Shown: one piece after another, positions 1-64,000 of the stretch
Position numbering within the stretch: the first letter of the stretch is position 1
Layout of the letters: each line of letters opens with the position of its first letter
NCBI RefSeq assembly: GCF_001909285.1
Contig: NZ_MRSV01000001.1
Span: 2,683,340-2,747,339, forward strand
DNA: 64,000 nt
Source: Exiguobacterium profundum
GTDB taxonomy: Bacteria > Bacillota > Bacilli > Exiguobacteriales > Exiguobacteriaceae
Reading direction: 5' to 3'
The notes under the pieces: generated by a model
The model's input: the letters and a program-made list of their open reading frames with translations, nothing else
Told to the model about the DNA's origin: nothing
The model's database searches: none
Position numbers and translations under genes: made by a program

Positions 1-369
1 GAAGATGGGGTCATCCAGGTGTATCACGCAGAATATAGTGACTATTTGGCCATGCGTCAAGAAGAGGTTCGTCAAGTGAAGAAAGAGAAAGAACCTAAAG
101 AGAAAAAGGAACGCGTGAAGTCGGAAGTCGTGAAATTCACCTTCAAAGAACAGAAGGAATGGGACACGATCGAAGAAGACATCGCCGCACTTGAAGAACA
201 GATTGAAGCGCAGGAAGCGACGCTTGCATCAGCGGGCAGTGACCTTGGTAAAGTCAATGAGTTGTATGCGACGATTGCAGAACTGAAAGAAACACTCGAT
301 GCGAAGATGGAACGTTGGACCTACCTATCAGAAATCGATGAACAAATAAAAGCACAGAAAAAAGGCTGA
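1..369 (+). CDS. ABC-F family ATPase, C-terminal fragment (Uup/YfmR type)
   Basis: The frame is open from base 1 and ends with TGA at 367-369, so only the last ~122 residues lie in the window. They begin with the end of the second ATPase domain (a YSDY-type motif, where ABC-F proteins place the last strand before the tail) and continue into a Lys/Glu-rich linker and a long charged helical segment that looks like the coiled-coil tail of Uup/YfmR proteins. Such proteins act on the ribosome rather than in membranes. Family assignment rests on the tail only; the exact paralogue cannot be fixed from this fragment. Confidence 0.75.
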   Translation, partial: EDGVIQVYHAEYSDYLAMRQEEVRQVKKEKEPKEKKERVKSEVVKFTFKEQKEWDTIEEDIAALEEQIEAQEATLASAGSDLGKVNELYATIAELKETLDAKMERWTYLSEIDEQIKAQKKG

Positions 370-404
370 CCTCCACATAAGGTAGCCTATCAAATGAAAT
401 GAAC

Positions 405-449
405 AAGAGATGGATTTCCGATATTTGTTCCGGAAATCCATCTCTTTTG
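405..449. terminator. Strong bidirectional terminator
   Basis: A perfect 16-bp stem (405-420 with 431-446) around a 10-nt loop, followed by a T-tract on the plus side. It lies between the convergent ABC-F gene and the oxidoreductase and could serve both. Confidence 0.85.
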
Positions 450-450
450 A

Positions 451-1380
451 TTATTTCACTTTGATGATGATTTTGCCTTTGGCATGCCCTTCTTCTCCAT
501 AGTCATGAGCAAGTTTCGTATCTTCTAAATCAAAGACCCGGTCAATCACAGGTTTCAGTTCGCCTTTTTCAACAGCTTCCGCAATTTTTTTCAAACGCTC
601 CCCCGTTGGTTGCATGAAGACGTACTCGGCACGGACCTTCGCCTGTTTGGCTTCCTCTTCATTTGGTGGTGTGGAGATGGAGACGAGCATCCCATTCTCT
701 TTAAGCATTTGGTAGAGTTTGCTCTGCCCGTCGCCCCCCATCGTATCGAATACGAAATCAATATCGCGGACAGTATCTGCCGGGTCTTGTTGTTTATAGT
801 CGATGACCTCGTCGGCTCCAAGTTTTTTGACCCAATCTATGTTCGGCGTGCTTGTCGATGTGACGACATACAAACCGTGTGCTTTCGCGAGCTGGATGGC
901 TACCGTTCCGACACCACCTGAACCGGCTCCGATGAAGATTCGATCACCCGGTTTGGCATCCATCACTTCGAACATGACTTGCCATGCCGTATGCGCGACG
1001 AGCGGCAGTGAAGCGGCCTCCTCAAAACTAAGCGAAGCTGGTTTTTTGACGACAAGATGGGAATCGACTGCGACGTACTCGGCATATGTGCCTTGGCGCG
1101 CAATTTCTGGTCGGCTAAACACTTCATCTCCAACCTTCAATTCGGTCACATTCGCCCCAACTTCTTTGATGACACCCGATACATCCCACCCGATAACGAG
1201 CGGCATCTCGTAATGGAGCATTTCTTTCAAGTATCCTTCACGGAGCTTCCAATCGACCGGATTGACGCTTGCGGCATGAACTTCAATTAATACGTCATCT
1301 GCACCGATTGCCGGTTGTTCAAGTTCCCCTACTTTAAACTCATCCGATCCGCCATACTGTTCGATATATGCTGCTTTCAT
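451..1380 (-). CDS. MDR-family NAD(P)-dependent alcohol dehydrogenase / quinone oxidoreductase
   Basis: A 309-residue medium-chain dehydrogenase/reductase lacking the structural zinc cysteine cluster, as in the quinone oxidoreductase branch. An N-terminal GroES-like domain (about 1-120) is followed by a Rossmann fold with a GAGSGGVGT nucleotide motif near residue 150. The start at 1380 is preferred over the upstream start at 1407 because an AAAGGAGG ribosome-binding site sits 7-8 nt before it. It likely reduces enones or quinones with NADPH; the substrate is unknown. It appears monocistronic, facing a terminator at 405-449. Confidence 0.85.
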   Translation of the reverse strand: MKAAYIEQYGGSDEFKVGELEQPAIGADDVLIEVHAASVNPVDWKLREGYLKEMLHYEMPLVIGWDVSGVIKEVGANVTELKVGDEVFSRPEIARQGTYAEYVAVDSHLVVKKPASLSFEEAASLPLVAHTAWQVMFEVMDAKPGDRIFIGAGSGGVGTVAIQLAKAHGLYVVTSTSTPNIDWVKKLGADEVIDYKQQDPADTVRDIDFVFDTMGGDGQSKLYQMLKENGMLVSISTPPNEEEAKQAKVRAEYVFMQPTGERLKKIAEAVEKGELKPVIDRVFDLEDTKLAHDYGEEGHAKGKIIIKVK

Positions 1381-1442
1381 CTCATCATCCTCCTTTGATT
1401 GACTCACTTCTAGTTGGTTCCCATTTTATTTCTCTTACAAAC

Positions 1443-1471
1443 GAAAAAAGCACACCGTAGAAACGGTGTGC
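1443..1471 (-). terminator. Terminator of the lia/GNAT operon
   Basis: Stem GCACACCGT/ACGGTGTGC (1450-1458 and 1463-1471) with a 4-nt loop and an A-tract at 1443-1449, which becomes a U-tract on the minus strand. It begins immediately after the acetyltransferase stop codon. Confidence 0.85.
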
Positions 1472-2011
1472 TCAGACTGACTGATGGGTCATATAGCTAT
1501 AGACATACACATCATGAGATTGTCCACGCTGACGCATATAGTTATGTAGTCGACCTTCTTGAAAGAATCCATTCTTCTCCAACATGCGTTGGGATGCAAG
1601 ATTCTCGACATAGACGATGGCACCGACCCGTTCAATTTCACACGTCACGGCAAACTGAAGCGCCGCGTGAAGGGCTTCGGTCGCATAACCCGAACGCCAA
1701 TACTCCGGTTTGAGTTCATAACCGATCTCGGCACGCCGATGCGACGGTGCCCGATTGTGAAACCCGATTGTCCCGATTAACGCTTTTGATTCGCGATGCT
1801 CGATGGCAAAACGGATGATCGCACCTGTTTCGATTTGTGCGAGCATATGCGTCAGCATCTGTTCCGTTTCTTCTAACGTCCGATGTGGCTCCATTCCGTA
1901 GTGGCGTAGCACGTGTTCATCTGAAAAGATGGCGAATACGTGCGGACCGTCCTCCATTTGGAGAGGTCGCAGTCGGAGGCGCTCCGTTTCAATCACAGGG
2001 AGACGGTTCAT
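1472..2011 (-). CDS. GNAT family N-acetyltransferase (RimJ/RimL type), last gene of the lia operon
   Basis: A 179-residue protein starting with the ETERLRLRP signature of the RimJ/RimL branch of GNAT enzymes. The acetyl-CoA loop region (ELKPEYWRSGYATEAL, near residues 97-112) fits Q/RxxGxG/A, and the conserved N-x-x-S-x-R-M-L-E-K-x-G-F block follows near 138. The start overlaps the liaR stop by 4 nt (ATGA), so the two are translationally coupled and it is part of the lia operon. Its acceptor may be an amino group on a protein, amino sugar or drug; the sequence does not say which. Confidence 0.85.
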   Translation of the reverse strand: MNRLPVIETERLRLRPLQMEDGPHVFAIFSDEHVLRHYGMEPHRTLEETEQMLTHMLAQIETGAIIRFAIEHRESKALIGTIGFHNRAPSHRRAEIGYELKPEYWRSGYATEALHAALQFAVTCEIERVGAIVYVENLASQRMLEKNGFFQEGRLHNYMRQRGQSHDVYVYSYMTHQSV

Positions 2012-2643
2012 CCTTTACTGACCAAGTTATGTTGGAACGCATAGACGACTGCCTGGGTCCGGTCATAGACGTCAAGCTTCGTCAAGATGTTCGACACGTG
2101 TGTCTTCACTGTTTTGAGTGAGATGAACAATTCGTCCGCAATCACTTGATTCGACTTGCCTTCCGCCATCAGTTGCAAGATTTCTCGTTCACGGGCAGTG
2201 AGACTCTCATGAAGTGTCATTTCCGGATGACGCAGTCGTTCGAGCATCTTTCCTGTTACCTGGGCGGCCATGACCGGATTGCCGGCAGCGGTTTGACGAA
2301 TCGCATCTGCGATTTCATTTGCATTCGCTGTCTTGAGGACATAGCTCATCGCACCGGCTTCGATGACGGGATACACTTTCTCATCATCCAAGAAACTCGT
2401 CACGACCAAAATCTTCGCTTCTTTCCAACTTGCTTTAATTCGTTTCGTCGATTCGACTCCGTCAACGGGCTCCATCACCAAGTCCATAAGGACAACGTCC
2501 GGCTTCTCCGCAATCGCAAGCTCGGCTCCCGTTGCTCCGTCCGATGCTTCGCCGACGACTTCGATGTCCGGTTGTGTGGATAAAAAGGCAGATACGCCCG
2601 CCCGAACCATTTCATGATCATCAATTAATACAACTCGAATCAT
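2008..2643 (-). CDS. liaR: LiaR/VraR-type response regulator
   Basis: A 211-residue NarL/FixJ-type regulator. The receiver domain shows the acidic pair (LIDDHE at 6-10) and the phospho-aspartate in VVLMDLVME near residue 52; the C-terminal LuxR helix-turn-helix has LTAREREIL and the DNA-reading block with KSNQVIADELFIS. The second of two ATGs is preferred because GGAGG lies 7 nt before it. It would be phosphorylated by the kinase encoded just upstream and activate the liaI promoter in response to cell-envelope stress. Gene order and sequence agree with LiaFSR/VraTSR systems. Confidence 0.9.
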   Translation of the reverse strand: MIRVVLIDDHEMVRAGVSAFLSTQPDIEVVGEASDGATGAELAIAEKPDVVLMDLVMEPVDGVESTKRIKASWKEAKILVVTSFLDDEKVYPVIEAGAMSYVLKTANANEIADAIRQTAAGNPVMAAQVTGKMLERLRHPEMTLHESLTAREREILQLMAEGKSNQVIADELFISLKTVKTHVSNILTKLDVYDRTQAVVYAFQHNLVSKG

Positions 2644-2645
2644 CA

Positions 2646-3668
2646 TTACCCCTCCACTTGTTGTTTCACACGTACTTCAATTTGTGTCCCTACATTCGGC
2701 ACACTGACCAATCGCAACGTTCCACCGACTTCTGCCGTACGCTCTCTTATCGATTGTAATCCATATGAGGCGACTTGTGTATCGTCCACATTAAATCCGA
2801 TTCCGTCATCGTTAATCTTTAAGATGACCGTCTGTTGCACGGTTCGCATCTCGATTTCTAAACGAGTCGCTTTGGCGTGTCGTAACGTGTTACTAATCGC
2901 TTCCTGAACAATCCGAAACAGTTCATTTTCAGTGTGCCGGGAGAGCTTCACTTCCTCTAAACGCCAGACGAGCTCGGTCGATTGTTTACGAGACAGTTCT
3001 TCTAACAAGCGTTCGATTCCCGTCTTTAGTGTCATGCCTTCTAGTTCGACCGGCCGAAGTTGTAACAGCAACGAACGCATCTCTGCCTGTGCGGTCTGCG
3101 CCATGAGCTCGACTTGTTCCATTTGTTTACTCGCGAGTTCTGGTTTCGTCTGCATCGTCTGTTTGACCGCTGTCGTCATCATCGAGATGGCATAAAGCTG
3201 TTGACTCACCGAATCATGAAGTTCTCGTGCGACGCGACGTCTTTCTTCGACGACGGCCTCACTCCGCGCCTCTTCCACACTGACGGGACGCTCACCGACT
3301 CGCTTCGCCATCTCGACCATTTCTTGGCGTTGTTTCGATACGCGGACGATTCGTTCGAGTGTATCTCGGTATGGGGACATCGGGCGGAAGGTGATGTCTT
3401 TTTGGTTCTCCAGTTTCCAAAGGGCATTGGCGACTTCCCGAAAGTCTCGGCGCAAATAAAAATACGAACCGACGCCAAAGATACTTCCGATCAAGACGGC
3501 AATCACTAGAATGGACACACCGAAAGGCAACCCTTCTTCACGCGAAAATAAATCGCTCAATGAAGTCGAGTCACCTATGAGAAACGCTACAGTAATCAAG
3601 AAAGCCGTCAACAAGCTACTAAACAGTTGATGCCAGACGACCGTTCGTGGATAAGAATCTTTTTTCAT
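2646..3668 (-). CDS. liaS: LiaS/VraS-type sensor histidine kinase
   Basis: A 340-residue kinase with two N-terminal membrane segments (about 16-36 and 47-70) and only a short external loop, the hallmark of intramembrane-sensing kinases. The HisKA_3 phosphorylation motif (RRRVARELHDSVSQQLYA, near 143-160) and a compact ATPase domain (NTLRHA, DDGIGF) follow. The stop and the liaR start region overlap, and the start overlaps liaF by 4 nt, so the three are co-translated. It probably phosphorylates LiaR when LiaF releases it upon wall-antibiotic stress. Confidence 0.92.
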   Translation of the reverse strand: MKKDSYPRTVVWHQLFSSLLTAFLITVAFLIGDSTSLSDLFSREEGLPFGVSILVIAVLIGSIFGVGSYFYLRRDFREVANALWKLENQKDITFRPMSPYRDTLERIVRVSKQRQEMVEMAKRVGERPVSVEEARSEAVVEERRRVARELHDSVSQQLYAISMMTTAVKQTMQTKPELASKQMEQVELMAQTAQAEMRSLLLQLRPVELEGMTLKTGIERLLEELSRKQSTELVWRLEEVKLSRHTENELFRIVQEAISNTLRHAKATRLEIEMRTVQQTVILKINDDGIGFNVDDTQVASYGLQSIRERTAEVGGTLRLVSVPNVGTQIEVRVKQQVEG

Positions 3669-4354
3669 ACCGTCATCACCTCGACACTTCCGCTCATGAG
3701 CACGATATGAATCCGGACTTTTCGTGTAGCCTGGACATAATCATCAGACGCTGTATAGAAGCGACGATTGAAAACCGGCGAATAGTTCGAGTCATCGACC
3801 TGCACTTTACCGAACCCGATCGATGCGTCAATCGAATAGTCATACCCCGCAGGAATGAGAATTCGAATGTCTCCCGCAAGTCCATTGAGGAGTAAGAACG
3901 TCTCTCCTTCCGGAATGATGGCTTGTGACAAATCCATCTCAACGTCCCGTAGTAAAAAGAACTCATTCGTATCACGTAACACATAGTGCCCCGATTCCTT
4001 CATCCCAAATGAGAAGGCTTGTTCTTGACGAAGGGGTGTCCGGATTTTCGATTCGACCGGTCGATTCTTATAGAGTCGATAGCCGAATAACAGGAGGAGT
4101 CCGGAGAGCACGAATCCGAATGCCGCAGATGAGAAAATCAAGCCAATCAAGAGGATTCCCCCAATTGCGTAAAAAATATAGCTAGCAGACTGCTTCCCCC
4201 GACGACTGAACCGTCGACCGATGTAGAGGAGAAGCAACGGGAGGATCATGCTGAATAAGACGCTATTCCCACCCGTCACGATATCGATGAAGAGTCCGAC
4301 TGAAAATAAGATAATCATAAATCCAATGATTTGACGTGTGTTCCAACGTTCCAT
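3665..4354 (-). CDS. liaF: LiaF-like inhibitor/sensor of the Lia system
   Basis: A 229-residue protein with about four membrane segments in the first 105 residues and a C-terminal cytoplasmic beta-rich domain of the cell-wall-active antibiotics response type (DUF2154). Such proteins keep LiaS inactive in the absence of lipid II-cycle stress. The ATG at 4354 is chosen because AAAGGGGG stands 7 nt before it; an ATG 6 nt upstream is too close to the site. It overlaps liaS by 4 nt. B. subtilis carries liaG between liaH and liaF; no liaG is present here. Confidence 0.85.
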   Translation of the reverse strand: MERWNTRQIIGFMIILFSVGLFIDIVTGGNSVLFSMILPLLLLYIGRRFSRRGKQSASYIFYAIGGILLIGLIFSSAAFGFVLSGLLLLFGYRLYKNRPVESKIRTPLRQEQAFSFGMKESGHYVLRDTNEFFLLRDVEMDLSQAIIPEGETFLLLNGLAGDIRILIPAGYDYSIDASIGFGKVQVDDSNYSPVFNRRFYTASDDYVQATRKVRIHIVLMSGSVEVMTV

Positions 4355-4395
4355 GTCCATTCCCCCTTTCTGTTCATATGTATGAAGCAAAGAAA

Positions 4396-4420
4396 GCGAT
4401 GACCTTGTTCAGGTCATCGC
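4396..4420 (-). terminator. Intra-operon hairpin between liaH and liaF (partial terminator)
   Basis: A perfect 9-bp stem GCGATGACC/GGTCATCGC around 7 nt, followed on the minus strand by CTTTCTTTG, a weak U-rich stretch. Lying between liaH and liaF, it probably attenuates read-through so that liaIH are made in excess over liaFSR, as known for B. subtilis. Confidence 0.6.
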
Positions 4421-4432
4421 CGAACCATCGCC

Positions 4433-5077
4433 TCACTCTTGTTTAAAGCGACGCTCCAGTTCTTTCAATTTTGCTTCAAAATCATCTTCATCTTCCTGCG
4501 TGTCTTGCTTCTCTTCGGCAGGTTGTTCTTTCTTTTCTTCCTCAGTGAATGGATGCGACTGAGATGTATTTTGACCAAAGATTTGGTCAAGTGCCCCTTT
4601 TAACAAGTCTAAGTTTTCGCGCATCGCAAACTCATAACGTTTATTTTGCATCTCATCGAGTTTGAGTTTCATCTCGAGCGCACGACGCTCTAATGTATCC
4701 AACTCGCGCTCACCTTCGTCAATCAATCCTTCAAAGTAACGGTACTGTTCCCCGTAGTGTTTGGATTCGAGTGCCGCACGTTCTGCCAACTTTTCTTCCC
4801 CGGCTTGTTTCGCCAGTTCTGTTTGCTCATATCGTTTATCTGCCATCTTCTTGGCATCATCACGTTTTTCAGCAAGTTCTGCAAGCAATGTACGTTGACG
4901 TTCCACGAGTCGTTCAACCGACAACGCTTCCTTCTCCGCTCCACGGATATGACGGTTCAATTCCGCTTCTCCACTTGAACGTGGCATCTCTTTATCCTGG
5001 TACTTCTTCACTTCTTTCGAAATTTCTTTCGTCAATTCATTCGCTAATTCACGAAACTGATCAAACGGTGTCTTCAT
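4433..5077 (-). CDS. liaH: LiaH-like phage-shock protein (PspA/IM30 family)
   Basis: A 214-residue, almost entirely helical, highly charged protein (long coiled-coil from about 10 to 175 with heptad-like Glu/Lys/Leu patterning) and an acidic, Gln/Glu-rich tail from about 176. Length and architecture fit the PspA/LiaH family, which oligomerises on the inner face of damaged membranes. AAGGAGG precedes the ATG by 7 nt. It follows liaI by 22 nt. The assignment depends partly on its position in a clear lia operon, since coiled-coil sequence alone is not diagnostic. Confidence 0.8.
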   Translation of the reverse strand: MKTPFDQFRELANELTKEISKEVKKYQDKEMPRSSGEAELNRHIRGAEKEALSVERLVERQRTLLAELAEKRDDAKKMADKRYEQTELAKQAGEEKLAERAALESKHYGEQYRYFEGLIDEGERELDTLERRALEMKLKLDEMQNKRYEFAMRENLDLLKGALDQIFGQNTSQSHPFTEEEKKEQPAEEKQDTQEDEDDFEAKLKELERRFKQE

Positions 5078-5099
5078 GGTGAATCCTCCTTATGAAATC

Positions 5100-5489
5100 T
5101 CAACGACGATTAACAAATTTTTGCCACACTTGATCAAACTGCTGGAAGCTGCTCCGGCCGGCACGCGTTCCGTCTGCATTTAAAATCTCGACATCCGGGT
5201 CGCGTTTTTCACTTGTATACATCATATACCCTTTAAACAACAACCACGCGACAATGATTCCGACGAGCGCCCAAATGTTTGAGAGCATCGTCCCAACCCC
5301 AATGACGGCAAGGATCCCGAAACCAACTTTAGCACCGATGTGTGTCACAGCCTGAAAACGGACTCCAGCCCAAAGCGTCAAGAGCGCTCCTAATCCGAAT
5401 AAAATCATATTCGGTAAAGAACCGATCAACACGAGCACTAGAGCGATCGCGGCCACGATGAACAACACCTTTTTCACTTGGTGATTCAT
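5100..5489 (-). CDS. liaI: LiaI-like small membrane protein
   Basis: A 129-residue protein with four hydrophobic segments (about 7-25, 28-45, 52-70 and 72-92) and a basic cytoplasmic tail from about 95. It is first in the operon, close to the usual LiaI length, and would serve as a membrane anchor for LiaH. A GGAGGG site precedes the ATG by about 8 nt. A stress promoter lies directly upstream (5513-5587). Identification is mainly by topology and context. Confidence 0.7.
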   Translation of the reverse strand: MNHQVKKVLFIVAAIALVLVLIGSLPNMILFGLGALLTLWAGVRFQAVTHIGAKVGFGILAVIGVGTMLSNIWALVGIIVAWLLFKGYMMYTSEKRDPDVEILNADGTRAGRSSFQQFDQVWQKFVNRR

Positions 5490-5519
5490 CTGTCATCCCT
5501 CCTTGTTAAGTACACTCTT

Positions 5520-5548
5520 ATCATAATACGTTATTTGACATAGGTCGA
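5520..5548 (-). promoter_or_regulatory. liaI promoter
   Basis: On the minus strand a -10 TATGAT (5520-5525) lies 17 bp from a poor -35 TCGACC (5543-5548). The weak -35 fits a promoter that depends on an activator bound upstream, namely the dyad at 5570-5587. Confidence 0.55.
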
Positions 5549-5569
5549 CGAGCGGAAGGCTTGTTTCAC

Positions 5570-5587
5570 CTCGGTCTTTAGACTGAG
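5570..5587. promoter_or_regulatory. LiaR-box-like dyad
   Basis: CTCGGTCTTTAGACTGAG is an 18-bp inverted repeat with one mismatched arm position. Its centre is about 66 bp upstream of the expected liaI start, and its other edge lies only 3 bp from the -35 of the divergent rsgA-type gene. Binding of LiaR is inferred from position and symmetry. Confidence 0.55.
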
Positions 5588-5590
5588 ATG

Positions 5591-5618
5591 TTACCGTTTC
5601 CAATAACTGTGGTACACT
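5591..5618 (+). promoter_or_regulatory. Promoter of the rsgA-type gene
   Basis: A -35-like TTACCG (5591-5596) and a -10 TACACT (5613-5618) are 16 bp apart. The LiaR-box-like dyad abuts the upstream edge. Confidence 0.4.
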
Positions 5619-5650
5619 AATGCTATCGAACAACGAAAGGATGATGTTTT

Positions 5651-5719
5651 ATGAGCAACATGATGCATGCACGTAACCAAATGTCAGCAAATCGGAGGGC
5701 TCTCGTCCTCCATCACTAA
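5651..5719 (+). CDS. Possible 22-residue leader peptide ORF upstream of rsgA
   Basis: ATG at 5651 opens a 22-codon frame (MSNMMHARNQ...) ending TAA at 5717-5719, with GAAAGG 10 nt before the ATG. Its last third lies over GGAGG (5694-5698), which can pair with CCTCC (5707-5711); the same CCTCC could instead pair with the AGGAGG ribosome-binding site of the following gene at 5721-5726. This arrangement resembles leader-peptide translational attenuators. Whether the peptide is made is unknown; a second overlapping ATG at 5641 opens an 11-codon frame. Confidence 0.35.
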   Translation: MSNMMHARNQMSANRRALVLHH

Positions 5720-5733
5720 AAGGAGGATTCTTT

Positions 5734-6699
5734 TTGAATCAACAAACTGAAACGGGACGTGTCACGGCACAGTTCCAACATCTTTATACGGTATCAATCG
5801 GAGAAAACGCCTATATGTGCGGGGTTTCCGGAAAATTTCGACATGCCGCGACGAGCGAACGGGATTACCCGGTCATCGGCGATTATGTCACGATTCAAGT
5901 TCGCGAGCATGGTCAAGGTACGATTCACCATCTCCTTGAGCGTCGGACCGTTCTTTCACGAGCGGCCGCCGGCAACGAGACACGTGAACAACTGATCTGC
6001 GCGAACGTCGACTACGTCTTGATTACGATGGCGTGTGGACACGACTTCAACATTCGTCGCCTAGAACGCTATACGCTAGCCGCTTGGGACACCGGGGCAA
6101 TCCCAATCATCGTCTTGACAAAGACCGATCAAGTCGACTCCGTCGACACATTGCTCGAAGACATTCAAGTGAACGCACCTGGAATTCAAGTATTCCCCGT
6201 CAGTGCTGTAACGGGAAAAGGTGTGGCTGAACTTCGTCACGCATTGCCGAGTGAGAGCACGATCGCCTTCGTCGGTTCGTCCGGCGTCGGAAAATCTACG
6301 CTGACGAACGCCCTCGCCCACGAGACACTTGCCGTCACACAAGCCGTCCGGGCGCAGGACGAGCGCGGAAAACATACGACGACACACCGCGAACTGTTCC
6401 GAATCGACGACTTATACGTCATCGACACACCAGGGATGCGAGAATTCGGACTATGGGAAGGAAGCGAGCACCTCGATGAGACGTTTCGCGATATCGAAGC
6501 ACTTGCCGAGACATGCCGCTTCCGCGACTGCTCACATCAGAAAGAACCGGGCTGTGCCGTCCAAGAGGCACTCACGAGCGGTACGCTAGATGCGAAACGC
6601 TATGCTAGCTACGTCAAACTTGAGCGAGAGCTTCTCTATATGGAGAAAAAACAGGCAGAACATGCCCGCGTCCTAGAAAAGAAGAAAAAGCGAGTGTAA
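5734..6699 (+). CDS. rsgA: Ribosome small subunit-dependent GTPase A (RsgA/YjeQ family)
   Basis: A 321-residue circularly permuted GTPase: N-terminal OB fold (about 1-75), then G4 (LTKTD near 128), G1 (GSSGVGKST near 182) and G3 (DTPGMREFG near 232), and a C-terminal zinc knuckle with C-x-C/H/C residues (CRFRDCSHQKEPGC). RsgA helps mature the 30S subunit. Start is TTG at 5734, 7 nt after AGGAGG. It stands alone rather than beside prkC/prpC, where the housekeeping Bacillus cpgA lies, so it may be a second paralogue; its divergence from the lia promoter hints at a stress link. Confidence 0.9.
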   Translation: MNQQTETGRVTAQFQHLYTVSIGENAYMCGVSGKFRHAATSERDYPVIGDYVTIQVREHGQGTIHHLLERRTVLSRAAAGNETREQLICANVDYVLITMACGHDFNIRRLERYTLAAWDTGAIPIIVLTKTDQVDSVDTLLEDIQVNAPGIQVFPVSAVTGKGVAELRHALPSESTIAFVGSSGVGKSTLTNALAHETLAVTQAVRAQDERGKHTTTHRELFRIDDLYVIDTPGMREFGLWEGSEHLDETFRDIEALAETCRFRDCSHQKEPGCAVQEALTSGTLDAKRYASYVKLERELLYMEKKQAEHARVLEKKKKRV

Positions 6700-6703
6700 C
6701 GTA

Positions 6704-6742
6704 AAGCAAGCGCAGACCACATCGGCCTGCGCTTGCTTTTTT
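6704..6742. terminator. Bidirectional terminator between rsgA and pflA
   Basis: AAGCAAGCGCAG pairs perfectly with CTGCGCTTGCTT around a 10-nt loop and is followed by six T. It ends at the pflA stop codon, so it serves both convergent genes. Confidence 0.85.
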
Positions 6743-7457
6743 ATACGGTTCCCTGCAGAATCCCTTCTGCCCATTCGACTTCATCGGATGTCGGGGGCTT
6801 CGTGCCTTTAAGCGGATAATCGAGTCCGAGCGCCTCCCATTTGTAGACGCCCATCTCATGATAAGGCAAAATCTCGACTTTCTCGACATGGTCTAGCTTT
6901 TGAATGAACGCGGCCGTGCGACGAAGCGCACCTTCTTCGAGCGTCCATCCAGGTACAAGGACGTGGCGAATCCACATTTTCGTTCCGCGCTCGGAAAGGT
7001 GTTCGGCAAGCGCGAGCGTGTTGGCATTGCTACGTCCCGTTAGCTTTTTACACATGTCGTCGTCGATATGCTTGATATCGAGCAAGACAAGATCGGTGTG
7101 ATCTAAAATCGCATCCAAATTAGGAGGTCGGAGCGCACCAGACGTATCAAGTGTCGTATGAAGCCCATGCTTTTTCGCTTCACGCAGCAGCGCCTCTAAA
7201 AATTCAGGTTGCGCGAGTGGGTCGCCACCAGAAATCGTGATGCCGCCTTTCGATGCGTCCATGAACGGACGGTAGCTGAGCGCCTCTTGAATGACGTCTT
7301 CAGCCGAGCGGTGATTATTCTTTTTGAAATCCCACGTATCTGCATTATGGCAATAGAGGCAACGTAACGCACAACCTTGTAAAAAGACGATAAAGCGAAT
7401 ACCAGGGCCGTCAACTGTTCCAAATGATTCGACCGAATGTACATATCCCATTGTCAT
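6741..7457 (-). CDS. pflA: Pyruvate formate-lyase-activating enzyme
   Basis: A 238-residue radical SAM protein. The cluster-binding cysteines are C29, C33 and C36 (GCALRCLYCHNAD), with the glycine-rich SAM motif GGDPL near 98. It installs the glycyl radical on PflB. It lies 56 nt downstream of pflB on the same strand. AGGAGG stands 8 nt before the ATG at 7457. Length is normal for the family. Confidence 0.95.
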   Translation of the reverse strand: MTMGYVHSVESFGTVDGPGIRFIVFLQGCALRCLYCHNADTWDFKKNNHRSAEDVIQEALSYRPFMDASKGGITISGGDPLAQPEFLEALLREAKKHGLHTTLDTSGALRPPNLDAILDHTDLVLLDIKHIDDDMCKKLTGRSNANTLALAEHLSERGTKMWIRHVLVPGWTLEEGALRRTAAFIQKLDHVEKVEILPYHEMGVYKWEALGLDYPLKGTKPPTSDEVEWAEGILQGTV

Positions 7458-7513
7458 CGAAATGACCTCCTAACGAATGAGCGGCCCTCCGTAGAAGGCC
7501 GCTAAGCCTTTAT

Positions 7514-9760
7514 TTACAACGAACCGTGGAACGTACGGTTGATGACGTCGATCTGTTGCTCACGTGTCAACTTGATGAAGTTGACCGCATATCCTGATAC
7601 GCGGATTGTAAGTTGTGGATATTCTTCTGGATGTTCCATTGCGTCGAGAAGCGTCTCGCGGTTGAAGACGTTAACGTTCAAGTGATGTCCTTTGTGCTCT
7701 CCGCTCATGTACCCATCGAGAAGCGCCGCCAAGTTGAGTTCGCGTGCGATTTCTTCTTTTCCGAGTGCTTTCGGTACGATTGAGAACGTGTAAGAGATTC
7801 CGTCTTGCGCGTGTTCAAATGGAAGTTTCGCAACAGATGAGAGCGATGCAGCCGCACCTTTTGTATCCCGTCCATGCATTGGGTTGGCACCTGGAGCGAA
7901 TGGTTCACCCGCACGACGACCGTCTGGCGTATTTCCTGTTTTCTTACCGTAGACGACGTTCGATGTGATCGTGAGGACCGATTGCGTATGAAGTGCGTCA
8001 CGATATGTTTTATGTTTCCGTACTTTCTCCATGAATGATTCGACGAGTTCGACGGCGATTGCATCGACACGGTCATCATTGTTTCCGAATTTCGGGAAGT
8101 CCCCTTCTGTTTCGAAGTCGACGATGATTCCTTCTTCATTACGGATCGGTTTGACGTTAGCGTATTTGATTGCTGAAAGACTATCCGCCGTTACCGAGAG
8201 ACCCGCGATCCCACAAGCCATCGTCCGTAAGATTTCAGGATCGTGAAGCGCCATTTCGATTCGTTCATACGCATATTTATCGTGCATGAAGTGAATGACG
8301 TTGAGCGTATTCACGTATAGCTCTGCCAACCAGTCGAGCGTCCGGTCAAAGTCGGCATATACTTTTTTGTACGTAAGCACGTCTTCTGTGTTCATTTCCC
8401 AAACTGGAGCGATTTGAGCACCGCTCTTCTCGTCACGACCGCCGTTCATGCTATAAAGGAGAGCCTTCGCCATGTTGGCACGCGCACCGAAGAACTGCAT
8501 TTGTTTCCCGATCTTCATCGGTGACACACAACATGCGATGCCGTAGTCATCACCGAATTGTGGCATCATCAAGTCATCGTTCTCATATTGAATAGCCGAA
8601 GTTTCAATCGACATTTTCGCACAGTATTGTTTGAATCCTTCTGGAAGTTTCGTCGACCAAAGGACCGTCAAGTTTGGTTCTGGAGCTGGTCCGAGGTTCG
8701 TGAGTGAATGCAAGAACCGGAATGAACTCTTCGTGACGTTCGAGCGACCGTCTTGACTCATCCCACCGATTGATTCTGTCACCCAAGTCGGGTCACCTGA
8801 GAATAATTCATTGTAGTCCGGTGTCCGTAAGAATTTGACGATTCGAAGTTTCATGATGAAGTGGTCAACGATTTCTTGGACGTCTGATTCTGTTAAGCGA
8901 CCCGTTTCAAGGTCACGTTCAGCGTACACGTCAAGGAAGGTCGAGACGCGACCGAGTGACATCGCGGCACCGTTTTGTTCTTTGATGGCAGCAAGATACG
9001 CCAAGTATACCCATTGATATGCTTCTTGCGTATTTTCCGCAGGACGACCGAGGTCAAATCCATAAGCGGCTCCGAGTTGTTTAAGTTCTTGGAGGGCACG
9101 AAGTTGTTCAGATAGTTCTTCGCGGTCACGGATGTCCGATTCAGATAAGAACCCGCCACGTTTTGCCAAGTCTTTTTTGTGTTCTGCCATCAAGAAGTCG
9201 ATTCCATAAAGGGCGACACGACGGTAGTCACCGATGATGCGTCCGCGACCGTATGCATCGGGAAGCCCTGTAATGATTCCTGATTTACGAGCGGCCCGCA
9301 TTTCTGGTGTATAGGCATCGAAGACACCTTGGTTATGTGTTTTACGAATCTCTGAGTAAATTTTTGTGATTTCTTCGTCTGGCTCGAAACCATATGATTC
9401 GAGTGCCGCATCGACCATACGGATGCCGCCATTCGGGTGAATTGAACGTTTGAACGGCTCATCCGTCTGAACGCCAACGACTTTCTCTAACTCTTTGTTT
9501 AAGTAACCTGGTCCATGCGATACGATGGTCGATGGTGTCTGTTGATCGACGTCCCAGACGCCTCCACGTTCACGCTCTTCTTTTGTTAGTTCCATCACAC
9601 GATTCCAAAGAACGTTTGTCGCTTCGGTCGGACCTGCTAAAAACGTATCGTCTCCTGTGTACTCATGACGGTTCAAACGGATAAATTCACTGACATTCAC
9701 TTCATTCGTCCACTGACCAGGGACAAAACCTGACCATGCGGATTTGATTTCGGTTGCCAT
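7514..9760 (-). CDS. pflB: Formate C-acetyltransferase (pyruvate formate-lyase)
   Basis: A 748-residue glycyl-radical enzyme that converts pyruvate and CoA to acetyl-CoA and formate in anaerobic growth. The adjacent catalytic cysteines lie in GIACCVSPM (about 410-411), and the C-terminal radical loop RVSGYAVNF places the radical glycine near 723. Followed by pflA. The 360-bp region upstream carries cre-, Fnr- and Rex-like sites, consistent with redox and carbon control. Formate from this enzyme can feed Fhs, encoded at 38966. Confidence 0.97.
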
Positions 9761-9847
9761 GTTGATTCACTCCTCATTCTCGAAAGTAACTGCGTGTTAT
9801 CTATACTGTGAGTGTACGTGAAAACGTGAACAATATGTTTTACATTC

Positions 9848-9865
9848 TTGTGAAACTTGTAACAA
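9848..9865. promoter_or_regulatory. Fnr- or Rex-like operator upstream of pflB
   Basis: TTGTGAAACTTGTAACAA is an 18-bp near-palindrome. It matches TGTGA-N6-TCACA (Fnr/Crp) with one mismatch and equally the Rex-type TTGTGA-N6-TCACAA with one mismatch. An Fnr gene is present at 19749; no Rex gene is in the window. It lies about 63 bp upstream of the start predicted from the TATAGA -10 (9800-9805). Confidence 0.55.
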
Positions 9866-9894
9866 TCTTATGAACGTGATGAAATAGCCGTTTT

Positions 9895-9908
9895 TGAAAG
9901 CGTTTTAA
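9895..9908. promoter_or_regulatory. cre-like site upstream of pflB
   Basis: TGAAAGCGTTTTAA matches the CcpA cre consensus TGNAANCGNTNNCA at all but one fixed position. Confidence 0.5.
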
Positions 9909-10023
9909 AAACTGTTATATCTGCTAGTTTATATAGTTTGAAACAGATGATCCCTAATTAGATAAGGTTTATCTATCATCTGTACTAATTTGATTGTTCT
10001 GTGACGAACTATACAGTTTTTAA
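9905..10023. repeat. Nested inverted-repeat element (119 bp) between pflB and the next gene
   Basis: Outer arms TTAAAAACTGT (9905-9915) and ACAGTTTTTAA (10013-10023) are perfect 11-bp inverted repeats. Inside, TATAGTTTG (9932-9940) can pair with CGAACTATA (10005-10013), CAGATGAT (9944-9951) with ATCATCTG (9975-9982), and AGATAA (9960-9965) with TTATCT (9969-9974). It could be a structured RNA leader, a small miniature element or a protein-binding array. No reading frame of note is inside. Confidence 0.5.
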
Positions 10024-10062
10024 GGTGATTAATCTCACATCACTCGGTTAGAACTTGAATTT

Positions 10063-10082
10063 TTGTGTCGTATCAGACACAA
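10063..10082. promoter_or_regulatory. Perfect operator-like palindrome at the promoter of the 10122 gene
   Basis: TTGTGTC-N6-GACACAA has perfect 7-bp arms. It overlaps the expected -35 of a promoter whose -10 is TATAAG at 10099-10104, an arrangement typical of a repressor site. Arm spacing differs from Fnr and Rex boxes. Confidence 0.5.
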
Positions 10083-10121
10083 TGAAGGCAGAACATTGTA
10101 TAAGAGGAAGGGGTTCTACTC

Positions 10122-10544
10122 ATGACGTATGAACCATTAACAGCAAATCACGCCTTTCAGGTTGGCGATCGCATCTCATTAAAGGTCGATGAGGCCGGCG
10201 AAAAGCGTGACGGATTTATCACAGAATTTGAAGACGGAGGGTTTTGGATCCGCTTCGACGATGACATCGAGAACGAAGATTTTATTGATTATCGCGACCA
10301 GCTACTCGCCGCACTTTTGTCGCGTCCAATCCATGTCATTACGACACATCCGGAACTGAAACCGTTCGAGAACATGACGGCCGAGTTACAGTATCGCGTT
10401 TATCAAGGATTCACGATTGAGAAAGTTGAATTGACAGCAGAAGGTGCAGACGCCCACATCCAACTCATCGAAGACGGTCAGACGTATACACAGACGTTAC
10501 GTTCTTCCATGGAAGATGGTCAGGAGCATGTTCGCTATATTTGA
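10122..10544 (+). CDS. Hypothetical protein, 140 residues
   Basis: Not recognised. The protein is acidic and soluble, without signal peptide or membrane segment. The first half contains a short beta-rich stretch (VGDRISLKVDEAG, GFITEFEDGGFWIRFDDD) that resembles small barrel folds with charged loops, and the second half alternates strands and helices. GAGGAAGGGG precedes the ATG by 8-9 nt. It is followed after 53 nt by the helicase gene on the same strand and may be its operon partner. A palindrome at 10063-10082 overlaps its promoter. Confidence 0.7.
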   Translation: MTYEPLTANHAFQVGDRISLKVDEAGEKRDGFITEFEDGGFWIRFDDDIENEDFIDYRDQLLAALLSRPIHVITTHPELKPFENMTAELQYRVYQGFTIEKVELTAEGADAHIQLIEDGQTYTQTLRSSMEDGQEHVRYI

Positions 10545-10597
10545 CGAGGGAGCGCTGTCGCTTCCTTTGTTTTTGCCTAAAGATAAGGAGACCGAAT

Positions 10598-11764
10598 ATG
10601 AATTTTACAAAACCTTTTATTAACGAAACGTGGGAACGGATGGGCTTCAATGAGCAGATGCCGGTCCAAAAAGAAGCGTTTCCCCTACTATTAGATGGAA
10701 AAGACGTGACAATCGAGGCACCAACCGGAACGGGTAAGACACTCGCCTACCTCCTTCCAGCCATTGAAAAGATTGATCCGTCGAATGACCGCATCCAAGT
10801 CGTTGTCGTCGCCCCGACCCGTGAACTTGTCATGCAGATTCAACAAGTCGCACAACGTTTCACCGAAAAAGGCGACGTCCGCATCGGTTCGTTCATCGGC
10901 GGTGTCGAATTGAAACGTCAAATCGAAAAAAACAAGAAAAAACCTCACTTGATCGTTGGGACGCCGGGTCGTCTCGTCGAGTTAAAAGACAAGAAAAAAC
11001 TGAAGCTCCACGAAACACATACCGTCATTTTAGATGAGGCCGACCAAATCATCGACAGCGGTTTGACAGAGGCCGCAGAACGAATCATCAAGCATACCGC
11101 GCACGAGCGTCAGCTTGCACTCGTCTCGGCAACACTCACCGACTCACTCCAAGAGTGGGCGTCACCATTCATGAACGAACCGGCTCATATCAAAATCGAA
11201 CGTGCCGTAAGCGATCAAGTGACGTACGGCTATCTGTTGACGACGCGCCGGTATAAACCGGAACTTCTTCGTCGTCTTTCACACGTCGACGGTGTGAAGG
11301 CACTCGCCTTCATCAACAACCGCTCGTTCTTGCCACCGCTTCGCGGAGAACTTGAAAAGTTGAAAGTGAACTACCGGATGCTCGACAGCTTGAAAGGGAA
11401 GCGCGAACGCGTCGAGACGCTACGCGAATTCCGCAAAGGCGAATACCCGCTCCTCATCACGACCGGTCTCGCTGCACGCGGTCTCGATATTGAAGACGTG
11501 ACACACGTCGTCCATTTCGACTTACCGGAATCAATCGATGACTTCATTCACCGTTCCGGCCGTACCGCTCGCGGTAACGCGGGAGGCACTGTCCTTTCCC
11601 TCGTGACGACGGATGACCTGCCGCACTTGAAATCGTTCGCGCGTCAACTCGGTGTCGAGTTGAAAGAGCTCGAAATCTATCGCGGTGACGTGATTGAGAA
11701 ACGGATTGAGGAGAAGCCTCCTGTCGTCAAACGTCCTGCGAACAAGCGAGGACAGCGCCGATGA
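10598..11764 (+). CDS. DEAD-box RNA helicase (YfmL-like)
   Basis: A 388-residue single-core DEAD-box helicase: Q motif region (PVQKEAF), motif I APTGTGKT near 48, PTRELV, GTPGRL, the DEAD box in VILDEADQ near 145, SAT (LVSATL) and the C-terminal HRSGRTAR motif VI, ending in a short basic tail. It would unwind RNA, probably in ribosome assembly, as known for YfmL of B. subtilis. The start at 10598 follows AAGGAG by 7 nt; an upstream in-frame start at 10541 has no ribosome-binding site. Its stop overlaps the next gene (ATGA). Confidence 0.9.
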   Translation: MNFTKPFINETWERMGFNEQMPVQKEAFPLLLDGKDVTIEAPTGTGKTLAYLLPAIEKIDPSNDRIQVVVVAPTRELVMQIQQVAQRFTEKGDVRIGSFIGGVELKRQIEKNKKKPHLIVGTPGRLVELKDKKKLKLHETHTVILDEADQIIDSGLTEAAERIIKHTAHERQLALVSATLTDSLQEWASPFMNEPAHIKIERAVSDQVTYGYLLTTRRYKPELLRRLSHVDGVKALAFINNRSFLPPLRGELEKLKVNYRMLDSLKGKRERVETLREFRKGEYPLLITTGLAARGLDIEDVTHVVHFDLPESIDDFIHRSGRTARGNAGGTVLSLVTTDDLPHLKSFARQLGVELKELEIYRGDVIEKRIEEKPPVVKRPANKRGQRR

Positions 11765-12405
11765 AAAAAGACCGGAAAGTAATTCCCTTCCCTTTGCTCG
11801 TCGAAGAGTCCGAATTGCATGCCGAACTGAAAAAGTTGTATGAGCAAGCGGCTCTTGCGCGAAGCACACAGTGGACGAACTATATTCAAGAGATTGCATC
11901 GGAAGGGACATGGCACTTAAAAGATGCCGAACTCTTCCGTGACCTCTTCATCGATTGGGCCGTCTTCTTTGAGACGGATGAGGATGGGATGACACCCCAT
12001 GGTCGCTACTTGGCCGACCATAAGAGCGACATGTCCCCTGCCCTCTATCACGCACTCCGTGGACTAGCTGTCCCGCGTTGTAGCATCTTTGAAGTCACAG
12101 AAGACGGTCAGTTGAAAGACTGGGAGTCAAAAGAGACATACGCTGTTCAGTTACCAGAAGAACGTGAGACCGGCGACCTCATTCTCGGGAAGCTACTCGA
12201 TATCCGAGGCAGTTGGCGTTTCGGTTCGGCGTTTCTCGCCTTACCTGCGAAGATGTCTGGGAATGTCGCCGATCTGTATATCGACTTTACAGATGAAGTC
12301 GGTCCCGGTGCCTTTTTGGAGCAGTTCCCAGAGTTCTGCGCGGAACTGATTGACTTGTTGCTTGATTTAGAAGAAGGCGTCATCATACCGAAACCAACTA
12401 AGTAA
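11761..12405 (+). CDS. Hypothetical protein coupled to the helicase, 214 residues
   Basis: Not recognised. It overlaps the helicase gene by 4 nt, so it is translationally coupled. The protein is acidic and soluble with a helical N-terminal half (about 15-75) and a mixed C-terminal half containing aromatic pairs (FRDLFIDWAVFFE). No catalytic motif is evident. Coupling suggests a role with the helicase, but that is inference only. Confidence 0.75.
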   Translation: MKKDRKVIPFPLLVEESELHAELKKLYEQAALARSTQWTNYIQEIASEGTWHLKDAELFRDLFIDWAVFFETDEDGMTPHGRYLADHKSDMSPALYHALRGLAVPRCSIFEVTEDGQLKDWESKETYAVQLPEERETGDLILGKLLDIRGSWRFGSAFLALPAKMSGNVADLYIDFTDEVGPGAFLEQFPEFCAELIDLLLDLEEGVIIPKPTK

Positions 12406-12414
12406 AAAAAGCAG

Positions 12415-12510
12415 GATCAGCATGCAATCATCCCCTCACCATGTTGATCGGCACAAGTTCAGTATTCCAACGCTACTAAAAAGAGCAGGTATACCAAGAC
12501 CCGCTCAAGT
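12415..12510 (+). other. Short intergenic stretch with two imperfect hairpins
   Basis: GATCAGCATG (12415-12424 region) can pair with CATGTTGATC about 15 nt on, and GAGCnGGT with ACCnGCTC lies near 12483-12506. No coding potential was seen. They may be processing or weak termination signals ahead of the stronger terminator at 12516. Confidence 0.3.
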
Positions 12511-12515
12511 TTTAT

Positions 12516-12545
12516 AAAACTCCGAAATCCATCGGAGTTTTTTTA
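12516..12545. terminator. Bidirectional terminator
   Basis: AAAACTCCGA (12516-12525) pairs perfectly with TCGGAGTTTT (12532-12541) around 6 nt, followed by more T. It lies between convergent genes. Confidence 0.85.
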
Positions 12546-13115
12546 TTTTCCAAAGGCTGCTGAACATGATCCAATCACAGATGAAACACCGAAGAGGTCT
12601 AGCAAGGCTTCGCGCGCATCTGGTCCTGCATCTTTAGCGGCGAGTCGAACAGCTTGTTTGAGTGACGCTGTCTTACTTAATTTATCTTCTCGTGACATCT
12701 GATAGTATGGTTTGATTGCTTTAACAAACTTCGTAGCACCACCGACAGATTTCAAGGCAGATTTGATTTTCAGGATTTTCGCTGGAGTAAAATTGATGAC
12801 GATTGCAGTTCCAACGGCTCCTACACAACCTGCAATTGAACCTATACTAGCCTTTCGAACACCCGCTAAATCTTGTCTTTCATCCAAATCAAGTGTGAAA
12901 CTTACTTCATTCTCAAGGTATATTTTAATGGCTTCCTCGCCCTGCATAATCACTTCATCCGGCATATTCTCGATTGCAGTTAGGATCTCAATTAACTGTA
13001 AGTCCTGTTCATTCAAATCTTCAGCAGCGCTAGCTGAATCTCCTGGTATAAATGAGGTAGACAAAACAAGTATCATCACCATCATAACTGATATGACTTT
13101 CGATTTTATAGACAA
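12543..13115 (-). CDS. Secreted protein of unknown function, 190 residues, two cysteines
   Basis: A clear signal peptide (basic start, hydrophobic core to about 22, SASAA cleavage near 30) precedes an acidic segment (about 31-85), then a glycine/alanine-rich hydrophobic stretch with one cysteine (IAGCVGAVGTA, ~95-110), a basic helical region and a C-terminal segment with a second cysteine (GSCSAAFGK). The two cysteines could form one disulfide. Start is TTG at 13115, 7 nt after AAGGAGG. It lies 1 nt after the stop of a 55-residue membrane peptide gene. The acidic-pro-region/basic-hydrophobic layout is reminiscent of secreted membrane-active peptides, but no family was recognised. Confidence 0.75.
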   Translation of the reverse strand: MSIKSKVISVMMVMILVLSTSFIPGDSASAAEDLNEQDLQLIEILTAIENMPDEVIMQGEEAIKIYLENEVSFTLDLDERQDLAGVRKASIGSIAGCVGAVGTAIVINFTPAKILKIKSALKSVGGATKFVKAIKPYYQMSREDKLSKTASLKQAVRLAAKDAGPDAREALLDLFGVSSVIGSCSAAFGK

Positions 13116-13116
13116 G

Positions 13117-13284
13117 TTAATCCTCCTTCGTTTTTACTACAAACTTAAGCACTACAGCGATTAGAAAAATTACAATGGTTATAACCGCTTTACTATTCTC
13201 AGACAAACCATCCACAAAAAAGTGTATAACAGTAATGGCTGCGAGGAGCAGGATATAAATCCACTCTTTAGTCGAATTTTTCAT
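13117..13284 (-). CDS. Small membrane protein, 55 residues, upstream of the secreted protein
   Basis: ATG at 13284 (GGGAGG 8 nt before) opens a 55-codon frame ending TAA at 13117-13119. It encodes two hydrophobic segments (WIYILLLAAITVIHFFV and AVITIVIFLIAVVLKFVV) joined by a short acidic loop, with a basic end. The stop lies inside the ribosome-binding region of the secreted 190-residue protein, so the two are coupled. It may be an immunity- or chaperone-like partner of the secreted protein; function is unknown. Confidence 0.65.
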   Translation of the reverse strand: MKNSTKEWIYILLLAAITVIHFFVDGLSENSKAVITIVIFLIAVVLKFVVKTKED

Positions 13285-13363
13285 TTATATAACCTCCCAT
13301 TCACTCGCAAATTAACATACTGAAATTTGGAATGTAAGCCCGAAAAAGATGTTCTAAGGGGCA

Positions 13364-13375
13364 AGACATATGTCT
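13364..13375. promoter_or_regulatory. 12-bp perfect palindrome upstream of the membrane-peptide gene
   Basis: AGACATATGTCT, 80 bp upstream of the 55-residue gene. It may be an operator; no clear -35/-10 pair was found. Confidence 0.3.
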
Positions 13376-13396
13376 ATATTTAGAGTTGAAAAAAAC

Positions 13397-13420
13397 AAAA
13401 AAACGGACAACTATGTCCGC
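13397..13420 (-). terminator. Terminator for the GntR-ABC operon
   Basis: CGGACA/TGTCCG (13404-13409 and 13414-13419) with an A-tract on the left side giving U residues on the minus strand. It lies about 105 nt past the last gene of the minus-strand operon. Confidence 0.7.
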
Positions 13421-13523
13421 TTAGGCAGTAGATGAGTCATTTTCACCGTTATAACGTTATCGTAGCAATCATCATTCATAATGATGCTGACCTATGTTTT
13501 GGATGGACCCATCTTTTATATTT

Positions 13524-14624
13524 TTATCTGACATATACGTCAATCTGTTTGAGCATATCACGCGCTTCTTCATTTTCAGGCGTGATTGCCGCACTCGAGA
13601 TTTGTTTCCCATCCTCGTATACATCGATGACAACACCGTCTTTCGCTTGGCGCGTTTGGTAAAGGCGACCATTTTCATAGAATGCGTGATCAACTGAATC
13701 AAGAACTTCCCGGGTCGTTTTTTTTCCGGTGTTCAAGTCGATAACGACTTCCTCGCCGTCCTCATTTAAGGCGAACAGGTTGTGACCCGACACTGTATCA
13801 TCCCAAAAGCCTTGCCCTTCTGCCAGTTGAACAACTTTCCCCGTTTTTGTATCGTAAGCGAAGAGTCCTGGATCCGGATCCTCAACATTGATTTCCTCTT
13901 CCCCTTCTCGGATCACTTCGTACGAGCTGACACCGACAGAGATGTAACGAGTTTCTGTCACTTGAGAGGATACATCGGTAGCATAAAAACGATTCGTATT
14001 GATGACATGGGTGATAAATCCTATATCCATTCTCAATTCTTTGACGGTCACCTCATTCATCGCTTCATTAAACGTGGCGATCATTGTTTTTACGTTTTCG
14101 TCATATCCATCTCGATAGATTAAGTTTAACTGGCCATCATTCAGAAATGCGCCTGCCCACACCCCGTTCACGATGTCGTATATTTTTGAATCACTGGCAT
14201 CGAATGAAAATGTCGATAACTTTTCTCCATCTTCTTGTTTAAACACGATGAGCTCTTTCATCCCATCCTGACCGACCCCGATATATCCGTCTTCTGTTCG
14301 AATCGATTGGGCATACGTCCATCCATTCATGATTCGATGAATGGAACGCGCATCTCCATTCAAACGTTCCCGATATCGCAATCCCTCAGCTATATAGTTC
14401 AAATTTGACGTGATGTGACTCTCTTCAGTCGTCACTTCAAACCGCTGTTCAACATCATCCTCTCTGCTATAACCAATCTCTACCACTGCGTCTTCCCACA
14501 CTGATGGATTCGAACTGATGTCTAACGCCCATTCTGCTTTCGGTTCCGTCGCATCAACGGCAAACGTCCCAAGCCCAATCACGATGACCGCACCGAGCGC
14601 GGCCACATTCCACATTCGTTTCAT
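13524..14624 (-). CDS. Membrane-anchored extracytoplasmic protein of the GntR-ABC operon
   Basis: A 366-residue protein with one N-terminal hydrophobic segment (about 7-24), probably an uncleaved anchor or signal peptide, followed by a beta-rich extracellular part containing repeated short strands with Asp/Glu-rich turns and YDTKTGKVVQL-like pieces suggestive of a beta-propeller. Not a recognised enzyme. It is the last gene of the operon gntR-ATPase-permease-this gene, 9 nt after the permease, and may be the accessory sensor or export partner of the transporter. Confidence 0.7.
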   Translation of the reverse strand: MKRMWNVAALGAVIVIGLGTFAVDATEPKAEWALDISSNPSVWEDAVVEIGYSREDDVEQRFEVTTEESHITSNLNYIAEGLRYRERLNGDARSIHRIMNGWTYAQSIRTEDGYIGVGQDGMKELIVFKQEDGEKLSTFSFDASDSKIYDIVNGVWAGAFLNDGQLNLIYRDGYDENVKTMIATFNEAMNEVTVKELRMDIGFITHVINTNRFYATDVSSQVTETRYISVGVSSYEVIREGEEEINVEDPDPGLFAYDTKTGKVVQLAEGQGFWDDTVSGHNLFALNEDGEEVVIDLNTGKKTTREVLDSVDHAFYENGRLYQTRQAKDGVVIDVYEDGKQISSAAITPENEEARDMLKQIDVYVR

Positions 14625-14633
14625 TTTCTCACC

Positions 14634-15440
14634 TCACACATTCAGTTTCGTCTGTAAAAATCTTCGACCTAGCCAAATCGTCACACTTGCCCATACGACC
14701 AATACCATACCGACGTACACGATCGTCTCATCATAAATTAGTCGATTCGACAGGAACGCGTATCCTAAAATTGGAATGGTCAAGATGACAACTAGAATCG
14801 ACAAGCTAAGTACCGGTGACCACATCGTCCGTTGCCAGAAACTTCGTTCAATCAACACGAATGCGAAGATGAAGAGCACAGCAATCGTGATTATCAATTG
14901 ATGAATGACAAAGTTGATGAGCGAAGAAGGATACATAACCATTAACATCCCATGGTAGGAAATAGCTTGCTCGAATGAGCCTCCCATCGGTATCATCTTT
15001 CCATCAAACCAACTCGTGAACGCTATGTACTGTAATTTGAGGGCAATCCATTCGATGGCAAATAACCCTAACGTCATCATTAAAATGGTAGCGAGTTTAG
15101 CGAAGAACAAGGTCATCCGCTTTTGTGGCATCGTGAGCAGTCGCATCATGAACGTCCCTCGTCCTTGAAAATCGCGATACCAGATCCATACGCTGTACAG
15201 CAACATCGCTGCAACGGCAATTCCGAGTGATAAAAGATACGGAGTGCCATTTAAGTAATTTAAAAATGATAGTTGATAGTCCGCATTTCCTTCACGTCGC
15301 AACTGTTCATAAAAGTTTGTTTCGTCCCATAAAAAGTAACCGAGATATCCAAACTGTATAACGATAAGACCTGCGACTAATGTCAAGAACGGTTTCGTGA
15401 CACGTTCAACTTCCCAACTCAATAGTTTCAATAGATTCAT
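14634..15440 (-). CDS. ABC transporter permease
   Basis: A 268-residue integral membrane protein with about six hydrophobic segments (about 17-36, 55-75, 100-125, 160-190, 205-225, 240-258). It overlaps the ATPase gene by 4 nt. The pairing with a GntR regulator of the YtrA type and an ATPase resembles ytr-like operons of Bacillus, which respond to cell-wall antibiotics; the permease sequence itself gives no substrate. Confidence 0.8.
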   Translation of the reverse strand: MNLLKLLSWEVERVTKPFLTLVAGLIVIQFGYLGYFLWDETNFYEQLRREGNADYQLSFLNYLNGTPYLLSLGIAVAAMLLYSVWIWYRDFQGRGTFMMRLLTMPQKRMTLFFAKLATILMMTLGLFAIEWIALKLQYIAFTSWFDGKMIPMGGSFEQAISYHGMLMVMYPSSLINFVIHQLIITIAVLFIFAFVLIERSFWQRTMWSPVLSLSILVVILTIPILGYAFLSNRLIYDETIVYVGMVLVVWASVTIWLGRRFLQTKLNV

Positions 15441-16117
15441 GCCCCGTACTCCTCTCTCATCACATCGACGATCGACTTCCCGTGAATGAAACGGACATCC
15501 TCGACGTCAAACTCACGAACGATGCGTCCGTTATTCAACATGACTGCCTTGTCGATCAAGTATTCGATATCCTCTATTTCATGTGTCGTAATGAGGACGC
15601 CTCGGCTCTCCATGATTTCACTTGAGAACAGTTCAACAATCTGTTCTTTCGAAAAGACATCGATTCCTGAGAACGGCTCATCGAGCAATAGATAATCAGG
15701 GTCTTGGGCAATGCCGAGCGCAAGATTCGCTTTGGCGAGCGTCCCTTTCGATAACTCGCTCAACTTATCTTCCGGGAATAATTTAAAATCTTCGACGAGA
15801 CGAGCAAATAATGCCGAATCAAATGTCGGATAAAAATCTTTCATAAACGCCTCACATTGTTCAATCGTGAAATGAATTGGGAACATCGCATGGTCGGCGA
15901 CAAAGGCGACACGATTCAAATCAATTGGTTTTCCATCAATCAATACCGAACCTTTATCGAAAGGTGTCAATCCCATGATGCCTTTCAATAACGTCGATTT
16001 CCCCGTTCCGTTTAGTCCAATGAGGCACGTAATCTCCCCTTTATTCGCTGTGAACGAAACGTCTTCAATGACTTGTTTCCGGCGATAGCGCTTTTTAACT
16101 CCCAACACTTCGATCAT
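15437..16117 (-). CDS. ABC transporter ATP-binding protein (YtrB type)
   Basis: A 226-residue ATPase: Walker A GLNGTGKST near 33-41, signature LSKGTLAKANLALG near 128, Walker B YLLLDEPFSGID near 149 and the switch histidine in ITTHEIED. It overlaps the GntR gene by 23 nt and the permease by 4 nt. It powers the transporter encoded by this operon. Confidence 0.92.
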   Translation of the reverse strand: MIEVLGVKKRYRRKQVIEDVSFTANKGEITCLIGLNGTGKSTLLKGIMGLTPFDKGSVLIDGKPIDLNRVAFVADHAMFPIHFTIEQCEAFMKDFYPTFDSALFARLVEDFKLFPEDKLSELSKGTLAKANLALGIAQDPDYLLLDEPFSGIDVFSKEQIVELFSSEIMESRGVLITTHEIEDIEYLIDKAVMLNNGRIVREFDVEDVRFIHGKSIVDVMREEYGA

Positions 16118-16481
16118 CGTACGTCCCCTCCTTGTACTGACGTTTAATCTTATCGACCAGCTCGTCTACCGAGACGTCGAGTTCTTGAATCGCTTCCACA
16201 AATACCGCGACCGCGTCATCTACAATCTCAGAGCGGATTTGTGCCAATACCGTACCATCTGTCGTTACACGACTCGGTCGATTTCGTTCGGTCGTAATCA
16301 ATTGTTGGTCCTCCATTTCTTTGAACGCTTTTTGAACGGTGTTCGGATTAATTTTTAGATCGTTCGCTAGTTCTCGCCGGGATGGCATTTCATCCCCGGC
16401 TTTCAGTTTACCGAGTGCCATCTTCTTCTTGAAGTAGTCGACGACTTGTAGGTAAACTGGTGTCCTCGTATTGAATTGCAT
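16095..16481 (-). CDS. GntR-family regulator (YtrA subfamily)
   Basis: A 128-residue short GntR protein: N-terminal winged helix (PVYLQVVDYFKKKM..., MPSRRELANDLKINPNTV) and a brief C-terminal helical part, as in the YtrA group. The start at 16481 gives 6 nt from AAAGGTG; two upstream starts (16487, 16490) are also in frame. Two inverted repeats at its own promoter make autorepression likely. Confidence 0.85.
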   Translation of the reverse strand: MQFNTRTPVYLQVVDYFKKKMALGKLKAGDEMPSRRELANDLKINPNTVQKAFKEMEDQQLITTERNRPSRVTTDGTVLAQIRSEIVDDAVAVFVEAIQELDVSVDELVDKIKRQYKEGTYDDRSVGS

Positions 16482-16496
16482 GTTCATCACCTTTCT

Positions 16497-16548
16497 AAGT
16501 GTATGACATGGTTAATACACTTCCTAACTGTATTATTAGCGTAATACA
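16497..16548. promoter_or_regulatory. GntR operators and promoter of the ABC operon
   Basis: AAGTGTAT-N10-ATACACTT (16497-16522) has perfect 8-bp arms and TGTATTA-N6-TAATACA (16529-16548) perfect 7-bp arms. On the minus strand a -35 TTGACG (16555-16560) and a TAATAA -10 overlap the second palindrome. The arms resemble the AGTGTA/TACACT type known for YtrA regulators. Confidence 0.65.
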
Positions 16549-16585
16549 CTAAGACGTCAATCATTTTTTCTTATTTTCTCCAAAC

Positions 16586-16615
16586 AAAAAACATCTGACA
16601 CGTGCGTCAGATGTT
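16586..16615 (-). terminator. Terminator of the uridine-kinase-like gene
   Basis: AACATCTGAC pairs perfectly with GTCAGATGTT around 6 nt (16590-16615), with A residues on the left giving U on the minus strand. Confidence 0.8.
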
Positions 16616-16626
16616 AAAACGTTCAG

Positions 16627-17217
16627 TCAGAGCACGCTATCTGCCCCTCTTTTCGGGTCGACGTCCCGAAGATACAAATTTTCTCCTGGCCAGTACCGGC
16701 GCTTGTATTTCTCAAGCCGTGTTGTCGGATCACCGAGGTATGTATCCCGGTTCAAAACTCGCTCGTACCGAACTTTTCGGGGACAGTCGAGATAAATCAC
16801 ATAGTCGAAATAAGAACGCCATTCAGGACGTTGTAGAAAAATCCCTTCTACGACAACCGTATGCGCGAATGATACGTCCACGATCTCTTCTGCGATGACA
16901 TCTCGTTCATACACGTAACGAGGTAACGTCAATTCCGTCATCCCATTCCTCAATGGACGAAACAGTTCACGTTCTAAGCGCGAGACGTCCCATTGAAGTG
17001 CGTAATACTCCACCGGTTCAGGCTGTCCGGTCTGATAGCGTCTGTCCCGTTCAACGATATAGTCATCGATGTGAAGAACGTAAACACTCGGCTCATTGCT
17101 CAAATGTGAGACGAGCGTTGTCTTGCCCGCTCCGCTCAGTCCATCAATCGCTACCACAAACGGTCGATTCTCTGAGTGCATCGAACGAGCCGCACGGATG
17201 ACGTCTAATATGTTCAT
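16627..17217 (-). CDS. P-loop nucleoside/uridine kinase-like protein
   Basis: A 196-residue P-loop protein. Walker A is GLSGAGKT (about 26-33), followed by a DDY motif (HIDDYIVERD) and a TVVVEGIFL strand, both typical of the uridine kinase/phosphoribulokinase family. GAGGAGG stands 6 nt before the ATG at 17217; the upstream ATG at 17232 lacks a site. Substrate could be uridine, a related nucleoside or pantothenate-like compound. It is monocistronic between terminators. Confidence 0.75.
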   Translation of the reverse strand: MNILDVIRAARSMHSENRPFVVAIDGLSGAGKTTLVSHLSNEPSVYVLHIDDYIVERDRRYQTGQPEPVEYYALQWDVSRLERELFRPLRNGMTELTLPRYVYERDVIAEEIVDVSFAHTVVVEGIFLQRPEWRSYFDYVIYLDCPRKVRYERVLNRDTYLGDPTTRLEKYKRRYWPGENLYLRDVDPKRGADSVL

Positions 17218-17239
17218 ATCGTTCCTCCTCACACAAAAG

Positions 17240-17265
17240 AAGTCAGCTCACGAATGAGCTGACTT
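17240..17265 (-). terminator. Terminator of the ba3 oxidase operon
   Basis: AAGTCAGCTCA pairs perfectly with TGAGCTGACTT around CGAA. It lies just past the cbaA stop. Confidence 0.75.
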
Positions 17266-17269
17266 CAGT

Positions 17270-18955
17270 TTACCAGAGTACCCAACCACGCGCTCCTGGA
17301 GGCGCACTCTCAATCAAGTGCCAGATTGGAACGGTGTATGCAAATGCGATCAAGACAAATGTCACGGTAATCCATAGCTTCCAATTCTCGAAGTAACGCG
17401 GTGTATCCATCGCCGCCTCTTCTGTCTCAGCGAGCGGGAATTCTTCTTCGCCTTTTGGAGCGAGGAATGACAAGTTGAACATCGAGTAGACGAAGATGAG
17501 AACAGAGATGAACAAAATTGTTCCCCCGATTGCCATCATGACATGATATGGGATCCATTCACGCGTCAATGCATCTGAGAAATAAGTTGCCGGACCCGTA
17601 CGACGTGGGTTCCCGTTCAATCCTGAGATATGCATTGCATAGGACATGATCGCCATACCGAATGCCCATGTTCCTGCTTGTATCAATCCAAGCTTGTTCA
17701 TCGCCTTCGTCAACGTGCGACCACGTAGGACTGGGACTAGCCAGTACGCTGTTCCGAAGAAGGTTAAGGCGACGGCAGTACCTACTGTGATGTGGAAGTG
17801 TCCTGTGACCCATAACGTATTGTGGACCATTGCATTCAATTGGTGCGAAGCGTTGATGATTCCACCTGCGCCAGCCGGGATGAAGAACAACATCCCAACG
17901 AAAGGAGCAAGGAAGCGAACATCGCCATATGGCATTTTCTTCACCCATCCGAACAGTCCTTTCGCGCCAAGGGCACGACCTCGAAGTTCAAACGTCGCAA
18001 AGAGCGAGAATGCTGTCATAAATGATGGGATGACGACTAAGAACGTCAAGATGACTTGAACGAATTTCCAGAACGGTTCAATCCCTGGCTCTGTCAACTG
18101 ATGGTGGAAACCGACCGGGAATGAGAAGAGTAAGAACAGCAAGAACGCCATCCGCGCCAACGCATCCGAGAAGATCTTCCCACCAATCACTTTCGGTACG
18201 ACCGTATACCACACGATGTATGCCGGCATGAGCCAGAAATAAACGAGCGGGTGACCGAAGTACCAGAACAATGTACGAGATAACTCGATTCCGACTGTAT
18301 CCGTCCATCCTAACGAGAGCGGAAGGAGTTGGAATAAAATCGTTGCTGCAACACCAAGTGTCGCAATGTCCCAAAGAAGCATCGTCATGATACTCATATA
18401 CGCCGGAAGTGGTGGATGGATACCAGGGTTGTCACGCTTGTAATCCGCATACATGCGGAACATCGCGAAAGACGACAACCATGTCCCGACTACGAATAAC
18501 ACGAGTCCGACATAGAAGAGCGGATCTGCCATGAGCGGCGCATAAAACGTATATAAGACCGTCCCTTTATTGGCCAAAATCATGACGGTTACCATGACAG
18601 CACCGATGATCATCGTCCAAAAACCGAGCCAAGCGACACGTGTCGGGAACGATTCAAAGCGACCGAACGACTTCGCCAATAAGGCATATAAAAGACCGAT
18701 AATGAACATCGTCGTAAAGACGATTCCAAGCATGATCCCGTGCGCAGTCAGAAGTTGATAGTATCCAAAGATTTCAGGAATGACACCCGTCCGAATCAAT
18801 GTCTGAGTCAATCCAGCTAGCGCCCCAATCAAGATGGCGAGAACGGATACGAGAACATGTCCATAGGCAAGACGTGCCTCTTTTGCTCCGATACTCGGAA
18901 CCGGTACGCCGCGTTCCATCTCCCATTGCTTCAGTTTAGATGATACGTCATTCAT
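17270..18955 (-). CDS. cbaA: b(a/o)3-type cytochrome c oxidase subunit I
   Basis: A 561-residue heme-copper oxidase of the B (ba3) type with about 13 membrane helices. Visible ligand regions include HGIMLG (heme a/b histidine, near 71), FGHPLVYFW (Cu-B region, near 234) and HQLNAMVHNTLWVTGHFH (near 370-387). It reduces oxygen with cytochrome c electrons and pumps protons. It directly follows subunit II with no gap. This class has high oxygen affinity, in keeping with the Fnr box of the operon. Confidence 0.93.
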   Translation of the reverse strand: MNDVSSKLKQWEMERGVPVPSIGAKEARLAYGHVLVSVLAILIGALAGLTQTLIRTGVIPEIFGYYQLLTAHGIMLGIVFTTMFIIGLLYALLAKSFGRFESFPTRVAWLGFWTMIIGAVMVTVMILANKGTVLYTFYAPLMADPLFYVGLVLFVVGTWLSSFAMFRMYADYKRDNPGIHPPLPAYMSIMTMLLWDIATLGVAATILFQLLPLSLGWTDTVGIELSRTLFWYFGHPLVYFWLMPAYIVWYTVVPKVIGGKIFSDALARMAFLLFLLFSFPVGFHHQLTEPGIEPFWKFVQVILTFLVVIPSFMTAFSLFATFELRGRALGAKGLFGWVKKMPYGDVRFLAPFVGMLFFIPAGAGGIINASHQLNAMVHNTLWVTGHFHITVGTAVALTFFGTAYWLVPVLRGRTLTKAMNKLGLIQAGTWAFGMAIMSYAMHISGLNGNPRRTGPATYFSDALTREWIPYHVMMAIGGTILFISVLIFVYSMFNLSFLAPKGEEEFPLAETEEAAMDTPRYFENWKLWITVTFVLIAFAYTVPIWHLIESAPPGARGWVLW

Positions 18956-19426
18956 TTATTCCACCACCTTGATTTTAGTCGACATCATGTGATGCCCTGT
19001 ACCGCAATATTCGTTACACAAGATTAAAAATTCGCCAGCTTCCTCGAATGTGTACGTCAACGAGTTGATATGTCCCGGGACGATCATCATGTTGACCGGC
19101 GTACCCGTCAACTGAAATCCGTGGACGACGTCAGGTGATGTCACGAGGAACGTCACTTTTGCCCCTTTTGGAATTTCAACATTCCCTGGTGTGAACGTAA
19201 ACGCTTGTGCGATCATGACGAGCTCGTATTCATTTTCACCAATTTGATGAAGTCCTGGTTTGTCGAACGGAGCCGTCTGATTTACTTTTGCCGGGTCAAT
19301 CAAGTCTGCATCCGATGCGGGTTGATTACCTGCCGCGAATGCGGATACCCCGAGAACAGTCAGGAAGACTGCGAGTAGAATGATGCCGAATGTAAGCCAA
19401 TATTTTTCTAGTTTATGAATATGCAT
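18956..19426 (-). CDS. cbaB: ba3-type cytochrome c oxidase subunit II
   Basis: A 156-residue protein with one N-terminal membrane anchor (about 12-32) and an extracellular cupredoxin domain. The Cu-A site is visible in CNEYCGTGHHMM near the C terminus, with the partner histidine in SPDVVHGF. Electrons enter the oxidase here. Its length fits ba3-type subunit II. The stop is immediately followed by the cbaA start. Confidence 0.93.
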   Translation of the reverse strand: MHIHKLEKYWLTFGIILLAVFLTVLGVSAFAAGNQPASDADLIDPAKVNQTAPFDKPGLHQIGENEYELVMIAQAFTFTPGNVEIPKGAKVTFLVTSPDVVHGFQLTGTPVNMMIVPGHINSLTYTFEEAGEFLILCNEYCGTGHHMMSTKIKVVE

Positions 19427-19450
19427 GATGAGACCCTCCTCCCTGAATTC

Positions 19451-19570
19451 TTATCGAGTGACGAATAAGTAAAAGACTGATGACCACATGGCGATGATGA
19501 CACCCGCCACGATCATGACCGATGTGAACGTTCCTTTTAAATTCGGTTCTTGTCCATCTTTATGTTCCAC
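19451..19570 (-). CDS. Cytochrome c oxidase subunit IIa-like peptide, 39 residues
   Basis: GTG at 19570, 8 nt after AAAGGGG, opens a 39-codon frame ending TAA at 19451-19453. It holds a single hydrophobic helix (VMIVAGVIIAMWSSVFYLFVTR) with a polar N-terminus, matching the size and layout of subunit IIa of ba3-type oxidases, which supplies the missing helix of subunit II. It is the first gene of the operon, 24 nt before cbaB. Confidence 0.75.
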   Translation of the reverse strand: MEHKDGQEPNLKGTFTSVMIVAGVIIAMWSSVFYLFVTR

Positions 19571-19604
19571 GTGTAAGACCCCTTTCGCTTGTTTTTCCAC
19601 CTTT

Positions 19605-19648
19605 ATTGTATGCAATCACTCTGGTGATAATATGTGATAATTATCACT
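19605..19648 (-). promoter_or_regulatory. Fnr-type promoter of the ba3 oxidase operon
   Basis: On the minus strand a -10 TACAAT (19605-19610) has no good -35, while TGTGA-TAATTA-TCACT (19633-19648) is an exact Bacillus-type Fnr box containing a 14-bp perfect palindrome. Its centre lies about 42 bp upstream of the predicted start, the class II activator position. Further GTGA/TCAC half sites follow to 19665. Confidence 0.65.
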
Positions 19649-19725
19649 CAAAAAGTGACAATCACATCAATTTTGCGTAGTTTCAACACATAAAGTTCAC
19701 ATTTGTACAAAAAAAATCCACAAAA

Positions 19726-19750
19726 AAACCGCCTCCACATGGGGCGGTTT
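19726..19750 (-). terminator. Terminator of fnr
   Basis: AAACCGCC (19726-19733) pairs with GGCGGTTT (19743-19750), with an A-tract at 19722-19728 giving U on the minus strand. The stem reaches the fnr stop codon. Confidence 0.75.
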
Positions 19751-20459
19751 ACAAACGACATATTCCTGCCGGGCAGCCTTCGCAATGGCATAACTCTTTT
19801 AAAAAGTCGACATCGCGAATGATGATTGATTTCGTTGTTGTGCTGATGACACCTTCTTTTCGCCACTGACTGATCAATCGGTTCACCGTCTCACGCGGTG
19901 CTCCAATCAGTTGTCCGAGTTCTCCGTCAGACGGATGACGAGGAATCACGATTGCATCTTCTTCCTCCACTCCATGCATCGCGGCCATTCGAAGTAACGT
20001 CGAAGCCAATGCACCAGGTTTTCCATACAACAATAAGTCGCGCACTTTCATTTCGGAATGCTTACGCATCATCGATGTCCAGCGCAAGATTTCTCCGGCA
20101 AAACGGATATCGCGCTGCATAAGCGATTCTAACTCTCGTTTTGAAATCGTCCCGATGGTACTCTCTTCAGTCGTTTCGATGCTATACGAACTAGGGAATG
20201 TCTCCACGATGTCAAACTCACCAAAGAAATCATCCGATCCATACATGAACATGACGAGTGGATTTCCCTTTTTCGTGATTTTCGTGAATTTGACAGATCC
20301 ACTCTTCAAATAAAAGAACTTATCACACTTCTCACCTTCCCAACACACGATACTCGCTTTTGGATGATGCTGAAGCGTCATTATTTCGAGTAACAGCTGT
20401 TTCGTTTCATCTGAGAATACAAAACTGTTCGGTTGGGTCGTTCCACATTGCATTGACAT
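19749..20459 (-). CDS. fnr: Fnr-type oxygen-sensing transcription regulator (Crp/Fnr family)
   Basis: A 236-residue protein: N-terminal cyclic-nucleotide-like beta-roll (about 25-130), dimer helix and a C-terminal winged helix with HPSDGELGQLIGAPRETVNRLIS near 178-200. The C-terminal CHCEGCPAGIC cluster is characteristic of Bacillus Fnr, which binds its [4Fe-4S] cluster at the C terminus, and the length is nearly that of B. subtilis Fnr (238). The start at 20459 is preferred: GGAGGGAG lies about 9 nt upstream, while the ATG at 20498 has no site. It probably controls the cba operon next door and pflB. Confidence 0.88.
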   Translation of the reverse strand: MSMQCGTTQPNSFVFSDETKQLLLEIMTLQHHPKASIVCWEGEKCDKFFYLKSGSVKFTKITKKGNPLVMFMYGSDDFFGEFDIVETFPSSYSIETTEESTIGTISKRELESLMQRDIRFAGEILRWTSMMRKHSEMKVRDLLLYGKPGALASTLLRMAAMHGVEEEDAIVIPRHPSDGELGQLIGAPRETVNRLISQWRKEGVISTTTKSIIIRDVDFLKELCHCEGCPAGICRL

Positions 20460-20508
20460 AGGTCGGTGCTCCCTCCACGTTTCATTCGTCCGTTCCATTT
20501 ATGACTTT

Positions 20509-20514
20509 ATTATA
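20509..20514 (-). promoter_or_regulatory. fnr promoter -10
   Basis: TATAAT on the minus strand (plus-strand ATTATA near 20509-20514), about 50 nt upstream of the fnr start. The -35 is weak (TGATAC-like). Confidence 0.45.
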
Positions 20515-20576
20515 CAGGAGTGTGACAGGGAGTATCATAAAAGTATGTGACATTTCAAACAATCTTTTGAAAATAA

Positions 20577-20604
20577 AAAGATTCGGGTATGACCCCGAAT
20601 CTTT
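20577..20604 (-). terminator. Terminator of the aldehyde dehydrogenase gene
   Basis: AAAGATTCGGG pairs with CCCGAATCTTT around TATGAC, with A residues on the left; directly downstream of the minus-strand aldehyde dehydrogenase. Confidence 0.75.
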
Positions 20605-20612
20605 ACATCGAT

Positions 20613-21998
20613 TCATCGTTGAATCAGTCGAATCAATTGTTCAGCCGGTTTGAAGTTCGGATACCGGACTGGTAAATCAAATTTGGTCGTATTTTTTAAA
20701 ATAGACTTCGCGTGGCTGAATGTCTCAAAACTCGTTCGCCCATGATAGGCCCCCATTCCGCTCTCGCCCACTCCACCAAACGGTAGATTTGGGTTCGTCA
20801 AATGCATGATGACATCGTTCACACACCCGCCACCGAAGGAAAGGTGCTTCATGACGGTTCTTTCCACGTCCTTTGACTCTGTAAAGAGATAGAGCGCCAA
20901 TGGGTGTGGTCGGTCTGAGATGAACTCGATCACTTCATCCAATTGACGATATGGAATGACTGGTAAAATCGGACCGAAAATCTCATCTTTCATCACATCA
21001 GCATCTTCATGAAGATTCGTCATGACGGTCGGCGCAATTTTAAGCTCATCCCGGTTCATCTCTCCACCGAACACAAGGTCACCTTCTGTCAAATAGTGAG
21101 CCAAACGATCGAAGTGTGATTCATTGACGATGCGCGTGTATCGTTTCGTGCCGACACCATTCCCAAACATCGCAAACGCCTCTTGTTTAATCGCTTCTAA
21201 AAATGCTTCTTGTTGCGATTCGTGGACGAGCACATAGTCTGGTGCGACACATGTTTGACCGGCGTTCATCCATTTACCCCAGGCGACACGTTTTGCCGCA
21301 ATGGAGACGTTCGCATCTCCGTGAACGATGACTGGTGATTTCCCACCTAGTTCGAGCGTGACTGGCGTCAGATGCTTCGCTGCCGCCTGATTGACGATTC
21401 TCCCGACTTGCGTCGATCCCGTGAAGAAGATGTAATCCCATTTTTGTGCCAACAGCTCTTGCGCTGTATCTTTATCCCCTTCGACACTTGCCACATATCG
21501 ATCGGTGAAGGCACGCTCGAGCACCTGCGTCAGGACACGCGCAACATTCGGCGTCAATTCTGAAGGTTTGACAACGGCTGTATTCCCTGCGGCAATCGCA
21601 CCAATGAGCGGAGCAACAGCCAATTGGAATGGATAATTCCATGGAGCGATGATCAACACCGTGCCGTACGGCTCATATTGAATCTCACTCTTCATCCCAA
21701 GATGAATCGCCGTCCCACGGACACGCTTCGGACGCATCCACCGCTTCAATTCACGCGTCGTTCGTGAAATCTCATCGTAAATAAATCCGATTTCCGTCGT
21801 ATACGCATCCAATTCGGACTTGTTCAAATCTTCGCGAAGCGCCTCTAGCAAATCCGCTTCATAATGCTTAATGGACTCCTTTAAAAACGTCAGCATGCTC
21901 AAACGAAATGCCATCGATTTTGTCGCCTGTGTTTTAAAGAAGCGGCGCTGTTTCTGGACTAGCTCGTCAATCGTCAACTGTTCAATCGGTGCCAGCAT
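20613..21998 (-). CDS. Aldehyde dehydrogenase (class 3, YwdH-like)
   Basis: A 461-residue NAD(P)-dependent aldehyde dehydrogenase. Visible are the cofactor motif FTGSTQVGR near 190, the general base in LELGGKSP near 218 and the catalytic cysteine in NAGQTC near 252, plus the C-terminal FGGVGESGMG. Lack of the long N-terminal part places it in the class 3 fatty-aldehyde branch. It oxidises medium or long-chain aldehydes to acids. Control appears to involve a cre site and a 24-bp palindrome upstream (22060-22119). Confidence 0.93.
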   Translation of the reverse strand: MLAPIEQLTIDELVQKQRRFFKTQATKSMAFRLSMLTFLKESIKHYEADLLEALREDLNKSELDAYTTEIGFIYDEISRTTRELKRWMRPKRVRGTAIHLGMKSEIQYEPYGTVLIIAPWNYPFQLAVAPLIGAIAAGNTAVVKPSELTPNVARVLTQVLERAFTDRYVASVEGDKDTAQELLAQKWDYIFFTGSTQVGRIVNQAAAKHLTPVTLELGGKSPVIVHGDANVSIAAKRVAWGKWMNAGQTCVAPDYVLVHESQQEAFLEAIKQEAFAMFGNGVGTKRYTRIVNESHFDRLAHYLTEGDLVFGGEMNRDELKIAPTVMTNLHEDADVMKDEIFGPILPVIPYRQLDEVIEFISDRPHPLALYLFTESKDVERTVMKHLSFGGGCVNDVIMHLTNPNLPFGGVGESGMGAYHGRTSFETFSHAKSILKNTTKFDLPVRYPNFKPAEQLIRLIQR

Positions 21999-22059
21999 AA
22001 ACTTTCCTCCTTATGATTCATCACATTTATCTCATTTTATCATCGTGTGAAAAAAAAAA

Positions 22060-22077
22060 ATAAAAAAAACGCTTTCA
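22060..22077 (-). promoter_or_regulatory. cre site of the aldehyde dehydrogenase gene
   Basis: On the minus strand the sequence ATGAAAGCGTTTTTT (within 22062-22077) matches the cre consensus over the core TGAAAGCG and most of the right arm. It lies downstream of the putative -10 TATTAT (near 22087-22092), where CcpA would act as a roadblock. Confidence 0.5.
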
Positions 22078-22095
22078 TCAACCTACTATAATACA

Positions 22096-22119
22096 AAGCG
22101 TTTAAATGTTTAAACGCTT
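22096..22119. promoter_or_regulatory. 24-bp perfect palindrome upstream of the aldehyde dehydrogenase gene
   Basis: Perfect 11-bp arms AAGCGTTTAAA and TTTAAACGCTT flank TG. It overlaps the expected -35 of the minus-strand promoter, a typical repressor position. The binding protein is unknown; arms contain half cre sites but lack the TG/CA ends. Confidence 0.55.
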
Positions 22120-22150
22120 AATCATAGAGTAAGCGATTGCTTCCCTCGTG

Positions 22151-23296
22151 TCAAAACATCCGTACTCTTTTTCTCGCGCTGATCAGAAAGAGCAGGCTTG
22201 CGCTCCCTAAAATCAAGCCGGTCAGTGTGAACTGCTGGACGATCGAGAGTGGAAGAACACTTAAGAATGATGACCCCGCTACCGTTCCGAGAGAGAAAAA
22301 GGCATAAAACGCCCCGTATGCTTTCCCTCGATTTTGTGGAGAGGTCGATTGGATCAACAACGTATTAATGGCCGGGAATAAAATGGCAAACCCGACACCA
22401 TATAAGGCAAGTACCCCATACAGGCTAGTTTGTACACCCGATTGTCCAATTAACACCTGGCTTATCCCGATGATAGCCACCCCAAGTGCGGTCAACTTTG
22501 TCGGAGAGAATCGATCAAACAATCGGTTCGTCGGCAATAAAAAGAACAGGACGGCTACCACGCCGAACATACTGAGCAATGTCCCGCTCAATCGTGAATC
22601 ATATCCAAGTTCCTGCACATGGAGCGGCAGTAAAAAGGCGAGCGCCCCTTGAGAAAAAAAAAAGAAAAAAGCGCCCCAATAGGCACGAAGCACTTTCGGA
22701 TCCGGTTTTTTCCGTGTCCTCTCTTTTTCTATTATTGTCTCGACCGTTTGACTTCCTCGCATTGTCACAATCGTCACGATGAGAATCACCCAACCGAATA
22801 AAGAGACGAATAAAAAGACAGTTGGTGGCGATGTAATGCTTGCGACGATACCGCTGAATGCTGGACCGATAATGGCAGCTAACCCGACGAAACTACCGGT
22901 AATGGCGACTTTCTTACCTTGACGGTTCATCGCGGTGACGTTCGCCGACAGCGTAAATGCAGCTGGGACGATGAGTCCGGCCATAAAGCCATGAATACAC
23001 CGTACAAACAGCAGCATAAATGCTGAGTCGACGAACTGATAAGCCAATAAACTGAAGCTCGTCAGAAACAAGCCGAGAACCAAAACCCGATATGGACCAT
23101 TTCTGTCAGTCCATATGCCAGATAACATATTTCCAAACGTGTTCGTCAACGAATAGATTGCAATGGAAAAGCCAGCGATAAACGAGGATGCCCCAACGGA
23201 TACCGCAAATGTGCTCATGATCGGAAGTTGGGCGAAAAAATCAAAAAAGGCAAAGAATACGATTGTATATAATATAAAACGTGATGGAGTTTTCAT
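22151..23296 (-). CDS. MFS transporter
   Basis: A 381-residue, 12-helix major facilitator protein with the loop 2-3 motif SGIWTDRNGPYRVLVLG and a second-half equivalent (NRLFDRFSPTKL). It resembles drug or small-solute exporters of the DHA1 type, but the substrate cannot be told. AGAGG lies 9 nt before the ATG. It stands between deoD and the aldehyde dehydrogenase gene with no clear terminator on its own side. Confidence 0.85.
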   Translation of the reverse strand: MKTPSRFILYTIVFFAFFDFFAQLPIMSTFAVSVGASSFIAGFSIAIYSLTNTFGNMLSGIWTDRNGPYRVLVLGLFLTSFSLLAYQFVDSAFMLLFVRCIHGFMAGLIVPAAFTLSANVTAMNRQGKKVAITGSFVGLAAIIGPAFSGIVASITSPPTVFLFVSLFGWVILIVTIVTMRGSQTVETIIEKERTRKKPDPKVLRAYWGAFFFFFSQGALAFLLPLHVQELGYDSRLSGTLLSMFGVVAVLFFLLPTNRLFDRFSPTKLTALGVAIIGISQVLIGQSGVQTSLYGVLALYGVGFAILFPAINTLLIQSTSPQNRGKAYGAFYAFFSLGTVAGSSFLSVLPLSIVQQFTLTGLILGSASLLFLISARKRVRMF

Positions 23297-23379
23297 CGGA
23301 CAATTCCTCTTTCCCGTGATCTTATTCTTAGTCTAGCTGGTGCTCCACCCGTTTCATAGGGATGAATAGGTTTAGACAC

Positions 23380-23412
23380 AAAAAATCCCTACAGCCAAAG
23401 GCTATAGGGAAA
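23380..23412 (-). terminator. Terminator of deoD
   Basis: TCCCTACAGCC and GGCTATAGGGA form an 11-bp stem with one mismatch, with an A-tract at the left giving U on the minus strand. Confidence 0.75.
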
Positions 23413-23417
23413 ATCGC

Positions 23418-24131
23418 TTAGTTTGTTACTTCGACGGCTGTGTCGAGAGCGACACGAATCATTTCATCAAACGTCGACTGACGCTCTTCTGAAGTCGTCT
23501 CTTCACCCGTCAACAAGTGGTCAGAGATCGTGAGGATCGTCAACGCGTTCACTTTATGTTTCGCTGCAAGCGTGTAAAGACCTGCTGCTTCCATCTCGAT
23601 CGCGAGGCAACCGAAGTCCGCCCATTTCTTGAAGTGATGGAAATCATCTTGATAGAATTGGTCAGCCGTGAAGATTTGTCCGACTTTGACCGGGATACCC
23701 GCTTTTTCTGCATTCATATACGCACGATGTAGGAGGTCGAACGTCGCTGTTGGCGCATAGTCCATTCCGTTGAAACGGACACGGTTTTGTCCCATTTCAC
23801 TTGATGCGCTCATCGCGATAACAACGTCACGTACCTTAACATCTTCTTGAATTCCGCCCGCTGTTCCGACACGGATCAAGTTTTTAGCACCGTACGACAT
23901 GATGAGTTCATTCACGTAAATCGACATCGATGGGACACCCATCCCTGTACCTTGCACTGAGATGCGTTTTCCTTTGTATGTTCCCGTGAAGCCGTACATG
24001 CCACGAACTTCGTTATATAATTCGACGTCTTCTAAAAACGTTTCCGCGATATACTTGGCGCGAAGCGGATCCCCTGGAAGTAATACCGTTTCTGCAATTT
24101 GTCCTTCTTGAGCTCCAATGTGTACACTCAT
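23418..24131 (-). CDS. deoD: Purine-nucleoside phosphorylase (DeoD type)
   Basis: A 237-residue hexameric-type purine nucleoside phosphorylase. The phosphate-binding GDPLRAK (near 20), RVGTAGG (near 87-93), the nucleoside-binding [10 protein letters not shown] (near 178) and the catalytic Asp in ISDH (near 204) are visible. It splits purine (deoxy)nucleosides to base and sugar phosphate. It starts 15 nt after the response regulator stop, so yesM-like, yesN-like and deoD probably form one operon. Confidence 0.96.
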
Positions 24132-24146
24132 GTTTGAATTCCTCCT

Positions 24147-24857
24147 TTAAGCTTGTCGTTGAACTTGTTCCCGAAATTCGTTCGGAGTAACACCGACTTG
24201 TTTTTTAAAGACCTTTCGGAAATATTTGTCGTCCGAAAAGCCGACTGCTTGGGCGACTTCATAGATACGCTGTCTACTCGTTTCTAACAGGCGCTTTGCT
24301 TCATTCATCCGAATTGTCAACACGTACTCAGATAGATTCACGCCATATTGTTGTTTAAATCGTCGTGAGATATACTCCCGACTTAAGTAAAACCGTTCAC
24401 TCATTCCTTGCAAACTCAGCTCTTCCGCAAAGTGCTGTTCAATGTACGTACCAATTTGGGCAATCGGATCTTCACTCGACTCCGTCATCACGCCCGCTAA
24501 CGCCCGTGACAACGTATCGTTTAGTACATCCGGGTCGATCGGCTTCAACAGATAATCAAAGCTCCCGTACTGGATGGCCCGGCGCATGTACGAATATTCA
24601 TCGTAACCTGTCAACACAACGAGCTTAGAGGATGAAGCGTGGTCGTGTACCCACTCCATCAGCTCGATTCCATCACAATGTGGCATTTGAATATCCGATA
24701 GAATTAAAGCCGGTCGCTCCTGCTCGATGAGCGCCTTTGCCTCAAGTCCGTTCTTCGCCTCGAGTACGGCCTTCACACCGAACCGCTCCCATTCGCCGAG
24801 TAATTTTACCGCTTCCCTTACTGGAGATTCATCATCTACAATCAACACTTTCGTCAT
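24147..24857 (-). CDS. AraC-type response regulator (YesN-like)
   Basis: A 236-residue protein: receiver domain with IVDDESPV at 5-12 and phospho-Asp in LILSDIQMPHCDG near 54; C-terminal AraC-type double helix-turn-helix (FYLSREYISRRFKQQYG, VGFSDDKYFRKVFKKQVG). It overlaps the kinase gene by 4 nt. YesN-type regulators usually control sugar-transport genes; it could act on the shared 25-bp element of the sugar ABC genes (35441, 38779), which is speculation. Confidence 0.9.
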   Translation of the reverse strand: MTKVLIVDDESPVREAVKLLGEWERFGVKAVLEAKNGLEAKALIEQERPALILSDIQMPHCDGIELMEWVHDHASSSKLVVLTGYDEYSYMRRAIQYGSFDYLLKPIDPDVLNDTLSRALAGVMTESSEDPIAQIGTYIEQHFAEELSLQGMSERFYLSREYISRRFKQQYGVNLSEYVLTIRMNEAKRLLETSRQRIYEVAQAVGFSDDKYFRKVFKKQVGVTPNEFREQVQRQA

Positions 24858-26605
24858 GATGCCACCCCTTCATCCGTTGCCGGGAAACGCATCATGATTC
24901 GAAAACCGCCTGTTTCAGGTGTAGCCAACATAAATTCTGCCTCCCGATTATAGTTTAACATGAGTCGATCACGAATGTTTCGTAATCCTGTACCCTCTGT
25001 GTCATAAAATGTCGAGTCCCCTTGTTCAATACGTGACATGACCCGTTCCCATTCTTCCGTCGTCAAGGAACGTCCGCTGTTCTCACAGCGAATCACGAGT
25101 GTCGCCCCTTCCATCCAGACCATCACGTCAAATCGATTCGCTAAAGCCGAGCCGTCTCGCTCGAATCCATGTTTGAAAAAGTTCTCTGCGAGCGGCTGTA
25201 AAATCATCTTTGGAACAATCAGTTCATGGAGGTCCTCAGGGACTGAGACGCTCACTTGAAACTGATTTGGAAAACGAACGTCTTGCAGGCGAATGTATGA
25301 GTTCAAATGCTCGATTTCTCTCTTTAGCGTGACCATCGACTCTTCTGGATGCATCGTATATCGCATCATCGAAGAGAGTTGTGTGATCAATCGATAGACG
25401 GTTTTGCCATCTCCCTTTAAAGCCAGTGTGCCGATCGACTGTAACGCATTGAATAAGAAGTGCGGATTAGTTTGCGCCTGTAAGGCACGTAGTTCATTCG
25501 TTCGGTTCTCTAAGGCAAGCTTATACTCCCGTTGAATCAGATCGTCGATTCGCTCAATCATCCGCTTGAACTGTCTCCCGAGTACGCCGAACTCATCATT
25601 TCCGAGGGAATCGAACGAGACCGTCATATCACCTTGCTCAATTCGCCAAATGTTCGAGGTCAACGTCTTAATCGGAGTCGTCAGTTTCATCGAGGCGTAC
25701 GTGGCGCCAATCAATGCCAGAATGAGTGAGATGATTCCGACTAACAAAATAATGAACGATGTTCGTGAAGCCGGCTCCGTCAAGAGCTGATCTGGAATCG
25801 ACTTCCCGACATAGAATTGCTGATGGTCGAACTCAAATGTTTTCGTGATTTGATGATGATTTCCATCGGTCGAGAGCGATCTCGGTTGAAACGACGAAGG
25901 AATCTCGCCATCTCCAAGATGGGCGAACACACGATTGTCCTCACCAACGAACCATAGACTTTCCTCCGGACTATTTTGAAGAGAAGCCAACTGTCCGATG
26001 AACAGATCTTCCGGGATATCGAGCGACAGAATCGCGAGCGGTTCGTCCGTTTCAATTTTATCGAGTCTGAAATGGAGGGTGACGACATCTTCTTGTGTCA
26101 TGATTGGTCCGAAATCATGATACGGAATGAGCGGATGTGATGCTTCAAGCAGGACACGACTTTTCGGATTATTCAACAACTGTCGTTGGACAGCGCTCGG
26201 TTCTTTTTTGGAACGCGGTGATACTTTCATTTTATACGCTGCGAACGAATCCATGTCTTCAAGCATCAACAGCTGAATTTGCGCCACGTCTTCACGTGAC
26301 AAATACATTGCGAGGAGCGCTCGTCGCACTTCAATCTCCGTTTCTCTTAACGATAGTCCCGGTCCGTATTCCAATATGTCCAATACGTCACGATCCGCGT
26401 ATAGGCTAGTCGGCAAGCGACTCAAGTCAGAGATATAGCGTTCCATCTGACGCGTCCCCCGTTCAAGCGACCATTCCGTCATTTCAAGACCGCGTTCACG
26501 TTCTCGATCCTCCACATACCAAAATGAAATGATTGTCGCGATAATGACTGGCACGATGATGGTTAATGCAATCATTCCTGTTAACTTTGTCCGAATGCTA
26601 TTCAC
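24854..26605 (-). CDS. Sensor histidine kinase (YesM-like)
   Basis: A roughly 583-residue kinase with membrane segments at about 8-30 and 270-295 around a large extracellular sensing domain, then HAMP and a His_kinase region with QAQTNPHFLFNALQS, where the phosphorylated histidine lies, and ATPase motifs (GTGLRNIRDRL). The GTG at 26605 is preferred because the upstream ATG (26611) abuts GGGGGG directly. A cre-like sequence lies at 26643-26656 upstream. The ligand is probably a sugar or nucleoside, given deoD in the operon. Confidence 0.88.
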   Translation of the reverse strand: MNSIRTKLTGMIALTIIVPVIIATIISFWYVEDRERERGLEMTEWSLERGTRQMERYISDLSRLPTSLYADRDVLDILEYGPGLSLRETEIEVRRALLAMYLSREDVAQIQLLMLEDMDSFAAYKMKVSPRSKKEPSAVQRQLLNNPKSRVLLEASHPLIPYHDFGPIMTQEDVVTLHFRLDKIETDEPLAILSLDIPEDLFIGQLASLQNSPEESLWFVGEDNRVFAHLGDGEIPSSFQPRSLSTDGNHHQITKTFEFDHQQFYVGKSIPDQLLTEPASRTSFIILLVGIISLILALIGATYASMKLTTPIKTLTSNIWRIEQGDMTVSFDSLGNDEFGVLGRQFKRMIERIDDLIQREYKLALENRTNELRALQAQTNPHFLFNALQSIGTLALKGDGKTVYRLITQLSSMMRYTMHPEESMVTLKREIEHLNSYIRLQDVRFPNQFQVSVSVPEDLHELIVPKMILQPLAENFFKHGFERDGSALANRFDVMVWMEGATLVIRCENSGRSLTTEEWERVMSRIEQGDSTFYDTEGTGLRNIRDRLMLNYNREAEFMLATPETGGFRIMMRFPATDEGVAS

Positions 26606-26642
26606 CGACATCCCCCCTACCCCATGAGTATATCACGCGTTA

Positions 26643-26656
26643 TGCAAACGTTTGAA
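26643..26656. promoter_or_regulatory. cre-like site upstream of the YesM-type kinase
   Basis: TGCAAACGTTTGAA contains the palindrome CAAACGTTTG and matches the cre consensus at all but one fixed position. Confidence 0.4.
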
Positions 26657-26670
26657 AAAATCATAAAAAA

Positions 26671-26700
26671 GAATCCTCATTTCTTTCGAAACAAGGATTC
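26671..26700 (-). terminator. Terminator of the M48 peptidase gene
   Basis: GAATCCT pairs with AGGATTC, continued by TTTC/GAAA inside, with an A-tract on the left for the minus strand. Confidence 0.65.
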
Positions 26701-26708
26701 AGCGACTA

Positions 26709-27923
26709 TTAATAGGATTCCATTAAATCAATGAGTTGTGGTCCGTGTCCCATTTCTCGTGCCACATCAATCGGTGTCATCCCCTCTTCGTTCTCGATGG
26801 TCACGTCTGCACCGTGATCAAGTAAGAGGAGGACCGTCTCAGGATCGATGTCGTCATTATAGAACAAGTTATGGAGTGGTGTTTCCCCATATTCGTCTTG
26901 AATGTTCACATCCGTCACGTTTGCCAGTTCCGCTTCAATTTCTTCATAACTCGCATTCATGAACGTCAATTCTTGAATCGGTTCACCTAATTCCATTCCC
27001 CAATCCTCTTCGAGATCTTCGCTCATTGCCGATGCGACAAAGTCAGATAAATCATCGTTCATGACGAGCAAGGCGATGATTGCTCCGTTACCGATGACAG
27101 TCAATAGAATCATCGAAATGATAGAGGCTTTCACATATCCCGCTGTTTTAAAGACCGGTACGTTTTCTTCGCCCGCATGTGTCGCAATCGCTGCAATGCG
27201 TTTCGGTAACGTCGGATGCGTCGACAACAGTTCACTATATTTCGCGATGAATCCGTTCTCTCTGCTCGCTTCATACAGATAGTCAAACTCATTCACTTCT
27301 TTCGCGAGCGGTCCCCCGATCGCAAGTACGGTCAACGCTTGTTTCGACGCTCCAAAATCTTGAAGATAATGCGCTGCCATCCGGTCACACGTATACTCAC
27401 ATGCACGCGAATAAGCTGATCCTAAAAACGGAATGATGCTACCAAGTAAGACAACCCATTGTTTTTGAACGTGGTTCCGACGAATATGTGCCAATTCATG
27501 TGCGATGACAAACTCGACTTCTTTCGCCTGTCCAGTACGTGTCAATTCCACGACATCAGAATATAAGATGACCATATTCTTTTGGAAGAATCGCGTGGCG
27601 AAAGCATTTAACACACCACCGGCCTGTAAGATATACACATCTGGCAACAAACGAATCCCCATCTCAGCCCCGACGCGTTGAACCAGCTCATGAAGCTCTG
27701 TGAACTGACGAGGCGTCACCTTGACACCGTTCGTCCGAATATACCCGATTTGAATCCAGTGCGTAAACATTGAGAGTGCTACGATCGTCCCGATGATCCA
27801 CAAGAAAAGACCGAACGATGCAATCGTCAGTACGATTCCTAAAATCAAGACGAGTACGCTTGCTGCGACTAATAATGAGAAGTATAAATTTTCTCGTTTA
27901 TGTACCAAGTTTGAATGATTCAT
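26709..27923 (-). CDS. M48 family zinc metallopeptidase with C-terminal ankyrin repeats
   Basis: A 404-residue membrane protein with two N-terminal hydrophobic segments (about 15-55), the zinc motif HELAHI (VIAHELAHIRRNH, near 139) and a downstream glutamate region, then a further membrane segment near 255-275. The last ~80 residues form ankyrin-like repeats (DEYGETPLHNLFYNDD, LLLDHGADVTIENEEGMTPIDVA). M48/HtpX proteases act in membrane protein quality control; the ankyrin tail is not usual for HtpX and may bind substrate or a partner. Confidence 0.85.
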   Translation of the reverse strand: MNHSNLVHKRENLYFSLLVAASVLVLILGIVLTIASFGLFLWIIGTIVALSMFTHWIQIGYIRTNGVKVTPRQFTELHELVQRVGAEMGIRLLPDVYILQAGGVLNAFATRFFQKNMVILYSDVVELTRTGQAKEVEFVIAHELAHIRRNHVQKQWVVLLGSIIPFLGSAYSRACEYTCDRMAAHYLQDFGASKQALTVLAIGGPLAKEVNEFDYLYEASRENGFIAKYSELLSTHPTLPKRIAAIATHAGEENVPVFKTAGYVKASIISMILLTVIGNGAIIALLVMNDDLSDFVASAMSEDLEEDWGMELGEPIQELTFMNASYEEIEAELANVTDVNIQDEYGETPLHNLFYNDDIDPETVLLLLDHGADVTIENEEGMTPIDVAREMGHGPQLIDLMESY

Positions 27924-27997
27924 CTAAATTCCCCTTCTTTTTCCAAAATACATGTTTAATTATACCGTTCCTTCCAGAAGAAACAACGAAAAAAAAT

Positions 27998-28023
27998 AGA
28001 AACTGACGGATTCGTCAGTTTCT
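27998..28023. terminator. Terminator of the sugar dehydrogenase gene
   Basis: AGAAACTGACG pairs perfectly with CGTCAGTTTCT around GATT; the minus-strand stop codon lies in the stem and an A-tract at 27989-27996 gives the U-tract. Confidence 0.85.
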
Positions 28024-29122
28024 AGCGGATGGTCACTTGATAGAGTTTGTCGTCTTGCGATTGCGGATTGCCTCGTCCGTCCGTATTGTTCGAAATAAAA
28101 TACAACGTATCGTCGTTCAACCACACATCACGAATCCGTCCTACCCCTTCGACAATTGTCGTGACTTGCTTCGTTTCACGATCGATGGCCACGAGCCGCT
28201 CATTCCGAAGTGTCGCCATGTATACGTACCGTTCATCGGTCGCAATTCCAGATGGTGCCCAAGACGTCTCACCAACTTCAAACCATGGCGTGATGAGACC
28301 TTCTCGTTCCTCGTTTGCCTCAATGAGTGGCCATCCATAATTGTTTCCTTCTTCTATCACGTTGACCTCGTCATGTCCACTCGCCCCATGCTCACTCGCA
28401 TAAAGCGTATCATCCATCCGGCTGAGTCCTTGAGGGTTTCGATGACCAAGCGAATAAATCCAGTCGGTCGGTTCACCTTCACCCGATAATGGAATTCGTA
28501 AAATCTTCCCCGCCAAAGATGACTCGTTTTGAGCAAGTTCTGGCACGAGCGCATCGCCCGTCGTCACCCAAAGATACGCTCCATCGACTAATAGACGTCC
28601 ACCGTTATGGAAACGTGCCCCTGGTATCTCGTCAATCAAGACACCAGTTTCCTCGAAACGTTCTCCATCCCACGTCAACTCTACCACCCGGTTCTTGACG
28701 TCTCTTCCCGATGAACCGTACGTATGATATGCGTAAAGGATGCCACTCGATTCAAAATCGTCGCTCAGCGCGATGCCGAGGAATCCTCCTTCACCAATCT
28801 CAAATACGTCTTCGTCCAAGTTCACGTCAGATTGCGTCGCGCTACCGGAATCATCGATTACCGTGATGGTCCCACCACGTTCCGATACGAACCATTTGTC
28901 CGCACTTCGAGCGAGTGACCACGGGATCTCTAGATTCTCAGCGACGGCGGTCACTTCCCCGATGTTCAGTTCCGTCTCTTTAGTGGTATTCGATTCTTCA
29001 GATGTTGCCGACTCATCACGAGTCGATTCTTCAGCAGGTGGTGGCTCCGTACCTTCGTTCGTCGGTTCTGGCGTACATCCCATAAGAAACAATAGTGTCA
29101 CAATCCCAATTTGACGTTTCAT
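28022..29122 (-). CDS. PQQ-dependent sugar dehydrogenase family lipoprotein
   Basis: A 366-residue protein with a lipobox (LLFLMGC, Cys at ~16), a Ser/Thr/Glu-rich linker to about 50 and a six-bladed beta-propeller of the soluble glucose/sorbosone dehydrogenase family (IPWSLARS, GGFLGIALS, RFHNGGRLL, GHRNPQGLSR, HGASGHDEVNVIEEGNNYGWP). It would sit on the outer face of the membrane and may oxidise sugars or act on them without PQQ, as many Gram-positive members have no known cofactor supply. Confidence 0.88.
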   Translation of the reverse strand: MKRQIGIVTLLFLMGCTPEPTNEGTEPPPAEESTRDESATSEESNTTKETELNIGEVTAVAENLEIPWSLARSADKWFVSERGGTITVIDDSGSATQSDVNLDEDVFEIGEGGFLGIALSDDFESSGILYAYHTYGSSGRDVKNRVVELTWDGERFEETGVLIDEIPGARFHNGGRLLVDGAYLWVTTGDALVPELAQNESSLAGKILRIPLSGEGEPTDWIYSLGHRNPQGLSRMDDTLYASEHGASGHDEVNVIEEGNNYGWPLIEANEEREGLITPWFEVGETSWAPSGIATDERYVYMATLRNERLVAIDRETKQVTTIVEGVGRIRDVWLNDDTLYFISNNTDGRGNPQSQDDKLYQVTIR

Positions 29123-29159
29123 GTCGGTTCGCCTCCCTTTCCTTCATCATACCCTTGTT

Positions 29160-30620
29160 TTACGAGCGCTGTGAAGGTTCCGGTGGGCGGGCCGGCAAAC
29201 GGGTAGCGATGATGAATGCAATCACGGCCGCAATCATCGCCCCGATGAAGATACTGTTTAGTCCGATCGCAATAATCTGTTCACCTTGCAGACGGACAGA
29301 CGCGCTTAACGTCTCCGTCACACTTTGATTGAAGAAGTCTTCCAAAGACACTTGGGATAAGGAGCTGCTTTCTTTAAAATCATTGAGTACGACAAAGTTA
29401 AAGACGGCTCCAAAGACTGCTACACCGAGCGTTTGACCGACCGTACTTAAGAAGGAGTTGGTCGCAGTCGCCGTTCCTCGTTGCTGATAGGAAACGACGG
29501 TTTGTAAGACGACGATAAACATCGGCTGTGACAATCCGAATCCTACCCCAATCAAAGCCACCGCACCATATACCCAGAAATCCGAGCTTGATTGAGATAA
29601 GAGTGTCAACGTGAGGGTTCCGATGACGAGTAACCCCATACCAACCAACGCGCGACGTCTCGGGGATGCCACACCGAGCGTCCGTCCTCCGATAATCGAT
29701 GTGAATGTCCATGCAACAGACAACGGCATCAACATGAATCCAGCCTCGGTTGCTGTTTTTCCTAATACTGCTTGCGCCCAAATTGGGATGTAAGCTGACA
29801 TTGAAACGAGTACCCAAGCTGCAAAAAAGACAGAGCCGTTGATGGCCGCAATCGTTGGTTGCTTGAGCAAATCAAACGGCAATAAAGGAGAGGTTGCTCT
29901 TCTTTCCGATAGGAAGAATCCCCCTAACAAAACAAGACTAATTACGCCACTCCCGACGATGGTCGTCGTCCATTCATTCGTTTCACTGAACGTGATCAAG
30001 GCGTATAAAAACGCGGTCGTTCCTCCAGCGAACAAGAGAGCACCTTTCAAATCAATCCGCTCGCTCGTTTCAGCGACGGTTTCTTTATAAAAGACGATAA
30101 TCATGATGAACGAGAGTAACGCAAATGGCACGTTTAATAAGAATACGTAACGCCAAGACAACGTTTCGACCAAAAATCCACCGATGACGGGGCCAAGCAC
30201 ACCCGATACACCCCAGACCGCACTTAGAATTCCTTGAATTTTCCCACGCTCTTCGTATTTATATAAATCTCCAATAATCGTCATCGAAATCGGAAGCACG
30301 GCTCCGGCCCCGAGACCTTGCAGCGCCCGAAAGACAATGAGTTGTTCCATCGATGTCGCTAACCCACATAACAATGAAGACACGGTGAACAACCCGATTC
30401 CAAACAACAGGACGCGCTTTCGCCCGAATAAGTCTGCCACTTTTCCATAAATCGGTGTCGAAACCGCTGTAAAAAGTAAGAAAGCGGCAAATACCCAGCT
30501 GACGAGCGTCGCTCCGTTCAACTCACTGGCGATGACCGGTGTCGCAACCGATACGACCGTCCCTTCAATCGCTGCTAAAAAGGTTGCCAATAAGAGGGCA
30601 ACCGTCACATTTTTTCTCAT
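29160..30620 (-). CDS. MFS multidrug exporter, DHA2 (14-helix) family
   Basis: A 486-residue EmrB/QacA-type protein with about 14 membrane helices. Motif C-like GAVWGVSGVLGPVIGGFL and the loop motif GKVADLFGRKRVLLFG are visible. It would extrude drugs by proton exchange. The start at 30620 follows GGGGAG by 9 nt; the upstream in-frame ATG at 30671 lies within the preceding terminator hairpin and is rejected. Confidence 0.88.
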   Translation of the reverse strand: MRKNVTVALLLATFLAAIEGTVVSVATPVIASELNGATLVSWVFAAFLLFTAVSTPIYGKVADLFGRKRVLLFGIGLFTVSSLLCGLATSMEQLIVFRALQGLGAGAVLPISMTIIGDLYKYEERGKIQGILSAVWGVSGVLGPVIGGFLVETLSWRYVFLLNVPFALLSFIMIIVFYKETVAETSERIDLKGALLFAGGTTAFLYALITFSETNEWTTTIVGSGVISLVLLGGFFLSERRATSPLLPFDLLKQPTIAAINGSVFFAAWVLVSMSAYIPIWAQAVLGKTATEAGFMLMPLSVAWTFTSIIGGRTLGVASPRRRALVGMGLLVIGTLTLTLLSQSSSDFWVYGAVALIGVGFGLSQPMFIVVLQTVVSYQQRGTATATNSFLSTVGQTLGVAVFGAVFNFVVLNDFKESSSLSQVSLEDFFNQSVTETLSASVRLQGEQIIAIGLNSIFIGAMIAAVIAFIIATRLPARPPEPSQRS

Positions 30621-30635
30621 CCATTCAAACTCCCC

Positions 30636-30672
30636 AAAAAAATAGTGGCGTCGGAAGGTTCCGAGCACCACT
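30636..30672 (-). terminator. Terminator of the nos-like operon
   Basis: AGTGG/CCACT and inner TCGGAA/TTCCGA arms form a hairpin (30644-30672) followed by a U-tract on the minus strand, 12 nt after the NosF-like stop. Confidence 0.75.
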
Positions 30673-30683
30673 TCAACTGTCTA

Positions 30684-31403
30684 TTATTTTGTGCGAGCCG
30701 CGTCCATTTGACAAGTGTCATAATTCGATTCGAAAAAGAATTCTCTTAGTCGTTCATATGCGGCTTGTTCTTCTTGAACATATACCTTCCCACAAACAGC
30801 ACCCGCTCGCATCATCCAGACCTCATCTGCCAACATGGCGGCGACGTCAAGTTGATGCGTTGAAAACACGATGGTCGCCCCCCGTTTGGCCTCTTGTCGC
30901 AATAGTTCGCTGAGCATTTGCATCCATAGCGGATCGAGTCCGTTCGTCGGTTCATCCAACAACAAGATGTCTGGTTCGCTTACAAGAGCTTGAGATAACA
31001 AGAGACGTTGCCGCATCCCTTTTGAGAGTTCGGAGACGCGCTTTCGTTTATGCTCGTACAGACCGACTCGTTTTAAAATATCCAGAGTCGGATGTGCCCC
31101 TTGCAAGGTAGCGTAGTAGATGAATGTCTCCTCAACTGTCCATGCCTCATCAAAATAGAAATCATCCGGCATATAGCCAAAACTCTCATTATATTTCGCG
31201 CGTTGTTTGATCGTATAACCATTCAATTGAATGTTGCCGGTACTCGGTTTGATGGTACCATTCATCAGATTCAACAGCGTCGATTTTCCGGCACCATTGC
31301 TTCCACACAACGCCACGATTTTCCCCGAGACGATATCTTCACGAATAGGATGGAGTGACCACGAATCACCGTATTTTTTCCCTACATCCAAACAGTTAAT
31401 CAT
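30684..31403 (-). CDS. nosF: ABC transporter ATPase, NosF-like
   Basis: A 239-residue ATPase: Walker A GSNGAGKST near 34-42, signature LSKGMRQRLLLSQ, Walker B ILLLDEPTNGLD, switch histidine in FSTHQLD. It overlaps the permease gene by 8 nt. Position last in nosD-nosL-nosY-nosF supports NosF rather than a generic ATPase. With NosD and NosY it is thought to supply sulfur or copper for the Cu-Z centre of nitrous oxide reductase in species that have it. Confidence 0.8.
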   Translation of the reverse strand: MINCLDVGKKYGDSWSLHPIREDIVSGKIVALCGSNGAGKSTLLNLMNGTIKPSTGNIQLNGYTIKQRAKYNESFGYMPDDFYFDEAWTVEETFIYYATLQGAHPTLDILKRVGLYEHKRKRVSELSKGMRQRLLLSQALVSEPDILLLDEPTNGLDPLWMQMLSELLRQEAKRGATIVFSTHQLDVAAMLADEVWMMRAGAVCGKVYVQEEQAAYERLREFFFESNYDTCQMDAARTK

Positions 31404-32193
31404 GACGATTCCCTCCGTACATCACCGTCGAGGCAAGTGATAACAAGAAACCACTTGCCGTAAGCAAGCTCAACCAGACTCCAGCGTATCCAATCGGTCG
31501 ATGCATCCAATTCAACAGGTGGAGATAGACATCCCCAAACACATCTGAAGAGGATACAATCGTACTGGCCCATACACGCATCAAGTCAAATCCATTCAGA
31601 AACAGCGCCACAATCATGGCGTTCACTTGCATACCGTAAGGGAGCCAGGAAACGATGGTCACGAGAAGCGTTGGCCAAAGCAACACGAGGATCGTCCATG
31701 TGAGGAAGGCCAATAGCATCGCTCGAATCCGCTTGCGCGCGATTAGTCCAAGCAAAGTTCCGAGCGCTGTCGCGTAGATTGTTAATCCAATCGCGTAGGA
31801 AAACAAAATCATCCAAGTCTCACCTGATTGTCCGACAACGAGCGAAGCAACGAGGAAAGCCAACAGCAGAATAAGTCCTTGTGTCACAAGAAATGAACTG
31901 AATCGGACTAAAATCAACTTCCATTTAGGATAGGTAAATGTTGAGAGGAGATTCAATCGCTTCGATTCCTGTTCCTGTCCCCAATGAAGCGCTGTCGTCA
32001 ATAAGATGAAAAGAGGAAGTAACAGACCGAGCACCGTGATGAGCGTCGCACTTACGTTTGTATAGTCCGCAGCAACCGGTAGTGCTTGTCCGAGTCCTCC
32101 GAGTAGAACGAGCGTGAGAATCCATATAACTAAGAATACATAGTTCTCACGCTGTCTCAGACTCCGCGCCCATTCCATTCGCCACAGTGACAT
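31396..32193 (-). CDS. nosY: ABC transporter permease, NosY-like
   Basis: A 265-residue membrane protein of the ABC-2 type with six hydrophobic segments (about 18-38, 45-68, 100-120, 135-158, 162-185, 235-255). The first cytoplasmic helix SLWRMEWARSLRQRENY and the membrane layout fit NosY. It follows nosL by 3 nt and overlaps nosF. It partners NosF in transport linked to metalloenzyme assembly. Confidence 0.78.
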   Translation of the reverse strand: MSLWRMEWARSLRQRENYVFLVIWILTLVLLGGLGQALPVAADYTNVSATLITVLGLLLPLFILLTTALHWGQEQESKRLNLLSTFTYPKWKLILVRFSSFLVTQGLILLLAFLVASLVVGQSGETWMILFSYAIGLTIYATALGTLLGLIARKRIRAMLLAFLTWTILVLLWPTLLVTIVSWLPYGMQVNAMIVALFLNGFDLMRVWASTIVSSSDVFGDVYLHLLNWMHRPIGYAGVWLSLLTASGFLLSLASTVMYGGNRHD

Positions 32194-32196
32194 CGA

Positions 32197-32751
32197 TTAT
32201 TGCCCTTCTTCTTCTGTATCCATGTCCATTTCGCTATCTTGATCCATTTGATCCATTGAGCCTTCGCCATCCATCTTCATGTGCATCTCGCCGCGCTCCC
32301 ACGAATGGTCTTTCAATTGTTCGAAGTCCATCATATCTCCACCATTCTCTTCGATATAGGCTTCAGCATCAGCCTCTTTCGCGAACGAGAGAATATTGTA
32401 CGCCATTGGTGTTTTCGACTCTTTGTCGTACACGAACATCGCTTCGTCTAATTCGACCCAATCTTTCGTATTGAAATCTTTCACGTACATCGCAGCAATA
32501 TCTTCTTCTTTTTTTTCAGGATACCAATCACGCATGAGACAACCGATGTCATCAAACGCATATCCTTTTTCTTTTTTCATGATGGCTTCCGCTGCGAACT
32601 GCTTATCCATGACTTTCATTTTACACACTTCACACTCTGTTTCGCCCCATTTGATTTCAAACGGTTCTGCCGATGCACTCGAACATGCTCCGAGTGCCAA
32701 TGATAATCCTGCGATGGATAATAATCCTGCTACTTGTTTATACGATTTCAT
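32197..32751 (-). CDS. nosL: NosL-like copper-binding lipoprotein
   Basis: A 184-residue lipoprotein (lipobox SLALGAC, Cys near 23). The NosL signature with conserved C-x-x-C-x-M (ECEVCKMKVMD, near 45-55) and a second cysteine-bearing segment FDDIGCLMRDW is present; NosL is a Cu(I) chaperone. The C-terminal ~25 residues are Met/Asp-rich and add possible Cu(I) ligands. GGAGG lies 8 nt before the ATG at 32751; an upstream start at 32766 overlaps nosD more and has no site. Confidence 0.85.
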   Translation of the reverse strand: MKSYKQVAGLLSIAGLSLALGACSSASAEPFEIKWGETECEVCKMKVMDKQFAAEAIMKKEKGYAFDDIGCLMRDWYPEKKEEDIAAMYVKDFNTKDWVELDEAMFVYDKESKTPMAYNILSFAKEADAEAYIEENGGDMMDFEQLKDHSWERGEMHMKMDGEGSMDQMDQDSEMDMDTEEEGQ

Positions 32752-33922
32752 GTCGTTTCCTCCCAAATATCCAAATGATAATAAGTAAAATGATACTCCC
32801 TAAATTCCAAATCGAACCGTTCCACTCCCACCTTGCTGTATAGGTTTGCGGTGAAAGGTCCGTCAACGATACATCATTCGGACTTCTCAGAATGTTTTCT
32901 AATAGGAGAAGTCCCGGGGACCCGTATAATAATTCTAGCGCTTCATATGAATCAGTTAATAAGAACAAGTACGGTTCGGTTTGAAATGGGACTTCGCTAT
33001 ACCCGTCACGATCTAGGTCCAACGTCGTCCCGCCCCAGACATTTCCTTGTACAACGTTGTCATGCGACTCGACCATCGTCACCGGTTCACGATTTCCTAA
33101 CAGGTTATTTTGAAGAATCATCATCCCCGTTGCTTGCTTGAATTGAAAGCCGATATCGTTGCCGTTAATCGTATTCCGTTCAAGAATCGTTCCTACTGAC
33201 TGCTCCGCGAACAAGCCGATATGATTTCCAGATACGTTCGTCATCTCGATGGTCGTATCGATTGCCTCATAGAGCATCAGCCCCGTCGCCGTTCCACCGA
33301 ACTGGTCGTGTACATTCCCATTTTTTAAGACGACTCGATTCGTTCCCATAATCATCGCACCGGTCAAATTATGATGGAGTTCGGGCACCGAAATCACCAC
33401 GTCAGTCGGAAACATCAAGTGAATGCCGTAGCGTGAATGCGAAACGACCGGTCGAACGATTGTGTGCCGAGATCCATTCTCTATGTATATCCCGTCTCTC
33501 ACTCTCTTCACTACAACTCCACGCAGTTCGGTCGCCTCACTATCAAGGAGCACCATCCCATCCGCCTGTCCATTCCCGTCAATGGACATTCGTGTGACTC
33601 GAACTCCATAACTATCCTCAATCAATAGTCCAGTACCAGCGGACTCGATCGACACATCAAGCAGTTGATGTCCGAGACCAGATACTTGGATGGCTGGTAC
33701 ATCGTCGTTCTCACATTGTTGTACTGATACACGTTCGAGAACAGCACCGGTTCCACGCATGATAAATGCGGGATGGCCACAACTCGTATATGTTTTTCCG
33801 TCTCCATCCACATGCTCATTCGACTCAATGACGATGGGTTCAGTCAACGGAATCGAGTGTTCTTCCGCCTCTACCTGTGTAAAACAACAGAAAAATAGGA
33901 TACAACTCAATATTCGTTTCAT
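32738..33922 (-). CDS. nosD: NosD-like parallel beta-helix protein
   Basis: A 394-residue protein with a signal peptide (about 1-19, cleavage after EAEE-type region), a long series of beta-helix rungs (repeats of the type NxI/VxGNxxG, for example GNHIGLFAE, GNDIGFQFK, NNLLGNREP) and one C-terminal membrane helix (about 366-384). It is extracytoplasmic. Family members assist metal-centre assembly with NosFY. It leads the operon nosD-nosL-nosY-nosF; a cre-like site lies 15-27 bp upstream. Confidence 0.82.
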   Translation of the reverse strand: MKRILSCILFFCCFTQVEAEEHSIPLTEPIVIESNEHVDGDGKTYTSCGHPAFIMRGTGAVLERVSVQQCENDDVPAIQVSGLGHQLLDVSIESAGTGLLIEDSYGVRVTRMSIDGNGQADGMVLLDSEATELRGVVVKRVRDGIYIENGSRHTIVRPVVSHSRYGIHLMFPTDVVISVPELHHNLTGAMIMGTNRVVLKNGNVHDQFGGTATGLMLYEAIDTTIEMTNVSGNHIGLFAEQSVGTILERNTINGNDIGFQFKQATGMMILQNNLLGNREPVTMVESHDNVVQGNVWGGTTLDLDRDGYSEVPFQTEPYLFLLTDSYEALELLYGSPGLLLLENILRSPNDVSLTDLSPQTYTARWEWNGSIWNLGSIILLIIIWIFGRKRHEIV

Positions 33923-33935
33923 GCCCCCTCCTTCT

Positions 33936-33949
33936 AATAAGCGCTTACA
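33936..33949. promoter_or_regulatory. cre-like site upstream of nosD
   Basis: AATAAGCGCTTACA (minus: TGTAAGCGCTTATT) holds a perfect TAAGCGCTTA palindrome and matches the cre core, failing only at the last two consensus bases. Confidence 0.4.
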
Positions 33950-34020
33950 ACATCCATTCTACTGAAACCCCCACCGGTATGTGTGTGGTTTATATGGGAT
34001 TCCTGTGACAATTTCTTCAT

Positions 34021-34062
34021 AAAAAAAACACAGACGGTGAAGGGGTCGTTTCACCGTCTGTG
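34021..34062 (-). terminator. Terminator of the sugar-binding protein gene
   Basis: CACAGACGGTGAA pairs perfectly with TTCACCGTCTGTG around 8 nt, with eight A at 34021-34028 giving the U-tract on the minus strand. Confidence 0.85.
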
Positions 34063-34068
34063 CCATGC

Positions 34069-35361
34069 TTATTTCACTTTGTCTTGCCATACTTTCGTGA
34101 AGTCCTGAAGCATCTCTTCACCTGTTTTTTTTTTTCTGACATATGCCTGCATAAGGGCACCATATTCATTCACTGCTCCATCCGGATACTTAAACCAGTT
34201 CCAAGAGATGGTCTTCCCTTCATTCGAATACGCCAAGATATCGTCAGCGAGTGGTCCAAGGTCGTTGGCTTCAATCGACTTGAAGGCAGGGATGAACTTG
34301 AACTTGTTGACCATGTAGTCTTTCCCTGTATCCGACGTCGCCACCCACTCTAAGAAGTCTTTCGCTTCTTCTTTATACTTCGAATTTTTGTTGACGACCC
34401 AGTTGTTCGGGACACCGACCGGAAGTCGGTCCATCTTCTCCGCATCGTCATTGATTGGGATTGGGACGAAGCCCATCTCCATATCTGGATTTACGTCGAG
34501 GATCATTTGTTGTGCCCAGTTCCCTTGTTGGAGCATTGCTGTCTCTCCTTGGGCGAACTGTGTGACTTGTGTATTGTAGTCCGTCGTCAACGGGTTTTTT
34601 TTTCCGTATTTAATCGTCAAATAAAACAGCTTCAAAAACTCTTGGAACTGTTCATTGTCTTCAAACTTCGCTTTATTCTCATTGAGCGCTTGAATAAATG
34701 CATCCGGGTCGTCTTGTTGCGCCATCGGAATGTTCAACAAGTGGATTCCTAAAATCCAGAACTCTGCATAACCGACAGAGAACGGTGTGATTCCCGCTTG
34801 CTCAAGTTTCTCAGCAGCATCTGTCAGTTCAGAGAGTGTTTTCGGTAACTCTTTGATCCCTGCTTTTTCAAATAGTTCTTTATTATAGATAAATCCGTAA
34901 CCTTCGAGGTTCATTGGCATTCCGTACAGTTTACCGTCCATCGTCATCGGCTCTTTGGCGACTTCTGTCAAATCTCCGACCCACTTCTCGCTTGAGAGGT
35001 CCTCGAGTTTATCTTTCCATGTTTGTGCTTCCGTGAATCCACCGTTGTTGAAGATATCCGGTTCATTTCCTGAGGCGAATTGTGATTTGAGGGCCGCACC
35101 GTAGTCTGCTCCACCACCGACGGTTTGAACCGTGACTTTCACACCCGTTTCCCCTTCATACTCTTTTGCCATCGCTTCAAGGTCTTTCGCAATCTCTGCT
35201 TTGAATTGGAAGACGTTTAACGTGACGTCTTTTTTGTCGCCACTATCTGCATTCCCTTCAGAAGAACCTTCGTCCGTGAGTGATCCGCCGCCGCAAGCCG
35301 CGAGTGATAAGACCATTCCAGCCGTCATGACCGCTGTAGACAATTTCCACTTCCGTTTCAT
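34069..35361 (-). CDS. Carbohydrate ABC transporter substrate-binding lipoprotein
   Basis: A 430-residue family 1 solute-binding protein with a lipobox (LSLAACGGG, Cys near 22), a short acidic linker and the SBP fold with typical pieces (GKLYGMPMNLEGYGFIYNKELF, GETAMLQQGNWA, WVVNKNSK). The start at 35361 is fixed by GGGAGG 7 nt upstream; the frame stays open for a further 90 codons but that part is leader. It is separated from its probable permeases (36917-38721) by asnA. A cre site and a 25-bp shared element lie upstream. Confidence 0.9.
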   Translation of the reverse strand: MKRKWKLSTAVMTAGMVLSLAACGGGSLTDEGSSEGNADSGDKKDVTLNVFQFKAEIAKDLEAMAKEYEGETGVKVTVQTVGGGADYGAALKSQFASGNEPDIFNNGGFTEAQTWKDKLEDLSSEKWVGDLTEVAKEPMTMDGKLYGMPMNLEGYGFIYNKELFEKAGIKELPKTLSELTDAAEKLEQAGITPFSVGYAEFWILGIHLLNIPMAQQDDPDAFIQALNENKAKFEDNEQFQEFLKLFYLTIKYGKKNPLTTDYNTQVTQFAQGETAMLQQGNWAQQMILDVNPDMEMGFVPIPINDDAEKMDRLPVGVPNNWVVNKNSKYKEEAKDFLEWVATSDTGKDYMVNKFKFIPAFKSIEANDLGPLADDILAYSNEGKTISWNWFKYPDGAVNEYGALMQAYVRKKKTGEEMLQDFTKVWQDKVK

Positions 35362-35409
35362 CTCATTTCCTCCCTTAACCTTATCCATCTTTACAAACTC
35401 AACTTTAAA

Positions 35410-35423
35410 TGAAAACGCTTCCA
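35410..35423. promoter_or_regulatory. cre site upstream of the sugar-binding protein gene
   Basis: TGAAAACGCTTCCA (minus: TGGAAGCGTTTTCA) matches all fixed bases of the cre consensus, so CcpA control is very likely. Confidence 0.75.
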
Positions 35424-35440
35424 CAATGTAGGTGTCAAAA

Positions 35441-35465
35441 TTGACGGATAGGGTGGAAAAAGTTG
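35441..35465 (-). promoter_or_regulatory. Shared 25-bp element, copy 1
   Basis: Plus strand TTGACGGA-T-AGGGTGGAAAA followed by AGTTG. It matches copy 2 at 38779-38803 in 22 of 25 positions. It is the likely site of a specific regulator for the sugar transporter. Confidence 0.6.
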
Positions 35466-35466
35466 C

Positions 35467-35520
35467 ACAGAAAAACAGGACTCTTTTTTTTAGTCCTGTT
35501 CCGTGTTTCTTCTTATTTAT
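35467..35520 (-). terminator. Terminator after asnA
   Basis: ACAGGACT (near 35476) pairs with AGTCCTGT (near 35492) around a T-rich loop; U residues follow on the minus side. It separates asnA from the sugar-binding protein gene. Confidence 0.5.
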
Positions 35521-35521
35521 A

Positions 35522-36502
35522 TTACAACAAGCTGATGCCAGCTTCTTTACACGATTGAATGACTTCTTGCGGCCAGACCGATGTTTGCACTTCTCCGATA
35601 TGACGCGCGCGCAAGAGATACATTGCGACACGCGATTGTCCGATTCCGCCCCCGATTGTAAGAGGAAGCGTTCCTTCGAGCACTCCTTGATGGAATGGGT
35701 ACGCGCGCTTCTCTTCCGCGTCTGCTTTCTTCAGTTGCGCATCAAGTGCCACTTCGTCGACACGAATGCCCATCGATGACAGTTCAAATGCTGACTCGAG
35801 CTCAGGGTGCCACACGAGAATGTCTCCGTTAAGCGACCAATCATCATAGTCTGCCGCTCGTCCATCGTGTTTCATACCTGAAGCGAGAAGATCTCCGATT
35901 TGTGAGATGAAGACCGCACCGTACTCTTTACAGATAGCCGTTTCACGTTCTTTCGGCGTCATCGTCGGATACGTATCCTCCAACTCCTGACTCGTGATGA
36001 AATGAATCATTTCCGGAAGAATGGCTTCAACACCGTACGCTTTCTCTACTTCCGCTTCTGTTTCACGGAGCGCAGCGTAAATCGACTCCACCGTTGCTTT
36101 CAAATATTCCATCGTCCGTTCTTCTCGAGCAATCACTCGTTCCCAGTCCCACTGATCGACGAATAAAGAATGTGTCGCGTCGAGTTCTTCGTCGCGTCGA
36201 ATGGCACGCATCTGAGTGTACAATCCTTCACCGACACCGAATCCGTAACGACCGAGCGCTTCACGTTTCCATTTCGCGAGTGACTGAACGATTTCAAGTT
36301 CATGTCCCGGATACATCGTATCAAACTGAATGATACGCTCCACACCGTTCAAGTGATCGTTGACCCCACTCGCCGATTCGACGAATAGCGGTGCTTGTAC
36401 TTGAATCAGTCCGAGTTCACGTGAGACTTTCTCCTCAAAGAGTGCCTTTACTGCTGCAATCGTCTGCTGTCTTTCTTTCATCGTGCTTGTTGCTGTTGTC
36501 AT
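35522..36502 (-). CDS. asnA: Aspartate--ammonia ligase (asparagine synthetase A)
   Basis: A 326-residue class II synthetase-like enzyme forming asparagine from aspartate, ammonia and ATP. Recognisable motifs include [22 protein letters not shown]-type N-terminal block (near 31-52), [21 protein letters not shown] region and the C-terminal [20 protein letters not shown] stands 9 nt before the ATG at 36502; the frame extends upstream into the T-box but that part is leader. Controlled by a T-box with an Asn specifier. Confidence 0.95.
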
Positions 36503-36540
36503 TTTCCGTTTCCTCCAATTGTGGAATATTTGAAAATGAA

Positions 36541-36820
36541 GCCATGAAAAAAAGCCCTCCATTCCCATCGAACATGGGACGGAAGACTTCGGTTCCGCGG
36601 TGCCACCCAAATTAGTAGACGAATCTACTCACTTTTTCGAGACAATCATCTCGTAACTCCGATAACGGGGAGCGGTCCGGCTACGTCTACTGGCAAAGCG
36701 TTCGGGTAGCGACTCCAGGAAGTTTTTCGACGAAGGGTTAAGACCGGGCTCACACCACCCCCGGATCGCTTGGCTCACTACCTTCGTGTACTCGTCCTTT
36801 CGACGTCGTTCACAATTGAA
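36541..36820 (-). promoter_or_regulatory. T-box riboswitch, Asn-specific, of asnA
   Basis: On the minus strand GGGTGGCACCGCGG (36595-36608) is the T-box sequence that pairs with uncharged tRNA acceptor ends. A terminator stem (GCCCTCC...GGAAGAC, 36554-36588) with a U-tract at 36547-36553 follows. Stem I extends from about 36817; its specifier loop carries AAC (plus 36737-36739), an asparagine codon, matching asnA. Uncharged tRNA-Asn would favour read-through. Confidence 0.92.
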
Positions 36821-36829
36821 TTGAGTTCA

Positions 36830-36857
36830 TTATTATAAATATTCAGATTAATGTCAA
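36830..36857 (-). promoter_or_regulatory. asnA promoter
   Basis: Minus-strand -35 TTGACA (36852-36857) and -10 TAATAA (36830-36835) are 16 bp apart, just ahead of the T-box. Confidence 0.65.
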
Positions 36858-36877
36858 CGATTTTTTTCAAAAAAAAT

Positions 36878-36904
36878 AATCCTCCGTGTAGCGAACGGAG
36901 GATT
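36878..36904 (-). terminator. Terminator of the sugar permease genes
   Basis: AATCCTCCGT pairs with ACGGAGGATT around 7 nt, with A residues to the left giving U on the minus strand. It separates the permeases from asnA. Confidence 0.75.
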
Positions 36905-36916
36905 CCCTTGGGAGGG

Positions 36917-37819
36917 TTATTTAATCGAACCGCTTGTGATCCCTTTGATGATATGCTTTTGAATGCCGAAGAAAAAGACCAGAAGGGGAACGATTCCTAA
37001 CACTAAACCTGCTAATGCCAAATCCCATTGTTTCGTGTACTGTCCAAAGAAATAGAATGTCGCGAGCGGGATGGTCCGTAACTCGACATCACGAAGAACA
37101 AGCGATGGTAATAAGAAGTCATTCCAAATCCATAGACTGTTCAAGATGACGATTGTCACCGTGATCGGCTTGAGAAGCGGAAAGACGATGCGCCAGAAGA
37201 CACCCCATGTCGAGCAACCGTCGATGATGGCGGCTTCTTCAATCTCCTCAGGAATCGACTTCATGAATCCGTGATAAAGGAATACTGAGATACCAGACCC
37301 AAAACCTAGATACATGACAATCAGGCCCCAATGACTATTCAACAGACCGAGGATACTCGAAACTTTCACGAGCGGAATCATGATGGACTGGAACGGAATG
37401 ACCATCGCTGCCACGAACAAGAAAAAGATCATTGTGGAAACCCAATGTTTCGTCCGAACGAGTTTCCATGCCGCCATCGAGGTGAAGATGACAATGACCG
37501 CATTCGCTCCGACCGTGATGAGAAGGGAGTTCAAAAAGACACGTCCATAATTCATCGCTTCCCATGCTTCTGTATAGTTTGAGGTCAACCACTCGTTCGG
37601 TAAGGCGGACGTATTCGTAAAGATTTCAGCCATCGATTTGAACGAGTTGGCGACAACGTAATAGAACGGGACCAAATAGAGTAGTCCGAGCAAGATGGCG
37701 ACGAGCTCAATAATTCCAAGGTTCCAAGAATACGTTCCCGGGCGAAGTGGACGCTGCGGGATACGCTTCGGTGTCTTCTCTACGTTTCTCTCGACATGTT
37801 CCAATTTTTCCGTCGTCAT
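36917..37819 (-). CDS. Carbohydrate ABC transporter permease (MalG type)
   Basis: A 300-residue permease with about six membrane helices and the EAA loop PEEIEEAAIIDGCSTWGVFWRIVFP near 205-229, which contacts the ATPase. It overlaps its partner permease by 4 nt. The ATPase is not encoded nearby, as is usual for CUT1 systems that share an MsmX-type ATPase. The binding protein is probably that at 34069. Confidence 0.9.
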   Translation of the reverse strand: MTTEKLEHVERNVEKTPKRIPQRPLRPGTYSWNLGIIELVAILLGLLYLVPFYYVVANSFKSMAEIFTNTSALPNEWLTSNYTEAWEAMNYGRVFLNSLLITVGANAVIVIFTSMAAWKLVRTKHWVSTMIFFLFVAAMVIPFQSIMIPLVKVSSILGLLNSHWGLIVMYLGFGSGISVFLYHGFMKSIPEEIEEAAIIDGCSTWGVFWRIVFPLLKPITVTIVILNSLWIWNDFLLPSLVLRDVELRTIPLATFYFFGQYTKQWDLALAGLVLGIVPLLVFFFGIQKHIIKGITSGSIK

Positions 37820-38721
37820 GCTTCCACCTCCCGTTTTTTTTTTACGTTCACTTGCGTCACCGTAATCGCAGCCACGACCAAGAAGAAGATGACCGCCTTC
37901 GCTGACCCGAGACCATAATTATTATTCACAAAAGACTCCGTATAGATATTTAAGGCTAACATCTCGGTCGATTTGAACGGTCCACCATTCGTGAGCGACA
38001 AGTTCGTATCAAACACTTTGAATGACCAAGAGATGGTCAGGAACAAACAGATGGTAATCGATGGCATAATCATCGGTAGCGTGATATGGCGGAGCATCTT
38101 AAGACGATTCGCCCCATCAATTCGTGCCGCCTCCATCAAATCAGTCGGCACGTTTTGTAGCGCCGCGATGTAGATGACCATGACATACCCGCCACCTTGC
38201 CAGATGGCGACAATCACGATTCCCCAAAATGCCGTTTGCGCATCTCCGAGCCATGGTAATTCGAACAGGCTCCACCCCGTCAACGCACCGATCGAGGCAA
38301 ATCCTTTTACATAAATGAACTGCCAGATGAACCCAAGAATTAAGCCACCGATCAAGTTCGGCATGAAGAAAATTGTGCGTAGGAAGTTTCGCGTCTTAAT
38401 GTTCATCGTCAATAATAGCGCCAATGAGAAACCGACGATATTCGTCAATAGGACAGACACAAGCGTATATTTCGTCGTAATCCAAAAAGAAGCGCGGAAC
38501 TGCTCATCTTCAAAGAACAAGCGATGATAGTTATCCAATCCGACAAAGTTGAGTTCTCCGGTCACACCGTTCCAATCAGTGAAACTATAGTAAATGCCAT
38601 TAAAAAATGGGATGAGTACGATTGCGACAAATGCCAGAAAAGCAGGTCCAACAAATGCTATAAAGCTCGCAGGTTTCTTCCAATTCCCTCTGCGTTTCGT
38701 CCGTTTAGTAGTCTCAGTCAT
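37816..38721 (-). CDS. Carbohydrate ABC transporter permease (MalF type)
   Basis: A 301-residue permease with about six helices and the EAA loop PTDLMEAARIDGANRLKMLRHITLP near 192-216. GGAGG stands 8 nt before the ATG at 38721; the in-frame start at 38742 has none. First gene of the permease pair. A cre-like site and copy 2 of the shared 25-bp element lie directly upstream. Confidence 0.9.
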   Translation of the reverse strand: MTETTKRTKRRGNWKKPASFIAFVGPAFLAFVAIVLIPFFNGIYYSFTDWNGVTGELNFVGLDNYHRLFFEDEQFRASFWITTKYTLVSVLLTNIVGFSLALLLTMNIKTRNFLRTIFFMPNLIGGLILGFIWQFIYVKGFASIGALTGWSLFELPWLGDAQTAFWGIVIVAIWQGGGYVMVIYIAALQNVPTDLMEAARIDGANRLKMLRHITLPMIMPSITICLFLTISWSFKVFDTNLSLTNGGPFKSTEMLALNIYTESFVNNNYGLGSAKAVIFFLVVAAITVTQVNVKKKREVEA

Positions 38722-38763
38722 GTGTATCGCCTCCACTATCACTGTATCGTGTCAAACCCTTAA

Positions 38764-38777
38764 TGAAAACGGATACA
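38764..38777. promoter_or_regulatory. cre-like site upstream of the permease genes
   Basis: TGAAAACGGATACA (minus: TGTATCCGTTTTCA) matches the cre consensus except at one fixed base. Confidence 0.5.
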
Positions 38778-38778
38778 T

Positions 38779-38803
38779 TTGACGGAAAGGGTGGAAAATA
38801 TTG
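38779..38803 (-). promoter_or_regulatory. Shared 25-bp element, copy 2
   Basis: Plus strand TTGACGGA-A-AGGGTGGAAAA followed by TATTG; 22 of 25 positions equal copy 1 at 35441. It lies one base from the cre-like site. Confidence 0.6.
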
Positions 38804-38862
38804 AACGGAATGAATGAATTTGAAGGCGTGATGAGTTATGATAAAATCAATGATAATACGAA

Positions 38863-38902
38863 CGGATTAAATATGATTTGCCTTGATTCATATTTTAATC
38901 CG
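38863..38902 (+). promoter_or_regulatory. Long AT-rich hairpin upstream of fhs
   Basis: CGGATTAAATATGA (38863-38876) pairs with TCATATTTTAATCCG (38888-38902), 14 bp with one bulged base, around 11 nt. No U-tract follows, so it is not a terminator; it may be a leader structure or operator for fhs. Confidence 0.4.
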
Positions 38903-38965
38903 AAATTTCCGAATGATTAAAAGAGAATAAAAAGATATCGTTCGATAAACGGAGGGACTTTTTGA

Positions 38966-40651
38966 ATGACAACGACGAAACCATTATCTGACCTTACGAT
39001 TGCCCAACAAGCCCAAACCTTGCCGATTAAAGAAAAAAAAACAAAAATCGGATTACGTGAAGATGATCTAGATCTTTACGGGAAATATAAAGCTAAACTT
39101 TCTTACGATGTCCTCGAACGTGTGAAAACGCAGGAAGACGGAAAACTCGTTCTCGTCACAGCGATCAATCCGACACCAGCTGGTGAAGGAAAATCGACGG
39201 TGACAGTCGGTCTCGGACAAGCGTTGAACCAGTTGGATAAACAAGCAATCGTCTGTCTGCGCGAACCTTCACTCGGTCCGACGATGGGTCTAAAAGGTGG
39301 CGCTGCTGGTGGTGGCTTCAGTCAAGTTCTCCCGATGGAAGACATCAACCTCCACTTCACAGGTGATATGCATGCGATCACATCGGCCCATAATACGATC
39401 AGTGCCATGATCGACAATCACTTGCATCAAGGAAACGACCTTGGGATCGATGTCCGACATATCGTCTGGAAGCGTGTCCTTGACTTAAACGACCGCGCAC
39501 TTCGTCATGTCACGGTCGGTCTCGGTGGTCCTGCTCACGGAGTCCCTCGTGAGGACGGATTTGATATTACCGTCGCTTCGGAAATCATGGCGATTCTCTG
39601 TCTGGCCGATTCATTGGACGACCTCGAAGAACGCATCAAGCGAATCGTAGTCGCCTATGACCATCAAAAAGAACCAATCACGGCAGAACAAATCGGGGCG
39701 GCCGGGGCGGCGACATTACTGTTGAAGGAAGCCTTTAAACCGAACCTCGTCCAAACGCTCGAACAAACGCCTGCACTCGTTCACGGCGGACCGTTCGCAA
39801 ACATCGCGCACGGATGCAATTCATTGATTGCAACGAAGACTGCATTAAAACTTGGGGAGTATGTGGTGACGGAAGCTGGGTTCGGTGCCGATCTCGGGGC
39901 AGAAAAGTTCTGTCATATCAAATCTCGAGTCGGTGATTTGAATCCGGATGCGGTCGTACTCGTCGCAACCGTTCGCGCTTTAAAAATGCACGGTGGCGTT
40001 TCAAAAGATCAGCTTCACATCGAGAATGTCGGTGCAGTCGGAGAAGGATTGAAATTACTCGCCAAACATATCGATACGATGAAAAAACTCGGACTGCCTA
40101 CGGTCGTCGCATTGAACCGTTTCAATTCAGATACAGAAGAGGAACTTGCAACCGTTCTTGATTGGTGTGCGGCACACGGTATTCGTGCTTCGCTCAGCGA
40201 AGTATGGGCAAACGGCGGACTTGGTGGTCGACAGTTAGCCGAAGCGGTCATTGACGCCGTCGAGTCGAACGAAAGCAAACTTACGCCTCTGTATGAGTTG
40301 AACGATTCGATCGAACAAAAGATTAAAACCATTGCGAGAGAAGTATATGGTGCTGCAGACGTCGTGTTTACCGCCAAAGCACAAAAGCAAATGCAAGATG
40401 TTCAGGCTAACGGCTGGTCGGACCTTCCCATTTGTATGGCGAAGACACCGTTCTCCCTCTCAGACGACCCTTCAAAATTCGGTTATCAACAAGGATTCAC
40501 CATCACTGTTCGCGAATTAAAACCTTCAGTGGGAGCAGGATTCCTCGTCGCCTTAACAGGCAACGTGTTGACGATGCCTGGGTTACCGAAACATCCAGCA
40601 GCTCTCAATATGGGAATTGACGAATCCGGAAAAGCAATCGGCCTTTTCTAA
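38966..40651 (+). CDS. fhs: Formate--tetrahydrofolate ligase
   Basis: A 561-residue enzyme that makes 10-formyl-THF from formate, ATP and THF. Recognisable motifs: [18 protein letters not shown] (P-loop-like ATP site, near 67-84), [18 protein letters not shown] (near 99-116) and [15 protein letters not shown] lies about 11 nt before the ATG, slightly far. The formate may come from PflB encoded in this window. Length is normal. Confidence 0.97.
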
Positions 40652-40665
40652 TAGGGGGATGACAC

Positions 40666-41574
40666 ATGATCGTATCGGAGTTGACGTATCCTGACGGGTA
40701 TCAAACAGAAGTGATGCACGTTCAGGCAGAGAAATCGATTGGAAAAATATTCATGTTTCACGGGATGCTCGAACATCACAAAAGATATATTGAGTTTGCA
40801 CAGTTTATGGCAGATAATGGCTATGATGTGTTTGTGTGTGACTTGCGAGGTGCGGGTACAAGCGCTCATGACCAACGCACATATGGGCATCTTACGCCAG
40901 GAACGGGATTCCAACAACTTGTTGAGGATGCACAGTTCCTAATCCGTCAATATGAGGATGATCGTCCGACATATCTAATAGGTCATAGTTTCGGTTCTCT
41001 TCTCGTTCGAAAGCTCGGTCAAGTCATGGGGCACGCCTTATCCGGAATCGTCGTCGTCGCCCCGCCTCCTCATCCAGGAGTTGCAGGCGAACTCGGGCAT
41101 CGCTTAATTGCTACCGCGATGAAACGAACACACGAAACACACCAATCTCGTTTTTTTGAACGACTGTTATTCGGACGTTATAATCTTAAGTTTTTACCTG
41201 CTCGAACGGATAGCGACTGGCTTTCAAGTGTTCCAGACGAAGTCGACTCCTATCTCACCGACCCAAATTGTGGCGGTTTGCCTTCCCTCGGTTTTTTACA
41301 TGAAGTGACACGCGCTTCATTAGATGTCACCACGTCTGCACGGATTCATGAACATCCGAAGTCTCTTCCAGTTCTGTTCGTTGCCGGAATGGACGATCCT
41401 GTCACGCATGACGGAGAAGGGTTGAACGGAATCATTAAGAAATATCGTAATGCAGATGTCGAGCTCGCAGTCGTCACTTACGACAATGCTCGACATGAAA
41501 TCCTTCGTGAAGCACACCGCGAACAAGTATGGTCAGATATTCTTGCTTGGATGAAGCAAAACAGAATCCATTAA
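40666..41574 (+). CDS. Alpha/beta hydrolase (lysophospholipase/monoacylglycerol lipase type)
   Basis: A 302-residue serine hydrolase with an oxyanion HGMLEHHKRY motif near 30, nucleophile elbow GHSFGS near 108, and likely Asp and His in AGMDDPVTHDG (near 242) and NARHEILRE (near 277). It probably cleaves lipid esters. It starts 14 nt after fhs and may be co-transcribed with it; the functional reason is not obvious. Confidence 0.85.
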   Translation: MIVSELTYPDGYQTEVMHVQAEKSIGKIFMFHGMLEHHKRYIEFAQFMADNGYDVFVCDLRGAGTSAHDQRTYGHLTPGTGFQQLVEDAQFLIRQYEDDRPTYLIGHSFGSLLVRKLGQVMGHALSGIVVVAPPPHPGVAGELGHRLIATAMKRTHETHQSRFFERLLFGRYNLKFLPARTDSDWLSSVPDEVDSYLTDPNCGGLPSLGFLHEVTRASLDVTTSARIHEHPKSLPVLFVAGMDDPVTHDGEGLNGIIKKYRNADVELAVVTYDNARHEILREAHREQVWSDILAWMKQNRIH

Positions 41575-41580
41575 TTTACT

Positions 41581-41607
41581 TAATCCCCTTTTACAAGGGG
41601 ATTTTTC
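41581..41607 (+). terminator. Terminator of fhs-hydrolase operon
   Basis: AATCCCC pairs with GGGGATT around 8 nt and is followed by a T-run. Confidence 0.8.
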
Positions 41608-41744
41608 ATTTAACTGATTTTAGAAAAATTATTTTAAGCATTTACCTTTTTTGTATTTTTACTTCTTCTTTCCATTTTTTAAGTTTGTTATACTTAGACC
41701 GCAATCAATTTAATCATGCTCTCTCATCCGAAAGGGGTAACATA

Positions 41745-44714
41745 TTGAAATCGACACTCTCAAGATTAGGAGTAGCCACGATTGTCTCAGGAACGATACT
41801 GAGCACTCTCGCACCACTCCAATCATATGCAGCAACATCCGAAGGAACAGTCAACACACCCATTTTAAATGTACGGTCTGATTCGTCGACATCGTCTTCA
41901 ATCGTCGGCAAATTAACGGAAGGAACAACGGTAGATGTATACACCGTCAACGATGAATGGGCACAAATCAAATTCGAAGGTCAAAAACGATACGTTTCTT
42001 CTACGTATTTGACAATCGGTTCATCTATGACAACAGCCTCTACTACATCCGCTTCATTATATGTAGCTGAAATGAACGTCAATCTTCGTTCTTCCATGTC
42101 AACGTCCGCTTCAATCGAAACAGTCATCCCAAAAGGATCACTCGTGACGCATCTATCTACTCACGGGGCGACAGGATCTTGGTATAAAGTACAATTTGGT
42201 ACATATACAGGATATGTGGCAGCACGATACTTCAGCGAAACAAGTCCTTCGTTTTACGCTTCGACAACTGCCGTCTTGTACGATTCGACCGGTTCAGGTG
42301 CGTCTAAAATCGCAACGATTCCAGAAGGTGCGAAAGTCACTTACCTCGATTCATTAGGCGCGACGGGTTCATGGTATAAACTCGAATACGGTTCACTTGT
42401 CGGTTATGCACCAGCACGTAACTTTACCGCGACTTCGCTTGCTCCAGAAGCAGTCACGACATATTACGCGGTGAAGAATGTCGCGCTCTACAATAGTTCA
42501 GGAAATGGTGCATCAAAAATTGCAACAATTCCACTTGGGGCAGAAGTAAAGCGTGTATATGTGAACGGATTGAGTTCATCTTGGTATAAAGTCCAATACG
42601 GGGACACGGTCGGCTATGCGGCCGCGCGTAACTTCTCGACATCAAAACCTGAAGCCGTCGTCAAAACAACCTATTATGCGGTTCGAGACCTCGTGTTATA
42701 TGAGTCATCCGCTTCCGGAGCAGCTCGTCTACGCACGATTCAAGAAGGAACAAAAGTCGTCCAAGTATCGGATGCCAACTTATCGGACTCTTGGTTCAAA
42801 ATTGAATATGATGGAGTCACCGGCTTCGCTGCCGCTCGTCATTTTTCAACGAAGGCACCTGAAGAAGTGACGATCACACCATACTTCGCGATTCGAAATG
42901 TAGCGATGTATAGTTCGTCTGCAGCCGGAGCGACGAAGATTGCCACGATTCCATTTGGTGCAAAAGTAGAACAGCTTTCACAAAGCGGTCTTTCTAGTTC
43001 TTGGTTCAAGATTAAATATGACGGAAAAACAGGATATGCAGGTTCTAGTCACTTTTCATTAAAAGATCCAGAGGTCGTGGTGAAAACAGATTATTATACA
43101 ACGCGTGATGTCGTTTTATACAACCGCTCGGATGCTGAAAAAGTGAAGGTTGCGGTCATTCCATTCGGCACGAAAGTTCAACAAGTGTCGGAACCTGGTC
43201 TCACGGATCGATTCTTTAAAATCGAATACGGTCCGATTACAGGTTATGCGACGGCAGATTACTTCTCGAAAACAGTACCGTCAGACGAACAATACGAAGA
43301 AGAACGTCAAGTTCGTATCTATGTAGATGGGAACGAGCCACTCAACGTTCGTTCGACGCCTGAAGTGACAACAGCAAATAAAGTCGGAACGTTAAGTACG
43401 GGAACGATTGTCAACATCAAACCAATTGTCGGTTCAGACTGGGCACTTCTTACAAGTGGTACGTATAGCGGCAACTATATTCATACCGATTACGTCGTAC
43501 CTGTCACAACGACCCCACCTGCGAAAGGTAAAACGAAAAAAGTTTCGTATACTAGTTATCCGATGACAGTTCGTCAGATGGCAGACCGTCAAGTGGCTCA
43601 ATTCGCCCAAACGGATGCACATCGATACGATGAAGCCTACCTACCTCGTGCTTGGGTAAGTGTCAACGGATCGACAGGAAAGATTGTGAAATCTGAGATG
43701 ACTGTTGTCTCAGGGTTAGGAACCGCTTTGAAGATGACAGCCTCTTCAAGCTCGTCCTCGCTCGTCACCATTCCATATGGTGCGTCAATTCAATACGTTG
43801 ACCGTTATACTTCGGGGTCAACCGTTTGGTATAAAGTAAAATACGGCACGATGACCGGTTACGTGACACCAAGTTCAGTCGTCGGAACCGCCAACATTTT
43901 GAGCCGTCCAATTTTAACATCTCATGCGTACGGTCAAATTAATACAGGCGAAACCGTTACGATTACAGGTCAATCCGGCACATACTATACGATTTCGTAT
44001 AAACGACCGGCCGGACACAATATCCGAGTCTTTGATAACACTTGGCGCCGTGCATCAGTTGATGATCTTCTTCCATACGTCGATCCTAGCCAGATTGATG
44101 CAAACTCTCGATCATTCTATCAATTCTTAGATTTATCGAAGAGCGCTGGGACAACTGCGACAACATTGAACAAGGTCCTCACATCAAAAGGAACGCTCAG
44201 CGGACAAGGTCAGGCATTCGTTGATGCGGCTAGTATGTATGGCGTGAACGAAGTGTATCTTCTCTCGCATGCCATCCTTGAAACTGGACATGGTACATCC
44301 CTTCTCGCAAAAGGAGTTCCTGTCGATAAAGATGGGAATGCATTAATTAACTCGAGTGGGAATCGGATTTATCCGGAACGTCCTGTTGCAGCAACCGTCT
44401 ATAATATGTACGGTATTCAAGCAACAGATAGCAACCCTCTTGGAAACGGCGCCAAATACGCCTTCCAACAAAAGTGGTTCTCTCCTAAAGAAGCGATTAT
44501 CGGAGGAGCTTACTGGATTGGGGCTAGCTATATCAATCACCCGACATATAAACAAAATACGCTGTATAAGATGCGCTTCAATCCTTCTTCACCAGGAACG
44601 CACCAATATGCAACGGATATCGGATGGGCCGCAAAACAAACGACAAGCATCTATAATATCTATCAATCACTTGATGCTTACACACTCAACTTCGATGTAC
44701 CAAAATATCAGTAA
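41745..44714 (+). CDS. Secreted SH3b-repeat N-acetylglucosaminidase (wall hydrolase)
   Basis: An about 989-residue secreted protein. Start is TTG at 41745, 7 nt after AAAGGGG; the frame continues 72 codons upstream but without a signal. The signal peptide (cleavage after SYA near 28) is followed by about eight bacterial SH3 domains (29-510), a linker, one or two more SH3-like units and a C-terminal GH73 glucosaminidase domain (LLSHAILETGHGTS... from about 845; the Glu is the likely catalytic acid; YNMYGI and the AxxYIN region follow). It would cut the glycan strand while the SH3b repeats hold the wall. Confidence 0.9.
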   Translation: MKSTLSRLGVATIVSGTILSTLAPLQSYAATSEGTVNTPILNVRSDSSTSSSIVGKLTEGTTVDVYTVNDEWAQIKFEGQKRYVSSTYLTIGSSMTTASTTSASLYVAEMNVNLRSSMSTSASIETVIPKGSLVTHLSTHGATGSWYKVQFGTYTGYVAARYFSETSPSFYASTTAVLYDSTGSGASKIATIPEGAKVTYLDSLGATGSWYKLEYGSLVGYAPARNFTATSLAPEAVTTYYAVKNVALYNSSGNGASKIATIPLGAEVKRVYVNGLSSSWYKVQYGDTVGYAAARNFSTSKPEAVVKTTYYAVRDLVLYESSASGAARLRTIQEGTKVVQVSDANLSDSWFKIEYDGVTGFAAARHFSTKAPEEVTITPYFAIRNVAMYSSSAAGATKIATIPFGAKVEQLSQSGLSSSWFKIKYDGKTGYAGSSHFSLKDPEVVVKTDYYTTRDVVLYNRSDAEKVKVAVIPFGTKVQQVSEPGLTDRFFKIEYGPITGYATADYFSKTVPSDEQYEEERQVRIYVDGNEPLNVRSTPEVTTANKVGTLSTGTIVNIKPIVGSDWALLTSGTYSGNYIHTDYVVPVTTTPPAKGKTKKVSYTSYPMTVRQMADRQVAQFAQTDAHRYDEAYLPRAWVSVNGSTGKIVKSEMTVVSGLGTALKMTASSSSSSLVTIPYGASIQYVDRYTSGSTVWYKVKYGTMTGYVTPSSVVGTANILSRPILTSHAYGQINTGETVTITGQSGTYYTISYKRPAGHNIRVFDNTWRRASVDDLLPYVDPSQIDANSRSFYQFLDLSKSAGTTATTLNKVLTSKGTLSGQGQAFVDAASMYGVNEVYLLSHAILETGHGTSLLAKGVPVDKDGNALINSSGNRIYPERPVAATVYNMYGIQATDSNPLGNGAKYAFQQKWFSPKEAIIGGAYWIGASYINHPTYKQNTLYKMRFNPSSPGTHQYATDIGWAAKQTTSIYNIYQSLDAYTLNFDVPKYQ
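42249..43281 (+). repeat. Tandem SH3b repeat units in the wall hydrolase
   Basis: Five consecutive units with starts near 42249, 42455, 42665, 42875 and 43085, period 206-210 bp (69-70 residues). Each carries a pattern of IPxGxKV, SWYK or SWFK, and a YxAARxF-like end. Protein similarity is high, DNA similarity moderate, so the array is not freshly duplicated. Confidence 0.75.
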
Positions 44715-44756
44715 AAAAGGAGACACGCGCCTCGTTGGCGTCGTGTCTCCTTTTAT
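44714..44756. terminator. Bidirectional terminator
   Basis: AAAAGGAGACACG pairs with CGTGTCTCCTTTT around an inner GCGCC/GGCGT stem. It lies between the convergent wall hydrolase and the 137-residue gene. Confidence 0.8.
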
Positions 44757-45166
44757 GTCCACTCAATCGAATCGATAATGGACTCGATTTCCATCTTTTC
44801 ATCGGTCACCTGATCGGCTACGTAAGTTAAGAATAAGAGCCGTTTCCCATCGGTCAAGGACCATACATCTAAATGCATCCCATCTTCAATCCCACTTGCG
44901 TAGGCCGTTGTCATATCACTCGTTTCAGTCGTGACACTTGGAGCAATCTTTACATCAATCGGAAATTCGCCTAAGAACGTATTCAATTCGCTCATAGCGG
45001 ATTGTTTTGGTTCTTGCGAATCTTCTGATTCATAGATTGAGATTTGAAGCGTCCCTTGCGCATCCGCTTCCGTCGAGTAAAAACTCACATAGTCTTCCTC
45101 TTCGCTGTATTCATAATGTTCCGGATACGTCAGGCGGAACCACCCATCAATTTCGTACTCTTTCAT
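44753..45166 (-). CDS. Hypothetical protein, 137 residues
   Basis: Not recognised. A soluble, strongly acidic protein that begins like a PsbP/DUF1795-type domain (GWFRLTYPEHYEYSEEEDYVSFYS) with predicted alternating strands, and ends with a helix of the type EMKIESIIDSIEW often seen at the end of such folds. It overlaps the next upstream gene by 4 nt and is the last of three coupled genes on the minus strand. Confidence 0.7.
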   Translation of the reverse strand: MKEYEIDGWFRLTYPEHYEYSEEEDYVSFYSTEADAQGTLQISIYESEDSQEPKQSAMSELNTFLGEFPIDVKIAPSVTTETSDMTTAYASGIEDGMHLDVWSLTDGKRLLFLTYVADQVTDEKMEIESIIDSIEWT

Positions 45167-45717
45167 GCTGTTTTCTCCTTTACTTGCTTGAATGCCAGCC
45201 CTGTGACCATTTTAGCTTGAAGCGCGTACTTCAAGCGTTCGGTCACGTAAAGACGTTGGCTATTTACGTCTTGGGCGATCATATGTCCAAATAAGTTCAT
45301 GCGGACAGTTTGATTGGATAGGAAATAGAGTCGATCCGCACTCAGCGGACGATATTCGTTTGAATGTTCAAGGTATTCGATTTCAAAGCGGCGGAGGACG
45401 TTCAGCGCACAGTAACGATCGGTTTTCCCGGTACTCGTATGAAGCTCGACACGAACGAGCTGAACGTCATACGGACAGACATTCATAAAGATAGGTCCCA
45501 CCCGCTCATGGATCAAGAGGATACCCATATCGGTCTCAATTAAATCTGGCAGGGCTCCTTCATCTTGCGAGATGCTTAACACGACATACGGTCGGCTTGT
45601 CGGTGCAAGCAATTCCCCTTTATAAAATCGAAATCGTTGAATTCCTGTTAGAACCCGGGCACGCCAAGCACTCCCTCGAGCCTCGGCTTCCATCCGATAC
45701 AACCTCTCTCCACTCAC
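45163..45717 (-). CDS. Hypothetical protein, 184 residues
   Basis: Not recognised. GTG at 45717 is chosen: GAAGGGGGAG precedes it and it lies just after the stop of the upstream gene (45720); the frame is open further upstream to 45765 but overlaps that gene. The protein is soluble with many basic and aromatic residues (RMEAEARGSAWRAR, RLYFLSNQTVRMNLFG). It overlaps the 137-residue gene by 4 nt. Confidence 0.65.
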   Translation of the reverse strand: MSGERLYRMEAEARGSAWRARVLTGIQRFRFYKGELLAPTSRPYVVLSISQDEGALPDLIETDMGILLIHERVGPIFMNVCPYDVQLVRVELHTSTGKTDRYCALNVLRRFEIEYLEHSNEYRPLSADRLYFLSNQTVRMNLFGHMIAQDVNSQRLYVTERLKYALQAKMVTGLAFKQVKEKTA

Positions 45718-45719
45718 GC

Positions 45720-46079
45720 TTACTCCCCCTTCACTTGTTTGAGCGCATCGACGAACGTTTCCCATTCTAGGTTGTCACAAACAACCTTATTTTCCAATCC
45801 CCATTCTTCATCGATTGTCAAACGTACTTCGTTCGATTGTGCGTGACGGGTGACTCGAAGATCTCCTATTTGAATCATATCCGGATGAATCTCAAACGTC
45901 ATACTTGGTAATCCGACCCACTTGATTCGATTCGTTCGTAACACAACCTGCCATTCTTGTTCATGATGAATCGAAAACGTCCAACTTCGGAGAGACACCG
46001 TCGTGTTCGTTTGTTTCGATTGTTTCAACATTCGAAACCCTTCACCCATCAGTCGTAAATATGATTTTCGCTCACTCAT
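45720..46079 (-). CDS. Hypothetical protein, 119 residues
   Basis: Not recognised. A soluble beta-rich small protein (SLRSWTFSIHHEQEWQVVLR, MTFEIHPDMIQIGDLRV) that could be a PH-like or barrel domain. It is the first gene of a three-gene set ending at 44753; spacing and overlaps indicate one transcript. No signal peptide. Confidence 0.65.
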   Translation of the reverse strand: MSERKSYLRLMGEGFRMLKQSKQTNTTVSLRSWTFSIHHEQEWQVVLRTNRIKWVGLPSMTFEIHPDMIQIGDLRVTRHAQSNEVRLTIDEEWGLENKVVCDNLEWETFVDALKQVKGE

Positions 46080-46158
46080 ATTTCATTTCTCCCCTTTTTT
46101 TTTTTTTCTGCGTTGTGAATAGGATTCTGCAACCTAAAAAGTTTTTTTAAAAAAGGGT

Positions 46159-46186
46159 TTGCAAATTCCATCGTATATGCTATTAT
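46159..46186 (+). promoter_or_regulatory. Promoter of the tRNA-Gly pair
   Basis: -35 TTGCAA (46159-46164) and -10 TATTAT (46181-46186) are 16 bp apart, 31 bp upstream of the first tRNA. Confidence 0.65.
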
Positions 46187-46217
46187 ATCAAAGTAACGTT
46201 AAGAGTTAATACGTTTC

Positions 46218-46291
46218 GCGGGTGTAGTTTAATGGTAAAACCTCAGCCTTCCAAGCTGATGACGAGGGTTCGATTCCCTTCACCCGCTCCA
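46218..46291 (+). tRNA. tRNA-Gly (anticodon TCC), copy 1
   Basis: 74 nt with encoded CCA. Acceptor GCGGGTG pairs with CACCCGC; the anticodon loop CTTCCAA sits between CAGC and GCTG; the T-loop TTCGATT lies in a GGG/CCC stem. The D-loop lacks one residue, as usual for tRNA-Gly of this group. Confidence 0.97.
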
Positions 46292-46306
46292 TATTTTTTC
46301 TTTGAT

Positions 46307-46380
46307 GCGGGTGTAGTTTAATGGTAAAACCTCAGCCTTCCAAGCTGATGACGAGAGTTCGATTCTCTTCACCCGCTCCA
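46307..46380 (+). tRNA. tRNA-Gly (anticodon TCC), copy 2
   Basis: Same as copy 1 except one T-stem base pair: GAGAG/CTCTT instead of GAGGG/CCCTT, a G-C to A-T compensatory change. Encoded CCA at the end. Separated by 15 nt from copy 1. Confidence 0.97.
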
Positions 46381-46440
46381 ATATCGACATATACGCGAGA
46401 GTATCTCGCACACATACACTGCACGGTTGAGACCTTGCAA

Positions 46441-46475
46441 AAAGCAGAAAGTCACACGACTTTCTGCTTTTTTGT
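46441..46475 (+). terminator. Terminator of the tRNA operon
   Basis: AAAGCAGAAAGTC pairs perfectly with GACTTTCTGCTTT around ACAC and is followed by T residues. Confidence 0.9.
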
Positions 46476-46537
46476 TGTTCCGTCTATTGTTTTGGGGAAA
46501 AGAGTGATTGAATCCATTCAGATAAGGAGGAACTCCA

Positions 46538-47338
46538 TTGATTCAAGCGAAGCTGCAATCCTTTACCGTATACGAAAGCGCGTTGATGCGAACGACATCG
46601 ACCCTCATCGATACACCAGATGCCCTTTTGTTGATTGACCCGACCTGGCTCCCCGAAGAAATTGCGACAATCCGTCGTGACATCGAATTACACCGTCGGA
46701 ATCGGCCGCTTTATGTCATCTTCACACATCATCATTTTGACCACATCATCGGAGCTTACGGCTTTGCAGATGCCACAACGATTGCCTCACAGGCTTTCGT
46801 CGATGCAGACTCATCTGACCAATTAAATGAGATTCGCGAGTTTTATGAACAATATTATATTGATCACCCGATTCAAAAACCGGACATCGACCTGGTCATC
46901 CAACCCGATCAAACGCTTTTAATCGGTTCAGTGCCCGTGACCTTCCTCTCTACACCGGGCCATGACGCGACGCATATGTCGGTTCTCATCGAATCCATGA
47001 ATCTTCTCGTTTGTGGAGATTATGGGTCTAATGTCGAGCCACCTTTTATCGAACACGACCCAACCGCCTATCTCGACACGTTACAAACCTTGCAATCACT
47101 CATCTACGAACATGAGATTCGCTGGTTCGTACCAGGGCACGGCGATTTGTGCGACAGCCGGAGTCACATGATTGAGAGATTGAGTGCGGCGGAAGAATAT
47201 ATCTTGGCACTCCCCGAAGAACGTCATTGGTCCTCCGCATGGCCAGAGCACGCTTTTTTTGTTTGTGTTCATGAGCGGAATCGAAAAATGGTGGAACAAA
47301 AAGAGACCGATCGTCGGTCTCGTCAACAAGACGTATAA
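46538..47338 (+). CDS. Metallo-beta-lactamase-fold hydrolase
   Basis: A 266-residue MBL-fold protein. The metal motif HHHFDHIIG near 67-75, the third ligand in STPGHDATHMS near 142, a DYGS-type Asp and PGHGDLCDS near 204 are seen. Start is TTG at 46538, 7 nt after AAGGAGG. It is a single-gene unit between terminators. Such enzymes cleave thioesters, phosphoesters or lactones; the sequence does not tell which. Confidence 0.85.
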   Translation: MIQAKLQSFTVYESALMRTTSTLIDTPDALLLIDPTWLPEEIATIRRDIELHRRNRPLYVIFTHHHFDHIIGAYGFADATTIASQAFVDADSSDQLNEIREFYEQYYIDHPIQKPDIDLVIQPDQTLLIGSVPVTFLSTPGHDATHMSVLIESMNLLVCGDYGSNVEPPFIEHDPTAYLDTLQTLQSLIYEHEIRWFVPGHGDLCDSRSHMIERLSAAEEYILALPEERHWSSAWPEHAFFVCVHERNRKMVEQKETDRRSRQQDV

Positions 47339-47345
47339 AAAAATC

Positions 47346-47372
47346 GCAACGTCTCCCCAAGACGTTGCGATT
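47346..47372. terminator. Terminator between MBL gene and small membrane gene
   Basis: CGCAACGTCT pairs perfectly with AGACGTTGCG around CCCCA (47345-47370), with AAAAAA on the left and TTTCCC on the right, so it can serve both strands. Confidence 0.75.
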
Positions 47373-47387
47373 TCCCCCTATGTAGAC

Positions 47388-47492
47388 CTATTTCTTTGTG
47401 ACGCGTTCTGAGCGGACCGTGAACATACGGTCAACCCCATAGATCGTTACTCCCGTCAGAGCGAGTAACCCAATCATTGCAGAAGAAAACAT
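47388..47492 (-). CDS. Small membrane protein, 34 residues
   Basis: ATG at 47492 follows GGGGGG by 6 nt and opens a 34-codon frame ending TAG at 47388-47390. It contains one hydrophobic helix (MIGLLALTGVTIYGV) followed by a basic tail (RMFTVRSERVTKK). An upstream in-frame ATG at 47498 abuts the ribosome-binding site. The downstream terminator at 47346 supports a real transcript. Function unknown. Confidence 0.5.
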   Translation of the reverse strand: MFSSAMIGLLALTGVTIYGVDRMFTVRSERVTKK

Positions 47493-47498
47493 GACCAT

Positions 47499-47746
47499 CC
47501 CCCCATTGTTCACAGTTTCGTCATAATCACCCCGTGGTTTCATTATAAAAGACAAAAACAAAAAAAGAAAGCGTTTTCTTCAAACTTTCTTCACATTTCT
47601 CGCATTTAACCTCTATCGTTTTTTGATACAACGTCCCTATAGTGATTAGACAGACACGTGTAAAGATGTGTAGCTTTTGTGGAATTTGGGAATACATGAT
47701 GTAAGGATAAAAAGAGACAGAAGCTGCTCGTCGAGGAGGAAGAGGT
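47499..47746 (+). other. Intergenic region upstream of the DUF3006-like gene
   Basis: No gene seen. It holds AAGAAA-GCG-TTTTCTT near 47564-47579, a palindrome resembling a cre site but without its TG/CA ends, and a possible SigB-like GGGAAT near 47688. Neither is secure. Confidence 0.3.
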
Positions 47747-47953
47747 ATGATTAAGTACGGTACATTGGTACGAATCGAGGGAAAATATGCCGTATTGAGA
47801 TGGAACAACGGCTCAAGTTTCATCCCTAGACGATTCCTACCATCCGAAGCACGTGTTGGTGATACAATCATTCGAGACAACCATCATTACTATCTTGAAG
47901 AAGATATGACCCCTAACTTTGACGCATTGATCAAGCAACACTATAAAAGCTGA
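47747..47953 (+). CDS. Small DUF3006-like protein, 68 residues
   Basis: A soluble small protein with the pattern VRIEGKYAVLRWNNG, IPRRFLPSEARVGDTI and a short acidic tail, resembling DUF3006 domain proteins often found beside MBL-fold or ComEC-like genes. GGAGGAAGAGG lies before the ATG. It is monocistronic. Function of the domain is unknown; assignment is by eye. Confidence 0.6.
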   Translation: MIKYGTLVRIEGKYAVLRWNNGSSFIPRRFLPSEARVGDTIIRDNHHYYLEEDMTPNFDALIKQHYKS

Positions 47954-47995
47954 ACGGTCTGCCCTCTCTAACCGGGCAGTTCGTTCAGCTTTTTT
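47948..47995. terminator. Bidirectional terminator
   Basis: AGCTGAACGGTCTGCCC pairs with GGGCAGTTCGTTCAGCT (two mismatches) around 8 nt, followed by seven T. It separates the convergent small protein and thioredoxin genes. Confidence 0.8.
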
Positions 47996-48004
47996 TCGAA
48001 TGAA

Positions 48005-48574
48005 TCATTCTGAGATGTCGTCGATTTGTTGCTGAAGCCACGCCTCGTCAACCGGACCCGTTTTTTTTTCCACGATGATCCCTTTTGCATCTAGAACGTA
48101 CGTCGTCGGTAATGCGACAACGCGATATTGTTGCTCGACAGCGGCCTCTTCATCTAGCAAAATCGGAAAATCAACGGGATACTCATCTAGGAATGCCTCC
48201 ACGTCCTCTTTTCCTCGTCGCTCATTTTTGGTGACGTTCACGCCAAGTACTGGGATGCCTGTCGCTTCTTCAAACGATACGAGTTCAGGAAACTCATCCC
48301 GGCATGGCGGACACCAAGAGGCCCAGAAGTTAATGACGACCGGCTGTCCTTGGAACTCAGAAAGGGTCAAATTCTCCTCATCTAACGTATTCAAAGTGAA
48401 GTCCGGGGCTTGTTGCCCCACTTCAAGTCCTCCTAATACCGATTCATTTTGGACGATCGGAACCGCTTCTTCTTTCTTTTGTGTCATCATATATTCCTCG
48501 TAGCCTTTATATGCGAGGCCAGCAATCAATAGAAGGATCAGCGTTCCAATACCAATTCTTTGTAAGCGCATCAT
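48005..48574 (-). CDS. Membrane-anchored thiol-disulfide oxidoreductase (TlpA/ResA type)
   Basis: A 189-residue protein with an N-terminal membrane anchor (about 8-24) and an extracytoplasmic thioredoxin domain with the active site WASWCPPC near 89-96 and the cis-proline in VALPTTYV near 157. It would reduce extracytoplasmic disulfides, for example in cytochrome c assembly, which the ba3 oxidase would need. It stands alone, so it is not necessarily ResA of the res operon. Confidence 0.85.
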   Translation of the reverse strand: MMRLQRIGIGTLILLLIAGLAYKGYEEYMMTQKKEEAVPIVQNESVLGGLEVGQQAPDFTLNTLDEENLTLSEFQGQPVVINFWASWCPPCRDEFPELVSFEEATGIPVLGVNVTKNERRGKEDVEAFLDEYPVDFPILLDEEAAVEQQYRVVALPTTYVLDAKGIIVEKKTGPVDEAWLQQQIDDISE

Positions 48575-48646
48575 TTACCCCTTGTTTGTTTTACTTAAGA
48601 TTTCTACACTTAACTTATCATAAACCCGTAAAGGAGCGTATGGATT

Positions 48647-49501
48647 GTGCAACTTCAAAACGAGGAAATACAGATAACCTTAAAGGCACAAGGTGCTGAG
48701 ATGACAAGTTGGAAAGTATCCGGAACTGAACTCTTATGGCAAGGGGACCCGACCTATTGGGGACGACAAGCCCCGATCCTCTTCCCGATTGTCGGTCGAT
48801 TGCTCGATGATCAATATGTATATGAGGGAAACACCTATACGATGAGTCAACACGGATTCGCTCGGGACGCTATGTTCGAGGTCGAATCTTCGACTGCCAC
48901 GTCGGTCCGCTTCACATTGAACGATACATCGGAATCACGTCAACACTATCCATTCCCATTCACACTGACCGTGTCCTATCAACTTGTGGGCGAAGAAGTG
49001 ATTGTGACGTATCGCGTCCATAACCCGGGCGAAACGACGTTACCGTTTAGCATCGGTGGTCATCCTGCATTCAATATTCCGTTCATGGGCGGGACATTTG
49101 AAGACTACGTGATCGATTTCGGCGAAATCCGCTCCCTCGATCGCTATTTGCTCGAGGGCCCTTATTTAACAGGCGCGTATCAACCACTCGGAGAGCGTCA
49201 GTATATCCCCCTCACTCGGTCGTTATTTGACGACGATGCACTCATTTTTGAGAAGATTGAATATGCTGCACTCCGACATCAACCAACCGGCGCAGCCATC
49301 GTGATGGAGAGTCCCTCTTTCACGCATTTCGGCATCTGGTCTCCGCCGCAGAAAGACGCTCCGTTCGTCTGTTTGGAACCTTGGTTCGGACATGCGGATT
49401 ATAAAGGCCATCGAAAAGATTTCCTACACAAAGAAGGGATCCAACTCCTCCCACCAAACGAAACGTTCGAAGCGAGTTATACATTATATATGGAAAACTA
49501 A
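48647..49501 (+). CDS. Aldose 1-epimerase (galactose mutarotase-like)
   Basis: A 284-residue beta-sandwich protein with GRLLDDQYVYEG, the catalytic-like H in MSQHGFARD (near 67), GGHPAFN (near 143) and a Glu in CLEPWFGHAD (near 246). It interconverts sugar anomers; members of this branch are often of the LacX/YphB kind. Start GTG at 48647, 10 nt after AAAGGAG; an ATG at 48639 lies in a different frame. Confidence 0.85.
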   Translation: MQLQNEEIQITLKAQGAEMTSWKVSGTELLWQGDPTYWGRQAPILFPIVGRLLDDQYVYEGNTYTMSQHGFARDAMFEVESSTATSVRFTLNDTSESRQHYPFPFTLTVSYQLVGEEVIVTYRVHNPGETTLPFSIGGHPAFNIPFMGGTFEDYVIDFGEIRSLDRYLLEGPYLTGAYQPLGERQYIPLTRSLFDDDALIFEKIEYAALRHQPTGAAIVMESPSFTHFGIWSPPQKDAPFVCLEPWFGHADYKGHRKDFLHKEGIQLLPPNETFEASYTLYMEN

Positions 49502-49536
49502 AAAATCAATCCGACGTCTTGTCGGATTGATTTTTG
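49502..49536. terminator. Bidirectional terminator
   Basis: AAAAATCAATCCGAC pairs perfectly with GTCGGATTGATTTTT around GTCTT. Confidence 0.88.
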
Positions 49537-49538
49537 AT

Positions 49539-49757
49539 TTAGAAGCGATCGTCTTGTTCGGCTTCATATTCTGACACCGGCTTTTTCATGATGAGTGCCA
49601 GAATGATATAAATGAGGAGTCCCGGGCCACCGAGAAGCGCCATCGCCACGAATAGGACTCGCATAATGGTGACGTCCACCCCTAGATAGTTTCCAAGCCC
49701 TGAACAAACACCAGCAATCATTTTATTGTTTGGGTCTTTATAAAGTTTCCGTTCCAT
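49539..49757 (-). CDS. PspC domain protein
   Basis: A 72-residue protein beginning with the PspC signature (LYKDPNNKMIAGVCSGLGNYLGVD) followed by a membrane helix (about 32-58) and a short acidic tail. PspC proteins sense or stabilise stressed membranes and often act with PspA-like proteins, here LiaH. It lies 20 nt after the NAD-binding gene on the same strand. Confidence 0.88.
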   Translation of the reverse strand: MERKLYKDPNNKMIAGVCSGLGNYLGVDVTIMRVLFVAMALLGGPGLLIYIILALIMKKPVSEYEAEQDDRF

Positions 49758-49777
49758 ATCATCTTCTCCTCAACTCA

Positions 49778-50485
49778 TTATGATCGTTGTGGTCGACGTA
49801 ATGTCGTTCTTCCGCCGTTCGCAACCTCTCCACGCCCTTCAAAGTCGAGCGCTTCATTAATCGGTGTGCTACCAGACTTGATTTCGATTCGGCGACCGTA
49901 CAGACCTCGGTTGTCGAGAGACGCTGCGATGACAGTCGCGACATCGGTTTCGGAAATCGTCGCACCATCCGCATCACTCAAGTCCTCTGATGCTTCGATT
50001 GAACCTTTACTCGGTTCATCAACAATGGTCACTGGGCAAATGATCGTATAGTTCAAACCGCTATGTTCGATATACTCGTCAGCGGCATTGTTAGCTGACA
50101 GAAAGTTAAAGAGTTCTTTCGGTGCAGCGTTCGGTTGATCAGCGCCATAGGCACTGAGTAAGACAACATGACGTACCCGTTCCTTCTTAGCGGCATCGAT
50201 GGCATTCATCGCAACGTTTCGGTCAAGCAGTTCAATTTCAGTGCTCGAACCATCCGCGCCAGCAGTTGCCGCGATAATAACGGCATCTTGTCCACTTGTC
50301 GCCTCATGTACTTTCTTCTCGAGTTCTGTCTCGACATCAACCGTCAATACGTGTGCACCCATTTTCTCGTACTCTGCTTGTAGTTCAGGATAACGAATTA
50401 AAGCGGTCACTTGATGGGTTTTCGCCAGGCTTTTCAATACACGTTTCCCGATCTTTCCTGTTGCTCCAATGACTAAAACTTTCAT
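49778..50485 (-). CDS. NAD(P)-binding protein (YhfK-like, atypical SDR/NmrA)
   Basis: A 235-residue Rossmann protein with VIGATGKIGKRVL at 4-16 and an atypical SDR layout (VVLLSAYGAD near 106, Y-x-x-x near 137). Members may sense redox or act as NAD(P)H-dependent isomerases. Substrate not known. It may share a transcript with the PspC gene. Confidence 0.8.
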   Translation of the reverse strand: MKVLVIGATGKIGKRVLKSLAKTHQVTALIRYPELQAEYEKMGAHVLTVDVETELEKKVHEATSGQDAVIIAATAGADGSSTEIELLDRNVAMNAIDAAKKERVRHVVLLSAYGADQPNAAPKELFNFLSANNAADEYIEHSGLNYTIICPVTIVDEPSKGSIEASEDLSDADGATISETDVATVIAASLDNRGLYGRRIEIKSGSTPINEALDFEGRGEVANGGRTTLRRPQRS

Positions 50486-50564
50486 TCAAATTTCCCTCCT
50501 CAAAAGAGTAGTTCATTTGTTTAAATTTCCTCTTTCAAGTCAGAATCAAACCCTTTTCTTAAAA

Positions 50565-51764
50565 TTATCTGACAGTACCCCAGACAGATAAATCAAGGGC
50601 GTCTCGAATCGCCTGCACGCTCTCTTCTAACGGTTCATAGTAATACACGTTATTGATATAAGCATCTTGACCCTCGACTTGCATCTTATTCACCTCAGGA
50701 TTCGAAATCATCGTCAATCCGACAGATGCCATTTGCAAGACGTTCATCTCAAGTCCCATTTCTTCTTTCATGAAGCGATACGTCGCCGGAATTTTTGTCC
50801 ATCCTGAAGGACTTGCCAGTTTTTCAGCGACAGCTGTCATGACCTCCGTTTGACGATTCGAACGTGCTCCATCCGTATCCGATTTACGATGTCTCGCATA
50901 CGCCAATGCCATGTCTCCATCCATCGCATAGGAAACACCCTCCGTATACTCATACGTCTGGTTGAACCCTTTCTCGCTAAACGAATGCGTCGCCGTGACA
51001 TTTACCCCACCAATCAAATCAATCAATTCCATGAATGATTCGAACGTGATGACGACCTGTCCATCGACCGAGGCGTCGGTCAGCCCTTCCACGGCACCAA
51101 TCGTACACTCTGCACCTCCGAACGCGAACGCATGCGTGATTTTATCACCTTCCCGTTCAGGCTCACATGGAATCGCTGTATACGTATCACGTGGAATCGA
51201 TACATTCTGAACAGTACCAGAGCGTGGTACGAATTCCATCAACTGCAAGGAGTCCGTACGAGATCCCGACAACGATTCTCCTACTCGCGCATCGCTCCCC
51301 ATAATGAGGAATGTAAATGGAGCAGTCGCAAAATATCCAACAATCAGTAGCATTGCAAGTAAGAGAAGGGCAGCTTTCCCCTTCCATTTACGCTTTCGTT
51401 TCGATGGTTGTTTAGACGAATGATCCATTTCTCGTTTAGCAGGGGTAGACGGTGTTGATGGTTTCGTCATCTGTCGAGATTTTGGTCGAGATGGTTTCCG
51501 TTTCGAAAATAATGAAACCCGGGGCAGTCGTTTCCGACTTGACTTTGCCGTCCCATTTTTCGTCCTTGGCGATTCTTGGGTTTGTTCATTTAAAAAGGGA
51601 TGTTCTGATTGGCGTGTTACCCGTTCACGCTGTTGTTCAGATTGTGCATGTATAGAGGGCTCGTCCGTTTCACCGTGGTCCACACGAGACGATTCGATTT
51701 CTTGTTGTTCTAATTCGCGCTTTCTACGTTCGACACGCGATAAATGTTGTTCATCTTTCATCAT
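50565..51764 (-). CDS. LytR-CpsA-Psr (LCP) family wall-polymer ligase
   Basis: A 399-residue protein: an unusually long, charged cytoplasmic N-terminus (about 1-125, Gln/Glu-rich then Lys/Arg/Ser/Pro-rich), one membrane helix (about 130-150) and an LCP domain with GSDARVGESLSGSRTDSLQL, the arginine in VSIPRDTY, and ALAYARHRKSDTDGARSNRQ. LCP enzymes join wall polymers such as teichoic acids to peptidoglycan. GAGG lies 6 nt before the ATG at 51764. Confidence 0.9.
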   Translation of the reverse strand: MMKDEQHLSRVERRKRELEQQEIESSRVDHGETDEPSIHAQSEQQRERVTRQSEHPFLNEQTQESPRTKNGTAKSSRKRLPRVSLFSKRKPSRPKSRQMTKPSTPSTPAKREMDHSSKQPSKRKRKWKGKAALLLLAMLLIVGYFATAPFTFLIMGSDARVGESLSGSRTDSLQLMEFVPRSGTVQNVSIPRDTYTAIPCEPEREGDKITHAFAFGGAECTIGAVEGLTDASVDGQVVITFESFMELIDLIGGVNVTATHSFSEKGFNQTYEYTEGVSYAMDGDMALAYARHRKSDTDGARSNRQTEVMTAVAEKLASPSGWTKIPATYRFMKEEMGLEMNVLQMASVGLTMISNPEVNKMQVEGQDAYINNVYYYEPLEESVQAIRDALDLSVWGTVR

Positions 51765-51957
51765 TATGATCCTCAACTTTATCAATTTTTCTCTATTATC
51801 CCGAACCAGCCATCATCTGACAACGTTTCTTACGAAAATCCGTCTTAAGCATGAGAGCGAATGGTTGTTTCAGATGAAAAGCGGGAAAGGAATAATAATT
51901 GGTTTCTGCCCAAATCGAGATTGCCTACGAAAAGTTTGACTGAAAGGAGGAGAGCTG

Positions 51958-52104
51958 ATGCGCATCGGAAAGTTACGCGTATTGTTAGAGCAGTATGGCG
52001 AGGCGACGTTACGCGATTTGCTCGTCGAAATGTACCGTCATACTCCTAAAGATGTGATTGATGATCAAGATTTTGATTTTATGATCAGCCAATTCACGCG
52101 ATAA
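51958..52104 (+). pseudogene. N-terminal piece of an interrupted gene, 48 codons
   Basis: ATG at 51958, 7 nt after AGGAGG, opens 48 codons (MRIGKLRVLLEQYGEATLRDL...) ending TAA at 52102-52104. The next codons stay in the same frame without a stop into the 52156 ORF, so the two read as one ~304-residue protein with a single in-frame stop (CGA TAA AAA). A one-base change from CAA or GAA would suffice. It may be a nonsense mutation, read-through or a real short gene. Confidence 0.5.
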
Positions 52105-52155
52105 AAAGAGAAAAAAAATTCTGAAGAGCGACATTCGCTCTCGCAAACCATCACC

Positions 52156-52872
52156 TTGGCTGAACGGTTTGTTGATTCTGCGTACGAACATTTGTACATT
52201 CGTCCGAATCAAGTCATGTCAGAAAGCGACCAAAAAAATTGGTACATTCATGCTAAAAAAATCATTCGCGATTTAGCGCATTACGCCGAGAAATACACAG
52301 AAGCACGTACGATGTATGAAGAAATGTTTTACCTCCTCTCTACATCGGCTGGCGAAGAACCGCTCTTCTCTACAAGTGACCCGTTTCGCCTTTTAAAAAT
52401 TTCACAAGTCACCATGCTCAAGCAACTCATTCACTACTATCAGCTCGATGCCCCGATTGATACCGTTTGGATTGACCGCGCCCTATACACCGCACTCCAC
52501 GTGCCAAAAGATGTTGATTCTACACGAATTGATTTACTCTCAACGCTACCCATCGAACACAGTCATGCCAATACAAGAAAACTCCTTCACTCCCGTCTCT
52601 TAAAACTTTGCGATCGGATGTTAGAGAAGTCCCAAACAGAGGATACCGCGCTCGAAAACTATCAAGCGCTTAAAATGTTAGAACTCCGCCTTCTCGTCGC
52701 TGAAGGGAATTTGAAAGAAGCGGAACAAAAATTGTTCTCTGAATATATCCCGTTCTTTTCTCATCGCTCCGAACCATTTCGGGTATATGTCGACTTTTTA
52801 GAGAGTCACGGACACACTAGTGAGACGAAGCGCTTAAAACGAATTGCTAAAGAAAAGCGAAAACGATTTTAA
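52156..52872 (+). CDS. Hypothetical helical (TPR-like) protein, C-terminal piece of an interrupted gene
   Basis: A 238-residue open frame from TTG at 52156 with no ribosome-binding site; it runs on in the same frame upstream to the TAA at 52102. The sequence is wholly helical with repeats of the kind HAKKIIRDLAHYAEKYTEARTMYEEMF and ends in a basic tail (KRLKRIAKEKRKRF). It could be a TPR-like scaffold. Function is unknown. Without the upstream start it is hard to see how it is translated. Confidence 0.6.
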   Translation: MAERFVDSAYEHLYIRPNQVMSESDQKNWYIHAKKIIRDLAHYAEKYTEARTMYEEMFYLLSTSAGEEPLFSTSDPFRLLKISQVTMLKQLIHYYQLDAPIDTVWIDRALYTALHVPKDVDSTRIDLLSTLPIEHSHANTRKLLHSRLLKLCDRMLEKSQTEDTALENYQALKMLELRLLVAEGNLKEAEQKLFSEYIPFFSHRSEPFRVYVDFLESHGHTSETKRLKRIAKEKRKRF

Positions 52873-52980
52873 AAAAAGGGAGTCAATCGATAGGATCGAT
52901 TGACTCCAATACATGATATGAACGAGGGGTGTTCATTTGAAAAGGAGGACAGAAAGTTGGTGCAGAACTTTCTTCCTACA
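52871..52980 (-). ncRNA. Candidate small RNA, about 110 nt, with anti-Shine-Dalgarno motifs
   Basis: Read on the minus strand: start near 52980, then stem-loop AGAAAGTT/AACTTTCT (52951-52973), a single-stranded CCTCCTTTT (52940-52948), stem-loop ATGAAC/GTTCAT with loop ACCCCTC (52918-52936) and a strong terminator (GGAGTCAATCGA/TCGATTGACTCC, 52879-52907) with seven U. C-rich unpaired segments that can bind ribosome-binding sites are the mark of Gram-positive regulatory RNAs such as RsaE/RoxS. Two perfect cre sites lie at its putative promoter. No coding frame on this strand. Confidence 0.55.
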
Positions 52981-52987
52981 CATATAA

Positions 52988-53017
52988 GTATAAGGGAACG
53001 ATTGTAACCGTTACCAA
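52988..53017 (-). promoter_or_regulatory. Putative promoter of the small RNA
   Basis: Minus-strand -10 TTATAC (52988-52993) and -35 TTGGTA (53012-53017) are 18 bp apart; the cre site 53003-53016 overlaps both spacer and -35. Confidence 0.4.
53003..53016. promoter_or_regulatory. cre site 1 at the small RNA promoter
   Basis: TGTAACCGTTACCA matches every fixed base of TGNAANCGNTNNCA and contains GTAAC/GTTAC. Confidence 0.6.
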
Positions 53018-53034
53018 ATCACTTATTGCATTTT

Positions 53035-53048
53035 TGTGAACGTTTTCA
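53035..53048. promoter_or_regulatory. cre site 2 at the small RNA promoter
   Basis: TGTGAACGTTTTCA (minus: TGAAAACGTTCACA) matches the cre consensus fully, 32 bp from site 1 (about three helical turns). It ends 2 bp before the stop of the 76-residue gene. Confidence 0.6.
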
Positions 53049-53050
53049 CG

Positions 53051-53281
53051 TTATTCAATCGTGTTCATCATGCCAAGTCCGATGACAGATAACAACACAA
53101 TTAATACGAACAAATACACCATTTCATTCGGCGATTGAAATCCTTCATGAATTTCTACATCTTCTTCGACAATGATATTTTCATGAATGACGACCGGTTC
53201 TGTCTCGGCCATGGCTGCAGACGGTGTTACCGTCAACCAAAGCACAGAAACCAGAATCAGTTGATAAATGTATTTCATCAT
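53051..53281 (-). CDS. Small secreted/membrane protein, 76 residues
   Basis: A signal peptide (about 1-25, cleavage after AMA), a short acidic external segment (VIHENIIVEEDVEIHEGF) and one C-terminal membrane helix (VYLFVLIVLLSVIGLGMM). Type I membrane layout. Function unknown. Its transcript may run on into the small RNA region as no terminator lies between. Confidence 0.65.
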   Translation of the reverse strand: MMKYIYQLILVSVLWLTVTPSAAMAETEPVVIHENIIVEEDVEIHEGFQSPNEMVYLFVLIVLLSVIGLGMMNTIE

Positions 53282-53492
53282 ATACTCCTACTCCGTGTTT
53301 TCATTGTGTTTAAGTATAGCACGTCTCATCCGTTCGTTGCGCTGACATTTGATGAATCTCACAGATGAACGATGAAACGAAATCCATTTCATTGTATTGG
53401 ACGGATATGTTCTATTTTACTCGAACCTTTTTCTTACGTAATTGATTTTTTTTCGAGTCAGGTTTCATCATACTGCCACACCCCACGATAAA

Positions 53493-53506
53493 AGATAGCG
53501 CTTACA
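53493..53506. promoter_or_regulatory. cre-like site upstream of the 53550 gene
   Basis: AGATAGCGCTTACA (minus: TGTAAGCGCTATCT) fits the cre consensus except for the last base. Confidence 0.4.
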
Positions 53507-53549
53507 ATTTATTTGTACTTATCATTTGATAAAGAAAGAAGGATTCTTC

Positions 53550-54422
53550 GTGAAACGAGCGCTACGTTTTGTAGAATGCAGGCAATTACCGTTACATGAG
53601 CGTATTTCCATTCAGTCGCTATATCCTTTAAGCAAGGCCCCTTTGCTTCTCTCCCTTCCCTCGCATCATCACGTCTACGTCGCACTCAATCGAGATACCC
53701 CACTCGCTTCAATCGTCGCAAACGACGAACAGCTTGAAACGGATCATGCCATTCGCCTCTCTCAAGCCACATATGGTGATCGTCACGTCTTTCGCGGACT
53801 ACTTCATCGTTTGATCTATGAACGAAGTCGAGAAACAAAGTACCCGATTACGTACTATCTTCAGGAAGAGGATTCTCATAATCAAGACAAGCATCGAATA
53901 TATGAAGCAGCAGGGTTTCAAGTATTTCATCAAACCAAAACGTATCATCTACCATTCATCCCTTGCGAGAAAGCAACCCATACCAATTGGACACTCGAAT
54001 TGGTGGACTATTCAAGAAGAGCAGATTGGCTCACATTTCGAAATGAACATTGTCATCTCCTTCCGGGTGCCATTTCGATGACAGATGAACAATTCGCACG
54101 AGAAGTTCGCCAGCAAACATTGTTCTATTCCGTGAAGTGGAACCGACAAGTGATTGGAATCATGAAAGTACGCTTACATATGTACCATATTTCAATACAA
54201 GAGATGCACGTTGACTGTGACGAGACTTTATTGCGGGAAGCTATTTCATTCCTTCAACAAAAATTTTTCTACATGTTCCGATACATTGAAGAGGCACATA
54301 TTTCAGCAACAAGTTTGCAACCTGATTTGAGTTATACACTTCGTCGTCACGGCGCCCAAATCTCGAGTATTTGTCGTTATACGTACATACTACAGGCACC
54401 ACCGACCCCGATTTATTCCTAA
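53550..54422 (+). CDS. GNAT-like acetyltransferase-type protein, 290 residues
   Basis: A soluble protein with two halves that both look like GNAT folds; the C-terminal half contains the strand-turn RQVIGIMKVRL near 210. No clear acetyl-CoA loop is visible, so the catalytic activity is doubtful. GTG at 53550 lies 7 nt after AAGAAGG; the in-frame TTG at 53526 has none. A cre-like site lies 44 bp upstream. Confidence 0.6.
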   Translation: MKRALRFVECRQLPLHERISIQSLYPLSKAPLLLSLPSHHHVYVALNRDTPLASIVANDEQLETDHAIRLSQATYGDRHVFRGLLHRLIYERSRETKYPITYYLQEEDSHNQDKHRIYEAAGFQVFHQTKTYHLPFIPCEKATHTNWTLELVDYSRRADWLTFRNEHCHLLPGAISMTDEQFAREVRQQTLFYSVKWNRQVIGIMKVRLHMYHISIQEMHVDCDETLLREAISFLQQKFFYMFRYIEEAHISATSLQPDLSYTLRRHGAQISSICRYTYILQAPPTPIYS

Positions 54423-54429
54423 ACAATCA

Positions 54430-54489
54430 AAAGACGTCGAGCAAACCAACTCAAACTCAAAGGAAAAAGTTGTTCATTCGACGTCTTTT
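54430..54489. terminator. Long-loop hairpin between convergent genes
   Basis: AAAAGACGTCGA pairs perfectly with TCGACGTCTTTT with a 35-nt loop that itself contains AACT/AGTT. T and A tracts flank it, so it can end both transcripts. Confidence 0.7.
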
Positions 54490-54859
54490 ATTCTGCAGCA
54501 GTAGTCGACTCCATCGCTAGAGGCGGCATCGCTTCAAACAGTTCTGTCCGAAGCCCCGTATCTCTCAAATCGAGCGATTCAATCCGATCGAACTTAATTT
54601 TGCGATCGACGACATTGAACCAATACGTAATATTTGGTTCATCTTTAAAACGAATCGCATAATTCGACCCATTTAAATGAAAGTCGACCTCGGTAGACAG
54701 CAACTCGGTCGGACCAATTTGTTTATGGGTCGTTAATCGTTCAAGGACAACCTGTTCTTCATTGATGCGATAGTCGACAAACGTCGCAAGCGAGAGTCCA
54801 AACACAAATGATACAAAGGCGAAAGTGCCCACCAAACCCATCGTGATTTTTCCGTTCAT
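54488..54859 (-). CDS. Small membrane-anchored protein, 123 residues
   Basis: One N-terminal membrane segment (about 7-28) followed by an extracytoplasmic domain with strands (EVDFHLNGSNYAIRFKDEPNITYWFNV). Resembles the DUF3139 layout but this is by eye only. The start at 54859 follows GGGAGGG; the frame is open further upstream (54976) but without a site. Function unknown. Confidence 0.65.
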   Translation of the reverse strand: MNGKITMGLVGTFAFVSFVFGLSLATFVDYRINEEQVVLERLTTHKQIGPTELLSTEVDFHLNGSNYAIRFKDEPNITYWFNVVDRKIKFDRIESLDLRDTGLRTELFEAMPPLAMESTTAAE

Positions 54860-54961
54860 TTCGCTGTCCCTCCCTCTCCTATTATATCGGATAGGCTTGA
54901 AACGTTGTGAAGTGACATTTTGTTCAACTTTAGGCAAACTGAAGCAGAAGGAGGAATTTAC

Positions 54962-55375
54962 ATGCATATCGATCATACTGGGATTGCCGTTCGAGACTTA
55001 GATGAGGCGATCACATTTTACACGACGGTCTTAGGAGGAAAACTCGTGGACCGCTATACGAACACGACCATCGGGGTCGAGACCGAATTGGCCGTCATTC
55101 ATATTGGAGAGGATGTCATCGAATTGTTGCGTCCGACTAGTAAGACGAGTCCGATTGCCCGGTTCATGAAAGCTCGAGGGAAGGGTGTTCATCATATCGC
55201 CTATCGTGTCGACGATTTGGACGAAGCGATGGCCGCTCACAAACAAAATGGCATCACCTTTTTAGAAGACACACTGCGTACGACCGCGAAAGGTAGACGC
55301 TTAATCTACATGGACCCGCGTCATTCAGGCGGTGTGATTACCGAGCTTTGTGATTATCCTAGAGAAAAGCAGTAA
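54962..55375 (+). CDS. VOC family protein, methylmalonyl-CoA epimerase-like
   Basis: A 137-residue vicinal-oxygen-chelate protein. Metal ligands are expected from HIDHTGIAV (His near 5), VHHIAYRVDDLD (His near 79) and the terminal TELCDYP (Glu near 131); the pattern (IEPLRPTS-like VIELLRPTSKTSPIARFM) fits methylmalonyl-CoA epimerase. AAGGAGG lies 7 nt before the ATG. No mutase gene is in the window, so the physiological substrate is not certain. Confidence 0.85.
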   Translation: MHIDHTGIAVRDLDEAITFYTTVLGGKLVDRYTNTTIGVETELAVIHIGEDVIELLRPTSKTSPIARFMKARGKGVHHIAYRVDDLDEAMAAHKQNGITFLEDTLRTTAKGRRLIYMDPRHSGGVITELCDYPREKQ

Positions 55376-55395
55376 GAGTGGTCCTCTTACTGCTT
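55375..55395. terminator. Short hairpin between convergent genes
   Basis: GCAGTAAGAG pairs with CTCTTACTGC around TGGTC (55367-55392 region), reaching into the stop codons of both genes. Confidence 0.55.
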
Positions 55396-56433
55396 CATCA
55401 TGGTTTCTTCTATGATTTGACGATTCTTCTCTTTTAACCGTTCATTATGAGAGGACACCATTGCGGTAGCGTTCGCATTCGGGTCAATGTATGTTTTGGC
55501 CCGGTTCACCGCATTCGCAGCATCTTGAAACGCTCCAGCGATGAGATGTACTTTCCCTTCATGCGTGAGAATATCACCGGCAGCGTACAATCCCGGTATG
55601 GATGACTCGCTACCTGAATTCCCTTTCACATAAAACCCATCCTTCATCTCGACCTGCAATTCGCTGTTCCGAAGCAACTCCGCGTCTTGTTCATATCCGT
55701 GATTGATGACCACTTCATCGACCTCGATTACGCTCGTCTCTCCTGTTTCGACATGAGTCAAAAGAACTTGTTGAATCGATTTCCCATCGTGAGAAATCAA
55801 ATCCGTCACTTTTGATCGTGGGCAACAGTCGACTCGACCCTGTTTAATTTTTTCAACTTGTGCTTCATGTCCACTAAGTTCTTCTTTTCGATACGTCAGC
55901 ACGACCTGCTCTGCAATCGGCTCGAGCGCATTCGCCCAATCGACTGCACTATTGCCGCCACCCGATATCAAGACGCGCTTTCCTTTAAAGCGTTCAAGTG
56001 ATTTAACCGTGTAATGGAGGTTCGACAATTCGAACCGCTCCGCTCCGCTCACTTCAACCTTATGCGGTTTGAGGATCCCACTTCCTGTCGCAACGATGAC
56101 GGTTTTGGAAATATGATGACCGTTCGTCGTGTCGATCCCGAACAAATCGTCTGAACGCTTAGAGATCGACTCCACCTTCTCGCCAAGAAGGACCGTCGGA
56201 GAGAAGGTGAGACCTTGCTCGACGAGTTGGTCGATCAGTTTTGCCCCAGTCGTCGGTAGGAGACCACCTACATCCCAAACCATTTTCTCTGGATAGACAT
56301 GTACTTTCCCGCCTAAAAAAGGTTGAAATTCGATAATTTTCGTCTTCATACCTCGTAAACCGCTGTAAAAAGCGGCATACAATCCAGCCGGTCCCCCACC
56401 GATAATCGTCACGTCGAATACTTCCTCGTTCAT
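55387..56433 (-). CDS. Ferredoxin/flavodoxin--NADP reductase (TrxB-like, YumC/YcgT type)
   Basis: A 348-residue two-domain flavoprotein: FAD motif IIGGGPAGLYAAFYSG at 10-25, NADP motif ISGGGNSAVDWA near 160 and GLYAAGDIL near 287. The redox CxxC of thioredoxin reductases is absent, which places it among ferredoxin-NADP reductases of the YumC/YcgT kind. The start at 56433 follows GGAAGGG by about 8 nt; the frame continues upstream to 56505. A Fur box lies at 56461-56479, so iron limitation should induce it. Confidence 0.88.
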   Translation of the reverse strand: MNEEVFDVTIIGGGPAGLYAAFYSGLRGMKTKIIEFQPFLGGKVHVYPEKMVWDVGGLLPTTGAKLIDQLVEQGLTFSPTVLLGEKVESISKRSDDLFGIDTTNGHHISKTVIVATGSGILKPHKVEVSGAERFELSNLHYTVKSLERFKGKRVLISGGGNSAVDWANALEPIAEQVVLTYRKEELSGHEAQVEKIKQGRVDCCPRSKVTDLISHDGKSIQQVLLTHVETGETSVIEVDEVVINHGYEQDAELLRNSELQVEMKDGFYVKGNSGSESSIPGLYAAGDILTHEGKVHLIAGAFQDAANAVNRAKTYIDPNANATAMVSSHNERLKEKNRQIIEETMMKQ

Positions 56434-56460
56434 CGTCGCACCCTTCCTCTCTATATACGT

Positions 56461-56479
56461 AAAAATGATAATCATTCTC
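56461..56479. promoter_or_regulatory. Fur box
   Basis: AAAAATGATAATCATTCTC equals the classical palindromic Fur sequence in 16 of 19 positions, about 28-46 bp upstream of the reductase start. Confidence 0.7.
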
Positions 56480-56601
56480 ATTAGATGATAACCTGTTTTG
56501 GTCACTTTGACAATTTTTTTCGTTTATCGCCCTGATGGATTTGGTTTTTCTTATGCGTAGGTCGGGTAATGAAACATGAATCAAAAGGGAGGATGTGCGT
56601 G

Positions 56602-57156
56602 ATGAATTGGATGGATGTCCTATTAATCGTCGTATCATTTTTTTGGCTAGTTGAGACGTGGCGATTTCGTAACCGAAAAGAGGCAACAGACGGGGCTGTC
56701 GAGCGGAAGAGTTTTTACTTTGTAGCGACGACGATGATTGGCGTCTTCGTGTTGTCTATGATCTCTTCGCTTGTTTTCGAATCACAGCCTTCGACAGTTC
56801 AACGAATCATCGGACTTACTTTTTACATAGCCGGCGTGTCGTTACGTTATTGGGGGATTTTACACTTACGTCATCAATTCACACGACATGTCGTCGTCCG
56901 ACCGGAAGACGAACTCGTCAGCTCGGGACCGTATCGTTACTTACGCCACCCTCTTTACACAGGGTTGTTATTGATTACGTTCGGATTCTCGCTATACTTT
57001 ATTCATTGGGGAATCGCCTTGATTGGTGCGGGTCTCACCTCGCTTGCATTACTGTACCGCATTCGAATCGAGGAAGGTATGCTCATTCGCCATTTCGGTC
57101 AGTCTTACCAATCCTGGTCGAAGACGCGCAAGCGCCTCTTCCCCTTCATCTATTAA
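56602..57156 (+). CDS. Isoprenylcysteine carboxyl methyltransferase family protein
   Basis: A 184-residue membrane protein with about four hydrophobic segments and the C-terminal ICMT/PEMT motif GPYRYLRHPLYTGLLL (near 119-134) and the glutamate-bearing IRIEEGMLIRHFG (near 155). Such enzymes methylate lipids or small thiols using SAM. GGGAGG stands 9 nt before the ATG at 56602. Substrate unknown. Confidence 0.85.
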   Translation: MNWMDVLLIVVSFFWLVETWRFRNRKEATDGAVERKSFYFVATTMIGVFVLSMISSLVFESQPSTVQRIIGLTFYIAGVSLRYWGILHLRHQFTRHVVVRPEDELVSSGPYRYLRHPLYTGLLLITFGFSLYFIHWGIALIGAGLTSLALLYRIRIEEGMLIRHFGQSYQSWSKTRKRLFPFIY

Positions 57157-57189
57157 AAAGGAGTCCGGCTCATCGCTGGACTCCTTTTT
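57155..57189. terminator. Bidirectional terminator
   Basis: AAAAGGAGTCC pairs with GGACTCCTTTT around an 11-nt loop. Confidence 0.88.
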
Positions 57190-57192
57190 CAT

Positions 57193-58002
57193 TTAGACAG
57201 AATATTTGCTGAGTAATCGGACGACGATGACCCCCGCGATGAATGCGACGATACTGAGTATCCACATGACTCCGGAAGCTGGTACACCCGGAAACACGAC
57301 GGCGAGTGAGCCAATGACCAATCCGATGATGACGGAGAACGTCATTCCCGGAAAATTCGCCAACAAGTAACGAATGACTTTACTACTTACAATAAAGCCG
57401 ACGGCCACTCCAGCACCGACAATCCCAATAATCAACAGATTGAAGTTTGAGATGGCGCTGATGACGGTTGGATAAACGCCAATTAACAACAAGACGAATG
57501 AACCGCTAATTCCAGGAAGCAACATCGCCATGCTGCCCAACCAACCGGAGAAGAATAAGAGAAGTGCCGTCCCGAACGTCACGTCCGTCATAATAGACGA
57601 ATCAACCGGATTCAAGAATGCCATACTCGCAACGAGTATCGTTGCGACAACCATAGCAATAACATGAACCGGACGAATCGATGCGCGTGATTTAAATTCC
57701 ACGAATAGAAGTGGAATAATCCCTAAAATCAAACCGATAAAGAAAAATTGTGTCGGTGCATAATACTCCAGCAATAAGTATTCAATAACTCGACTCAGTG
57801 CGATAATGGCTGTCCCCATTCCAATTGCCAATGGAATCAAGAACCCGATATATTTTTTCCAATATCGGCTAAATACGCCGCTAATCGCTTCGATGAGTTG
57901 ATCGTAGATGCCTAAAATGACTGCAATGGTACCGCCGCTTACACCAGGGATTAAATCACTCGTCCCCATGGCCATCCCTCGCCAAATGTTCTTCCACTCC
58001 AT
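57193..58002 (-). CDS. popT: DUF368 family undecaprenyl-phosphate translocase (PopT type)
   Basis: A 269-residue integral membrane protein with 8-10 hydrophobic segments and the DUF368 signature near the start (MGTSDLIPGVSGGTIAVILGIYDQ) and a second in the middle (LLPGISGSFVLLLIGVY). Members have been shown to recycle the wall lipid carrier across the membrane. It would fit with the envelope-stress genes in the window. Gene symbol is by family, not proven here. Confidence 0.85.
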   Translation of the reverse strand: MEWKNIWRGMAMGTSDLIPGVSGGTIAVILGIYDQLIEAISGVFSRYWKKYIGFLIPLAIGMGTAIIALSRVIEYLLLEYYAPTQFFFIGLILGIIPLLFVEFKSRASIRPVHVIAMVVATILVASMAFLNPVDSSIMTDVTFGTALLLFFSGWLGSMAMLLPGISGSFVLLLIGVYPTVISAISNFNLLIIGIVGAGVAVGFIVSSKVIRYLLANFPGMTFSVIIGLVIGSLAVVFPGVPASGVMWILSIVAFIAGVIVVRLLSKYSV

Positions 58003-58075
58003 AATGTATCTCCTTTACGTATATCTTTCCTCAAGCACTTAGTATAGTCGAGAAAAGAAGTTTGCGCATCCGCTT

Positions 58076-58651
58076 TTAGACTGAGAAAGGAGTCGAATTG
58101 ATTTCTTTGATCATATAGTCAAATCTCGCCCCAGAAATGTTGATTTCTTTTTCCTTATGGAAGCCGAGACGTGTGTATAAGCGATGTGCCGCAGGATTTT
58201 CTTGATCCACGTTCAATGTGACGGCGGGCACACCGCGTTCTTTCGCAACGAGACAAACGTGTTCGATTAACTTCGTCCCAATTCCACGACCTCCATACGC
58301 CTCTGCGACAGCCAGTGAATCAATGTATTGGACATAACCTTCCGTTTCAACGTCCACCTCTTCTCCACTTCCATGCGCCGTCAACCATTCTCGAATCGGT
58401 CGATCCAATTCTTCTGCCTTATCCCCACGATACGAGATGATCATTCCGGCAACTTCTCCTTCAAAATCCGCCACCCAGATGTTTTCGTGACTCAAGCGGT
58501 TATTTGGTTTCTCTACCCACATCGCTAGTCGCTCCAATACCTCAGTCGTATCCGTTGATGCTGTCAATGTGTACGCAATCTCATGGATCGCTTGATACAT
58601 GAGTGGTGCAATTTGTTTACTATCTTGTTTGGTTGCTTGTCGAATATTCAT
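58076..58651 (-). CDS. GNAT family N-acetyltransferase
   Basis: A 191-residue acetyltransferase with the acetyl-CoA loop VAEAYGGRGIGTKLIEH (near 118-134) and the downstream NPAAHRLYTRLGF (near 157). GGAGGG precedes the ATG at 58651 by about 8 nt; the longer frame to 58708 has none. Substrate unknown. Single gene. Confidence 0.88.
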   Translation of the reverse strand: MNIRQATKQDSKQIAPLMYQAIHEIAYTLTASTDTTEVLERLAMWVEKPNNRLSHENIWVADFEGEVAGMIISYRGDKAEELDRPIREWLTAHGSGEEVDVETEGYVQYIDSLAVAEAYGGRGIGTKLIEHVCLVAKERGVPAVTLNVDQENPAAHRLYTRLGFHKEKEINISGARFDYMIKEINSTPFSV

Positions 58652-58751
58652 GATTAATCCCTCCATCATCCAGTCTAGCATAGCCCGGCACATCGGTTGT
58701 TTGTCCACACTCGTTTTGTGGCATCATATAGAGTGAAAGGGGCGAATCGAA

Positions 58752-59501
58752 ATGAAAGCTATTCTTACAGGAATGAACGGTACAGTGGCACCCGTTGTTG
58801 CCGAAACGTTGCAGCGCCACGGAATTGAAGGGATTGCGTGGAATCGCGAGCAAGTGTCCACGACAAACGAAGAGGAAATGCGAGAATTCATCGAGCGCAT
58901 CCGACCGAACTACTTTTTACATATCGGTATGGGCGCGGTGGAGTGGGCCGAGACGCTCGCTCGTTTATGTGGTGAGGCGAAAATTCCTTTCCTGTTCACG
59001 AGCACGGTTTCAATTTTTTCAGATGAAGTGACCGGACCGATTTCCCCAGATACGCTACCAGATGCCGAGGATGACTATGGAAAGTATAAGCGTGAGTGCG
59101 AACGTGCGATTATGAACGCCAATCCTGGTGCTCAAATCGTTCGTCTCGGATGGCAAATCGGGGATGAGGCCGGATCGAATAATATGATGGACTATTTTAC
59201 GAACGAAATGAAGCAACGAGGGGTCATCCAAGCGAGTGAGCATTGGTATCCATCATGTTCATTTTTAGTAGACACGGCAGACGCGCTATTTGAAATTTTG
59301 ACTAAACGTGGACCGGGCATCTATCAGTTAAACGGAAATGCGAACTATTCCCTATACGACATCGCCGTCGGACTAAAAGAGCTTCATGACACCGACTGGC
59401 AGATTGAATGTACCGATGAACCGAAACGGGATAATCGAATGATCGATTCATCGGTCTCGATTCGTCCCATCTCCAAACGCCTAAATTTGCAAACGAAGTA
59501 A
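58752..59501 (+). CDS. NAD-dependent epimerase/dehydratase (RmlD-like SDR)
   Basis: A 249-residue extended SDR protein. The nucleotide loop is TGMNGTVAPVV near 6-16, the Ser region FTSTVSIFSDE near 82 and the YGKYKRECE near 108-116 carry the SDR Tyr-x-x-x-Lys. It resembles dTDP-4-dehydrorhamnose reductases. Substrate unknown. Confidence 0.82.
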   Translation: MKAILTGMNGTVAPVVAETLQRHGIEGIAWNREQVSTTNEEEMREFIERIRPNYFLHIGMGAVEWAETLARLCGEAKIPFLFTSTVSIFSDEVTGPISPDTLPDAEDDYGKYKRECERAIMNANPGAQIVRLGWQIGDEAGSNNMMDYFTNEMKQRGVIQASEHWYPSCSFLVDTADALFEILTKRGPGIYQLNGNANYSLYDIAVGLKELHDTDWQIECTDEPKRDNRMIDSSVSIRPISKRLNLQTK

Positions 59502-59506
59502 ATTCA

Positions 59507-59543
59507 AAGTCGCCTACTCCCATCGAGTAGGCGACTTTTTTAT
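59507..59543. terminator. Bidirectional terminator
   Basis: AAAGTCGCCTACTC pairs perfectly with GAGTAGGCGACTTT around CCATC, then T residues. It overlaps the P450 stop region. Confidence 0.88.
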
Positions 59544-60781
59544 TGGTTTCGAGTTAGATGAGTCAATCGCAATTTACTTTTCGGCAGACTCGGCATGTCT
59601 ACAAAACTATAGCTCAAGTCTTGAGGCGGGACCGTGTAGGCGTATTCCTTAGTAAACAACTCAATGACTTGTGCAAGAATTGCAATGGTCACATGTTCAC
59701 CGGCACATCGATGTCCAAAATCTACATCTCCCCCACCTTGCGGAATAAAGTTAAACGGACTCTCGTTCCAATCTTTAAAACGAGAGGGATCGAATCGATC
59801 CGGCTCCGTCCAAATAGAGGAATCATGATTCGTACCGTACAAATCAAGAAGCGTCAGCGTCCCTTCCGAAAATGCATAGCCGTCCCATTCAAAATCGGTT
59901 TTGACACGAGCTGACGCTACAGGGAAAAATGGATAAAACCGTCTCACTTCCTGAACAAATTCTATTTTCGAGACCTCTCCCCGCTCTACCTGCTCTTTTA
60001 CATCCGGAAACTGATGTAAAGCTAAGACAGTGAAGAGGACATACACCGAGATTGCGACAGTCGGGCGTAAAATGTTCAATACTTCGACCGCCACGACGTC
60101 TTCAGGTAATAACTCTCCGGATTCATCTCGGTGCCACGAAAATTCGTACAGCGCCGTATGTTCGTTCGGCAATAATCGATTCGACCGCACTTCTTTTACC
60201 ATCTGACGAATCCAGGCTTCAGCGGAACTTCGTGCCTTCCGACCTTGTAAATACGTGGGACCAAGAGACGTACCCGATTCAAATAATAACCTCATCTCTT
60301 CAGTGCGCTTCCCAACTTCTTCTTTCGCAAGTGGAACTCCCGACCATTCACATACGGCCTTCATCAACACTTGTTGCGCAATATCGTATAAGACGACCTC
60401 CTCTCCCATTCGTTCAATCTGGTTCCACTCTCGATATGTCAAGCGGAGCAATCGATCTATATTTTCTTTTGTCATCAATGACATGAACATATGTTTTCGA
60501 TGCGTATGTGCCGTACCATCAAGTGTTTGGACCCCATCTTCTCCAAACAAGGTTTTCAATAGACGTTTTGGCGCCGCATTCTGGCGCATGAATTTGTCTG
60601 CATCATAGAACACCTCGGCAGCCTCTTCGCCCCCAAGACAAATCACGCGCTCCCCGAGCAAACGTGTTTCAAAGATATTTGATTGAAAACTTTTGCGACG
60701 ATTCGCAACAAATAGATAAACTTCCCTTAAAAAATCGACACTATGGTCGAGTCCTTCTTGTTTCGGTATGACTTTCCCCAT
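59540..60781 (-). CDS. Cytochrome P450, CYP152 fatty-acid peroxygenase type
   Basis: A 413-residue P450. The heme-binding cysteine lies in GHRCAGE (near 362) and the I-helix lacks the acid-alcohol pair of ordinary P450s, with RPTVAIS (near 240) instead, as in CYP152 enzymes that use H2O2 and a substrate carboxylate. EVRRFYPFFPVASARV is a typical block. It hydroxylates or decarboxylates fatty acids. AAAGGG stands 8 nt before the ATG at 60781. Confidence 0.9.
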   Translation of the reverse strand: MGKVIPKQEGLDHSVDFLREVYLFVANRRKSFQSNIFETRLLGERVICLGGEEAAEVFYDADKFMRQNAAPKRLLKTLFGEDGVQTLDGTAHTHRKHMFMSLMTKENIDRLLRLTYREWNQIERMGEEVVLYDIAQQVLMKAVCEWSGVPLAKEEVGKRTEEMRLLFESGTSLGPTYLQGRKARSSAEAWIRQMVKEVRSNRLLPNEHTALYEFSWHRDESGELLPEDVVAVEVLNILRPTVAISVYVLFTVLALHQFPDVKEQVERGEVSKIEFVQEVRRFYPFFPVASARVKTDFEWDGYAFSEGTLTLLDLYGTNHDSSIWTEPDRFDPSRFKDWNESPFNFIPQGGGDVDFGHRCAGEHVTIAILAQVIELFTKEYAYTVPPQDLSYSFVDMPSLPKSKLRLTHLTRNQ

Positions 60782-60868
60782 CCAACTCACCCTTTCTCTT
60801 TTCTCGAACTATAAAGGATGTTCCCCCGTTTTTAGCGAACAAACCTAATATCGAAAGGAGCGAGTGAC

Positions 60869-61234
60869 ATGTTGCCGTTCTTACTGACATTGCGTCGAAT
60901 TGTACGCGGAATCTGGCGTGGCCTCCGCGAACCTGAATTCCAAGTCTTATTCAGTCTTGCCTTTCTCACTGTCCTATCCGGTACACTTTTTTTTACACGG
61001 TTCGAGGAGATGCGTTGGTTGGACGCACTTTACTTCAGTGTCATCACCCTGACTACCATCGGATATGGTGATTTTGCCCCTCAGAAAAACATCGGAAAAA
61101 TATTCACAATCGGATATGTATTGACTGGGGTGGGCATCATGGTTGGCTTTATCACAAAAGTGTTTAATCATTTACAAAAAGCACGACTCGATGAATTAGA
61201 AGCAAAACAAAAGACGCCACCCTCTGATTCATAA
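60869..61234 (+). CDS. Two-helix potassium channel
   Basis: A 121-residue protein with two membrane helices (about 26-45 and 80-102) and a pore loop TLTTIGYGDF, the K+ selectivity filter (near 61-70). The tail is charged and helical but too short for an RCK domain. It should form a tetrameric K+ channel. AAAGGAGCG lies 7 nt before the ATG. Confidence 0.88.
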   Translation: MLPFLLTLRRIVRGIWRGLREPEFQVLFSLAFLTVLSGTLFFTRFEEMRWLDALYFSVITLTTIGYGDFAPQKNIGKIFTIGYVLTGVGIMVGFITKVFNHLQKARLDELEAKQKTPPSDS

Positions 61235-61248
61235 GGATGGCGTCCTTT
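61212..61248. terminator. Terminator overlapping the channel stop
   Basis: GACGCCACCCT pairs with AGGATGGCGTC (one mismatch) around the stop codon region, then CTTTCG. Confidence 0.6.
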
Positions 61249-61251
61249 CGT

Positions 61252-62604
61252 TTAGGAAACTTTTCGATTTTCAATTTCAAGCTGTTGGTTGAAACGCTTC
61301 GTCTCGGCAATGACAACACCCGACAAGAACAAGAGACCAATCAAGTTCGGGATGGCCATTAAGCCGTTGAAGACATCCGATAACGCCCATACCAAGTTCA
61401 AGTTCGTCGTCATGGCACCGAGTCCCGCGACGAGTACAAAAGCAATCCGATAGGGAAGAATCGACTTTTGTCCGAACAAGTAATGGATGGAGCGTTCGCC
61501 GTAATACGACCAACCGAGCACGGTCGAATAGGCGAACAAAACGAGCCCGATTGTGACAATATAACCTCCGGCTGGTCCGAGGAACAGTTCAAATGTAGCT
61601 GAAGTCAATTCGACCCCTTCAAGTCCTGTCCCGATTTGACCACCCATGACGAGTGTCAATCCTGTCACCGAACAGACGACAAGCGTGTCCAAGAAGACTT
61701 GAGTCATCGAGACGAGCGCCTGACGACCCGGCATATCTGTTTTCGCTGCCGCTGCTGCGATCGGAGCAGAGCCAAGACCTGCTTCGTTCGAGAAGACACC
61801 ACGTGCCACCCCGTATCGAATGGCAGCTCCGATGGCCCCTCCACCGATTGCTTCTGCACTGAACGTACTGCTGAAGATGAGTGCGAACGCATCCGGAATC
61901 AGCGAGTAATTCATCACCATAATTAAAAGACCGCTACCTAAGTAGAAGGCAATCATGACGGGGACGAAGTAACTGACTACTTTCCCGATGGAACGCACGC
62001 CTCCGAGAATGACCGCTCCTGTAAAAATCATAATGAGAATCCCTGATATGTATAGTGGTACGTCAAACGTTGTTTTGAGCGCAAGCGCGACCGAGTTTGT
62101 TTGGACCCCGTTTCCAATACCGAACGCCGCAATCGATGCGAATGCAGCAAATGCTACCGCTAACCATCGTTGATTCAACCCTCGTTCTAGATAGTACATC
62201 GGTCCACCAGCCATTTGACCGCGCTCATCAGTGACCCGATACTTCACGGCAAGAACTGCCTCTGCGTATTTCGTTGCCATCCCAAAGAAACCGGACACCC
62301 ACATCCATACGATGGCTCCCGGTCCTCCTAATACGACCGCTGTCGACACCCCGACGATATTCCCCGTACCGACGGTCGCCGCCAGAGCAGTCATGAGCGC
62401 CTGGAAGTGACTGATGTCCCCTTTAGAGGATTGATCCTGATTTTTCGAAAACGCCAATTTCAACGCATACGGTAATTTGGTGATTTGAATCCCACCTAGA
62501 CGCACCGTCAAGTAAATGCCTGTCCCCACAAGCAAAATCAAGAGCGGTGGTCCCCATACAAAGTTGGATGCCGTACTCACCCATTCACTAAATGATTGCC
62601 CCAT
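61252..62604 (-). CDS. Alanine/glycine:cation symporter (AGCS family)
   Basis: A 450-residue transporter with about ten membrane helices and AGCS motifs (ALAATVGTGNIVGVSTAV near 65-82, PGAIVWMWVSGFFGMATKYAEAVLAVKYR, and SNEAGLGSAPIAAAAA near 258). It brings alanine or glycine in with Na+ or H+. The start at 62604 follows GAAGGGG by 9 nt; the frame is open to 62673 without a site. Confidence 0.92.
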   Translation of the reverse strand: MGQSFSEWVSTASNFVWGPPLLILLVGTGIYLTVRLGGIQITKLPYALKLAFSKNQDQSSKGDISHFQALMTALAATVGTGNIVGVSTAVVLGGPGAIVWMWVSGFFGMATKYAEAVLAVKYRVTDERGQMAGGPMYYLERGLNQRWLAVAFAAFASIAAFGIGNGVQTNSVALALKTTFDVPLYISGILIMIFTGAVILGGVRSIGKVVSYFVPVMIAFYLGSGLLIMVMNYSLIPDAFALIFSSTFSAEAIGGGAIGAAIRYGVARGVFSNEAGLGSAPIAAAAAKTDMPGRQALVSMTQVFLDTLVVCSVTGLTLVMGGQIGTGLEGVELTSATFELFLGPAGGYIVTIGLVLFAYSTVLGWSYYGERSIHYLFGQKSILPYRIAFVLVAGLGAMTTNLNLVWALSDVFNGLMAIPNLIGLLFLSGVVIAETKRFNQQLEIENRKVS

Positions 62605-62714
62605 ACAAAGTATCCCCTTCCCCCGAAAAATAGTGTACACCTCTATTTTTTCAGAATACTTAGAACAATGCAAAAGTATTGTACTAAAACAACTGATTCA
62701 TTGTTTGTTCTGTA

Positions 62715-62749
62715 CAAAAACAGCGAGACGAACTCAATCGTCTCGCTGT
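62715..62749 (-). terminator. Terminator overlapping yidD end
   Basis: ACAGCGAGACGA pairs with TCGTCTCGCTGT around ACTCAA; the yidD stop codon lies in the loop and A residues on the left give the U-tract. Confidence 0.75.
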
Positions 62750-63003
62750 GACTCAGGTTTCTCTCGTTGTAAAGGCGCTTTCCAATCAAATGTATCCGGA
62801 ACATAATCGAGCCCGCCTGGATGAAACGGCTGGCAGCGAATGAGTCGGCGAGCGGTTAAATAACTGCCTTTGACAGCCCCATGTTTTTCGATTGCTTCGA
62901 TTCCGTAGTGCGAACAGCTCGGATAAAATCGGCACGTTGGCGGCTTTAATGGTGAAATAAAACGCTGGTAACCTTGAATCCCTTTTACTAGTACACGTTT
63001 CAC
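62734..63003 (-). CDS. yidD: Membrane protein insertion efficiency factor
   Basis: An about 89-residue YidD protein. The cysteine-rich motif [23 protein letters not shown] (near 24-46) and [12 protein letters not shown] near 58 identify the family; it assists the YidC/Oxa1 insertion route at the inner membrane. GTG at 63003 is preferred over 63018 as TGAGG lies about 9 nt upstream. It stands alone here. Confidence 0.9.
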
Positions 63004-63195
63004 ACGATTTCGCCTCACTCTTTTGAATTAGTGCCATCATAGCGCGATTTGAAACGTTTGTCATGTTCGTCGATTCCTATGTCAAATCGTTTTCCATCTC
63101 TTTACAAATGAGCAAGATGGGCGATATTCGAGTGTATGTTTGTTATGATAGTCAACATAACTATTGACCGAATCGAAAAGAAGAGGTGACGAATG

Positions 63196-63984
63196 ATGAA
63201 TCAATTACTAATGGTCGGTGCTGGATCGATGAGTGAGGCGCTCGTTCGCGGGTGGATCGACTCGGGCATCGAACCGACACACATCACAATGACAAACCGA
63301 AGTGACCGGGAGCGCTTACTCTTCCTACAAGATGAACTCGGCGTTCAAATTGTTGAGGACGAAAACGTTAACGACTATGACATCGTCGTATTAGCGATGC
63401 AACCTGATGGCGTCATCCCGTACGTAGAATCAAAAGAATGGAAGACCCCACTACTCGTCTCAGTCGCTGCACATATCGAACCGAGCCAATTAGAAGAGGC
63501 TTCAGGGCTACCAGCTGTTTGCGCCATGCCGAACACGCCTGTCGCCCATCGGAACGGGATGACGGGGCTATGGTTTGGTCCAGAAACAGATGAGGCAGTC
63601 CGTGAGAAAGCGACTTCTCTCTTTGAACGGGTCGGTCGAACGGCCGTCACCGATGCGAAAACGATGTCCGCCTTTATGGCCGCTGCAGGGTGCAGTCCTG
63701 CCTTTTTCTATGAAATCGTAGGTGCGATGACGCCCGTCCTAACGGATGTCGGTTACGATGAACAGACAGCGCGTCAAATTGTCGCCCAAGCGATGAAAGG
63801 CTCCGCTGAGTTACTGTCTCATGAAACACGTGAGACGAATGAACTGATTGCCGATGTGGCCGCTCCAGGCGGACCGACCGACCGTGGTGTCGGCGTGCTT
63901 CGTGAACGGAATCTTGCTGACGTGATGGCTTCAGCCTTGCGCGAAAGTGCCAAAGAAGATCATGAGTCGATTGAAGAAGTGTAA
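63196..63984 (+). CDS. proC: Pyrroline-5-carboxylate reductase
   Basis: A 262-residue enzyme that makes proline with NAD(P)H. The Rossmann GAGSMSEALVRGW near 7-19, the middle motif VCAMPNTPVAHRNGMTG and the C-terminal GGPTDRGVGVLR with the usual P5CR signature are present. The ATG at 63196 gives better spacing (7 nt) to AGAGGTG than the one at 63193. Complete in the window. Confidence 0.95.
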   Translation: MNQLLMVGAGSMSEALVRGWIDSGIEPTHITMTNRSDRERLLFLQDELGVQIVEDENVNDYDIVVLAMQPDGVIPYVESKEWKTPLLVSVAAHIEPSQLEEASGLPAVCAMPNTPVAHRNGMTGLWFGPETDEAVREKATSLFERVGRTAVTDAKTMSAFMAAAGCSPAFFYEIVGAMTPVLTDVGYDEQTARQIVAQAMKGSAELLSHETRETNELIADVAAPGGPTDRGVGVLRERNLADVMASALRESAKEDHESIEEV

Positions 63985-64000
63985 ACGATACTCGTTTACA
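63980..64000 (+). terminator. Probable proC terminator, cut by the window end
   Basis: TGTAAACGA pairs perfectly with TCGTTTACA around TAC; any U-tract lies beyond the window. Confidence 0.5.

Follow-up and report, generated by a model that had tools for sequence, protein, structure and literature searches.

A probable ribosome-governed attenuator in the leader of a second RsgA-family GTPase gene of Exiguobacterium

Translational attenuators of the ermC and cat type combine a leader ORF with an arm complementary to a Shine-Dalgarno sequence (anti-SD arm), and the SD is free or not depending on where a ribosome stands on the leader. The macrolide arrest motif has a wider form, +X+. In passages of PMC6310831, ermC is mentioned as a case of translation attenuation and an RLR leader motif is reported, while a passage of PMC8632094 places the motif uORFC-6-1, related to rli80, before hflX in Bacillales. 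Within the open-licence papers surveyed, those on Exiguobacterium leader peptides included, no report was found of a leader or attenuation for RsgA. The proposal of the first-pass annotation, that attenuator logic is known as a class but undescribed for rsgA, agrees with this survey.

The locus studied here lies in a window of 64,000 nucleotides from Exiguobacterium profundum. The downstream gene had been taken as rsgA, encoding a ribosome-assembly GTPase, and its assignment to the RsgA family stands, as the protein has an RsgA GTPase domain with a C-terminal Cys/His cluster; this cluster and the GTPase motifs are invariant across 19 aligned rows. It is, however, not the canonical copy but a second paralog, designated RsgA2. 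Two RsgA-like genes are present in 19/19 genomes of the window's genus, and the other copy in the window genome shares only 36% identity with the window copy. In a tree of 44 selected RsgA proteins, canonical (n = 16) and second copies (n = 28) form separate clades at 100/100 support.

Matches to RsgA2 at E 1e-48 or better were found in 187 of 398 genomes sampled from the class and in 65 of 145 genera, the 38 genomes of the family included. Using the canonical copy of the window genome as a query, canonical RsgA was detected beside RsgA2 in 12 of the 14 genomes with named loci and was not found in the other two, both alphaproteobacterial. The alphaproteobacterial RsgA2 genes L163 and L168, where no canonical RsgA was found, are preceded by SD-led upstream ORFs of 19 and 17 codons. 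RsgA2 starts with TTG in 38/38 genomes of the family and at 64 of 85 other loci taken as Firmicutes, compared with 17/88 neighbouring genes; among genes sampled from the window genome, 44/291 have a TTG start. The kept weak start may perhaps itself be regulatory.

A divergent lia-type operon lies upstream of rsgA2. It encodes a LiaF C-terminal domain and an lmo0954-family membrane protein, both above the cut-off, while LiaS- and LiaH-like matches stay below it. Elsewhere in the window, at 36572-36812 (minus strand) and 46218-46377 (plus strand), a match to the T-box family of Rfam (RF00230, 104.8 bits) and a pair of tRNA genes were noted. Features of the rsgA2 leader are as follows.

5570-5587, no strand assigned: possible operator, an inverted repeat (CTCGGTCTTTAGACTGAG) that separates the leader from the divergent lia-like operon; few changes across 19 aligned genomes of the window's genus.
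5610-5618, plus strand: candidate extended -10 element TGGTACACT of the rsgA2 promoter; TGTGnTAYACT in 16/19 aligned genomes of the window's genus.
5636-5641, plus strand: SD of the leader ORF, AAAGGA; invariant in 19/19 genomes of the window's genus.
5651-5719, plus strand: leader ORF of 22 codons, MSNMMHARNQMSANRRALVLHH, from ATG at 5651 to TAA at 5719; length kept in the genus, codons under constraint.
5694-5700, plus strand: arm 1, GGAGGGC, the anti-anti-SD, codons 15-17 within the ORF tail; from sequence and folding models.
5705-5711, plus strand: arm 2, GTCCTCC, partner of arm 1 or of the rsgA2 SD, within the ORF tail; from sequence and folding models.
5720-5726, plus strand: arm 3, the rsgA2 SD, AAGGAGG; from sequence and folding models.
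5734-6699, plus strand: rsgA2, a second, diverged RsgA-family GTPase of 321 aa with a TTG start; TIGR00157 at 176 bits, PF03193 at 2e-48.

The inverted repeat could serve as a response-regulator operator for one or both of the flanking genes. The candidate extended -10 element was not reported by a consensus promoter scan.

The 22-codon frame with its own SD, ending over a GGAGG...CCTCC hairpin, can be read directly from the sequence, as had been described, and so can the alternative pairing of the CCTCC arm with the rsgA SD, formed here by GTCCTCC at 5705-5711 and AAGGAGG at 5720-5726. In the window, the leader stop directly precedes the rsgA2 SD and is 14 nt from the rsgA2 start. Such an arrangement is infrequent in the genome: in a 464-kb sample, 197 genes have 130 nt or more of upstream sequence, and 12 of them are preceded by an SD-led ATG uORF of 12-35 codons that ends at most 30 nt from the start. 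Only rsgA2 among those 12 has a uORF tail folding at -12.4 kcal/mol, the next value being -10.4. Taken over its full 131 nt, the leader shows no unusual stability (z -0.74; equalled by 42 of 200 shuffles), so the evidence lies in the arrangement of the arms and its conservation. Searches of the leader peptide against Pfam and NCBIfam gave no match, and no Rfam match was obtained in RsgA2 leaders (window and 19 loci at the gathering score, 20 loci by E-value).

Conservation was assessed in 38 genomes of the order, comprising one family with two genera, the window's genus (n = 19) and a sister genus (n = 19). Both the small frame and the pairing arms, whose conservation had been put forward as a check, proved to be kept: an SD-led leader ORF occurs in 38/38 genomes, and 37 of the 38 leaders have the three arms, against 8/2280 shuffles (0.35%). 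For this comparison, an arm complementary to the SD core and an ORF arm pairing with it were sought, with a stem of at least 7 pairs and wobble allowed; the only family leader missed (L034) has a stem of 6 pairs. Stem flanks vary by lineage and mostly still pair, the first inner pair being G-U, G-C, A-U, U-G or U-A. Close spacing between stop and start is likewise kept across the 38 genomes.

In the window's genus, the leader ORF has exactly 22 codons in 19/19 genomes and the peptide follows the pattern M-S-[TN]-x8-S-A-N-R-R-A-x-V-L-[HQ]-x, without the R/K-X-R/K macrolide arrest motif in any of the 19 peptides. Codons 3-11 evolve neutrally (pN 0.397, pS 0.451), while codons 12-22 are constrained in frame (pN 0.077, pS 0.397), a signal absent in shifted frames. 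Codons 12-17 have no amino-acid changes despite synonymous ones, codons 12-14, which lie outside the hairpin, vary only synonymously, and CGG/AGG and AAT/AAC variation preserves Arg and Asn. Constraint on codons 15-21 may be partly due to the hairpin itself. The in-frame constraint on the tail argues for translation of the leader ORF. In the sister genus, an SD-led leader of 21-22 codons is present in 19/19 genomes, with the rsgA2 SD just past the stop, and its peptide ends in QGGVSLP in 18 and in KGGIRLP in one (L034). No peptide common to both genera was found. Thus, between genera the peptide has changed while frame, position and arms have stayed, and there is no single drug-sensing arrest sequence in common.

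Effects of ribosome position were modelled by rigidly masking a 32-nt footprint and refolding the leader at equilibrium, which ignores co-transcriptional folding, timing and unwinding by ribosomes. With the P site at codons 12-14, the core of the rsgA2 SD is predicted to be at most 0.21 unpaired in 38/38 leaders because arm 2 pairs with the SD, a pairing that averages 0.80-0.92 at codons 12-13 in both genera. For the window's genus, placing the P site at codons 8-9 lifts predicted arm 1:arm 2 pairing to 0.94-0.97, compared with 0.56 in the naked leader, and the SD becomes about 0.55 open on average instead of 0.25. When the P site reaches about codons 15-19, the ribosome covers arm 2, and renewed opening of the SD is predicted in this genus (0.40-0.59), so a stall there could induce too; past about codon 19 the modelled ribosome itself covers the SD. 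In the sister genus, openness of the SD is about 0.6 even in the naked leader and hardly increases with an early ribosome; an effect of early stalling is therefore predicted chiefly for the window's genus. Mutually exclusive structures are predicted, which expose or hide the SD in the family and the terminator in the terminator-type relatives. The earlier suggestion that a ribosome on the leader frees or masks the rsgA SD is in line with these predictions, but a simple cat-type order is not, since a ribosome over arm 1 masks the SD.

Outside the family, 40 loci were chosen for closeness and variety from 149 genomes with an RsgA2 match, and a further 80 were the best 80 of 586; neither set is random. 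Distinct non-Exiguobacterium loci taken as Firmicutes on the basis of their record titles, several of them MAGs, amounted to 102. Of these, 85 had a callable RsgA2 start; the counts exclude the other 17, in which no RsgA2 start was preceded by an SD with at least 5 matches. Two pairs of duplicates (L096 and L062, L131 and L085) are present in the three-arm counts and in an initial antitermination count and were removed from the uORF and terminator counts.

The three-arm arrangement was detected in 12 of 81 leaders of other Firmicutes (11/79 without duplicates), compared with 6/4860 shuffles, and 69 of the 81 lack it. A search for 6 perfect pairs without wobble gave 9/81 against 5/4050 shuffles; the wobble-allowing version with 7 pairs was preferred because the stems of the family contain a G-U pair. 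The twelve loci include Halobacillus, Pontibacillus, Lentibacillus, Ornithinibacillus, Peribacillus, Anoxybacillus and two clostridial MAGs. In the nine relatives inspected, the leader stop is followed by arm 2 at a distance of 3-14 nt; in Exiguobacterium, arm 2 is part of the ORF. Seven of the relatives (L073, L107, L112, L121, L133, L134 and L150) are predicted to be closed when naked (0.00-0.10) and partly opened, to 0.24-0.80, by an early ribosome at codons 1-4 or about 8-12. The other five (L085, its duplicate L131, L120, L135 and L167) are predicted to be more open when naked (0.36-1.00) and closed by a late ribosome. Such predicted ribosome-dependent opening and closing would follow an erm-like logic. 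As a separate observation, L055, L059, L071, L074 and L104 have an anti-SD stretch in leader tails with TCCTCCTT, and for three of them (L055, L059 and L074) folding predicts that this stretch pairs with the SD of the leader ORF, which suggests a different wiring. By eye, no such pairing between tail and leader SD was seen in the window's genus.

These relatives also bear on translational coupling, by which a terminating ribosome or its 30S subunit would reinitiate at rsgA2 while the hairpin limits backward movement, so that leader translation switches the gene on. The stop directly before the SD, 14 nt from the start in the window, and the close spacing in 38 genomes make reinitiation possible in Exiguobacterium, where it could act in the opposite direction to attenuation. 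However, the leader stop is 28-77 nt from the start in the three-arm relatives and many other RsgA2 leaders end farther upstream, so close coupling is not the common feature; coupling also gives arm 2 no need to match the SD. We consider it an unlikely explanation.

Of the 85 loci, 83 have 150 nt or more of upstream sequence. In 51 of these 83, RsgA2 is preceded by an SD-led ATG uORF whose SD has at least 5 matches, compared with 2 of 63 neighbouring genes; a terminator is found in 53/83 against 8/63, and a uORF followed by a terminator in 41/83 against 1/63. Several loci are close relatives, so these counts are not independent events. Terminator-type relatives are mostly predicted to be closed when naked, so absence of a ribosome would not act alike in the two leader types. 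Of 42 terminator leaders, 21 are closed when naked and brought below a predicted terminator probability of 0.3 by a ribosome, compared with 7/168 shuffles, and in 20 of these 21 the opening occurs with the P site within codons 1-7. In total, 23/42 fall below 0.3 with a ribosome, including the 21 closed when naked, and 19/42 never do. An initial antitermination count (23/43 against 7/258 shuffles) was set aside, as its shuffles had been scanned at every second codon only, which favoured real leaders.

Beyond Firmicutes, a uORF precedes RsgA2 in 2/5 loci and neighbouring genes in 2/3, with ORFs longer than 35 codons left out and too few loci for the comparison to carry weight. Cyanobacterial RsgA2 genes (L100, L102, L103, L109, L110 and L122) follow ORFs of 30-42 codons that have strong SDs and in several cases start MTEL, MTEF or MTVF; these ORFs are possible leaders outside Firmicutes.

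Product feedback would have RsgA2 or a 30S-related factor bind the leader hairpin and repress its own translation, like some ribosomal proteins. Arm 2 resembles the anti-SD at the 3' end of 16S rRNA, and a passage of PMC6912228 reports that RsgA contacts h44 near h24 and h45 of 16S rRNA. On the other hand, feedback leaves the kept ORF, its in-frame constraint and the ORF-plus-terminator leaders of relatives unexplained, and no known leader family was matched in Rfam; this mechanism is accordingly quite improbable. Hardly any more credible is an incidental ORF, with the hairpin merely a stabiliser or insulator beside a strong SD: the ordinary overall fold (z -0.74) and the neutrally evolving middle of the ORF would suit it, but the constant 22 codons in 19/19 genomes, the unchanged amino acids of codons 12-17 amid synonymous changes and the SD-led ORFs before RsgA2 in other Firmicutes do not. 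An amino-acid-starvation attenuator sensing charged tRNA-Arg through tandem Arg codons (CGG or AGG, then AGG) can practically be dismissed, for although R15-R16 is invariant in 19/19 genomes of the window's genus, the residues encoded over arm 1 in the sister genus are Q-G-G, or K-G-G in one case, no common arginine pair is seen by eye in other Firmicutes leaders, and rsgA2 is not an arginine gene.

We therefore favour the reading in which the leader is a ribosome-governed translational attenuator of rsgA2, and regard it as likely. Its anatomy, its conservation, the in-frame constraint on the tail and the predicted shifts in pairing are the established part of this reading, whereas translation of the ORF, ribosome stalling as the natural signal and the sign of the response in vivo are what we infer. 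In the proposed mechanism, the arm 1:arm 2 hairpin in the last leader codons would occupy the anti-SD and leave the rsgA2 SD free. A ribosome with its P site near codons 11-14 would cover arm 1 alone, so that arm 2 swings onto the SD and rsgA2 is shut, and a ribosome at the end of the ORF would sit on the SD. Normal passage of ribosomes through the leader would thus keep rsgA2 low, and SANRRA (codons 12-17) probably sets the dwell time over arm 1. With ribosomes stuck before about codon 10, the arm 1:arm 2 hairpin would instead be able to form, and translation of rsgA2 would follow.

The most economical sign would be that ribosomes failing to advance through the leader switch rsgA2 on, although the folding models do not force it, given the predicted openness at codons 15-19 and the already open SD of the sister genus. 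The openness at codons 15-19 together with the fair shuffle control weakens this choice a little. Failure of translation in the leader would then turn on the accessory RsgA, in other Firmicutes through a three-arm SD switch or a terminator/antiterminator. Judged from the leader sequences, RsgA2 probably represents an accessory RsgA that ribosome-mediated attenuation controls; the control point would be a terminator in many relatives, and the SD in Exiguobacterium as well as in some others. The extra RsgA2 presumably helps 30S subunits or ribosomes under translational stress.

A link of RsgA2 to translation inhibitors is plausible. According to a passage of PMC12445079, B. subtilis without its canonical CpgA is modestly more sensitive to chloramphenicol and linezolid, and a study of organisms that produce protein-synthesis inhibitors lists rsgA in one of its tables, among translation genes (PMC9290621). 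Counting against the link, RsgA decreased in chloramphenicol-treated Enterococcus faecium, and the same source cites higher resistance of S. aureus after deletion of RsgA; these passages of PMC12441150 do not speak of a second paralog. A broader and more tentative idea, which we hold to be somewhat doubtful, is that RsgA2 is an inducible ribosome-protection or rescue factor, a 30S counterpart of HflXr. Ribosomes held at the leader start, by a drug or by defective subunits, would lift attenuation, RsgA2 would restore 30S function at the decoding centre, and the leaders would form a sequence-diverse sensor of early arrest across Firmicutes and perhaps cyanobacteria. The leaders mark a separate RsgA clade as probably translation-responsive and make its function testable; once it is found what lifts attenuation, the role of RsgA2 should follow.

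Compared with known systems, canonical RsgA/CpgA (YloQ, YjeQ) has the RsgA GTPase domain, GTPase motifs and Cys/His cluster in common with RsgA2, but RsgA2 forms its own clade and coexists with the canonical gene in 19/19 genomes of the window's genus. Attenuators of the ermC and cat type share with the window leader the leader ORF, the anti-SD arm and control by ribosome position. They differ in that the window leader has only three arms and its SD becomes masked, not freed, when a ribosome covers arm 1; moreover, rsgA2 is not a known resistance gene and no drug-arrest peptide is conserved family-wide. The vmlR leader of Bacillus subtilis, according to PMC9226507, likewise precedes a chromosomal ribosome factor and combines transcription and translation attenuation, but vmlR belongs to a different gene family (ABC-F). 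The nearest precedent is HflXr (lmo0762) with rli80 in Listeria monocytogenes, a second HflX under leader-ORF attenuation (PMC6310831). There, too, an extra paralog of a ribosome-acting GTPase exists beside the canonical copy, and a short leader ORF is combined with alternative RNA structures, of the terminator type as in many RsgA2 relatives. HflXr is nevertheless a different GTPase, RsgA2 acts on the 30S subunit, the window switch is placed at the SD and not at a terminator, and there is no RLR motif in it. Accessory copies of ribosome GTPases may, as this parallel suggests, commonly serve as a strategy of stress response or resistance.

Follow-up and report, generated by a model that had tools for sequence, protein, structure and literature searches.

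In the window, the stretch of 64,000 nucleotides of Exiguobacterium profundum DNA analysed here, a forward-strand reading frame spans positions 51958–52872. It begins with an ATG directly preceded by AAAGGAGGAGAGCTG, runs for 48 sense codons to an in-frame TAA, and is then open for 255 further sense codons up to a second TAA (Table 1). Downstream of the first TAA, the earliest start-like codon is a TTG at 52156, which would open an ORF of 238 aa, and the earliest in-frame ATG is at 52216. Inspection of the sequence upstream of these two codons revealed no Shine-Dalgarno sequence for either. The layout described in an earlier note, a 48-codon ORF with a strong ribosome-binding site followed by an open frame devoid of a usable start or ribosome-binding site of its own, was thereby confirmed.

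Table 1. Coordinates of the features at the 51958–52872 locus of the window
Feature	Position	Strand	Basis
Ribosome-binding site region, AAAGGAGGAGAGCTG	51943–51957	+	Sequence; AAAGGAGG core retained in nearly all same-genus orthologues
48-codon 5' part, covering most of a conserved, roughly 56-residue helical module at the N-terminus	51958–52101	+	Module alignment, phylum search
In-frame TAA replacing codon 49, which encodes Tyr in every aligned orthologue	52102–52104	+	Codon alignment; stop only in the window's genome
255-codon remainder, putative helical TPR-like C-terminal part; open and orthologue-like	52105–52869	+	
Normal stop codon of the gene, TAA	52870–52872	+	

Whole-genome searches for orthologues, first with the part downstream of the stop and subsequently with a full-length protein profile, covered 37 relatives, of which 18 belong to the same genus (Exiguobacterium) and 19 to its sister genus. 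Each of these 37 genomes carries a single, uninterrupted copy of the gene, 303–304 codons long; over the gene, identity is 70–94% for the same-genus copies and about 44% for those from the sister genus. A chance open frame is thus ruled out. The window's genome is the only one among those searched to show a stop, a single TAA, and a search for a second, intact copy of the gene elsewhere in it found none. In the codon alignment, position 49 is TAT or TAC in 29 of the 29 relatives aligned; the residue lost is therefore Tyr, not the Gln, Glu or Lys that the earlier note had expected orthologues to show. None of the 37 relatives has the gene split into separate 48- and 238-residue genes with a stop at the same site, the arrangement that would have spoken against a single gene. 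The proposal of one gene of about 304 codons with one nonsense codon therefore stands, and 51958–52872 is, on the evidence of these comparisons, one gene interrupted by one stop.

The interruption appears to be young. Against its five closest relatives the copy in the window shows dN of 0.03–0.05 and, where it could be estimated, dS of about 1, and its divergence, over the full gene as well as beyond the stop, falls in the same range as that among these relatives themselves. The dN/dS ratio against near relatives is about 0.03–0.04, whether taken over the full gene or only downstream of the stop; these low values indicate that the lesion is recent. The frame has hardly decayed, and the gene still looks selected overall. 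However, the copy carries two radical changes, R90S and I302K, and both affect positions that do not vary among the other 29 aligned copies. In the other 18 same-genus copies, no change at such a position has a BLOSUM62 score below 0. Although the sample is small, R90S and I302K point to lost constraint.

We consider that the locus probably represents a recent, lineage-specific nonsense allele, i.e. a young pseudogene of a gene for a 304-residue protein. Codon 49 of a single-copy, genus-wide gene would have changed from Tyr to TAA very recently in the E. profundum lineage. Translation would still begin at the normal site and end after 48 residues, and most of the protein would not be made, because the TAA would be efficiently terminated and the downstream starts lack a ribosome-binding site; the truncated product would retain most of the N-terminal module and nothing further. 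The allele resembles recent nonsense pseudogenes of bacteria in having a premature, substitution-type stop where the orthologues have a sense codon, in the absence of this stop from all relatives, in the otherwise open frame and in being single-copy. Nothing tested set it apart from them; we infer both that the stop exists in the strain, as opposed to having arisen in assembly, and that the allele is null. It is represented by the single draft genome of the species, an assembly of 2.92 Mb in 21 contigs.

A stretch of 580 kb of this genome, comprising 498 genes, was scanned for interrupted genes against genome G004; several hits close to the 5' end of a gene or within an untranslated extension were put down to over-long start calls and set aside. 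About 8 of the 498 genes, including the present one, have convincing mid-gene lesions, which exceeds the number in the reverse comparison. The identities of the broken genes were read from their sequences, with Pfam confirming the deformylase and acyltransferase families. Besides the present gene, they are as follows: 1) A second peptide deformylase gene (G000:C1:2262475-2263134) carries, within its conserved EGCLS motif, an in-frame TAA in place of Glu; the genome also has another, intact deformylase. 2) In a ctaG-like gene (G000:C1:2232318-2233238) with 98.7% identity to its G004 orthologue, Tyr 103 is replaced by TAA and the adjacent next codon is also altered. 3) A sensor kinase gene (G000:C1:2653236-2654628) contains a 1-bp insertion. 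4) An acyltransferase gene (G000:C1:2681036-2681813) contains a short duplication. 5) An amylase-like gene (G000:C1:2759185-2761251) has TAG for Gln. 6) In a ygzB-like gene (G000:C1:2623809-2624198), one Cys codon of a CxxC motif has become TGA. 7) A GNAT-like gene (G000:C1:2256942-2257388) has TAA for Ser. Pfam searches identified intact paralogues of both the peptide deformylase and the acyltransferase in the window's genome.

The main rival to a real nonsense allele is that the TAA at codon 49 is a base-calling or assembly error and that the strain's gene is intact. This is a serious rival, which we nevertheless regard as rather unlikely. It would be in keeping with a lone draft genome in 21 contigs from which tRNA clusters are missing, with a gene that is barely decayed apart from the stop, and with the excess of mid-gene lesions over G004, some of them in well-conserved genes, as an error-prone assembly would give. 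On the other hand, the lesions tested lie in genes with intact paralogues, and the present gene bears two more radical changes at invariant sites. Base errors were also sought through nonsynonymous singletons in a four-way comparison of 115 genes (35,000 codons), in which the window's genome had an N/S singleton ratio of 0.084, the lowest of the four (the others being 0.093–0.108), although a low error rate would escape this test. Base errors are therefore not widespread, and genome-wide error was rejected as an explanation within the limited power of the test. Recent real losses of dispensable genes fit these observations best.

Functional read-through, in which the TAA would be decoded at a useful rate to yield the 48-residue protein together with some full-length protein, is a far weaker candidate and seems very improbable. 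Low dN/dS is kept in the frame after the stop, and bacterial in-frame stops that show such low ratios have been suggested to be sites of read-through (PMC7918605), but here the low ratio would have been inherited from before the mutation. The conserved in-frame stops of Belinky et al. (2021; PMC7918605), for which read-through was suggested when they are shared by orthologues of at least two species, resemble the present one in the open post-stop frame with low dN/dS, whereas the present stop occurs in one genome and is common to no relative. Moreover, TAA is the stop codon read through least often in E. coli reporters (PMC11126739). Two tRNA-Tyr genes with a GTA anticodon, and none with a TTA anticodon, were detected among the tRNAs found, a set that is incomplete. 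The tRNA complement of the draft lacks many isoacceptors (e.g. Lys, Phe, Pro and His), probably as a result of unassembled rRNA/tRNA clusters. The interrupted codons elsewhere in the genome had specified Gln, Tyr, Glu, Ser and Cys and have become TAA, TAG or TGA. Such varied lost residues and the use of all three stops indicate that no codon has been reassigned; together with the lack of a TTA-anticodon tRNA in the incomplete set, they led us to reject both reassignment and a suppressor. Since the stop is not shared, TAA is the least read through and reassignment does not apply, functional read-through is unlikely. Slightly less credible still is a regulatory premature stop, read through usefully to give a short protein of the N-terminal module and a little full-length product. 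That the locus holds two separate genes, of 48 and 238 residues, is scarcely conceivable: the TTG-started ORF of 238 aa exists mechanically, but it has no ribosome-binding site, no relative is so organised, and in distant Bacillota homologues, about 340 residues long, the two parts share a single frame. Of the three readings left open in the earlier note, a fresh pseudogene is thus favoured, a sequence error is a possibility of lower standing, and read-through giving two products fares poorly.

The intact protein is predicted to be entirely helical (AlphaFold with 23 aligned orthologues, mean pLDDT 81). Its weak Foldseek matches are mostly to TPR or PPR folds, the best having an E value of 0.019 with a TM-score of 0.19; none had an E value below 0.001, and TM-scores of the top matches were about 0.2–0.3. 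Thus the model resembles TPR and TPR-like helical repeat proteins in being all-helical, but the protein differs from them in giving no significant TPR profile or structure match, no TPR family being hit in Pfam. Searches of Pfam, NCBIfam, PADLOC and PDB sequences gave no significant match for the protein, and PHROGs gave only weak matches of unknown function (best E value 0.006). Attempts to assign a function by way of protein families, structures and defence libraries thus gave nothing beyond these weak PHROGs matches and a weak TPR-like likeness of fold.

A profile built on residues 1–56 and run against a phylum sample of 398 genomes matched in 14 other genera, mostly in open frames of about 320–350 residues, and the nine matches read out align to the full-length family profile over at least half its length. 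Family members L175–L183, of about 340 residues, have conserved (S/V)EMYKxxPKK and QYYFAPN...KWRF motifs. In the members of this Bacillota family that were tested, no Pfam family scored above its curated cut-off. Elsewhere in the class, one genome of another genus (G301:C1:283804-283968) has the N-terminal module on a shorter protein of a different kind, whose tail is rich in Cys and resembles a zinc ribbon, suggesting that the module may be a mobile interaction domain. From these profile matches, the interrupted gene is assigned to an unnamed Bacillota protein family that is predicted to be all-helical.

The two frames at this locus are accordingly to be annotated as one gene, with the boundaries given in Table 1, and the strain is flagged for its modest burden of recently broken genes. 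Beyond annotation, this burden and the family, the finding is an ordinary one; the locus draws attention to an uncharacterised, conserved protein family of the Bacillota.
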